Part shown: positions 1-37,924 of the stretch, one piece after another
Position numbering within the stretch: position 1 is the first letter of the stretch
How the letters are laid out: the number at the start of each line of letters is the position of its first letter
From: Roseburia sp.
GTDB taxonomy: Bacteria > Bacillota > Clostridia > Lachnospirales > Lachnospiraceae
NCBI GenBank assembly: GCA_026168605.1
Contig: JAPFDX010000035.1
Coordinates: 1 to 37,924, forward strand
DNA length: 37,924 nt
Direction: 5' to 3'
Made by a program: the position numbers and the translations under genes
Notes under the pieces: model-generated
Seen by the model: the letters and a program-made list of their open reading frames with translations, nothing else
Database searches by the model: none
Told to the model about the DNA's origin: nothing

Positions 1-170
1 GCTTTTTTCTGGTTTTTACCAGAATTTACTGTTTTAAGGTTCTTCTGTCTTTCAACAGAAGAGTCCGTCTGTAAAATAAAATTTATCTGACAGCCTGAAA
101 TCTCATGAAGAAAACGTTGTTTTCTTCTAATGCAAACCTATGGTTTGCCAATTCAGCTTTGCTGAATTTT
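1..170 (-). other. Run of five short hairpins, probable rRNA operon leader
   Basis: Five perfect inverted repeats follow one another: arms 7-13/18-24, 41-48/55-62, 107-114/120-127, 132-138/142-148 and 151-157/161-167. They lie downstream, on the minus strand, of two very strong tandem promoters and contain no convincing reading frame. A structured non-coding stretch after tandem consensus promoters is what the leader of a 16S rRNA gene looks like in Firmicutes. The rRNA itself would begin off the left edge, so the assignment is inference. Confidence 0.55.
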
Positions 171-248
171 GAATCTTTCAAGGTCTGTTCACTGTTCAGT
201 TATCAATGTGCTTTTCTGTTGTCCTCCGTTCTCGGCGACAGCTTATTT

Positions 249-277
249 ACTATATCACTTTGAACCGGATTTGTCAA
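249..277 (-). promoter_or_regulatory. Strong promoter P2 (probable rRNA promoter)
   Basis: On the minus strand TTGACA (272-277) and TATAGT (249-254) are separated by exactly 17 bp. It is the second of two near-identical promoters facing the hairpin-rich leader. Both are preceded by GTTG just upstream of the -35 box. Confidence 0.8.
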
Positions 278-354
278 CAACTTTTTTTATTTTCTTGCAA
301 CTCTTTAAGTCAGTTGCTTGTTGTCGAACTTTTATCTCAAGTGACAACTCATTT

Positions 355-383
355 ATATTATCACGTTTAAGAACTAATGTCAA
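355..383 (-). promoter_or_regulatory. Strong promoter P1 (probable rRNA promoter)
   Basis: On the minus strand TTGACA (378-383) and TAATAT (355-360) are separated by 17 bp. With P2, about 106 bp downstream, it forms a tandem pair typical of rRNA operons. No gene lies between the pair and the left edge, so the target is probably rRNA outside the window. Confidence 0.75.
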
Positions 384-429
384 CAACTTTTTCAGAAAAA
401 AATTGAACAATTCATATTTTCAAATAAAG

Positions 430-518
430 CGGAGAAGGAGGGATTTGAACCCTCGCGCCGGTTGACCCGACCTATACCCTTAGCAGGGGCACCTCTTCGG
501 CCACTTGAGTACTTCTCC
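430..518 (-). tRNA. tRNA-Ser (anticodon GCU)
   Basis: The minus strand folds into a class II tRNA. The acceptor stem GGAGAAG/CTTCTCC lies at 512-518 and 431-437, and the discriminator base is G. The anticodon arm is TGCCC-CTGCTAA-GGGTA, giving anticodon GCT. A long variable arm and a T arm with GGTTCAAATCC follow, as expected for serine tRNA. The 3' CCA is not encoded. It lies between its own promoter and the tandem rRNA-type promoters. Confidence 0.95.
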
Positions 519-570
519 AAAGTTCTTATCTGACAATATGATATTGTTCTGCGTGTGTAACGCATAGATA

Positions 571-599
571 ATAATACTAAAGGTTTTGCCTTTTGTCAA
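571..599 (-). promoter_or_regulatory. Promoter of tRNA-Ser
   Basis: On the minus strand TTGACA (594-599) and TATTAT (571-576) are separated by 17 bp, about 55 bp upstream of the tRNA 5' end. A short inverted repeat (ACAATAT-g-ATATTGT) lies between the promoter and the tRNA. Confidence 0.75.
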
Positions 600-653
600 T
601 CACATTATTCAAATTTTTTATTTTTCTTTATTTGAAGTGGATTTTCTCTTATT

Positions 654-1580
654 TTATGGGAGCGGGTGTCCTGCCGCCAGATAGAGTCTGTACCACTCTT
701 CCCTGGTGAGTTCTGTTTTTTCTGCTTCCAGGATTTCCTTTAAACGTTTTTCGCTGGATGTCCCTGCAACGATCTGCATTCCGGCGGGATGGCGCAGAAT
801 CCATGCTGCGGCGATTGCCGTGTCCGTCACGCCGTATTTTTCTTTTAATATAGAAATTTCCCGGTTCAATGGAGCATACGCCTCATTTCCAAGGAAGCAC
901 CCCTGCCAGTCCGGCATCTGAAATGGTGACCATGCCTGAATGGTAATGTCGTGCAGGCGGCAGTAGTCGAGCACGCTGCCATCGCGGTCGGTTGCTCCGT
1001 CTGTCTCCATGTTTACCTCTATGCCGTTTGCTACCATATTAGAGACCGGAATGGAGTACTGGAGCTGGTTGATGTGCAGGGGCTGTCTCACATATTTTTT
1101 CAGAAGCTCTATCTGCATCGGCTTATGGTTTGATACACCAAAATAACGCACCTTTCCACTTTTTTCCAACTCGTCAAACGCCGCCGCAACCTCCTCGGGT
1201 TCTACGAGGGCATCCGGACGGTGCAGAAGAAGGATATCCAGATATTCTGTCTGAAGTCTCTTTAGGATTCCATCCACGGAATCAATGATATGTTCTCTGG
1301 ACAGATCATAGTATCCCTTGCGGATTCCACATTTTGACTGAAGAATGAGATCTTCGCGTCGCAAGGATGTGTCGCCGGAAACTGCTGCACCGAACAGTTC
1401 CTCGCTTTTCCCTGCGCCGTAAATATCCGCATGGTCAAAAAAATTTGTCCCGTTTTCCACAGCGGTGTGGATAAAATGGTTCATTTCCTGCACAGAAAAC
1501 TCTGACAGTCGCATACAGCCCACGATCACCGCAGGCGTTTTCATTCCGGTTGTTCCCAATCTGATTTGTTTTTGTGGCAT
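654..1580 (-). CDS. Aldo/keto reductase family oxidoreductase
   Basis: The protein (308 aa) is a single-domain TIM-barrel aldo/keto reductase that should use NAD(P)H to reduce aldehydes or ketones. The family's catalytic tetrad is visible: Asp and Tyr in HADIYGAGKSEE, Lys in LQSKCGI and His in LLLHRPD. The C-terminal cofactor-binding part reads AGTSSEKRLKEIL. I chose the second ATG because AAGGAG lies 8-9 nt before it; the first ATG, six bases upstream, sits almost on the ribosome site. It is the last gene of the fumarase operon, 11 nt after the beta subunit. The true substrate cannot be read from sequence. Confidence 0.9.
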   Translation of the reverse strand: MPQKQIRLGTTGMKTPAVIVGCMRLSEFSVQEMNHFIHTAVENGTNFFDHADIYGAGKSEELFGAAVSGDTSLRREDLILQSKCGIRKGYYDLSREHIIDSVDGILKRLQTEYLDILLLHRPDALVEPEEVAAAFDELEKSGKVRYFGVSNHKPMQIELLKKYVRQPLHINQLQYSIPVSNMVANGIEVNMETDGATDRDGSVLDYCRLHDITIQAWSPFQMPDWQGCFLGNEAYAPLNREISILKEKYGVTDTAIAAAWILRHPAGMQIVAGTSSEKRLKEILEAEKTELTREEWYRLYLAAGHPLP

Positions 1581-1591
1581 ACCCATTCTCC

Positions 1592-2146
1592 TTATTCTAT
1601 CGTGCAGTATTCCCTGATCGCCGTCTCATAGAGGTTGTTCCCCTCACAGTCAATCACCACGACCGCCGGGAAGTTTTCCACCTCAAGTTTGCGGACTGCC
1701 TCGGCGCCGAGGTCTTCGTAACAGATAAGTTCTGATTTTTTGATACATTTGGAGAGCAGTGCGCCCGCGCCGCCGACTGCGGCGAAATAGACGGCATGGT
1801 TGCGCACGATGGCGTCAATAACTTCCCTTGTCCGTTTTCCTTTTCCAATCATGGCTTTTTGTCCGAGATCCAAAAGCGCCGGGGCATATTTATCCATGCG
1901 GGATGCGGTGGTGGGTCCGGCGGAGCCGATGGGACGTCCTTCGCGTGCCGGAGAAGGTCCCATATAGTAAATCGTGGCATCCCGGATGTCGATCGGGAGC
2001 TCCTCCCCCTTTGCGAGAGCCTCTGCCATACGCTTGTGGGCGGCGTCGCGCGCTACATAGATGGTTCCGGTAAGGTAGACATAGTCACCAGCCTTTAAAT
2101 CTCTTGTCGTAGTTTCCGTGATCGGCGTTTTGATATACTTCTCCAT
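1592..2146 (-). CDS. Class I fumarate hydratase, beta subunit
   Basis: This 184-aa protein matches the beta (C-terminal) subunit of the two-subunit, iron-sulfur, oxygen-sensitive class I fumarase / L(+)-tartrate dehydratase family. It reads GDYVYLTGTIYVARDAAHKRM near the start, then GPTTASRMD and a conserved IGKG. With the alpha subunit it interconverts fumarate and malate in the cytoplasm. The length is normal for a stand-alone beta chain. Its start is 3 nt after the nicotinamidase-like gene. The alpha subunit lies one gene upstream, not directly adjacent, which is unusual. Specificity for fumarate over tartrate is inferred from family and lineage. Confidence 0.9.
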   Translation of the reverse strand: MEKYIKTPITETTTRDLKAGDYVYLTGTIYVARDAAHKRMAEALAKGEELPIDIRDATIYYMGPSPAREGRPIGSAGPTTASRMDKYAPALLDLGQKAMIGKGKRTREVIDAIVRNHAVYFAAVGGAGALLSKCIKKSELICYEDLGAEAVRKLEVENFPAVVVIDCEGNNLYETAIREYCTIE

Positions 2147-2149
2147 CCT

Positions 2150-2677
2150 CTATTCCTCATTCTCAACCGAAATCTGACATACCTGCATCGCTTTTAGCGC
2201 AGTGTGGTGGCTCTCCGGCGTGACGCCCGCACAGCACGATGCATCCACGATGATCTTTGTTTCCGGCAAAAATGCCTTTGCCAGCAGCGCGTTGGAAATG
2301 ACGCAGATATCCGTGCACAGTCCGACCAGTGTCACAGAGGCAACCGTTTCTTTTTCGTTTTCTGCTGTAAGCAGCGCCGCCAGTTCGGATGAGCCAAAGG
2401 TTACCTTGTCAACGGGTTGTTCTTTACAGTAATCCCGGAGCGCATCGCAGATCTGCCAGCCTTCTGTCCCACGAATACAGTGCGGAACGGGAAGATTTTT
2501 TCCTTCCTGCGTCTCCATATAGTTTTCCTCGTGTGTGTCTCTTGTAAAAATGACCCTGCCGTAAAAATTGCGGATTTTCTCTGCAACCTTCGGCACGATC
2601 GCCTGCGCCTCGGCAGTTCCAAGCGCCCCATCAATAAAGTCATTCTGCATATCTACAACGATCAGTATATTCTGCAT
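2150..2677 (-). CDS. Nicotinamidase-like cysteine hydrolase (isochorismatase family)
   Basis: A 175-aa isochorismatase-fold hydrolase. The catalytic Asp is in VVDMQNDF near residue 10, Lys in DKVTFGSSEL and the nucleophilic Cys in LVGLCTDICV. The DTHEENY segment and a following PHC supply the Asp-His-His metal ligands of nicotinamidases, which points to a PncA-like amidase (nicotinamide to nicotinate, NAD salvage) over an isochorismatase. The start ATG is preceded by AAAGGATGG and falls 26 nt after the fumarase alpha stop; a longer reading would overlap that gene. It sits between the two fumarase subunit genes. The substrate is inferred. Confidence 0.85.
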   Translation of the reverse strand: MQNILIVVDMQNDFIDGALGTAEAQAIVPKVAEKIRNFYGRVIFTRDTHEENYMETQEGKNLPVPHCIRGTEGWQICDALRDYCKEQPVDKVTFGSSELAALLTAENEKETVASVTLVGLCTDICVISNALLAKAFLPETKIIVDASCCAGVTPESHHTALKAMQVCQISVENEE

Positions 2678-2703
2678 ACGATTTCCATCCTTTCGTCTAC
2701 TTT

Positions 2704-3549
2704 TTATAATTCCCTCACCACATGACGGTTGACATGGCAACAGATATTTACGGCTACCGGAAGTCCGGCGATGTGGGTTGGGTAGGTTTCAATGTTGACG
2801 GCAAGCGCTGTCGTCGTGCCGCCCAGTCCGCCCGGTCCGATGCCAAGGCGGTTTATTTTTTCCAGCAGTTCCACTTCCATTTCCCTGATGTGGGGAATGT
2901 CCGAATGTTCATCCACCGGTCTTGTGAGCGCGTGTTTTGCCATAAGCGCGCATTTTTCAAATGTTCCCCCGATTCCGACGCCGACGACCATCGGCGGGCA
3001 GGCATTTGGTCCGGCGTCTTTTACCGCCGTGAGAATTGCCTGTTTCACACCATCCGCTCCGTCGGACGGCTTCAACATAAAGATGCGGCTCATGTTTTCA
3101 CTGCCAAATCCTTTCGGGGCTAACGTGATCTTCACCTTATCGCCGGGCACGATCGAATAGTGGATCACTGCCGGAGTATTGTCCTTTGTATTTTCACGGA
3201 TCAGCGGATCGCCAACCACGGATTTCCGCAGAAATCCCTCCTCATAGCCGAGGCGGACTCCCTCGTTCACGGCGTCCCCGATTGCTTTTCCCTCGAAATG
3301 TACCTCCTGCCCGACTTCTAGAAAAATCACAGCCATGCCTGTGTCCTGGCAGATCGGTATCCTCTCCTCATCCGCAATCCTTAAGTTCTCCTGAAGCTGG
3401 TTTAAGATTTTCCTGCCAAGCTCCGATTTCTCGGTACATACCGCCTCTTTCATCGCCCTGTCCATGTCCGGCGACAGATAATGGTTTGCCTCGATACACA
3501 TTTCTCTGATCTGGTCTGTGACCTGCTCCGTCAAAATTGTCCGAATCAT
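2704..3549 (-). CDS. Class I fumarate hydratase, alpha subunit
   Basis: At 281 aa this is the catalytic, 4Fe-4S-carrying alpha subunit of class I fumarase. Candidate cluster cysteines are in PICQDTGMAV, PNACPPMVVG and GGTFEKC. The glycine-rich GIGPGGLGGTTTAL and the C-terminal HVNRH motif are typical of the family. It acts with the beta chain encoded two genes downstream. Its ATG overlaps the stop of the upstream membrane protein gene (ATGA), so the two are translationally coupled. Confidence 0.93.
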   Translation of the reverse strand: MIRTILTEQVTDQIREMCIEANHYLSPDMDRAMKEAVCTEKSELGRKILNQLQENLRIADEERIPICQDTGMAVIFLEVGQEVHFEGKAIGDAVNEGVRLGYEEGFLRKSVVGDPLIRENTKDNTPAVIHYSIVPGDKVKITLAPKGFGSENMSRIFMLKPSDGADGVKQAILTAVKDAGPNACPPMVVGVGIGGTFEKCALMAKHALTRPVDEHSDIPHIREMEVELLEKINRLGIGPGGLGGTTTALAVNIETYPTHIAGLPVAVNICCHVNRHVVREL

Positions 3550-4442
3550 TTGTCCTCTCCTTCTCTGCGCTTTCTGAATGTCTGAAAGTGAAGCCTATAT
3601 TTCTCGAGCATCTCATTGTTGTCACGGGATTTCATATCCGGGAACGCGCGAAGCAAACGGTGGAATCCCTTGTGTTTCTCTGCAAAAAGTTTTTCGTACT
3701 TCTCACGCAGTTCTGCGAGTTGTCTCTGTTTCTCCTCATGCGCATCTAAAATTCTCGCGCGTGTCGTCTCTGTTGTCTCGGTGATCTTATCGATCAGCTC
3801 TGCGTGGCTCTCCTGAAACTGCTCGGATTTTTCCATAATGTCAGATACATTCTCATAGATGTTCTCTCCGATTTCATCGGACAGACGGTGAATGGATGCT
3901 GCCAGTTCATCCATGACCTTCAAATGCCTGTTGAATTTCAAAATGGTCGATACGGTAATACAGCAATCCGTGATAAAAATCCCCATCAGAACCACAAGTA
4001 AAAACACACCCACCCAGAATGGGATCCACGTGATGATTTTGTAAATCGCAGGATGCACGATTTTCATGACAAAGGTGCAGGCAAGTCCCCATAAAATTGA
4101 AAATTTGAGGCAGATATATCCCTTGACGTTAAACGGCGTATCGGAGTAATCCCACCATTTGTTGTGAAAAACTTTTTCCAGAACGTAGCCTGTGATAAAT
4201 TCCAGCGTTGTCGTCAATACGACCGATCCCACAAAAAGGAGCAGAAGATTTTCTTTTAACGGGGTGAGGACCGTCACCACGATGACAACCCCACACCCGT
4301 AAATCGGACAGTATGGTCCATTCAAAAATCCGCGGTTCACAAATTTTCCCGTGTCAAGCGCAGCGTACGATACCTCCGTACACCAGCCGATAAACGCATA
4401 AATGATAAAAATCCATACAAGTTCATAAAAATTCTGCGGCAT
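3546..4442 (-). CDS. Putative ABC transporter permease, CmpB-like membrane protein
   Basis: This 298-aa protein starts with FYELVWIFIIYAFIGWCTEV and has about five hydrophobic segments in its first 170 residues. The GWCTEVSY and RGFLNGPYCPIYG patterns are typical of the PF06541 family, annotated as a putative CmpB-type ABC transporter family. The last 120 residues are hydrophilic and helical, with coiled-coil-like EKQRQLAELREKYEKL, and probably lie in the cytoplasm. No ATPase partner is adjacent, so a transport role is unproven. It is the first gene of the fumarase operon; AGAGGA lies just before its ATG. Confidence 0.75.
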   Translation of the reverse strand: MPQNFYELVWIFIIYAFIGWCTEVSYAALDTGKFVNRGFLNGPYCPIYGCGVVIVVTVLTPLKENLLLLFVGSVVLTTTLEFITGYVLEKVFHNKWWDYSDTPFNVKGYICLKFSILWGLACTFVMKIVHPAIYKIITWIPFWVGVFLLVVLMGIFITDCCITVSTILKFNRHLKVMDELAASIHRLSDEIGENIYENVSDIMEKSEQFQESHAELIDKITETTETTRARILDAHEEKQRQLAELREKYEKLFAEKHKGFHRLLRAFPDMKSRDNNEMLEKYRLHFQTFRKRREGEDK

Positions 4443-4464
4443 ATGTATTCCTCTTTCTTTCTAC

Positions 4465-4506
4465 AAAAAAGCAATGGCTAGATTTATTATAGTCCATTGC
4501 TTTTTT
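4465..4506. terminator. Near-symmetric terminator hairpin with an embedded promoter
   Basis: Perfect 13-bp arms (4465-4477 and 4494-4506) made of A6-GCAATGG and CCATTGC-T6 give a hairpin with a T-tract in both directions. It sits between the ABC exporter genes and the CmpB-like gene and should end transcription of the exporter operon. A promoter for the next operon overlaps it (separate entry). Confidence 0.75.
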
Positions 4507-4514
4507 CGATACAA
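4486..4514 (-). promoter_or_regulatory. Promoter of the fumarase operon, inside the terminator
   Basis: On the minus strand TTGTAT (4509-4514) and a perfect TATAAT (4486-4491) are separated by 17 bp. The -10 box occupies the loop of the terminator hairpin, and most of the spacer is one hairpin arm. It is about 45 bp upstream of the CmpB-like start codon. Confidence 0.65.
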
Positions 4515-4523
4515 TCTTAAATT

Positions 4524-6125
4524 TTACAGAATGTCTGACATACGTTCCGTTTCCGCTCTTGCGGCAGGCGTTAATTTACAGATTTTGTTACAGTATTTGA
4601 GATTATCCAGCCGGTGTGTGATGAGGAAAATGATCTTGTCTTTCTTTTCAAAAACCGGCTCTAAAATTTTCCGCTCGGTCTCGCTGTCTAGAGAGCTGGT
4701 CGGCTCGTCCAAAACAAGAATCTCGGCGTCCTCGGTGTAGAGTCTTGCAAGCGCGATCCGCTGCTTGTCTCCGCCGGAGAGATTGTTTCCGTTTTCCAGG
4801 ATCGTCCTTCCGTTCAGACTTCCGTTCTGTTTAAACTTGTCGAGAAATTCCAGTCTCTCGTAGCTTTCCTCCTCTCCCTTTTCCCTGCCAAAGCAAAGGC
4901 TGTCGTACAGTTCCCCGGTGATGATCGGAACATTTTGTGAGTAGTAGGAGATTTTCTTTCTGAAATCTGCATTATCGTATTCCTCGAGCGGTATCCCGTT
5001 TATTTTTATCCCGTAATTCTGTTCCCAGAACTTCATCACAGACTTCATCAAGGTCGTCTTTCCGCAGCCGGATTCGCCGATGATCCCAATGACGTCTCCT
5101 TTTTCTGCCTCTATATGAATATCCTTTGACAGAAGATACCCATCCGCTGTACGAAGTTCGTCCAGATCGATCGTTACCTGATCGACATGATCCAGTTTCT
5201 GCTCCCCGCTCTTTTCCTGATTCTCATCGAGAAGATTTAAAAATTCTTTCGAAGCCTTGATCTCCCTCAAATCAAGATTTACCCCGACAATGCACATGAC
5301 GGCGGGCAGGAAGTAGGACATTAAGATCGAAATCGTGAAAATATCGCTCAGTCCGGTTTTTCCCTGCAAAAAGAGATAAAAGGAAAAAATAAGAATGACA
5401 TTCTGTGCAAACATATTGAAAAAGTTGATAATTTCATTCATTCCGCTTGCAAACAAGTTGACCTTCATCGTCAAGTGCTCGATTTTTTCCAGATGCCTTT
5501 CGAGGATTCCGTTTAGCCTGCTGTTGTCATCATTTTGTTTGATGAAGTCCACCTGCTCCGCAATCTGGTAGATATCTTTCCGTTCCTTTGGAATGACGCG
5601 CTGCATTTCCCCGGATTTTTTCAACAGCTCCTTATTCAGCATATAAAAACCGAGGATGTTCAGAACAAGGATAAACAACATCACGAAAAACATCACCGCA
5701 TTGATCGTGACGGAGTATGTAAGGATCAGCGTGATCATCACAGCCTTGGAAATCAGGATGGGAACGGAGCGCACATAAAGGTTAGAAAAAGCGATCACCG
5801 TAGAATCCGCCCGCTCCACGAGGTAGGTCGTCCCATACCGGATCAGGGAATCGTACTTCATACGAAATATTTTCTGATAGATTTCCCTCGAAAGTGCCTT
5901 TTTATATTTTTTCATGAGGTGAAGCTCGATAAAAATATAGACGACCTGAAGCACGATCTCAAGTAGCATAAATACCATGAGAAACGTGATAATGGTGTTG
6001 GAAAATTCCACCTTTCCGTTGATGATCTCATTAACCGTGACCGGAATAAAAAAGACGATCAGGTCGATAAAGATTCGGAAGATGATTAAAATAGTTTCTC
6101 TTGTGATGTAATGTTTATCTCTTAT
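4524..6125 (-). CDS. ABC exporter half-molecule (membrane and ATPase domains), probable AUA start
   Basis: The protein combines an N-terminal membrane domain (about 300 aa) with a C-terminal ATPase carrying Walker A GESGCGKTT, signature LSGGDKQ, Walker B EILVLDEP and the H-loop ITHRLDN. The first GTG, at 6011, would remove the first membrane helix. The frame stays open upstream and encodes a hydrophobic helix (ILIIFRIFIDLIVFFIPV), but contains no ATG, GTG or TTG. An ATA codon at 6123-6125 overlaps the stop of the upstream gene as ATAA and lies 7 nt after GGGGAG, exactly where a coupled start is expected. From there the protein is 533 aa, near normal for such exporters. It probably pairs with the upstream half-transporter; the cargo is unknown. 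Confidence 0.82.
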   Translation of the reverse strand: MRDKHYITRETILIIFRIFIDLIVFFIPVTVNEIINGKVEFSNTIITFLMVFMLLEIVLQVVYIFIELHLMKKYKKALSREIYQKIFRMKYDSLIRYGTTYLVERADSTVIAFSNLYVRSVPILISKAVMITLILTYSVTINAVMFFVMLFILVLNILGFYMLNKELLKKSGEMQRVIPKERKDIYQIAEQVDFIKQNDDNSRLNGILERHLEKIEHLTMKVNLFASGMNEIINFFNMFAQNVILIFSFYLFLQGKTGLSDIFTISILMSYFLPAVMCIVGVNLDLREIKASKEFLNLLDENQEKSGEQKLDHVDQVTIDLDELRTADGYLLSKDIHIEAEKGDVIGIIGESGCGKTTLMKSVMKFWEQNYGIKINGIPLEEYDNADFRKKISYYSQNVPIITGELYDSLCFGREKGEEESYERLEFLDKFKQNGSLNGRTILENGNNLSGGDKQRIALARLYTEDAEILVLDEPTSSLDSETERKILEPVFEKKDKIIFLITHRLDNLKYCNKICKLTPAARAETERMSDIL

Positions 6126-7822
6126 TGGCAGTTCTCCCCATTCTGAAGCTGGTACATCCTGTAATATGTCCCGTGTCTATCTATCAATTCCTCAAATGTT
6201 CCCGTTTCCTCCACTTTTCCCTGACCAATGACAAAAATACCATCGCATTTTCTCATATTTTCTTCATTGTAGTGGTGCGTAACCATGATCACTGTGATAT
6301 CCTGCGTGTCGACAATCGTTTTCTCAATCTGGTATGCAAGCTGATTATCAAGGCTTGCCGTCGCTTCATCAAGAATAAAGATCTTGCGCTGATATAAAAA
6401 TGCGCGCGCGATCGACATACGCTGACGCTCCCCTCCCGAGAGATTTGCGCCGTTTTCTTTGAGCATGGTATCAAGCCCGTTTTCCAGCCTCTCGTATACA
6501 TTCATCAGCCCCGCTTTCTGAATGGCAGCCATGATCTGCTCATCCGTAAAGTCTCTGTAAAGCGTAATGTTATTGCGGAAGGTGTCCTCAAATACATAGA
6601 CATTCTGCGGAATGACTGCAAAATTTTCCATCAGGCTTCTCTCGGAAATCTCTCCGCACTCTGTTCCGTCAAGACTGATGCTTCCCTCATAGTTATCATA
6701 ATAGCGCAGCAGCAACCTTGTTATGGTAGATTTTCCGCTGCCGCTCTCCCCGACAATCGCATATTTCTTATTCTTCTCAAAGGTGAGATCCACTCCCTTT
6801 AAAATTTCCTTTTCACTGCAGGGATAGGTAAATCTGACATTTTCAAATGTAATGTCCTGTTCTAAATCTGCCTGCTTGTCATTCTCCTCTGTTCCGGAAT
6901 CTTTTATCTCACCAAAAATCTTATCGCAGATACCCTTTCCGGCTTTTATCTCCACGATCGCATTGAGCGCGCCGTACATCGAGCCGCTGACACTGTTAAA
7001 GAGTGTTCCCATCACCACAAGCAGTGTGGCATTTAACTTATCTCCCATAATGAGAATACCGACAACCGCGAGAACCAGAAACTGCAGGCCCAACATCAAA
7101 CGATAGTCCAACATGGCAACATTCATCTTCGTTTTATCCAGATGAATTTTCTTTTTCATGACCACATCATTTTCTCTTCTATAATTTTTGATGATATTTT
7201 GTTCCATCTGGTAATTTTTGATCACCTCGAAACCGGAAAAGCAACTGTTTAACACGGTATTATGTACAGCGAGCTCACTCATATAGCTTTCATTCAGCCT
7301 TTCGAGGAGTTTGCGCGTCACAACCGGAAGAAACGTGGAGATCAGTCCTATGATAACCAGTAAAATACCAATAAATGTATTCTGGACAAATGCGTATGTC
7401 AGGGAAAATATACTTTCGCCCACCTGGAGAAAAAATATAAATGCAAAAGATATGCACTCTTCTACCACCTGCAGATCATTGTTAAAAATCGACAAATAGT
7501 AGCTTGTATTTTTTTCATAGTAAGCGGTCATGTTTTTCGAGATAATGGAGCGAAATAAATCCTGCCGGATGTCGTACATCACTTTGTTGAGAAAACGGTT
7601 TTTGACAAAACTGTAAAGAAATACCATCATACAGGTGACAGCCAGATAAACGACAGGGACGATCAAAAGCTGATAAGTGTCAGCATCAATTTCACCGAAT
7701 ACGATTTTCGATATGTGCTGCGTACAAATGGTCGTAAACACTCCCATAAAACCGAAAGCCACGGATACGATCAGATAGATCAGTGTGTTTAATTTGTTTT
7801 TGAAAATATATCTTTTTATCAT
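6122..7822 (-). CDS. ABC exporter half-molecule (membrane and ATPase domains)
   Basis: A 566-aa type IV ABC exporter subunit. Its membrane domain spans roughly residues 1-310. The ATPase domain has Walker A GESGSGKST, Q-loop VIPQNVYVFEDTF, signature LSGGERQRMS, Walker B KIFILDEATASLD and H-loop MVTHHYNEE. All catalytic residues, including the Walker B glutamate, are present. I chose the ATG preceded by AGAGGTG at 6 nt; an upstream GTG lies inside that ribosome site. It heads a two-gene operon and very likely forms a heterodimer with the next gene. Peptides, drugs or lipids are possible cargo; nothing nearby identifies it. Confidence 0.9.
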   Translation of the reverse strand: MIKRYIFKNKLNTLIYLIVSVAFGFMGVFTTICTQHISKIVFGEIDADTYQLLIVPVVYLAVTCMMVFLYSFVKNRFLNKVMYDIRQDLFRSIISKNMTAYYEKNTSYYLSIFNNDLQVVEECISFAFIFFLQVGESIFSLTYAFVQNTFIGILLVIIGLISTFLPVVTRKLLERLNESYMSELAVHNTVLNSCFSGFEVIKNYQMEQNIIKNYRRENDVVMKKKIHLDKTKMNVAMLDYRLMLGLQFLVLAVVGILIMGDKLNATLLVVMGTLFNSVSGSMYGALNAIVEIKAGKGICDKIFGEIKDSGTEENDKQADLEQDITFENVRFTYPCSEKEILKGVDLTFEKNKKYAIVGESGSGKSTITRLLLRYYDNYEGSISLDGTECGEISERSLMENFAVIPQNVYVFEDTFRNNITLYRDFTDEQIMAAIQKAGLMNVYERLENGLDTMLKENGANLSGGERQRMSIARAFLYQRKIFILDEATASLDNQLAYQIEKTIVDTQDITVIMVTHHYNEENMRKCDGIFVIGQGKVEETGTFEELIDRHGTYYRMYQLQNGENCQ

Positions 7823-7954
7823 ACGTTTCACCTCTTTATCAGAATTTTCTTTATATTATATAGACTGTTCAAAAAATATAAATAGTTCTGATCTAAGAGG
7901 TTTCTTATTCTGACTAAGTGGTATTGATTTTCCCACCAAGTGAGAATCCATAAT

Positions 7955-7990
7955 GATAAAACTGTCGCCCGATAGAAATCCTATCGGGCG
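7955..7990 (-). terminator. Rho-independent terminator after the small membrane protein gene
   Basis: On the minus strand a perfect 10-bp stem CGCCCGATAG / CTATCGGGCG (7966-7975 and 7981-7990) with a 5-nt loop is followed by ACAGTTTTAT. It lies about 30 bp beyond the stop of the membrane protein gene and before the exporter operon. Confidence 0.8.
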
Positions 7991-8021
7991 GCAACATTTG
8001 TCTTTATGAAGTTTTCTTTAC

Positions 8022-8492
8022 TTATTTCTTGATCGTAAGGAATTTAACTGCAGCGATCAGCGGGATAAAACCGGATAACAGTCCAAGAACCTGACTATCC
8101 TGCTCTGTTTTGCCATCAATTCTTGCATACATCTTGGTGTATGTATATCCAAGAAATACGACCCGGATCACTACGTCAAGAATACTCAGCAGAGATGCAA
8201 GAACTCCTTCTACCGGAAGGAAAAGAAGTACAATCGGAATGATCCACCACAGCTTAAAGATGATAGCCGGAATCTCAAACTTCCCGAAAAGCATCACCTT
8301 CTCGTCATTTCCGCAGACAGCATCTGCACAGCCGAAATAAACGCCAAACGGAATCCATGCAAGCCATGCCTTATCATATCCAAGCGCCTGCAAAGCCTTC
8401 ATGTGCCCAAGTGAAGCTAACACGTAGTAGGCGATTCCTACAACCAATGACAGTATGATGATTCCCATACCAAATCCTAATAACATTTCCAT
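8022..8492 (-). CDS. Small multi-pass membrane protein of unknown function
   Basis: I do not recognise a named family. The 156-aa product starts with a hydrophobic helix (MGIIILSLVVGIAYYVLASL), then has a conserved-looking amphipathic stretch ALGYDKAWLAWIPFGVYFG, two long hydrophobic segments (IFKLWWIIPIVLLFLPV and a following one) and a C-terminal helix. The chosen ATG is 9 nt after a perfect AGGAGG (8502-8507); an ATG two codons upstream is only 3 nt from it. It has its own strong promoter in the gap after gyrA and its own terminator, so it is probably a single-gene unit. Confidence 0.8.
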   Translation of the reverse strand: MEMLLGFGMGIIILSLVVGIAYYVLASLGHMKALQALGYDKAWLAWIPFGVYFGCADAVCGNDEKVMLFGKFEIPAIIFKLWWIIPIVLLFLPVEGVLASLLSILDVVIRVVFLGYTYTKMYARIDGKTEQDSQVLGLLSGFIPLIAAVKFLTIKK

Positions 8493-8526
8493 CCTCATGA
8501 ACCTCCTCAAAAAGTATTATATGCTT

Positions 8527-8554
8527 ATTATACAAATTTTTACCCTAATGTCAA
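8527..8554 (-). promoter_or_regulatory. Strong promoter of the small membrane protein gene
   Basis: On the minus strand TTGACA (8549-8554) and TATAAT (8527-8532), both perfect, are separated by 16 bp. It fills the 50-bp gap after the gyrA stop codon. Confidence 0.85.
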
Positions 8555-8560
8555 CATTTT

Positions 8561-11182
8561 TTAGTCATTTTTAAGGTCGTTTTCTGCACGGTTCAACAGT
8601 TCTTTCATCAATTCGTCATCGGTCTCCGTAAACTCCGCCTTTCCTGCAGCTTTTTTTGCATTTTCTGCCGCGATGGCAATGCTCTGCGCCTCTTCCTCCT
8701 CGCTCAAAAGCTCAGCGTCATCGACATTTTCCATGAGACTCTTATCCTCACGAACCTTTGCGATGCTTGCGACAGTCACATTCTCATCTAAGTTGATGAG
8801 CTTCACGCCGGAGGTGATGCGTCCGAGAAGTGTGGTATCGCTCACCTTAATGCGGATAATGATTCCCTCTGTCGTGATAAGCATGATCTCATTGTCCTGG
8901 TTTACCGCTTTCACACCGACAATATTTCCGGTTTTTTCGGTAATCTTATAGCATTTCACACCCTTACCGCCGCGGTTCTGCGTCGTAAATTCGGAAATGA
9001 GTGTACATTTTCCAAGACCTTTTTCCGAGACGATCATCAGAGCCTCGCCCTGCGATTCCATCTGCATACCGATGACCTCGTCGCCGTCCGTCAGATTCAT
9101 GCCAATGACGCCCATCGAAGTTCTTCCCGTCTTGCGGACGTCGGTTTCCTTGAAACGGATGCACTGTCCGTATTTTGTCACAAGGAAAATATCCTGATTG
9201 TTGTCCGTCTTTTTCACCTCGATCAACTCATCATCCTCGCGGAGGCTGATCGCTGCAAGTCCTGTTTTGCGGACATTTGCATAGTCGGTGATCGGCGTTT
9301 TCTTGACGATTCCCTTCCTGGTCGCCATGAAAAGGAAATGCCCCTCCGTATATTCCTTGATCGGGATCACCGCAGTGATCTTCTCGCCCGGCTGAAGCTG
9401 GAGCAGATTGATGATCGCCGTTCCGCGCGCCGTCCTGCCCGCTTCCGGGATCTCGTATGCTTTCATGCGGTATACGCGTCCGGTGTTGGTGAAGAACATC
9501 ATGTAATGGTGGGACGTCGTCATCAAAAGTTCTTCGATATAATCGTCGTCGATCGTCTCCATTCCCTTGATCCCCTTGCCGCCGCGGTTCTGCGCACGGA
9601 AATTGTCAAGGCTCATGCGCTTGATATAGCCAAGCTTTGTCATGGTGATCACGGTGTTTGTCACCGGGATGAGATCTTCCATCGAAATGTCATACTCGTC
9701 AAATCCGATCGAGGTTCTTCTCTCATCACCGTATTTGTCAGCGATCAACAGAATTTCCTCACGGATCACACCGAGCAGTTTTTTCTCATCTGCAAGAATC
9801 GCCTTCAATTCCGCGATGCGGTCCATCAGCTCCGCATACTCTGTCTCCAGCTTCTCGCGCTCCAATCCTGTCAGCGCGCGCAGACGCATATCGACGATCG
9901 CTTGTGCCTGCACATCGGTCAGAGAGAAACGCTCCATCAAGCGCTCTTTTGCCTCCGCCGTCGTCTTACTGCTACGGATAATGTTGATAACCTCATCGAT
10001 ATTGTCAAGCGCTGTGAGCAACCCCTGTAAAATATGGGCGCGCTCCTCGGCTTTATTCAGATCGTATCTGGTTCTTCTGGTCACTACATCTTTCTGGTGC
10101 ATGAGATAATAGTTTAACATCTCGTAAAGGTTTAACACCTTCGGCTGATTGTCAACAAGCGCCAGCATGATCACACCAAACGTATCCTGAAGCTGCGTAT
10201 GCTTATAGAGCAGGTTTAAGGTGACATTCGGGTTGACGTCACGGCGCAGCTCGATACAGATACGCATACCCTGACGGTCGGATTCATCCCTCAGATCTGT
10301 GATACCGTCAATTTTTTTATCTTTTACGAGCTCGGCAATCTTCTCGATCAGCCGGGCTTTGTTTACCATGTAGGGGAGTTCCGTCACAACAATGCGGTTC
10401 TTGCCGTTTTGCATCGGCTCGATGTCCGTCACCGCGCGCACTCTGACCTTGCCGCGTCCCGTGCGGTAAGCCTCGTTGATGCCTGCAGTTCCAAGAATCG
10501 TTCCTCCGGTCGGGAAATCGGGTCCTTTTACGATGGCAAGCAGTTCCTCGATGTCCGTCTCCCGGTTCTCCTCCACCTGGTTGTCGATGATCTTCACCAC
10601 GCCGCCGATCACTTCGCGCAGATTGTGCGGCGGGATATTGGTCGCCATACCGACTGCGATTCCCGTCGTGCCGTTCACGAGAAGATTCGGAAAGCGGGAT
10701 GGAAGAACGGTCGGCTCTTTCTCGGTCTCATCGAAGTTTGGAACGAAATCAACCGTATTTTTATTGATGTCGGCGAGCATCTCCATCGAAATTTTGGAGA
10801 GACGCGCCTCTGTATATCGCATTGCCGCCGCACCGTCGCCGTCGACAGAACCAAAGTTTCCATGACCGTCCACAAGCGGATAGCGGAACGACCAGTCCTG
10901 CGCCATATTTACCAGCGCACCGTAGATCGAACTGTCCCCGTGTGGATGGTATTTACCCATCGTATCGCCGACGATACGCGCACATTTACGGTGCGGCTTG
11001 TCCGGTCCGTTATTTAATTCGATCATCGAATAGAGAACACGGCGCTGTACCGGCTTTAAACCGTCTCTGACGTCCGGCAGGGCGCGCTGTGCGATCACGC
11101 TCATGGCATAGTCGATGTACGACGTCTCCATCGTCTTTTTCAAATCGACTTCATGAATCTGGTCAAATATTTTGTCATCCAT
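8561..11182 (-). CDS. gyrA: DNA gyrase subunit A
   Basis: The 873-aa A subunit of the type II topoisomerase that introduces negative supercoils. The catalytic tyrosine is Tyr123 in AMRYTEARL. The quinolone-determining region reads [15 protein letters not shown], with Ser84 at the position of E. coli Ser83 and Gly88 at the position of Asp87. The C-terminal DNA-wrapping domain contains two GyrA-box-like QNRGGKG motifs, the first of which fits the usual box position. The tail is acidic. AAGGAG lies 8 nt before the ATG. It follows gyrB by 14 nt and is cotranscribed with it. Confidence 0.98.
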
Positions 11183-11196
11183 AAATTTGTCTCCTT

Positions 11197-14227
<3,031 letters not shown>

Positions 14228-14231
<4 letters not shown>

Positions 14232-14443
14232 CTTACAATCTTAACCTGTTCTCCGTTGAAGGAGATGATCTCTCCCCCGTGTAATTTTTTGCCGCGCTGA
14301 AGCTCCACTTCACCGTTTACACGCACAAGCCCGTCCTGGATCACCATCTTGGCGTCCACGCCGGAATCCACGAGCCCTGCCTTTTTCAGCGCCTGACCAA
14401 GCTTAATAAATTCATCCTCTGGTCGGATACTTATCTCTGTCAT
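14228..14443 (-). CDS. yaaA: S4 domain protein YaaA (RlbA)
   Basis: A 71-aa S4-type RNA-binding protein, as found between dnaN and recF in most Firmicutes. The S4 core is IKLGQALKKAGLVDSG, then VNGEVELQRGKKL. It is thought to act in ribosome assembly, but its exact role is poorly known. It lies 11 nt after dnaN and its stop overlaps the recF start, so it is translationally coupled to recF. Confidence 0.93.
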
Positions 14444-14454
14444 ATCTGCTCCTC

Positions 14455-15567
14455 TTATACCGTTGCTGCGTTAAAGTTTACCGGAAGGATCAGGTAAATA
14501 AATTTACCGTCGTCATCCTTGATAAAACACGGCGCCTTTGGATTGACCATGTAGAGGCTGACCTCCTCCTCGTCGATCACGCGCAATGCGTCGATAAAGA
14601 ATTTCGGGTTAAATCCGATCAGAATGTCCTTCCCCTCCTTCGCGATATCGATATCCTCATTCATCGAACCGATAAAGGAATTGATCTTAAGTTCCATATT
14701 GCCGTCCGTCACATTCATGATGATCGGCTTCTTATCGCCCTCTTTCACGAGAAGCGTTGCACGGTCGATACAGCTTAAGAGTTCTCTCTTATTGATCTTG
14801 ATCTTCGTCTCATAGGCGGAGGACAGCATCTGCTCAATTTTGAAATATTCTCCCTCGATCAGTCTCGACACCACCATCGTATCGTCAAATTCAAATACAA
14901 TGTGATTGTCTGTCAGGAACATATGTACTTCATCCTCCGCGCTTCCCGGAAGGATCTTGCTGACCTCCTGAAGCGTCTTGCCCGGAACGACAACCTTCCT
15001 GTGCTGGTAGCTGTTCTTTAATTCGATATTGCGGATGGAGATACGGTGTCCGTCAAGTGATACCACTTTCAGGTGATTCTCCTCGATCTCAAAAAGCTCT
15101 CCTGTCATCAGTTTATTATTATCGTTGTCTGCGATGGAGAAAATGGTCTGTCTGATCACTTCCTTTAAAGTGAACTGTGACATATCGATCGACTCATTTC
15201 TCTCGATATAAGGAATATAAGAAAAATCGTCACCTGATTTTCCTACAATATTGAACTTCGCTTTCTCGCAGGTGATCGTCGTCTTAAAGGAAGCGTCTGT
15301 CTCAATCACTACGTCACTGTCCGGAAGCTTGCGGACGATCTCGGAAAAAATCTTCGCGTCGAGCGCGATTACACCGCGCTCTGCGATCTCTCCCTCGATC
15401 TTTGTCTCGATCCCAAGCTCCATGTCATTGGCAGTCAGCTTGATCTCACTGGCAGATGCGTCGATCAGGATACATTCTAAGATCGCCATCGTCGTTCTGG
15501 TCGGGACTGCCTTTGATACGATATTGACGCCGTGTAACAGATTTGATTTGGAACAGATAAGTTTCAT
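14455..15567 (-). CDS. dnaN: DNA polymerase III beta subunit (sliding clamp)
   Basis: The 370-aa clamp that rings DNA and tethers the replicative polymerase. The N-terminus MKLICSKSNLLHGVNIVSKA and the C-terminal LPVNF are typical, and the length fits three clamp domains. The start is the ATG preceded by AAGGAG (about 10 nt); a longer reading upstream has no ribosome site. It is separated from dnaA by 312 bp of non-coding DNA with candidate DnaA boxes. Confidence 0.97.
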   Translation of the reverse strand: MKLICSKSNLLHGVNIVSKAVPTRTTMAILECILIDASASEIKLTANDMELGIETKIEGEIAERGVIALDAKIFSEIVRKLPDSDVVIETDASFKTTITCEKAKFNIVGKSGDDFSYIPYIERNESIDMSQFTLKEVIRQTIFSIADNDNNKLMTGELFEIEENHLKVVSLDGHRISIRNIELKNSYQHRKVVVPGKTLQEVSKILPGSAEDEVHMFLTDNHIVFEFDDTMVVSRLIEGEYFKIEQMLSSAYETKIKINKRELLSCIDRATLLVKEGDKKPIIMNVTDGNMELKINSFIGSMNEDIDIAKEGKDILIGFNPKFFIDALRVIDEEEVSLYMVNPKAPCFIKDDDGKFIYLILPVNFNAATV

Positions 15568-15879
15568 ATTGTTTATAACTCCTTCCTGATGCTGTATGGC
15601 TTGTCCGGGAGCGAACCGGAGTTCCATAGATAATATTTATAAAAAGATATTCAAAGTATTCTTAATAGGGCCTGTTTATAAGTGAATAACCTCTGAAAGT
15701 ACTTAAAATAGGGACTTCCAGTAAAAAATAAAGCTGTATAACTCTGTGTAAAGGATGAGGATGAAGTGCTTATAGTTTGTGGATGAAAATTATGTAAACT
15801 ATAAGCGGAACTCCTGAAAAAATAACTTGTCCTCATTCATTCACAACAGCTCCACATGATATCAACAGAAAGTTGTGGA
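15568..15879. other. dnaA-dnaN intergenic region with near-consensus DnaA boxes
   Basis: No gene is seen here. Four 8/9 matches to TTATNCACA occur: 15681-15689 (minus), 15778-15786 (minus), 15837-15845 (plus, TCATTCACA) and 15874-15882 (minus, overlapping the dnaA stop). The stretch at about 15629-15700 is AT-rich. In B. subtilis the dnaA-dnaN gap forms the second half of a bipartite origin with the unwinding element, and this region may do the same. I could not pick a convincing dnaN promoter. Confidence 0.5.
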
Positions 15880-17235
15880 TTAGTTCGGGTTGATCTTTTT
15901 CTTGATGGTATCGATCAGATTCTTCGTGGTGTTGTCCGATTCGTATTCATCGGAAATCTTCTGTACACCGTGAATGATCGTCGAGTGGTCGCGTCCGCCA
16001 AGAAGCGCTCCGATGGCGTCAAGCGGCGTATCCGTCATATTCTTGCACAGATACATGGCGATTTGCCGTGGTCTTGCGATGTCCTTGCTGCGGTTTTTGG
16101 AAATCATCTGGTTTAAGGAAATCTGGAAGTGCTCTGACACCACTTCTATAATAAGCTGCGGTGTGATTTCTTTTGGCTTGTCCGGTGTGATGATATTCTG
16201 AAGTTCCTTGATGGCAATATCCATCGTGATCTCCGTCTTTTCCAGATTGGAGTAAGCCAAAAGCTTGTTGAGCGCGCCTTCAAGCTCACGGATGTTGGAC
16301 TTGATGTTTGTCGCGATATAGTTGAGGATCTCATCGCTCAACACCATGTCATCCGCCTCGACCTTCTTGCGGAGGATCGCCATTCGCGTCTCGTAATCCG
16401 GCGTGCCGATATCTGCCATAAGTCCCCATTCAAAACGGGAACGGATGCGCTCTTCCAGTGTCTCCATCTCCTTCGGAGGTTTATCTGAGGTCAGGATGAT
16501 CTGCTTCCCGGCAGAATGTAAGGCATTGAAGGTGTGGAAAAATTCTTCCTGCGTACTTTCCTTTCCTATAATAAACTGTACGTCGTCGATCATAAACACA
16601 TCGATCGTCCGGTATTTCTCACGAAGCTTGTTCATCGCGGCGGCGTTACCGCTTCGGATGGATTCGATCACTTCGTTCGTAAATTCCTCCGAGGTGACGT
16701 AGATGATCTTTGCATCAGGATTCTTCTCTAAAACGAAATGACCGATGGAATGCATCAGATGGGTCTTGCCAAGTCCCGGACCTCCGTAGATGTAAAGCGG
16801 GTTGTACGCTTCGCCCGGCGACTCCGCCACTGCGAGGGATGCGGAATGTGCGAAACGGTTATTGCTTCCCACGACGAAGGTGTCAAATGTATAATTTGGA
16901 TTGAGGTTCGATCTGTCTGCTTTTTCAGAAAAAACGGTTTTCTTCGCTTTTGACTGACCTTTGTGCATACTGCCCGCCTGCTCCGGCAGGATAAATTTGA
17001 TCTCGTATTCCGTGCCTGTGATCTCGCCGATCGCTACCTTTAATGGAAGGTAATACTTCTTGGAGATATAGCTTAAGGTCATCTGCTCCGATGGAACAAG
17101 GATATATAGAGTGTTATTTTCGATCCCGTATACTTCAAGGGGACGGATCCATGTATCAAAGGAAATATCGCTGATGTCATGTTCGGTTTTGACCGTCATC
17201 AATATCTCGTCCCATTTTTCTAAAATTAAATCCAT
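15880..17235 (-). CDS. dnaA: Chromosomal replication initiator DnaA
   Basis: A 451-aa AAA+ initiator. Domain I is at residues 1-80 and is followed by a short linker. Domain III has Walker A GGPGLGKTH, Walker B VFMIDDVQF, sensor 1 ILTSDKPPKEM and the arginine-finger region RIRSRFEWG. Domain IV carries the DnaA signature GGRDHSTIIHGV, which reads DnaA boxes. The ATG is preceded by CGGAG at 7 nt. The gene faces away from oriC, which lies directly upstream, and its probable promoter overlaps a TTATC palindrome, suggesting autoregulation. Confidence 0.98.
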   Translation of the reverse strand: MDLILEKWDEILMTVKTEHDISDISFDTWIRPLEVYGIENNTLYILVPSEQMTLSYISKKYYLPLKVAIGEITGTEYEIKFILPEQAGSMHKGQSKAKKTVFSEKADRSNLNPNYTFDTFVVGSNNRFAHSASLAVAESPGEAYNPLYIYGGPGLGKTHLMHSIGHFVLEKNPDAKIIYVTSEEFTNEVIESIRSGNAAAMNKLREKYRTIDVFMIDDVQFIIGKESTQEEFFHTFNALHSAGKQIILTSDKPPKEMETLEERIRSRFEWGLMADIGTPDYETRMAILRKKVEADDMVLSDEILNYIATNIKSNIRELEGALNKLLAYSNLEKTEITMDIAIKELQNIITPDKPKEITPQLIIEVVSEHFQISLNQMISKNRSKDIARPRQIAMYLCKNMTDTPLDAIGALLGGRDHSTIIHGVQKISDEYESDNTTKNLIDTIKKKINPN

Positions 17236-17281
17236 GTTTACGCTCCGATTCTATTAGTTCTGAAAAAATCCTACACTTCCT

Positions 17282-17310
17282 ATCCTACACCATTTGAAAG
17301 CTTTTATCAA
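17282..17310 (-). promoter_or_regulatory. Probable dnaA promoter
   Basis: On the minus strand TTGATA (17305-17310) and TAGGAT (17282-17287) are separated by 17 bp, about 45 bp before the dnaA start. The -35 box lies within the palindrome TTATC-AATG-GATAA (17304-17317), so DnaA binding there could repress its own gene. The match is moderate. Confidence 0.5.
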
Positions 17311-17637
17311 TGGATAATTTGCACGATTGGGAGCTTAGACGTGAGGGGATATGTAAAAAGTAAAAAACGGCTATTTGGGCAAAATAAGGCTTTTCAAAAG
17401 TTATCAGCAAGTTATCAAATGGTTATCAAGTAGTTATCCACAAGTTATCCACATTTCGTGGGTAACTCATGAAAACGCCGATTTATCCACATTTTTTGTG
17501 TATAATGTGTGGAAAAGTTTACAGAGTATCTTGCAGAAAAGAGTTTCTTCCTTATATTAAGACAGTCAGTTTTTTTCCACAATGGGAAAAAGGTGGAAAT
17601 GTAAATAACCGTCTGGCACAGATTATTGATTTTATGC

Positions 17638-17665
17638 TTGACTTGGCGGGTTTTTCTGCTATAAT
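17638..17665 (+). promoter_or_regulatory. rpmH operon promoter
   Basis: TTGACT (17638-17643) and a perfect TATAAT (17660-17665) are separated by 16 bp, about 40 bp upstream of the rpmH start and just beyond the last DnaA box. Confidence 0.8.
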
Positions 17666-17706
17666 TGAAAATGATGTTTTTTTAACGTAGAGGAGGTGAA
17701 TGCAAT

Positions 17707-17841
17707 ATGAAGATGACATTCCAACCAAAAAAGAGACAGAGAGCGAAAGTTCACGGATTTAGAAGCAGAATGAGCACTGCAGGCGGAAGAAAAGTATTGG
17801 CTGCAAGAAGATTAAAAGGTAGAAAGAAATTATCAGCTTAG
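17707..17841 (+). CDS. rpmH: 50S ribosomal protein L34
   Basis: A 44-aa, strongly basic ribosomal protein, [18 protein letters not shown] at the start and [11 protein letters not shown] at the end, matching L34 along its whole length. It binds 23S rRNA. AGGAGG lies 10 nt before the ATG. It is the first gene right of oriC and is followed by a short hairpin before rnpA. Confidence 0.97.
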
Positions 17842-17842
17842 G

Positions 17843-17870
17843 CCACATATTATGTGGTCTTTTCTTCTTT
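17843..17870 (+). terminator. Short hairpin between rpmH and rnpA (partial terminator)
   Basis: CCACAT-att-ATGTGG directly after the rpmH stop is followed by a pyrimidine-rich tract TCTTTTCTTCTTT. The 6-7 bp stem is weak, so it probably attenuates rather than stops transcription. That would fit the much larger need for L34 than for RNase P protein. Confidence 0.6.
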
Positions 17871-17903
17871 ATGCAAGAGTTTGCATAGAGGAAGGACACA
17901 AGA

Positions 17904-18266
17904 ATGAAATATTCAGAGTCGTTAAAGAAAAACAGTGATTTCAAGAACGTATACCGCAATGGAAAGTCCTATGCGAACCGTTATCTGGTGATGTACGTTC
18001 TGGAGAATGGGACGGAGAGGAACAGACTTGGGATCTCCGTCAGCAAAAAAGTTGGAAACAGTGTTATAAGACATCATCTCACCCGGCTGGTGCGGGAGAG
18101 TTACAGACTACATGAAGATATGTTCCAAAGTGGTTTGGACATGGTAGTCATCGCAAGAACAACAGCGAAAGATATTTCTTATCATGAAGTGGAGAGCGCG
18201 CTGCTGCATCTTGGAGGTCTTCACAAGATTACAAAAATTGACAAAAAGAAGATGGAATCATTTTGA
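17904..18266 (+). CDS. rnpA: Ribonuclease P protein component
   Basis: This 120-aa basic protein binds the RNase P RNA and helps position precursor tRNAs. The family's RNR motif is in [17 protein letters not shown] followed by RLVRESYR, and an N-terminal [11 protein letters not shown] is typical. GAGGAAGGA lies before the ATG. Its stop overlaps the yidD start (TTGA). The C-terminal extension after about residue 108 is lysine-rich. Confidence 0.96.
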
Positions 18267-18472
18267 AAAAAATTTTAATTGCTCTTATTAAGTTTTATAG
18301 AAAGTATCTTTCTCCGCTTAAGTCTACCAAATGCCCCTATTATCCGTCCTGCTCACAGTACGGACTGGAGGCTGTTGAGAAATACGGCGCCATAAAGGGC
18401 GGGGCGCTTGCCCTTTGGAGAATCTTACGATGTAATCCTTTTTCAAAAGGGGGATATGACCCAGTTCCATAA
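18263..18472 (+). CDS. yidD: Membrane protein insertion efficiency factor YidD
   Basis: A 69-aa protein with the conserved core [25 protein letters not shown] and [14 protein letters not shown] that defines YidD. It assists YidC-dependent insertion of membrane proteins. It starts with TTG, overlapping the rnpA stop by four bases. The usual rnpA-yidD-yidC order is kept. Confidence 0.95.
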
Positions 18473-18487
18473 TGGAGGTATTTGACA

Positions 18488-19771
18488 GTGTCAGAAATGT
18501 TATTAACTGCATACGATGGTGCGATTTTAGGACCGATTGCAAAAGTACTTGGATTTTTTATGGATGGCACCTACAAGGTCATGCAGATGATCGGGCTTGA
18601 TAATGTAGCCTTATCCATTATCATTTTTACGATTATTGTTTATATGCTGATGTTTCCGCTCACCTATAAGCAGCAGAAGTTTTCCAAGCTGACGCAGAAG
18701 ATGAATCCGGAGATTCAGGAGATCAATAAAAAGTATCAGGGAAAGAAAGACCAGGCGTCCATGATGGCGATGCAGGAGGAGACGCAGGCTGTTTACCAGA
18801 AATATGGGGTTTCCATGATGGGAAGCTGCGGACAGATGCTGATCTCTATGCCGCTTTTGTTTGGACTTTACCGTGTATTTTTAAATGTGCCTGCTTATGT
18901 TACAGGCGTGAAGGACAACTTTACTGCTCTGGTAAACGGTATTATGGCGACCGGCGGCTTCGAGACAAAGATGCAGTCTCTTGTCGAGGAATTTAAGATT
19001 TTTACACAACCGATGGCTAATTTTACAGCGCCGGATGACGGTGCCGTTGCAAATTCCATCGTGGATGTGCTTTATAAGTTAAATTCCGCCGGATGGGACA
19101 GCTTACAGGGGATGTTTCCAAAGCTTTCCGATACGATCTCATCCACCTATGAGACGGTATCTCATGTTAATAACTTTATGGGGCTGAACATTTCCGATAC
19201 GCCCTGGCACGTGATCACAACGAATTTTGCAGATGGCGCTTATCTGCTTGTCATTGCAGCGCTCATGATCCCGGTCGTATCTTATCTGACACAGGTGGGA
19301 AGCATTAAGCTGATGTCCGCTGCAAACTCTGCCGCTACGCAGAATGATGCGATGGCGCAGCAGATGAACATGATGAATAAGATCATGCCGTTGTTTTCTC
19401 TGTTCATGTGTTTTTCGGTTCCGGTTGGTCTTGGTATCTACTGGATCATCAGTGCAGTCGTGAGAATTGTACAGCAGTTTTTCCTGAATAAGCATTTTGA
19501 GAAGATGGATCTTGATGATATCATTAAGAAGAATCAGGAAAAGGCGAAGAAGAAGCGTGAGAAGATGGGAATTGCGGAGAACCAGATTTCGAATGCTGCA
19601 AGAATGAACACCAAACGTATGGTGGATGTGAACAAAAATCATCTTCTTTCCGAGGAGCAGGAAGCAGAGCTTGAAAGAATGAATGAAGTGAGAACCAAAG
19701 CCAAAGCGGGAAGCATCACAGCGAAGGCAAATATGGTTCGTGATTTCAACGAGAGAAATAACAGAAAATAG
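18488..19771 (+). CDS. yidC: Membrane protein insertase YidC/Oxa1 family
   Basis: The 427-aa insertase folds proteins into the cytoplasmic membrane. Membrane segments include NVALSIIIFTIIVYMLMFPL, MLISMPLLFGLYRVF, LLVIAALMIPVVSYL and a C-terminal pair around LFMCFSVPVGLGIYWIIS. The charged hairpin KFSKLTQKMNPEIQEINKKY follows the first segment. About 110 residues between the second and third segments form an insertion. A long basic tail (KKNQEKAKKKREKMG) may contact the ribosome. I favour GTG, 9 nt after GGAGG; a TTG two codons earlier is too close. No lipobox cysteine is seen. Confidence 0.95.
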   Translation: MSEMLLTAYDGAILGPIAKVLGFFMDGTYKVMQMIGLDNVALSIIIFTIIVYMLMFPLTYKQQKFSKLTQKMNPEIQEINKKYQGKKDQASMMAMQEETQAVYQKYGVSMMGSCGQMLISMPLLFGLYRVFLNVPAYVTGVKDNFTALVNGIMATGGFETKMQSLVEEFKIFTQPMANFTAPDDGAVANSIVDVLYKLNSAGWDSLQGMFPKLSDTISSTYETVSHVNNFMGLNISDTPWHVITTNFADGAYLLVIAALMIPVVSYLTQVGSIKLMSAANSAATQNDAMAQQMNMMNKIMPLFSLFMCFSVPVGLGIYWIISAVVRIVQQFFLNKHFEKMDLDDIIKKNQEKAKKKREKMGIAENQISNAARMNTKRMVDVNKNHLLSEEQEAELERMNEVRTKAKAGSITAKANMVRDFNERNNRK

Positions 19772-19784
19772 AGGGGTACAGACT

Positions 19785-20408
19785 ATGGAATATATTGAAA
19801 TTTCAGCAAAAACAGTTGATGATGCGATTACGGAAGCGGTTATCAGGCTGGGGACAACCCATGATAAGATTGAATATGAAGTGATTGAGAAGGGAAGCGC
19901 CGGATTTATCGGAATCGGCAAAAAAGACGCCGTTATCAAGGTGAGAAAGAAAAATGACGTCGAAGACAATATCCGCGATTTCCTGGAGAAGGTATTTGCT
20001 GCGATGAGCCTTCCGGTTGAGATTCTGATCGAGAAGGAAGAATCCGGCAAAGTCATCAATGTCGAGTTAAAGGGCGACGATATGGGAGTGCTGATCGGCA
20101 AGAGGGGACAGACACTTGATTCGTTACAGTATCTGACAAACCTTGCTGTCAATAAAAATTCCGAAGAGTATGTAAAGGTAAAGATCGACACAGAGGATTA
20201 CCGGAAGAGAAGAAGGGAGACTTTGGAGAATCTTGCCAGAAATATTGCATACAAGGTAAAGAGAACAAAACATCCTGTTTCTTTGGAGCCGATGAATCCG
20301 TTTGAGAGAAGAGTGATCCATTATGCTTTACAGAACGATAAGTTTGTGACAACACACAGCGAAGGCGAGGAGCCGTACAGACACGTGGTTGTAACTTTAA
20401 AGAGATAG
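19785..20408 (+). CDS. jag: RNA-binding protein KhpB (Jag/EloR)
   Basis: A 207-aa protein with three parts: an N-terminal Jag domain (EYIEISAKTVDDAITEA, with KGSAGFIGIGKKDA), a KH domain with GKRGQTLDSLQYL, and an R3H domain including RKRRRETLENLA and RRVIHYAL. Homologues bind RNA and influence cell elongation and division. The ATG is preceded by GAGGGG at 8 nt; an upstream start would overlap yidC. It closes the rpmH-rnpA-yidD-yidC-jag operon and is followed by a terminator. Confidence 0.95.
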   Translation: MEYIEISAKTVDDAITEAVIRLGTTHDKIEYEVIEKGSAGFIGIGKKDAVIKVRKKNDVEDNIRDFLEKVFAAMSLPVEILIEKEESGKVINVELKGDDMGVLIGKRGQTLDSLQYLTNLAVNKNSEEYVKVKIDTEDYRKRRRETLENLARNIAYKVKRTKHPVSLEPMNPFERRVIHYALQNDKFVTTHSEGEEPYRHVVVTLKR

Positions 20409-20422
20409 GAAACTAACCAAGG

Positions 20423-20455
20423 GGGGTTGTCGGCGGACAACCCCTTCCTTTGTTG
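20423..20455 (+). terminator. Terminator after jag
   Basis: GGGGTTGTC / GACAACCCC (20423-20431 and 20436-20444) form a perfect 9-bp stem with a 4-nt loop, followed by TTCCTTTGTTG. It lies in the 79-bp gap before mnmE. Confidence 0.75.
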
Positions 20456-20487
20456 AAAAATAACAGTCGGATATTTGAGGTGTGTGG

Positions 20488-21876
20488 ATGAAAACAGATA
20501 CGATTGCGGCGATTGCAACGGCAATGACGAACGCGGGAATTGGAATTGTGAGGATCAGCGGGGACGAGGCTGTCCCGATTGCAGACAGGATTTTTCAGGG
20601 AAAAGGGACAAAAAAGCTGGCAGAGTGTGAGACGCACACGATCCACTACGGTCACATCCATGACGGTGAGGAAGTGGTCGATGAGGTTATGGTGCTTCTG
20701 ATGCGTGGACCGCGAAGCTATACAAGAGAAGATACGATAGAGATTGACTGTCACGGCGGTATCTATGTGACAAAGAGGATTTTGGAGACTGTGATAAAAT
20801 ATGGGGCGAGACCTGCAGAACCGGGGGAATTTACGAAGCGCGCCTTTTTAAATGGGAGAATCGATCTGTCGCAGGCGGAGTCCGTGATCGACCTGATCCA
20901 TGCAAAGAATGATTTTGCGCTGAAAAATTCCATAAAGCAGTTGTCAGGTTCTGTTTCGGGAAAGGTGAAGGGACTTCGTGGTGAGGTGCTGCATGAGATC
21001 GCCTTTATCGAGTCGGCACTTGACGACCCGGAACACATTTCTCTCGATGGTTATCCACAAAAGTTATCGGTGATTGTGGATAAAATAATAAAAGAGATAG
21101 AAAAGCTGTTGGCATCCAGTGACAACGGAAGGATTTTAAAAGAAGGAATCTCAACTGTGATCGTGGGAAAACCGAACGCGGGAAAGTCCTCCCTGCTCAA
21201 TACGCTGGTGGGAGAGGAGCGCGCGATCGTCACGGATATTGCCGGAACGACGCGGGATGTTTTGGAGGAGCAGATCAATTTAGACGGAATTATTTTAAAT
21301 GTGACGGATACCGCAGGTATCCGGGAGACCGATGATGTCGTGGAAAAGATCGGTGTGGATAAAGCAAAGAAATATTTGAAGGATGCGGATCTGATCGTCT
21401 ATGTTGTGGATAGTTCGACAAAGCTGGATGAGAATGATTATGAGATTATGAAACTGCTGGAAGGAAGGCAGTCTGTCATTCTGCGCAATAAATCAGACTT
21501 AGAAACAGTCACAACGGAGGAGGAAATCCGTGATGCAGTGGGAGAAAACTGTGATAATTGCAGGATTTTATCTGTTTCCGCGAGAGAGCAGATAGGAATG
21601 GAGGAGTTCTCCAGAACGATTCGGGAGATGTTTTTTTCCGGGGATATCACGGTGAATGATGAGGTGTATATCACAAATATTCGTCATAAAACTGCTTTAC
21701 AGGAAGCGCTTTCTGGTTTACATTTAGTAGAGCAGAGTATCGCAGACCAGATGCCTGAGGATTTCTATTCCATCGATCTCATGCACGTCTATGAGGAACT
21801 GGGAAGTATCGTCGGCGAAGCGGTCGGGGATGATCTGGTAAATGAGATATTCAGTAAGTTTTGTATGGGTAAGTAG
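20488..21876 (+). CDS. mnmE: tRNA modification GTPase MnmE (TrmE)
   Basis: The 462-aa GTPase works with MnmG to install the cmnm5 group on wobble uridine 34 of certain tRNAs. An N-terminal tetrahydrofolate-binding domain (DTIAAIATAMTNAGIGIVRI) is followed by a helical domain and an inserted GTPase: G1 GKPNAGKSSLLN, G2/G3 GTTRD and DTAGI, and G4 NKSD. The protein ends in FCMGK, holding the catalytic cysteine. The ATG sits 5 nt after GAGGTG. mnmG follows 12 nt later. Confidence 0.97.
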   Translation: MKTDTIAAIATAMTNAGIGIVRISGDEAVPIADRIFQGKGTKKLAECETHTIHYGHIHDGEEVVDEVMVLLMRGPRSYTREDTIEIDCHGGIYVTKRILETVIKYGARPAEPGEFTKRAFLNGRIDLSQAESVIDLIHAKNDFALKNSIKQLSGSVSGKVKGLRGEVLHEIAFIESALDDPEHISLDGYPQKLSVIVDKIIKEIEKLLASSDNGRILKEGISTVIVGKPNAGKSSLLNTLVGEERAIVTDIAGTTRDVLEEQINLDGIILNVTDTAGIRETDDVVEKIGVDKAKKYLKDADLIVYVVDSSTKLDENDYEIMKLLEGRQSVILRNKSDLETVTTEEEIRDAVGENCDNCRILSVSAREQIGMEEFSRTIREMFFSGDITVNDEVYITNIRHKTALQEALSGLHLVEQSIADQMPEDFYSIDLMHVYEELGSIVGEAVGDDLVNEIFSKFCMGK

Positions 21877-21888
21877 AAGGATAAATTT

Positions 21889-23805
21889 ATGAATCGCAAT
21901 CTTTTGGAAGAAACATATGATGTGGTGGTTGTAGGTGCGGGACACGCGGGCTGCGAGGCGGCGCTTGCCTGCGCAAGGCTTGGACTTGAGACAATCATAT
22001 TTACAGTGAGTGTGGACAGCATTGCGCTGATGCCGTGCAACCCGAATATCGGGGGGAGCTCGAAAGGTCATCTGGTGCGGGAGATCGACGCGCTGGGCGG
22101 ACAGATGGGGATCAATATTGACAAGACCTTTATCCAGTCGAAAATGTTGAACAAGTCAAAAGGACCTGCCGTTCATTCGCTGCGCGCGCAGGCGGACAAG
22201 GCGGATTACAGCATGGAGATGCGCAGGACGCTTCAGGAGACGGATCATCTGACGATACGTCAGGCGGAAGTTTCTGAGATCGTGACTTCCTGGGATGAAG
22301 GGCAGGATGATGCGGAAGGGGAGAGTTTTCCACATATTACCGGAGTCCGCACATCTTCGGGCGCCCTCTATCACTGTAAAGCAGTGATTCTCTGTACCGG
22401 AACATACTTGAATGCCCGTTGTCTCACGGGGGAGATGATCACTCCTACCGGACCGAATGGTCTGATGGCAGCTACACATCTGACGGATTCCCTGAAAAAA
22501 CACGGGGTGGAAATGTACCGGTTTAAGACGGGAACGCCGGCGAGAGTCGATAAAAATTCGCTTGATTTTTCGAAGATGGAGGAGCAGAAGGGGGATGAGC
22601 GGATCGTGCCGTTTTCCTTCACGACAAATCCCGAGGATGTGCAGATCGATCAGGTTTCCTGCTGGCTGACTTACACGAATGAAAAAACGCATGAGATTAT
22701 TCGTGGAAATCTCGACCGATCGCCGATCTACGCAGGGATCATCGAGGGGACGGGACCCAGATACTGCCCTTCGATCGAGGATAAGGTGGTGAAGTTTGCG
22801 GACAAAGACCGTCACCAGATTTTTATTGAGCCGGAAGGCATCCACACGAACGAAATGTATGTCGGCGGTATGTCATCGTCTCTGCCCGAGGATGTGCAGC
22901 ATGAAATGTACCGCACGCTTCCGGGGCTTGAGAATGTGAAGATCGTGCGCAATGCCTATGCGATCGAGTACGACTGTATCAATCCAAACCAGCTCTATGC
23001 GACACTGGAATTTAAGAAGATCAAAGGACTTTTTTCCGGCGGTCAGTTCAATGGAAGCAGCGGTTATGAGGAGGCGGCGTGTCAGGGTCTGGTTGCGGGG
23101 ATCAATGCGTCCATGCAGATCCTTGGGAGAGAGCCGCTGGTGCTCGACCGGTCGGAGGCTTATATCGGCGTGCTGATCGACGATCTGGTGACAAAGGAAA
23201 ACCGTGAGCCGTACCGGATGATGACCTCCCGTGCGGAATACCGTCTGCTGCTGCGACAGGATAATGCAGATTTGCGACTCTCTAAAAAAGGATATGAGAT
23301 TGGATTGATTTCCAAAGAGCGCTATGACTGGGTGTGCAAAAAAGAAGAGCTGATCAAGCAGGAAATCGAGCGTGTGGCAAAGGTGCATATCGGAGCCAAT
23401 AAGGAAGTGCAGGCGCTTCTTCAGAGTTTCGGAAGTATTTCGTTAAATACAGGAGTGACATTGACAGAGCTGATCCGCCGTCCGGAACTCGACTATGAAA
23501 AGCTTGAGCCGATTGATAAGAACAGACCGGAGCTTCCTTGTGATGTGAGGGAACAGGTGAATATCAACATCAAGTACGACGGCTATATTTCCAGACAGAT
23601 CAAGCAGGTGGAGAGCTTTAAGAGGCTCGAAAAGAAAAAAATACCCGAGGGGTTCAACTATGATGAGGTTCCGAGTCTTCGTCTGGAAGCGCGCCAGAAA
23701 TTAAAGATTTATAATCCGACGTCCATCGGTCAGGCATCGAGGATTTCCGGTGTGTCTCCGGCAGACATATCGGTGCTTCTGGTTTATATGGAGGCGCAGC
23801 ATTAA
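21889..23805 (+). CDS. mnmG: tRNA uridine-5-carboxymethylaminomethyl modification enzyme MnmG (GidA)
   Basis: The 638-aa FAD-dependent partner of MnmE. The dinucleotide-binding motif [14 protein letters not shown] is at residues 14-27. The family hallmarks [30 protein letters not shown] and [18 protein letters not shown] are present, and the C-terminal helical region with KIPEGFNYD and LRLEARQKL is complete. The length is standard. It is cotranscribed with mnmE and rsmG. Confidence 0.97.
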
Positions 23806-23834
23806 ACATTTCGCCATTTTAGAACGGAGAACAT

Positions 23835-24569
23835 ATGAGTAAAGATCTTACAAAATTTTTGGCTGGTCTGGAAAAATTGAAAATTTCCCTAAATGAGGAG
23901 CAGATCCAGCAGTTTCTGGATTACTATGAGTTTTTGATTGAGACAAATAAGGTGATGAACTTAACGGCGATCACGGAATTTGACGAGGTGATCGAGAAAC
24001 ATTTTCTCGACAGTCTCTCTCTGACAAGAGTTTACGATCTGCGGCGTGAAGTAAAAATCCTGGATATGGGAACAGGCGCTGGATTTCCGGGAATCCCTCT
24101 TAAGATTGCCTTTCCGAAAATTGATTTGGTGCTGGCAGATTCTTTGAATAAGCGGATCAAATTTTTGCAGGATGTGATCGAAAAGCTCGGATTCCAGAAA
24201 ACCAGTGCGATCCATGCAAGAGCGGAGGAGCTTGGAAGAAATCAGGATTACAGAGAACAGTTTGACCTCTGTGTCTCGCGCGCCGTGGCAAATCTGGCGT
24301 CCCTGAGTGAATACTGTATTCCGTTTGTGAAAGAGGGCGGAATGTTTATCTCCTATAAGTCCGGAGAGATCGAGGAGGAAGTGAAACAGTCGAAAAAGGC
24401 GGTTTCACTTCTTGGAGGAGGTATGCCGAAGGTTTATAAATTTGACCTCTGCGAGCAGAAACGTTCTTTTGTTCTGATCGAGAAGAAGAAGAGAACGCCG
24501 AAGGCTTATCCGAGAAAGGCGGGCACACCGACAAAATTGCCGCTTGGTCAGCCTATGGAGAAAAAATAA
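23835..24569 (+). CDS. rsmG: 16S rRNA (guanine527-N7)-methyltransferase RsmG (GidB)
   Basis: The 244-aa SAM-dependent enzyme that methylates G527 of 16S rRNA. The SAM site is ILDMGTGAGFPGIPL near residue 76, preceded by the family marker NLTAI and HFLDSL, and followed by SRAVANL. The end is basic (KKKRTPKAYPRKAGTP). GGAGAA lies before the ATG. It is the third gene of the mnmE-mnmG-rsmG operon. Loss of this enzyme elsewhere gives low-level streptomycin resistance; here it looks intact. Confidence 0.96.
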   Translation: MSKDLTKFLAGLEKLKISLNEEQIQQFLDYYEFLIETNKVMNLTAITEFDEVIEKHFLDSLSLTRVYDLRREVKILDMGTGAGFPGIPLKIAFPKIDLVLADSLNKRIKFLQDVIEKLGFQKTSAIHARAEELGRNQDYREQFDLCVSRAVANLASLSEYCIPFVKEGGMFISYKSGEIEEEVKQSKKAVSLLGGGMPKVYKFDLCEQKRSFVLIEKKKRTPKAYPRKAGTPTKLPLGQPMEKK

Positions 24570-24597
24570 AATTTTTGGATTGTGGAGATTATCTGGC

Positions 24598-25170
24598 ATG
24601 AAACATAAGGGAACCGTTACGATCGAGACAGAGAGGATGATATTGAGGAGGTTTTTATCGGAGGATGTGGATGCAGCATTTCGTAATTGGACGAGTGATG
24701 AAAAGGTGACAGAATTTCTGCGTTGGCAGACACACCGGGATATTACAGTGACAGAACGTGTCATCAAGGACTGGATGGATCACTATCAAAATCCGGATTA
24801 TTATCAGTGGGCGATTGTACCGAAAAGTATCGATGAGCCGATCGGTACGATTTCGGTGACGGATCTGGATGAACGAACGGGAAAAGTCCACATCGGATAC
24901 TGTATCGGAAGTAAGTGGTGGCATTCCGGTTTTACAAGTGAGGCATTTTCCGCAATCATTTCTTTCTTCTTTGAGGAGGTCGGAACGGGGAGGATTGAAT
25001 CCATGCACGACCCCGAAAATCCGAACTCCGGCAGAGTGATGAAAAAGTGCGGTTTAATCTATGAAGGTACATTGAGAAAATCAGACTGGAGTAATAGGGG
25101 AATTGTGGATGCGTGTATGTATGGTATGCTTGCGTCTGATTATTTTAAAAATAAAGAGGCAGATTTTTAA
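24598..25170 (+). CDS. GNAT family N-acetyltransferase (RimJ/RimL-like)
   Basis: A 190-aa acetyl-CoA-dependent acetyltransferase. The start ETERMILRRFLSEDVDAAF and NWTSDEKVTEFLRW are typical of RimJ/RimL-type GNATs. The acetyl-CoA loop region is IGYCIGSKWWHSGFTSEAF, and NPNSGRVMKKCGLIYEGTLR matches the usual C-terminal motif. The ATG is 10 nt after GGAG; a longer reading would overlap rsmG. It lies 28 nt after rsmG and is probably cotranscribed. The acceptor (protein N-terminus or small molecule) is unknown. Confidence 0.88.
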   Translation: MKHKGTVTIETERMILRRFLSEDVDAAFRNWTSDEKVTEFLRWQTHRDITVTERVIKDWMDHYQNPDYYQWAIVPKSIDEPIGTISVTDLDERTGKVHIGYCIGSKWWHSGFTSEAFSAIISFFFEEVGTGRIESMHDPENPNSGRVMKKCGLIYEGTLRKSDWSNRGIVDACMYGMLASDYFKNKEADF

Positions 25171-25200
25171 ATCGTTGAAAATCTATTTGAATCAGAATAT

Positions 25201-25253
25201 AAAATAGGCTGAATATATGGCATATGGAAAATGTCATGTATTCAGCCTATTTT
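25201..25253. terminator. Terminator after the GNAT gene
   Basis: A perfect 15-bp stem (25201-25215 with 25239-25253) built on AATAGGCTGAATA and its complement closes a 23-nt loop that itself can pair further. The stem ends in TTTT on the plus strand and AAAA opposite, so it could act both ways. It separates the rsmG operon from the GntR operon. Confidence 0.85.
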
Positions 25254-25294
25254 GTTGACTTGAGAAACCAACCAAAATTTCTTATAAAAAACGA

Positions 25295-25323
25295 TTGACA
25301 AAATGTATATTATATCATATATT
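25295..25323 (+). promoter_or_regulatory. Promoter of the GntR-ABC operon
   Basis: TTGACA (25295-25300) and TATATT (25318-25323) are separated by 17 bp. The palindromic operator begins 12 bp downstream, so it covers the likely transcription start. Confidence 0.75.
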
Positions 25324-25335
25324 GAGTGTGTAATA

Positions 25336-25361
25336 TAGTTAGTTACTTAAGTAACTAACTA
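25336..25361. promoter_or_regulatory. 26-bp perfect palindromic operator
   Basis: The sequence is a perfect inverted repeat centred between 25348 and 25349, with core GTTACTTAAGTAAC. Its position over the transcription start, just before a GntR-family gene, makes it the likely autoregulatory operator. YtrA-type GntR regulators typically repress their own ABC operon from such sites. Confidence 0.75.
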
Positions 25362-25390
25362 GCAAATGTAAAGAGGGAGGAGGGATTGGA

Positions 25391-25768
25391 TTGCACATTG
25401 ATCAAAATATGGAGAAGCCGATTTTTATTCAGATTGCGGAGCAGTTGGAGGATTCCATATTTACGGGGATATTTCCAGAGGAGACGAAGATACCTTCTAC
25501 AAATGAAATATCGGCGCTGTTAAACATCAATCCCCACACGGTGCTTAAGGGGATGAATATGCTGGTGGATGAAGAAATCATTTATAAAAAGAGGGGGCTT
25601 GGAATGTTCGTGAAGGAAGGAGCGGTTTTTAAAATCAGACAGAAACGGCAGGGGCAGTTCTATCATCAGTATGTGGAAGCGTTGATCGAGGAAGCGAGGA
25701 AGCTTGAGATGACGAAGGATGAGATTATAGCTTTGATCGAAAGGGGATTTAAATATGAGGGCGATTGA
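25391..25768 (+). CDS. GntR family (YtrA subfamily) transcriptional regulator
   Basis: A 125-aa regulator with a winged-helix DNA-binding domain: PIFIQIAEQLEDSIFTGIF, then IPSTNEISALLNINPHTVLKG as the helix-turn-helix, then GLGMFVKEGA. Only a short helical tail follows, as in YtrA-type members that dimerise through two C-terminal helices and lack a large ligand domain. The start is TTG, after a strong GGAGGAGGG stretch. Its end overlaps the ABC ATPase start by 14 bp. It probably represses the operon until a stress, often a cell-envelope antibiotic in this family, relieves it. Confidence 0.88.
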   Translation: MHIDQNMEKPIFIQIAEQLEDSIFTGIFPEETKIPSTNEISALLNINPHTVLKGMNMLVDEEIIYKKRGLGMFVKEGAVFKIRQKRQGQFYHQYVEALIEEARKLEMTKDEIIALIERGFKYEGD

Positions 25769-26615
25769 AATAAAGCAGGTGACGAAAAGGTATCAGGACG
25801 TTCTTGCGCTGGATGATATTTCTTTTTCGTTTGAATATGGAAAAATCTATGGATTTCTTGGGAGAAACGGTGCGGGGAAGTCGACCGTGATCAATATCAT
25901 AGCAAACCGCATTTTTGCAGATCAGGGTGAAATCTTTGTGGACGGTATGACCGCAAAAGAAAATATGGCGGTTCATGAGAAAATTTTTTGCATGAGTGAA
26001 GCGGATCTGTACAATACAAGTTTAAAAATCAAAGATCAGTTTCTCTGGATGAGCCGTTTTTATGATTGCTTTGATATGGAAAAGGCGCTGCAGATCGCAG
26101 ATCAGTTTAAGCTTCCACTTGAGAAAAGGTTTAAGGCGCTCTCGAAAGGGTATCAGTCTATTTTTAAGCTCACGGCAGCCTTATCCATCCGGACGCCGTA
26201 TGTGATTTTTGATGAACCGGTACTGGGGCTCGACGCCAATCACAGAGAATTGTTTTACAATCTGCTGCTGAAGGATTTTGAGAAGAATGAGCGGACGATC
26301 ATTCTGGCGACGCATCTGATCGAGGAGGTTGCAAATCTGATCGAGGAAGTGGTATTGATCGATCAGGGGCATATCATTCTTCAGGAGAGTGTGGAGACCT
26401 TACTTGAGACAAGTTACTGTGTTTCAGGAAGAGAGGATGAAGTGGACACGTACTGTGCAGGTAAAAATGTTATCGGAGTGGATACACTGGGCGGTTTGAA
26501 ACTCGCTTATATCATGGGAGAAATGGAGCAGCCATCTGCGGAGAGCCACTTACAGATTTCAGCGATGAATCTGCAAAAGCTGTTTGTGAAACTGACAGAG
26601 AGGGGAGAAAATTGA
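25755..26615 (+). CDS. ABC transporter ATP-binding protein
   Basis: A 286-aa ATPase subunit. Walker A is GRNGAGKST, Walker B is PYVIFDEPVLGLD and the H-loop is ILATHLIEEV. The signature motif reads LSKGYQ, where most relatives have LSGGQ; this variant is known among ATPases of this type. About 70 residues after the ATPase core form an accessory C-terminal domain. AAAGGGGA precedes the ATG by 7 nt. It works with the next gene as a YtrA-controlled efflux or envelope-defence system; the substrate is unknown. Confidence 0.9.
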   Translation: MRAIEIKQVTKRYQDVLALDDISFSFEYGKIYGFLGRNGAGKSTVINIIANRIFADQGEIFVDGMTAKENMAVHEKIFCMSEADLYNTSLKIKDQFLWMSRFYDCFDMEKALQIADQFKLPLEKRFKALSKGYQSIFKLTAALSIRTPYVIFDEPVLGLDANHRELFYNLLLKDFEKNERTIILATHLIEEVANLIEEVVLIDQGHIILQESVETLLETSYCVSGREDEVDTYCAGKNVIGVDTLGGLKLAYIMGEMEQPSAESHLQISAMNLQKLFVKLTERGEN

Positions 26616-26616
26616 T

Positions 26617-27336
26617 ATGAAAAAATTGGGAACAGTCATCCGGTATGAATGTATCACTTCATTTCCGTACATCTGGTATTTTTATGGGATTCAATTTATT
26701 ATTATTGCATTTATCTATGTTATGATGATGTTGTTGGCAGGAACAGAAAATGTGACAGTGAGCTGTTTTGAGTTTAATACGATTGTTTACGTCGGGATAT
26801 TGGGCATTCTGGGTTATAATGAAGATTTTAAGATGCTGATCCAGAATGGATTTATCAGAAAATACATTTTTGGAGCAACTGTCATCATGTTCTTTTTTAT
26901 CTCATCAGTTATGGCGTTTGTAGATACAATTTTGGGAAATATATTTCATTTCCTATTAAGACGCTATTATTCTCTTTATGGAGTAATTTATGGTTATGAA
27001 AATCCATTTTTCAACTGGGCGTGGCTGGTGTTACTTTATTTTATGATCTGCATGATCTTTTATTTTTTCATTCTGGTTATGAACAAGATTGGAAAAAGAG
27101 GTTTTCTTTTTCTGTCAATTTTGATTGCAGGAATGGTTACGGTAGGAGCATTTTTGATTCGATATGTGCTGGATGAAACAGTCATTGGCAAAATAAAAGA
27201 ATTTTTATTGAAGGCGATGGGGTTTGTGGAAGATGGAAGCGTGAATCATTTTCTGCCGCTTTTGACATGGTTTTGCATTGCGGCTCTGTTTGGAGCAGCG
27301 TCCTATGCAGTGATCCATCGGATTGAGTTGAAGTAA
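26617..27336 (+). CDS. ABC transporter permease subunit
   Basis: This 239-aa integral membrane protein has about six hydrophobic segments: IWYFYGIQFIIIAFIYVMMM, a second near IVYVGILGIL, VIMFFFISSVMAFV, WLVLLYFMICMIFYFF, FLFLSILIAGMVTVGAFLI and FCIAALFGAASYAVI. It starts one base after the ATPase stop, with GGGGAG just upstream. The sequence does not match a permease family I can name; its partnership with the ATPase gives the role. Confidence 0.82.
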   Translation: MKKLGTVIRYECITSFPYIWYFYGIQFIIIAFIYVMMMLLAGTENVTVSCFEFNTIVYVGILGILGYNEDFKMLIQNGFIRKYIFGATVIMFFFISSVMAFVDTILGNIFHFLLRRYYSLYGVIYGYENPFFNWAWLVLLYFMICMIFYFFILVMNKIGKRGFLFLSILIAGMVTVGAFLIRYVLDETVIGKIKEFLLKAMGFVEDGSVNHFLPLLTWFCIAALFGAASYAVIHRIELK

Positions 27337-27395
27337 AGGGGGGATGTTTGCATAAAGTTTTGATTGGGTGCATAGAATTATCATGGAAAGTTCTA

Positions 27396-27424
27396 TTGAC
27401 TTTCTCATTTGTGCCTGCTAAGAT
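27396..27424 (+). promoter_or_regulatory. Promoter of the type III toxin-antitoxin locus
   Basis: TTGACT (27396-27401) and TAAGAT (27419-27424) are separated by 17 bp. The predicted start of transcription, near 27431, falls a few bases before the first RNA repeat. Confidence 0.8.
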
Positions 27425-27436
27425 ATAGGTACAAAA

Positions 27437-27532
27437 AAGTTTACCACTGACCGATATGTGGTATATAAATGGTCGGGTTGTAAGTTTACCGCTGACCAAT
27501 ATGCGGTATATAAATGGTTGGGTTGTAAGTTT
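27437..27532 (+). ncRNA. Type III antitoxin RNA, two 45-nt pseudoknot repeats (CptI/ToxI-like)
   Basis: Two tandem 45-nt units (27437-27481 and 27482-27526) and a 6-nt partial third (AAGTTT) lie between a promoter and a terminator, directly upstream of the toxin gene. In each unit ACCAC or ACCGC pairs with GTGGT or GCGGT (stem 1), and CCGA or CCAA pairs with downstream TCGG or TTGG (stem 2), in the a-b-a'-b' order of an H-type pseudoknot. The units differ by an A-T to G-C swap in stem 1 and a G-C to A-T swap in stem 2, both compensatory. In characterised type III systems the toxin cuts such transcripts into units that bind and inhibit it. Confidence 0.88.
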
Positions 27533-27563
27533 AGTCCTTCACCGTAAGGTGGGGGACTTTTTT
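27533..27563 (+). terminator. Terminator between antitoxin RNA and toxin gene
   Basis: AGTCCTTCACC-GTAA-GGTGGGGGACT forms an 11-bp stem with two G-U pairs and a GNRA-type loop, followed by TTTTTT. In known type III systems a leaky terminator in this position keeps antitoxin RNA in excess over toxin mRNA. Confidence 0.88.
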
Positions 27564-27622
27564 CACTTTATAGGAAACTTTGTTTTTGGTAAAGTAAAAA
27601 CTATGGGGGATTGCTTGGATAA

Positions 27623-28090
27623 ATGAAGAAAAAGGGTTTTTACATCATAAAAGATCAATTTTTTAAAGATATGTCTGATCCATATCTGAAAGGTAATAAA
27701 GAGGGGATGAGACCTCATTATTATTGTTTTGAGGATACATCGACGGGAATTTATTGGATGATACCACTCTCCAGCAGAATAGAGAAGTTCAGAAGGATAA
27801 TAGAAAAGAAAGAAAAATCGGGAAAACCTTGTGATCTTTTACATATTGTGAAACTGGATAATAACCGGGAAAGTGCATTTTTGATACAAGATATGTTTCC
27901 GGTCACAGAAGAGTATATAGAAAGAGAATATACGATAGCTGGAAATCATTTGATGTTGACAAGCGAGCATACGGCAAAGGTAATTGAACAAAAGGCGAGA
28001 AAAGTATTAGGAATGTTAAAGCGTGGTGTAAAATTTATGCCGACACAGCCAGATGTAATGTCTATACTGGAAAAATTGAAAAAAATTTAG
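27623..28090 (+). CDS. Type III toxin, ToxN/CptN-like endoribonuclease
   Basis: A 155-aa protein. The N-terminal FYIIKDQFFKDM, the RPHYYCF segment and the IYWMIPLSSRIEKF segment resemble ToxN/AbiQ-family endoribonucleases, where the same region reads ...APLTSPKK. By eye, Ser50, Ser51 and Arg30 fall near the catalytic positions of Pectobacterium ToxN (Thr52, Ser53, Lys33); this alignment is tentative. The upstream promoter, two 45-nt pseudoknot repeats and terminator make the assignment strong. The 45-nt repeat size and likely Lachnospiraceae host suggest the CptIN family. Such toxins cut mRNA when free, causing growth arrest, and several block phage by abortive infection; that role is untested here. 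Confidence 0.85.
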   Translation: MKKKGFYIIKDQFFKDMSDPYLKGNKEGMRPHYYCFEDTSTGIYWMIPLSSRIEKFRRIIEKKEKSGKPCDLLHIVKLDNNRESAFLIQDMFPVTEEYIEREYTIAGNHLMLTSEHTAKVIEQKARKVLGMLKRGVKFMPTQPDVMSILEKLKKI

Positions 28091-28114
28091 ATATAAAGTA
28101 GTTGATAAGTAAAA

Positions 28115-28150
28115 CCGCGGCTGTCGCATTTATGCACAGCCGCAGTTTTT
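28115..28150. terminator. Bidirectional terminator between toxin and convergent hydrolase-fold gene
   Basis: GCGGCTGT / ACAGCCGC (28117-28124 and 28136-28143) extended by GCAT/ATGC with one bulged C makes a long stem. AGTTTTTTT follows on the plus strand and GGTTTTAC on the minus strand. It serves both convergent genes. Confidence 0.88.
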
Positions 28151-28159
28151 TTAAATCTT

Positions 28160-29113
28160 TTATTTATTATTCAAGAACATATGAACAATGCTAAGAAGCT
28201 TATCCGGTACTTCAAGCTGCGGGGTGAGACCTGCGTTGGAGATATAAGCTGTCTCGATCACCTGGTTCTTATTCGCATAGGAATCTGCGATGGAGACGGC
28301 GTTTGGAATATTGCGGCTCTCAATAATGCAGAGTGGTGTTGCCAGTTTCTTTAAAGTGTGGAGGATCGTGTTGTCCGTGTAATGCCCCTCCATACTTGCC
28401 ATCAGATATTTGCCGTGGCTTCTGTGCATATGGGACGCTTCAAAGTATGCGTCAAGCATTTTGCTGGACACAAGCTGCGGTTTGCAGAAATATCTCTCAC
28501 GCAGTTCTTTGGCAATATTGGTCTCATGTGTGCGGACATTGTAGATAAATGTTCCGACGATCGGTAGCTCAAGTAGTGTCTTTTTGACAGCGGAAAATTT
28601 GTCCGGCGTGTGTTCAAATTCATGGATATCCGGAGGATTGATGGCAACGATCCGGTTCATGAGATTCTTATCCATGTTCTGTGCAAGCACGGCGATGGAA
28701 ACAGAATTTCCGGTTGTGATCACATCCGGTTTTCCACCGATGACATTGTGGATAAAGTCGGTGACAAGCTGCACATACAGATAATTGGTGTAGGTGAGAT
28801 AAGGCTTGTCAGAGCGTCCGCATCCGAGAAGATCGAGTGTATAGACCGTGTAATCCTTTTCCAGTTTCTTGACCACACGGCACCATTCATAGGAAGATGC
28901 AATCGGATTCAGTTCGTGGATCAGAAGAAGCGGCGCACCGGTACCACGCTTGGTGTAGAAAATCTTGCCGTTCTTTGATTCAAAGTATTCGCCATTCTGT
29001 GATTTTAGAATCGTTTTCATTTGAGCTGTCATGTCGACAAAACGATTTGCAAGATGGATCGTTCCGGCGGCAAGAGCGGTCAAAAGAAAAAAGTGTTTTA
29101 CATTTTTTTTCAT
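28160..29113 (-). CDS. Membrane-anchored alpha/beta-hydrolase-fold protein, degenerate active site
   Basis: A 317-aa protein with an N-terminal hydrophobic anchor (HFFLLTALAAGTIHLA) and an alpha/beta-hydrolase fold: GTGAPLLLIHELNPIASSYEW, then YTVYTLDLLGCGRSDKP. The nucleophile elbow reads TGNSVSI, so the serine remains but the last glycine of GxSxG is Ser. In the catalytic-histidine region (SNAGLTPQLEVPDKL) the usual His is not seen; Leu or Thr stands there. The oxyanion-hole HG is HE. The fold is clear, but ordinary hydrolase activity is doubtful. It is transcribed alone from its own promoter and ends at a shared terminator. Confidence 0.8.
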   Translation of the reverse strand: MKKNVKHFFLLTALAAGTIHLANRFVDMTAQMKTILKSQNGEYFESKNGKIFYTKRGTGAPLLLIHELNPIASSYEWCRVVKKLEKDYTVYTLDLLGCGRSDKPYLTYTNYLYVQLVTDFIHNVIGGKPDVITTGNSVSIAVLAQNMDKNLMNRIVAINPPDIHEFEHTPDKFSAVKKTLLELPIVGTFIYNVRTHETNIAKELRERYFCKPQLVSSKMLDAYFEASHMHRSHGKYLMASMEGHYTDNTILHTLKKLATPLCIIESRNIPNAVSIADSYANKNQVIETAYISNAGLTPQLEVPDKLLSIVHMFLNNK

Positions 29114-29157
29114 AGGCCCTCCAACATATATATGACGTACTCGTAACTTATAACTAT

Positions 29158-29186
29158 ATTATAGCCGCTTTTTTCTGGTTATACAA
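29158..29186 (-). promoter_or_regulatory. Promoter of the hydrolase-fold gene
   Basis: On the minus strand TTGTAT (29181-29186) and a perfect TATAAT (29158-29163) are separated by 17 bp, about 45 bp before the start codon. It diverges from the kinase promoter about 40 bp away. Confidence 0.65.
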
Positions 29187-29224
29187 ATTAAATATTGAGA
29201 ATATATAAAAAATTTTCCTTTTCA

Positions 29225-29253
29225 TTGTACTTTTATTGGTATAAAATGATAAT
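29225..29253 (+). promoter_or_regulatory. Promoter of the two-component operon
   Basis: TTGTAC (29225-29230) and GATAAT (29248-29253) are separated by 17 bp, about 40 bp upstream of the kinase start. The whole interval is AT-rich. Confidence 0.55.
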
Positions 29254-29294
29254 AGATTAAAAAATATATTAACAAACATATGTTCGAGGTAGAA

Positions 29295-30314
29295 ATGCTT
29301 GTATCATATTTAGAAAAGTTTCAAAGTGAGTATATGCAGAAGCAGTTTCATTTAGAAAAACTGATCAGTGATCTGCAACTGCGCTTGAAAGAGAATACAG
29401 AATTTATCCGGATGCTGGAGGACAAGAACGATCCGAATTACGAAGCCTTTACTCCCCGTGAGGTAAACAGCAGAGATAAGGAGAAGATTCTTGAACTGCG
29501 GGAAGAGCAGAAGGATTTGCGGGAGGAACTGATAAAGCAGGAAGAAGAACTCCAGAAATGTAAGGAGCGGCTGATCGAACTTGCCATTATATTTCGCGAG
29601 GCGAAGAAGTATTTATCCGGGGAGGAACATAAGATTGAAGTCACCAATGAATCTTATGGTATTGCACTCCTGGAAATGCAGGAAAATGAGAGACAGCGTA
29701 TATCCAGAGATCTGCATGATTCCACGGTCCAGAATCTGACCGGGATGATACATAAAGTAGAACTTTGCAGTAAGCTGGTGGATATGGATCCGGTGAGATG
29801 TAAGCTGGAGCTTGGTATGCTTTCCAAGACGCTGAGGGACATCATTGATGATACCCGGTATATGATTTACAATCTGCGCCCAATGGCGTTTGACGACATT
29901 GGACTGGATGCAGTGATCGAAAGGTCGATTGACAAGCTGCAAAAATTAGAGCACAAGAAAATTGAATTTTCTGTGAGTGGAGAGTCTTATAACCTAAAAC
30001 CGGTCATTGGTATTACATTGCTCCGTATTATTCAGGAGGCGTGCAGTAATGCAGTTCATCATGCGCAGGCATCTTATATCAAGGCAAGTATGCATTATTA
30101 CCCTGATAAAGTTTCTGTCTGTATTGAAGACGACGGGAAGGGATTTAATATCAGTGAAATCGTAGGCAATAAAAAAGATAATTCCGGTTTTGGATTGCTG
30201 ATGATGCAGGAGAGAGTCAATCTTTTGTCAGGAACGATTGAGATAGATTCGAAAGAAAATTGCGGTACAAAAATAACAGTCAATGTACCAATCAAAAATA
30301 AGGAGGAATTGTAG
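29295..30314 (+). CDS. Cytoplasmic sensor histidine kinase, DegS-like
   Basis: A 339-aa HisKA_3-type kinase with no membrane segment. The first 120 residues are a long coiled coil (EEQKDLREELIKQEEELQKC), as in DegS. The phosphoacceptor histidine is in ERQRISRDLHDSTVQNLTG. The HATPase domain has QEACSNAVHHAQASY (N box), EDDGKGFNI and SGFGLLMMQERV (G boxes). I prefer the ATG preceded by GAGG at 5 nt over one five codons upstream that lacks a ribosome site. It lies 2 nt before its response regulator. The input signal is unknown but must be sensed inside the cell. Confidence 0.9.
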   Translation: MLVSYLEKFQSEYMQKQFHLEKLISDLQLRLKENTEFIRMLEDKNDPNYEAFTPREVNSRDKEKILELREEQKDLREELIKQEEELQKCKERLIELAIIFREAKKYLSGEEHKIEVTNESYGIALLEMQENERQRISRDLHDSTVQNLTGMIHKVELCSKLVDMDPVRCKLELGMLSKTLRDIIDDTRYMIYNLRPMAFDDIGLDAVIERSIDKLQKLEHKKIEFSVSGESYNLKPVIGITLLRIIQEACSNAVHHAQASYIKASMHYYPDKVSVCIEDDGKGFNISEIVGNKKDNSGFGLLMMQERVNLLSGTIEIDSKENCGTKITVNVPIKNKEEL

Positions 30315-30316
30315 CT

Positions 30317-30958
30317 ATGGCAATAAAATTGATGATTGCAGACGATCATTCCATGATACGCGAAGGATTAAAGCAGCTTCTTGAGTTGGAGGGAGAATTT
30401 GAAGTAATCGCAGAGGCAGCCGATGGTGTGGAGTGTATTGAGAAGTTGAAAGAGGTGACGCCGGAAGTTTTACTTCTGGATATCAATATGCCGAATATGA
30501 ATGGACTTGAAGTTCTTGAAAAAATAAAAGAACTCAAATGGGATGTCAGGGTTCTCGTTCTTACAGTCCACAATGAAGTGGAATATTTATTGAAAGCAGT
30601 CGATATTGGAATCAACGGTTATCTCCTCAAAGATTCTGAATCAGCGGAATTGAAAAAAGCAATCCTTTCAGTAGTCAATGGGGAAGACTATATTCAGCCG
30701 AGTCTCATTCCGGTCTTAAATGCAAAGATGATTGACCGCAGTAAGGATAATGAGAAACTTGAAAAGTTGACGAAGCGGGAACTTCAGGTATTAAAACTCC
30801 TTGCGATTGGAAAGTTGAACCGTCAGGTTGCAGAAGAATTGGATATCAGTGAGCGAACGGTTAAGAATCATGTCTCTAGTATTTTTAAGAAGATAGATGT
30901 CAAAGACCGCACGCAGGCAGCAGTTTTTACAATCCGCAATAACTTGATCAATATCTAA
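30317..30958 (+). CDS. LuxR/NarL-type response regulator, DegU-like
   Basis: A 213-aa regulator. The receiver domain starts MIADDHSMIREGL, with the phosphoacceptor Asp in VLLLDINMPNMNG, Thr in VLVLTVHN and Lys in GYLLKDSES. The LuxR-type helix-turn-helix at the C-terminus reads LTKRELQVLKLLAIG and ISERTVKNHVSSIFKKI. AAGGAGGAA precedes the start. It is paired with the kinase just upstream; whether it is a true DegU orthologue cannot be settled here. Confidence 0.92.
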   Translation: MAIKLMIADDHSMIREGLKQLLELEGEFEVIAEAADGVECIEKLKEVTPEVLLLDINMPNMNGLEVLEKIKELKWDVRVLVLTVHNEVEYLLKAVDIGINGYLLKDSESAELKKAILSVVNGEDYIQPSLIPVLNAKMIDRSKDNEKLEKLTKRELQVLKLLAIGKLNRQVAEELDISERTVKNHVSSIFKKIDVKDRTQAAVFTIRNNLINI

Positions 30959-31015
30959 AGTTATTTTATTTGACATAAGAGTGACCCGTGAAGAGTGGCA
31001 CTCATTGTTAGCAGA

Positions 31016-31056
31016 TTCCCGACAATGTTTCACGTGAAACATTGCACGGGAATTTT
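31016..31056 (+). terminator. Terminator-like hairpin containing a parS site
   Basis: The stem pairs 31016-31021 (TTCCCG) with 31047-31052 (CGGGAA) and 31023-31033 with 31034-31044, with no more than a minimal loop, and is followed by TTTTG. It sits 58 bp after the response regulator stop. Its upper part is a perfect 22-bp palindrome that includes parS. Confidence 0.55.
31026..31041. promoter_or_regulatory. parS centromere site 1
   Basis: A perfect 16-bp parS palindrome, TGTTTCACGTGAAACA, the binding site of ParB/Spo0J. The flanks extend the symmetry to 22 bp (31023-31044). Confidence 0.96.
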
Positions 31057-31128
31057 GTTTCACGGAGAAATTAATAGGATTTTGTGTTATGAAAAAGAGA
31101 GGTCTACCAGTATTTGTTTTACAAAAAA

Positions 31129-31144
31129 TGTTTCACGTGAAACA
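31129..31144. promoter_or_regulatory. parS centromere site 2
   Basis: A second perfect TGTTTCACGTGAAACA, 103 bp from the first and about 80 bp upstream of parA. Between them, at 31056-31071, lies a degenerate copy that keeps only the left half (TGTTTCACG). Confidence 0.96.
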
Positions 31145-31152
31145 TATTCTAC

Positions 31153-31181
31153 TGGAAATAAGATTTTATAAGTGATATAAT
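31153..31181 (+). promoter_or_regulatory. Probable parA promoter
   Basis: TATAAT (31176-31181) is perfect, with TGGAAA (31153-31158) at 17-bp spacing as a weak -35. It starts 9 bp after parS site 2, so ParB bound there could affect its activity. Confidence 0.45.
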
Positions 31182-31224
31182 GTGATGGTAGATAAATAAG
31201 GAAAGTGAAAACGAGGAGAGGAAA

Positions 31225-31992
31225 ATGAGCAGAATTATAGCGATTGCAAATCAGAAAGGCGGGGTTGGCAAGACGACAACATCCATAAATCTATCAGCTT
31301 GTCTTGCAGAAGCAGGGAAGAAAGTATTGACGATTGATCTGGATCCGCAGGGAAATATGACAAGTGGACTCGGTGTAGATAAGAACGAACTGGAAAATAC
31401 GGTATATGAGCTGATGCTGGATGAGTGTTCCATCAAAGAGAGTATGACGGATACAGTAGTGGAAGGAATGAAAATCATTCCGTCGAATGTGAATCTTGCC
31501 GGAGCTGAGATTGAATTGCTTGGCATCAATGAGAAGGAATATATTTTAAAAAATGCTGTGGACTATATCAGGGATGATTATGACTTTATCATTATTGACT
31601 GTCCTCCTTCATTAAATATGCTCACGATCAACGCGATGACCACGGCAGATTCTGTGTTAGTTCCGATCCAGTGTGAGTACTATGCGTTGGAGGGATTGAG
31701 CCAGTTGATACATACGATCGATCTCGTACAGCAGAGACTGAATCCAAATCTTGAGATCGATGGCGTCGTGTTTACGATGTACGATGTGAGAACCAATCTC
31801 TCCAATCAGGTTGTGGAGAATGTCAAAGAGAATCTGGACGCAAAGATTTATGAGACTTTGATACCGAGAAATATCCGTCTGGCGGAAGCTCCTTCCCACG
31901 GGCTGCCAATCAATATGTATGACGCAAAATCTGCCGGAACAGAGAGCTATCGTTTGTTGGCAAAAGAAGTTATGGAGAGAAAAGGGGTATAA
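31225..31992 (+). CDS. parA: Chromosome partitioning ATPase ParA (Soj)
   Basis: A 255-aa ParA/MinD-type ATPase. The deviant Walker A is QKGGVGKTTTSINLS near residue 10, the A' motif is TIDLDPQGNMTSGLG and Walker B is FIIIDCPPSLNML. In Firmicutes Soj also modulates DnaA, which fits its position close to oriC. GAGGAGAGG lies before the ATG. parB follows 2 nt after its stop. Confidence 0.97.
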   Translation: MSRIIAIANQKGGVGKTTTSINLSACLAEAGKKVLTIDLDPQGNMTSGLGVDKNELENTVYELMLDECSIKESMTDTVVEGMKIIPSNVNLAGAEIELLGINEKEYILKNAVDYIRDDYDFIIIDCPPSLNMLTINAMTTADSVLVPIQCEYYALEGLSQLIHTIDLVQQRLNPNLEIDGVVFTMYDVRTNLSNQVVENVKENLDAKIYETLIPRNIRLAEAPSHGLPINMYDAKSAGTESYRLLAKEVMERKGV

Positions 31993-31994
31993 TT

Positions 31995-32912
31995 ATGGCG
32001 GCAAAAAAAGGCGGTTTAGGAAAAGGGATTGATTCGCTGATCCCTAACAAGGTGGCACGGACACCGGAATCCGGAAATATAAAATCTGATATAAAAAACG
32101 AGAAAGTAGTGGAAGGCGTACTCGTAAATATCAGTAAGGTGGAGCCGAACCGTGAGCAGCCGCGCAAAAATTTTGACGAGGATGCTTTGCAGGAACTGTC
32201 GGAATCCATCAAACAGTTTGGGGTTTTACAGCCGCTGCTGGTTCAGGACAAAAAAGATTATTATGAGATTATCGCCGGAGAGAGAAGATGGCGCGCAGCG
32301 AAACTTGCGGGATTGAAGGAAGTTCCGGTTATCATCAAGGAGCTGAGCAGTCAGGAAGTTGTTGAGATCGCGCTGATCGAGAATATCCAGAGAGAAAACT
32401 TAAATCCAATCGAGGAGGCATTTGCCTATAAGAGACTTTTGACGGAGTTTCATTTGAAACAGGATGAAGTGGCTGAACGGGTATCCAAGAGCCGGACAGC
32501 GGTCACGAACTCCATGCGTCTCCTCAAACTGAATGAAAAAGTACAGCAGATGGTGATTGACGATATGCTGACAACCGGGCACGCGCGTGCGCTGCTTGGA
32601 ATTGATGATTCGGAGAAACAGTATCTTACAGCGCAGAAAATATTTGATGAAAAGTTAAGTGTGCGTGAGACTGAGAAGCTGGTAAAGAAGATCCAGCAGG
32701 AAAAGGATCAGCCGGTGGCAAAGGAAGTGCCGAAGGCAGATCCGAAGATGGAGGCAATCCTGCATGATCTGGAAGAAAAAATGAAAATGATCCTCGGAAC
32801 CAAGGTTGCCATCAACCAGAAGGATGATAAAAAGGGAAAAATAGAAATAGAGTATTATTCGATGGATGAGCTGGATCGCATCATTGATTTGATTCGCACA
32901 GTAAACAAGTAG
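31995..32912 (+). CDS. parB: Chromosome partitioning protein ParB (Spo0J)
   Basis: A 305-aa parS-binding CTPase clamp. The N-terminus KKGGLGKGIDSLIP is typical. The CTP-binding motifs are NREQPRKNFDE and AGERRWRAAKLAG with ENIQRENLNPIEEA. The helix-turn-helix is LKQDEVAERVSKSRTAVTNS, and the C-terminal dimerisation domain follows a charged linker. The two parS sites just upstream of parA are its expected loading sites. Confidence 0.97.
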   Translation: MAAKKGGLGKGIDSLIPNKVARTPESGNIKSDIKNEKVVEGVLVNISKVEPNREQPRKNFDEDALQELSESIKQFGVLQPLLVQDKKDYYEIIAGERRWRAAKLAGLKEVPVIIKELSSQEVVEIALIENIQRENLNPIEEAFAYKRLLTEFHLKQDEVAERVSKSRTAVTNSMRLLKLNEKVQQMVIDDMLTTGHARALLGIDDSEKQYLTAQKIFDEKLSVRETEKLVKKIQQEKDQPVAKEVPKADPKMEAILHDLEEKMKMILGTKVAINQKDDKKGKIEIEYYSMDELDRIIDLIRTVNK

Positions 32913-32941
32913 AACAAGTGTTCTAATAGGAAGGATATGTT

Positions 32942-33439
32942 ATGATAGCAGAATATTTAGGAATTGAGTCAGATTATATCATTCTTGGTCTGGCAGCCGC
33001 AGTCGTAATTCTTTTTATTCTTACGATTGTAAATATTGTCCAGATGAGAAAACTGAAAAAGGGTTACAAAGCTTTTATGAGCGGTAAGGGAGGCAAAAAT
33101 CTGGAGAACACGCTGATTGAACGGCTGAACCAGATCGACACGCTGATCGAAGCAAACAAAGAGAATGAGAACAGTATCAAAGAGATTTTTAAAAATATGC
33201 AGCTCACCTACCAGAAGATGGGGCTGATCAAGTATGACGCATTTCATGAGATGGGGGGCAAATTAAGCTTTTCTCTTGCAATGCTCGATAAACGCGACAG
33301 CGGATTTATCATCAATGCAATGCACACAAGAGAAGGCTGCTACACCTATATCAAAGAGATTGTGGACGGAAATTCTATCATTGTATTATCAGAGGAAGAA
33401 CAGAAGGCATTAAACAGGGCTATGGGTAAAGCGGAGTAG
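32942..33439 (+). CDS. DUF4446 family membrane-anchored protein
   Basis: A 165-aa protein with one N-terminal membrane helix (IILGLAAAVVILFILTIVNI), a charged helical stretch, and a compact domain with MGLIKYDAFHEMGGKLSFSL and GFIINAMHTREGCYTY. This is the DUF4446 family, commonly encoded next to parB in clostridia; the function is not known. AGGAAGGA precedes the ATG. It lies 30 nt after parB and 3 nt before the HD domain gene, so it probably belongs to the same operon. Confidence 0.88.
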   Translation: MIAEYLGIESDYIILGLAAAVVILFILTIVNIVQMRKLKKGYKAFMSGKGGKNLENTLIERLNQIDTLIEANKENENSIKEIFKNMQLTYQKMGLIKYDAFHEMGGKLSFSLAMLDKRDSGFIINAMHTREGCYTYIKEIVDGNSIIVLSEEEQKALNRAMGKAE

Positions 33440-33442
33440 GAA

Positions 33443-34480
33443 ATGAAGATACGTCTCGTAGGCACATTAAAAGGTGGGGAGAAACTGGCGGAGCCAGTGA
33501 TTACCGAGGAAAAGGAGATCCTGATACCGAAGGGGATGGTGTTAAAACCGGAGTATCTGGATTTGTTATCATTTCTCGGTATTGAGGCAGTCTGTGTGGA
33601 GGATCCTTATGAAAAGTGGGAAACCCCTCATTGGATCCTGGGCAAGGACAAGACGGAAAAGTACATCAGTCAGGTAAAGAAAATACTGGAAAAACACATT
33701 TATATGGAGAAAAACTCCTTAAAAAAATTAAAGCCATTGTCGGAGGAGATGGTGGAGGAACTTTTACAGGCAGATGAAAAAATGGTGATTGACGTGGAGG
33801 AGCGTGATGGAAACCTCTATGAGCACACCATTATGGTGACGATGCTTTCTGTTATGATTGCAAGACGTCTGAAAATGCCGAAAGAATTTTTAAAGGAGCT
33901 TGCGCTGGGATGTCTGCTGCATGATCTGGGGCTGCGGTACATCACGGTTCCCTATATCAATTTAGATATGCAGAACCGACCTGCCTCCGAATTATTTGAA
34001 TATAAGAAACACACGGTTCAGGCGTATTCTGCGCTGGAGGGCGAGGACTGGATCGGGTCAAATGCGAAAAAAATGATATTGTCACACCATGAGCGAAAAG
34101 ACGGATCAGGATTTCCTCTTCGGCAGAAAAACAGGGAGATGGAATGTAAGATCATTCAGGCGTGCGATGCGTTTGACTGTGCAATCTGTGGTATGGAATG
34201 TAAGCGTGTGAGAATCCAGCAGGCTCTTGAGCACCTGATGGAGTCGGCGGGGGTTCTGTTTGAACAAAAGATCATCAAGGAACTTGTCAATTTTGTGGGA
34301 CGTTATCCGGTGGGACAGAAGGTGCGCCTGACGTCGGGGGAGCTGGGAGTTGTCGTTTCACAGACAGACAATTCCATCTATCCGGTCGTCGGTGTGCTTG
34401 ATGACGGGGGACAACTCACAGACAAGCGATATAAGCTCAGTAAAAAAGAAAAATTGTCAATTCTCCAGTTGGAGGATTAG
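33443..34480 (+). CDS. HD-GYP-like domain protein
   Basis: A 345-aa cytoplasmic protein. Residues 1-120 form a poorly recognisable N-terminal region. The HD domain follows: HTIMVTMLSVM, LGCLLHDLGL (the HD pair), KKHTVQAY and LSHHERKDGSGFPL. The last corresponds to HHExxDGxGYP of HD-GYP cyclic di-GMP phosphodiesterases, with Phe in place of Tyr. The final 60 residues (PVGQKVRLTSGELGVVV) resemble the small beta domain seen at the end of many clostridial HD-GYP proteins. Activity on cyclic di-GMP is plausible, not shown. Confidence 0.82.
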   Translation: MKIRLVGTLKGGEKLAEPVITEEKEILIPKGMVLKPEYLDLLSFLGIEAVCVEDPYEKWETPHWILGKDKTEKYISQVKKILEKHIYMEKNSLKKLKPLSEEMVEELLQADEKMVIDVEERDGNLYEHTIMVTMLSVMIARRLKMPKEFLKELALGCLLHDLGLRYITVPYINLDMQNRPASELFEYKKHTVQAYSALEGEDWIGSNAKKMILSHHERKDGSGFPLRQKNREMECKIIQACDAFDCAICGMECKRVRIQQALEHLMESAGVLFEQKIIKELVNFVGRYPVGQKVRLTSGELGVVVSQTDNSIYPVVGVLDDGGQLTDKRYKLSKKEKLSILQLED

Positions 34481-34509
34481 GGACAGATAGAAGAAAGGGA
34501 GATGGAAGT

Positions 34510-35388
34510 TTGCACAAATTTCTAAGAGCCATCGGATTTTCCGAGTTGAAAAAGGAAGAACTTGAGGAGTTATTCGGGCAGATTTTAAAAAATCCGACCG
34601 TCCGAAAGATATCGACGGATTCGGAAGGAAATGAATTTGCCGAGATATCGAAAGAGTTTGGAGAATTTTTCGGGATCTCAGTCCGTGGAATTTACAGGGA
34701 AGACGATACCTTTGAGATAGAATATTATTATCCGTATCTTTTTGGAAAAGCGGTTTCTACGAGGGAGCCCGCAGATATTGAGAAGCACGCGGAAAAAGAA
34801 TCCTATGCAGGAATATGCGATGAAGTCCGAATTGGGGTTACGCTGATCTTTTATTTGCAGAATGTTGTGGATTATCTGGCGATCCGGCATAATAAGGGAT
34901 TTCGGTATATGTCGGACGGCGTGATCCTGGGAGCGCTGTCGACAGAGGGAAAGATACTTCTTCCGGTCAATAAGGCGGAAAATAAGGTTCATTCCCAGAA
35001 GGAGAAAAGCGCGGAGCGCAGCCAGATGATCGCAGCCGCTCGCGACGGTGATGAGGATGCGCTGGAAAATCTCACGCTGGAGGATATGGATCTGTACGCC
35101 ATGCTTTCACGCCGCATTTCCCATGAGGATATCTTAAGCATCGTCAATTCTTACTTTATGCCGCATGGAATCGAGAGCGACCAGTATGCAATCCTCGGGG
35201 AGATTGTGGACTTTGCACTGCTTCAGAATCATCTGACAGAGGAAAATGTTTACTGTCTGGATATTGTATGCAATGATATTCCGCTCAGCGTGTGTATCAA
35301 TGAAAAAGATCTTCTCGGAGAGCCTCACATTGGAAGAAGATTTAAGGGAAATATCTGGCTGCAGGGAAGCATCCGGTATGAGGACTGA
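34510..35388 (+). CDS. DUF3881 family protein
   Basis: A 292-aa soluble protein starting HKFLRAIGFSELKKEELEEL, with a middle part GICDEVRIGVTLIFYLQNVV and an acidic C-terminal domain. It matches DUF3881, a family largely restricted to Lachnospiraceae; its function is unknown. The start is TTG, 8 nt after AAAGGGAG; no ATG is near. It lies 29 nt after the HD gene and ends the parAB-region operon at a strong terminator. Confidence 0.82.
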   Translation: MHKFLRAIGFSELKKEELEELFGQILKNPTVRKISTDSEGNEFAEISKEFGEFFGISVRGIYREDDTFEIEYYYPYLFGKAVSTREPADIEKHAEKESYAGICDEVRIGVTLIFYLQNVVDYLAIRHNKGFRYMSDGVILGALSTEGKILLPVNKAENKVHSQKEKSAERSQMIAAARDGDEDALENLTLEDMDLYAMLSRRISHEDILSIVNSYFMPHGIESDQYAILGEIVDFALLQNHLTEENVYCLDIVCNDIPLSVCINEKDLLGEPHIGRRFKGNIWLQGSIRYED

Positions 35389-35400
35389 TGAAAAAACAGA

Positions 35401-35441
35401 AAAGAGGCGGAACATTACACCCCAATGTTCCACCTCTTTTT
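35401..35441. terminator. Bidirectional terminator after the DUF3881 gene
   Basis: AGAGG/CCTCT and GGAACATT/AATGTTCC pair across one C-A mismatch around a 7-nt loop, followed by TTTTT on the plus strand and a T-rich run on the minus strand. It serves the DUF3881 gene and the convergent RelE gene. Confidence 0.88.
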
Positions 35442-35456
35442 CAGTTTCGCAGATAA

Positions 35457-35753
35457 TTATCGATTTCTCATATATTGTTTTAACTGGTCATAAAAATTTT
35501 CTCTGGTTCCAGCCATGATCACGACAATCACTTGATCTTCCACATATTCTACCGTATATGCCAGTTCATAATTTGTCTTGTTGTAGTAAATATCGTATCC
35601 GTACACACCGGACAAATCACCTGTCTTTGGTTCTCCAATCAGATAATTTTCACAAATTTTATCAACTGCTTCCCGGTATAATGCTTTCAGTTTTTTATCT
35701 TTCAATTTCTTTAGAAATTTTGCAGCGGGAGGAAGGAATCTTACTTCTGTCAT
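35457..35753 (-). CDS. RelE/ParE family type II toxin
   Basis: A 98-aa RelE-fold protein: VRFLPPAAKFLKKLKDKKLK at the start, GEPKTGDLSGVYGYDIYY in the middle, and YELAYTVEYVEDQVIVVIMAGTRENFY at the end, which is the usual final strand and helix. Such toxins cleave mRNA on the ribosome or, in ParE members, poison gyrase; the basic Lys-rich helix and this ending favour RelE. Its ATG overlaps the antitoxin stop (ATGA), so the pair is translationally coupled. Confidence 0.85.
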   Translation of the reverse strand: MTEVRFLPPAAKFLKKLKDKKLKALYREAVDKICENYLIGEPKTGDLSGVYGYDIYYNKTNYELAYTVEYVEDQVIVVIMAGTRENFYDQLKQYMRNR

Positions 35754-36130
35754 TCTTTTTCCTCCGTTGAAAAGATATCTTCATAGGTAGAATATTCTGA
35801 TTTTGAACGGGCAGCTTGTTCTGCTTCTACAAGTAATTTTTCTACTGCCGGACGAACTTCTCTCTGTGCTTTTTTGAACTGTGCAAGCAGATCATCGCCA
35901 CTGTAGCCTTGTGCGATCAGGTCTGCCAGTATCTGTTCTGCAAACTCTCCACCCGAGTTTGTTTTTGCCGGACGTATGATAAGTTCGTTTCCACGTACCA
36001 TACATTCTGCTTCTGTATCGAATCCCAACATAGAAAAAAATTTTTGTGGGATTGTAATCTGTCTTTTTGATGATATACTGACTTTTTTCATTTCAACGGG
36101 AATATTGCCTTTCATGATAGCTACTGACAT
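35750..36130 (-). CDS. AbrB/SpoVT-fold antitoxin
   Basis: A 126-aa protein whose first 55 residues form a swapped-hairpin AbrB DNA-binding domain (KVSISSKRQITIPQKFFSML, then ECMVRGNELIIRPA). The rest is helical and charged and should wrap the RelE-type toxin. The start is the ATG 9 nt after AAGGAG; a longer reading has no ribosome site. It precedes the toxin, as antitoxins usually do. AbrB-type domains more often partner MazF-like toxins, so this combination is less common. Confidence 0.85.
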   Translation of the reverse strand: MSVAIMKGNIPVEMKKVSISSKRQITIPQKFFSMLGFDTEAECMVRGNELIIRPAKTNSGGEFAEQILADLIAQGYSGDDLLAQFKKAQREVRPAVEKLLVEAEQAARSKSEYSTYEDIFSTEEKE

Positions 36131-36182
36131 ACGCTTCAGCTCCTTTCCTATTATATATAAGTTGATAATCATTTATTCAAAA

Positions 36183-36204
36183 TTCTTGGTTTCTTGGTTT
36201 CTAA
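36183..36204. repeat. Tandem 8-bp repeats in the AbrB-RelE leader
   Basis: TTCTTGGT occurs twice in a row (36183-36190 and 36191-36198) and begins a third time (TTCT). The block lies just downstream of the -10 box and may be the operator bound by the antitoxin. Confidence 0.5.
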
Positions 36205-36208
36205 ATTT

Positions 36209-36237
36209 ATTGTATGCAGATTTTCTATTGTTGTCAA
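36209..36237 (-). promoter_or_regulatory. Promoter of the AbrB-RelE operon
   Basis: On the minus strand TTGACA (36232-36237) and TACAAT (36209-36214) are separated by 17 bp, about 80 bp before the antitoxin start. Confidence 0.8.
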
Positions 36238-36321
36238 GATTTCACGCTTGGTTTAAATCAATAATGAACAGTATATATTCAGGAAGTTTTCTTTCCCCTT
36301 GAAACTCTTAAACTTGCTTTT

Positions 36322-36576
36322 TCATGCAATTACAGAGTTTCTGAATTTGCTTTTTCGTGATTTGGGAGTTATGATGAAATGCTGAAAAAAATTTATGACG
36401 GACTTGTTTATATTTCTTTTTACTGTATGATTTAATGTCTTAGTTTCCATTTGATACAACATTGCCAAATCGCTATCTATCAATACCTGCTGATTGCGAA
36501 CAACATATATTAAGTTTTTTCTATGAAATTGAGTTAACTTTTGAAACTGCCAGGAAGCTCTATGTACCGGCTGCAC
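36322..36576 (-). pseudogene. Decayed fragment of an ORF6N domain (phage antirepressor-like) gene
   Basis: The frame encodes IYVVRNQQVLIDSDLAMLYQMETKTLNHTVKRNI (given in parts: IYVVRNQQVLIDSDLAMLY and METKTLNHTVKRNI). This is the core of the ORF6N domain of phage and mobile-element antirepressor proteins. After KRNI the expected F-x-F-Q-L continuation is lost and the frame ends soon. No ribosome site or full-length frame exists. It looks like a remnant of a mobile element or prophage; the AT-rich DNA around it (36177-36633) holds nothing else I can name apart from the promoter and repeats listed. Confidence 0.65.
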
Positions 36577-36633
36577 TGTTAGATTATAAATTCAGCCTGC
36601 TCCATGAAAAAGGGGAACTGGTCAATCCTTCTG

Positions 36634-37068
36634 TTATTTTTCCAGAAAATTAGAAATGAATTGCACACAAATATACCCAACACCTATTACTCCCCAGGCA
36701 ACAATAAGATAGGATACCACCCAAAATGTCAGCACGATCATATCCAGTTCTTCCTGCCACGGTTCCAAACGGTGAAAGACCGGAAAGCTGAGGAGAAAAC
36801 CTATGATATTCATAGCAACCCAAAGCTGCCACCGCTGTAAGCCCAGGTAATGATAAAACAAACCTCCGGCAAGCCAAAAGTATCCTATCACAGCAATGCA
36901 AAAGCCCCATGAGAGGATCTCATCGTCTACTCCATATCTATTCCAAATAGAAGAAAAGCATAATTGAAAAAGCCCGATGTAAAGACAAACTGAAGCGAAT
37001 AATGCCAATGTCCGTTTCATATACAATGCAAACTTCTGTTGTCGAGATGGATGATTAAAATCTGACAA
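36634..37068 (-). CDS. Four-helix membrane protein of unknown function
   Basis: A 144-aa protein with about four hydrophobic segments: TLALFASVCLYIGLFQLCF, LSWGFCIAVIGYFWLAGGLF, LWVAMNIIGFLLSFPVF and VLTFWVVSYLIVAWGVIGVG. I do not recognise the family. The likely start is TTG, 9 nt after GGGG; an in-frame ATG 16 codons later has no ribosome site. It starts 14 nt after the beta-propeller-like gene, suggesting one operon. Confidence 0.65.
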   Translation of the reverse strand: MSDFNHPSRQQKFALYMKRTLALFASVCLYIGLFQLCFSSIWNRYGVDDEILSWGFCIAVIGYFWLAGGLFYHYLGLQRWQLWVAMNIIGFLLSFPVFHRLEPWQEELDMIVLTFWVVSYLIVAWGVIGVGYICVQFISNFLEK

Positions 37069-37082
37069 TTTTTCTTACCCCT

Positions 37083-37781
37083 TTAATTTGAGAAGCTGAC
37101 AGCATCAAAAACTGCCTTTATGCTTGTTTCTTCAATGGAATCCAGCTCATTCAGAGGATTCCACTTCAGTGCTTTTTCTGTAAAGCCTGTTTCTTCCCAC
37201 ACTTTATACCACTTAAGATAATCATACTGTTTTGTATCAAGTGCATGGAGATCCGTAACTGAACTGCTTTCGGCATCGAGTTTTCCCACAAAACCATAAT
37301 CAAATACGCCGCTGCTGTCATCACGCATAAAACCAAGTACATAGCAGACACCGGTTTCTTTATCAAATTCCAAGTTTTTCAGAGCCATTTTGCTCTCATT
37401 TGCGAACAGGGTGTTTACTTTTTCAAATGATTCTGCATCATAGATACCCAGTTGAGTCTGACAGGAATCAACCGGCTTTTCGATATTGTAGAAATATTTT
37501 CCATCAGGCGTAAACCCAAAGCCTTCATCCTGTGCTCCGATTCTTGTGACTATTATCTTTTTTAACAATGATAAAGAATCTAAGTCATAGAACCCCAAGT
37601 CGCCTGCCGTAGATTTCACAGCAATCATATTGGAATCCGGTTTAAAAGCTGCCGTATGGGCGGAAGGAAAATTCCTGAATTTAGCCAGTTCTTTTCCTGT
37701 TAAATCATATATGTATACAGTTCTGCCATTGCATCCTACGCTATAGGATTCATTCTTATAGAAGCCCCAAAATTTCTTCAT
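37083..37781 (-). CDS. Beta-propeller-like (WD40/YncE-type) protein of unknown function
   Basis: A 232-aa protein with repeated strand patterns ending in YIYDLTGKELAKF, LGFYDLDSLSLLKKI and LGIYDAESFEKVN, each followed by a segment such as AAFKPDSNMIAV and GFTPDGKYFY. This spacing suggests blades of a WD40- or YncE-like propeller, but too few for a full ring. It has no signal peptide. AGAAAGGAGG lies before the ATG. It is followed closely by the membrane protein gene. The function is unknown. Confidence 0.7.
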   Translation of the reverse strand: MKKFWGFYKNESYSVGCNGRTVYIYDLTGKELAKFRNFPSAHTAAFKPDSNMIAVKSTAGDLGFYDLDSLSLLKKIIVTRIGAQDEGFGFTPDGKYFYNIEKPVDSCQTQLGIYDAESFEKVNTLFANESKMALKNLEFDKETGVCYVLGFMRDDSSGVFDYGFVGKLDAESSSVTDLHALDTKQYDYLKWYKVWEETGFTEKALKWNPLNELDSIEETSIKAVFDAVSFSN

Positions 37782-37816
37782 AGTCAGTTTCCTCCTTTCT
37801 GGTGAGAAAATAAATG

Positions 37817-37918
37817 TTACCAGGTAGAATATGGTTGTGCCAATGGAAGTGAAAGAAGAATATCTATCAATTCTAAATACTCTTCTTTTTCAAGCGTAAA
37901 TGGCTCCCACTCAACCAG
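37817..37918 (-). pseudogene. Possible C-terminal fragment of an unidentified protein
   Basis: The frame reads VEWEPFTLEKEEYLELIDIL and ends LAQPYSTW-stop, about 33 codons that look like genuine protein sequence, with a TGA immediately upstream at 37919-37921. It ends 35 nt before the propeller-like gene. It could be the broken tail of a gene lying off the right edge; too little is visible to name it. Confidence 0.3.
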
Positions 37919-37924
37919 TCAGCC

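Follow-up and report, generated by a model that had tools for sequence, protein, structure and literature searches.

The window, by which we mean the whole stretch of 37,924 nucleotides from a Roseburia sp. contig, contains at positions 27396-28090 what is, judging from its letters and those of its relatives, almost certainly a type III toxin-antitoxin module of the CptIN family, carried on the chromosome. The class of module is already known, and the locus is one more CptIN member, ordinary in kind. Every part of the layout proposed in the sequence-only reading of this DNA (promoter, two 45-nt repeats, GNRA-capped terminator, 155-aa open reading frame) was located in this interval, with the ~45-nt tandem repeats directly 5' of the toxin gene and the terminator between them. 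The partial third repeat, given there as 6 nt, has 7. The features are as follows.

24570-28159, no strand: genus-variable insertion between rsmG and the alpha/beta-hydrolase gene (genus gap comparison)
27369-28090, plus strand: stand-alone cptIN cassette (nucleotide similarity to relatives; stop codon at 28090)
27396-27424, plus strand: promoter, TTGACT, 17-nt spacer, extended -10 TAAGAT (scan; same place in relatives)
27408-27435, no strand: imperfect dyad TTTGTGCC..GGTACAAA straddling the -10 box (common axis in 58 distinct promoters including that of the window)
27437-27481, plus strand: CptI antitoxin repeat 1, S1 ACCAC/GTGGT, S2 CCGA/TCGG, U45 (direct-repeat search, locus comparison, covariation, PMC4627078)
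27482-27526, plus strand: CptI antitoxin repeat 2, S1 ACCGC/GCGGT, S2 CCAA/TTGG, U45 (direct-repeat search, locus comparison, covariation, PMC4627078)
27527-27533, plus strand: partial third repeat, AAGTTTA, 7 nt (sequence letters)
27533-27558, plus strand: intrinsic terminator with GTAA loop, between antitoxin and toxin (scan, folding)
27623-28090, plus strand: CptN toxin, 155 aa, putative endoribonuclease by homology (open reading frame, family models, 4RMO match)
27860-27862, plus strand: codon for toxin Asn80, the Asp81 position of E. rectale CptN (alignment; role of Asp81 from PMC4627078)

The toxin scores 184.1 bits against the NCBIfam CptIN model (cut-off 90, E 1.4e-54) and has one strong match among solved structures, the Eubacterium rectale CptN of 4RMO (residues 3-153, E 5.1e-76; 72.2% identity over 151 aligned residues). 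These two matches bear out the type III, CptIN-like assignment of the sequence-only reading, and the HMM comparison that it proposed came out on the same side: CptIN is over its cut-off, and the other families stay low (TenpIN 15.7 bits, under a cut-off of 90; Pfam ToxN PF13958 13.2 bits, cut-off 25, E 0.1; PADLOC AbiQ, E 0.0044). Systems such as ToxIN of Pectobacterium and Bacillus, and AbiQ, resemble CptIN in being RNA-inhibited endoribonucleases with pseudoknot repeats, according to PMC4627078 and PMC5086642, and the faint AbiQ and ToxN scores are what a shared fold would give. ToxIN differs in its 3:3 complexes, its 36-nt repeats in Pectobacterium and a toxin less than 15% identical to CptN (PMC4627078). 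Against membership of ToxIN or AbiQ stand the CptIN E-value and a locus, L097, which has a toxin 98% identical to the solved CptN and repeats that agree with repeat 1 of the window in 44 of 45 positions; we regard such membership as virtually impossible. Kept in the window toxin are L50, S51, S52, R53, I60, S85, L88, Y104, I106, V129, M132 and F139, and the RNA pocket has Leu in place of both Ile73 and Ile74.

The antitoxin repeats are adjacent, 45 nt each and 91% identical, and they are the sole direct-repeat family within 27340-27640. The E. rectale CptI RNA likewise has two 45-nt repeats, each folded as an H-type pseudoknot in which L1 is a single base (G13) and L2 is long (A27-G35) and kinked at U30; the cut falls after A45 (PMC4627078). 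The window locus is like this system (4RMO, PMC4627078) in gene order, in repeat number and length, in pseudoknot positions and in its toxin, and is unlike it in having repeats set apart from one another by two compensatory pairs, U45 for A45 and Asn at Asp81. If 27437 is taken as position 1, repeat 1 agrees with the crystal RNA numbering, including A7, A10, G13, G22-G24, A27, A29, the kink at U30, A31, A33, G35 and G44. The exceptions are U45 and U6, the latter present also in L097, where the paper names C6; this comparison was made via the bases named in the paper. The named L1 and L2 bases (G13, A27, A29, U30, A31, A33 and G35) occur in both repeats, as far as letters alone are compared. 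L097 belongs to the window's own genus, and both of its repeats are of the common repeat 1 form, from which repeat 1 of the window differs only at position 45. The genome that carries L097 (G008) has a second cptIN locus (L082), and the two repeats of L097 are identical to each other.

Comparison across relatives points to the published pairing. Over 39 distinct repeats, the window's included, 99.0% of cells show a formed pair at the ten pairs of that topology (7-11 with 22-26, 15-19 with 36-40), against 94.6% when shuffled; 0 of 500 shuffles reach this value, and sliding the pairing lowers it to 20-45%. Three stem pairs have changed on both sides, in 33 cells where 9.9 were expected; by a contrary measure, the further pair types number 8, below the shuffled mean of 9.0. 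We conclude that the repeats have the two predicted stems in H-type pseudoknot order, as expected of a CptIN antitoxin. Free-energy folds of the single repeats are unremarkable (z -0.50 and -0.21), the method being one that forms no pseudoknots. A covariance-model search of the repeat had also been proposed; with the Rfam models it matched no fitting family. At gathering score the window yielded one tRNA alone, with nothing at the repeats, and at E of at most 5 there were four matches on the antitoxin stretch, all far under the gathering scores of their own families.

The sequence-only reading took the co-varying stem changes between the two repeats as support for the pseudoknot from this one locus. 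The changes are real, with letters exactly as described: S1 goes from ACCAC/GTGGT to ACCGC/GCGGT and S2 from CCGA/TCGG to CCAA/TTGG. However, they are not independent evidence, because the same ordered difference in S1, with A10-U23 first and G10-C23 second, occurs in 59 of 67 two-repeat loci, the window included, so that the compensatory change was inherited. These loci come from a set of 73, window included, drawn from 118 distinct toxins (tblastn identity of 68% or more, a frame of 145 aa or more and one or more repeats, with each distinct toxin entered once); the relatives search kept the best 80 of 146. Outside the set fall L055, with U45 in repeat 1 and a frame of 122 aa, and L058, with one repeat and a frame of 63 aa.

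The S1 order is reversed in 0 of the 67 two-repeat loci, and in eight the two repeats have equal S1. The S2 of repeat 1 is G17-C38, and repeat 2 mostly has A17-U38 or G17-U38 (44 and 13 of the 59 ordered loci, with G17-C38 in the remaining two); 44 of the 67 match the window in S1 and S2 alike. On the toxin tree, in which many forks are weakly supported, the eight equal-repeat loci need eight separate changes and the ordered state needs 11, as if equal repeats had repeatedly been derived from the ordered state. Clustering on this tree was not clearly above that of shuffles, of which 500 of 500 were as low for the equal state and 32 of 500 for the ordered one. Repeat 1 is identical in 45 loci whose toxins have a mean identity of 84% and a lowest pair of 66%. 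With only 48% identity at the fourfold sites of these toxin genes, recent spread alone does not account for the unchanged RNA, which points to constraint.

It is conceivable, though we lean against it, that the repeats are two locked, non-interchangeable variants whose order has been kept across strong synonymous divergence, with a co-shift of A45 to U and Asp81 to Asn as a further step. Such variants would perhaps block pairing between repeats before the toxin cuts, or be two units with different jobs. In pseudoknot-free folds of the 59 ordered loci, the natural array is more weakly folded than repeat 1 doubled in all 59 and than repeat 2 doubled in 54. Almost any difference between the repeats would weaken cross-pairing, which makes this gain in insulation unspecific. 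Insulation as the cause of the order itself was rejected: the natural array is weaker than the swapped one in just 8 of 59 loci, and since the swapped order is no worse, insulation does not explain which repeat comes first. We found no description of a fixed order of repeat variants in the literature searched; it may already be in print. Neither the ordered variants nor the pair of U45 and Asn81 described below is established, and both merit follow-up. A fixed order would give a ready means to examine how tandem pseudoknots escape mutual pairing, and the specialist interest lies in this comparison across relatives, the locus alone adding one member to the family.

The shared repeat also leads to a prediction about specificity. 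An identical 45-nt unit in 45 loci, with toxins down to 66% identity, predicts a broad cross-rescuing group. The published CptIN systems of E. rectale, Coprococcus catus and Ruminococcus torques have toxins that are 35-44% identical and show no cross-rescue (PMC4627078). The C. catus and R. torques systems share family and layout with the window locus (PMC4627078, PMC6315513) and have 46-nt repeats in about 2.2 copies according to Table 3 of PMC6315513. The same table counts 18 cptIN loci in gut bacteria and gives, for the gut Clostridia rows consulted, repeats of 45-47 nt in about 2 copies. In our set, six of the 73 rows have a single repeat. Three of these (L039, L064 and L067) look truly single; two (L037 and L049) begin near a contig end, and one (L131) has masked sequence upstream. 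The single repeat of L039 resembles repeat 1, with a 3' end mostly typical of repeat 2, as if it were the product of recombination between repeats 1 and 2.

Upstream of the repeats, the promoter consists of TTGACT at 27396-27401, a 17-nt spacer and TAAGAT at 27419-27424 with TG ahead of the -10 box. The scan by itself is at chance level (4 promoters found, 3.2 expected). Across the cptIN set, 67 promoters (58 distinct; the window row was shifted by one base for register) have a TTGAC box where one would be expected. The arms of the dyad lie at 27408-27415 (TTTGTGCC) and 27428-27435 (GGTACAAA), and over the 58 distinct promoters Watson-Crick complementarity averages 75% in the best run of eight pairs; the median for all runs and axes tried is 32%. 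Covariation gives the dyad no support, since 0 of the 20 strongest mutual-information pairs in these promoters is a dyad pair. Since transcription probably starts downstream of the left arm, the dyad would act in DNA, and it could possibly be an operator for some regulator. A scan of the window's own genome for further copies, allowing at most 3 mismatches, gave 13 matches against 5 with a reversed control.

The terminator has 11 pairs, the GTAA loop and a following T-run, and folds at -18.4 kcal/mol (z -5.8; 0 of 200 shuffles equally stable). The start of repeat 1 lies 186 nt from the start of the toxin, the longest such distance among the rows compared and against 144-148 nt in most relatives, so that the translation signals of the window toxin differ from theirs. 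The leader from terminator to toxin start (27559-27622) exceeds that of most relatives by about 40 nt.

Both window repeats carry U at position 45, the place of the scissile A in the crystal structure. Among the 73 loci, U45 occupies all repeats in three (the window, L070 and L074) and one repeat alone in two (L031 and L040), and A45 is present throughout in 68. Further pattern searches of 392 and 397 genomes gave four extra U45 loci, whose toxin stretches equal those of L070, L074, L031 or L055, and nothing new. In E. rectale CptN, Asp81 contacts the scissile adenine and is among the residues that specify it (PMC4627078). The adenine pocket of the window toxin keeps Ser85 and Tyr104 and has Asn for Asp81; RNA position 45 is U in both repeats. 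Asn81 occurs in five of the 73 loci: two of the three with U45 in all repeats, three of the 68 with A45 in all, and neither of the two mixed loci. The first two classes differ at Fisher p 0.012, in a test picked after looking and with n=3; L070, which combines U45 with Asp, and the three loci that have Asn together with A45 argue against a link. The change from Asp to Asn turns a hydrogen-bond acceptor into a donor, which, we infer, would favour U over A. The pairing of U45 and Asn81 in the window is only a hint that the cut base and its reading residue have shifted together, and would be a tangible example of the co-evolution of toxin and RNA substrate that has been claimed in print. U45, Asn81 and the Leu residues at Ile73 and Ile74 leave some doubt whether the cut falls at the same bond.

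The same changes could also be read as decay, with a toxin that has drifted (Asn81 and the long leader), an RNA that has lost its cut site through the change of A45 to U, and a pair left unprocessed. Such a course would fit the rarity of U45 in both repeats and of Asn81 and the unmatched repeat-to-start distance. However, the open reading frame is not truncated, both stems are intact, and the toxin keeps most of its other residues at the active site and in contact with RNA. L031 and L040 each carry one U45 and one A45 repeat, which suggests that U45 may be tolerated. We therefore think decay improbable, and we suspect that the copy in the window is active.

The cassette as a whole recurs, by sequence comparison, alone in many Lachnospiraceae. 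Nucleotide similarity across 130 loci, which include duplicates and a few matched by the hydrolase gene alone, has a median start at 27371 and a median end at 28079. Within the genus, 16 of 62 genomes have a match to cptIN, 11 of them above the family cut-off; within the family the figures are 67 of 397 and 56. The window's own genome is counted in each case. Among the neighbours, the GNAT gene is matched at one other cptIN locus (35% identity) and the ABC gene at four (23-30%), and the GntR and membrane-protein genes have no match among the cptIN loci compared. With neighbours so scarcely matched elsewhere, the cassette seems to travel alone. Plasmid and phage records contained no cptIN match, and viral contigs gave one distant relative at 57% identity.

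The place of the module is near dnaA (15880-17235, about 10 kb away), beside which we take oriC to lie. The sequence-only reading considered this an unusual home for an accessory module; the position is as it described, but the site is one of variable insertion. A comparison of the same interval in related genomes, which it had proposed, shows a 3.6-kb insertion in the window (24570-28159) that holds the GNAT gene, the GntR-ABC-membrane protein set and cptIN. The gap between rsmG and the hydrolase gene, taken between match ends, is 3596 bp in the window and 13-669 bp in all 35 other measurable genomes of the genus, none of which has the insertion at this site. Both genes were on one contig in 36 of the 62 genomes; in G006 the two partial matches to the hydrolase gene were counted as one. 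In G028, a close relative, the two genes are on different contigs that break at the junction, where an ISL3-type transposase, a GNAT gene and tracts rich in GACCCTCAAA are found (L169 1290-2732, L170 1-438).

The module probably works much as the solved E. rectale system, from which cutting, inhibition, 2:2 assembly and plasmid stabilisation are carried over by analogy. One promoter would give an RNA of the two 45-nt repeats, and the terminator would let a minority of transcripts read through into the toxin gene and thus keep antitoxin RNA in excess. CptN would cut this RNA into 45-nt H-type pseudoknots and, as in E. rectale, be inhibited by pairing with two such pseudoknots in a ring of 2:2 composition. 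If the supply of antitoxin fell, through loss of the cassette or transcription shut-off, freed CptN would cut cellular RNA and growth would stop, which would make the cassette hard to lose. The present analysis itself establishes homology, gene order, the terminator, the covarying stems, the stand-alone cassette, its patchy spread and the insertion.

We consider self-retention of this kind a more likely advantage than defence against phages. In E. coli, the E. rectale system kept its plasmid in 100% of cells when the control was lost by about half, and it had no effect on more than 200 coliphages (PMC4627078). The hint of phage defence in the sequence-only reading thus does not carry over to CptIN. 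Some ToxIN and TenpIN systems do abort infection according to PMC5086642, and a mainly abortive-infection role for the window module would be in keeping with these. However, two tested CptIN systems gave no protection (PMC5086642, PMC4627078), the E. rectale test having been made in E. coli and not with phages of the native host. PADLOC, run on nine window proteins (seven neighbours and a second toxin-antitoxin-like pair), had matches in two alone, apparently to ATPase and response-regulator domains of a general kind. A mainly antiphage role is accordingly rather unlikely in our view, and retention of the cassette by its own toxin is preferred. The second pair, at 35457-36172 on the minus strand, consists of a 140-aa open reading frame with no Pfam or NCBIfam match and a ParE-like toxin (PF15781, E 2.1e-24).
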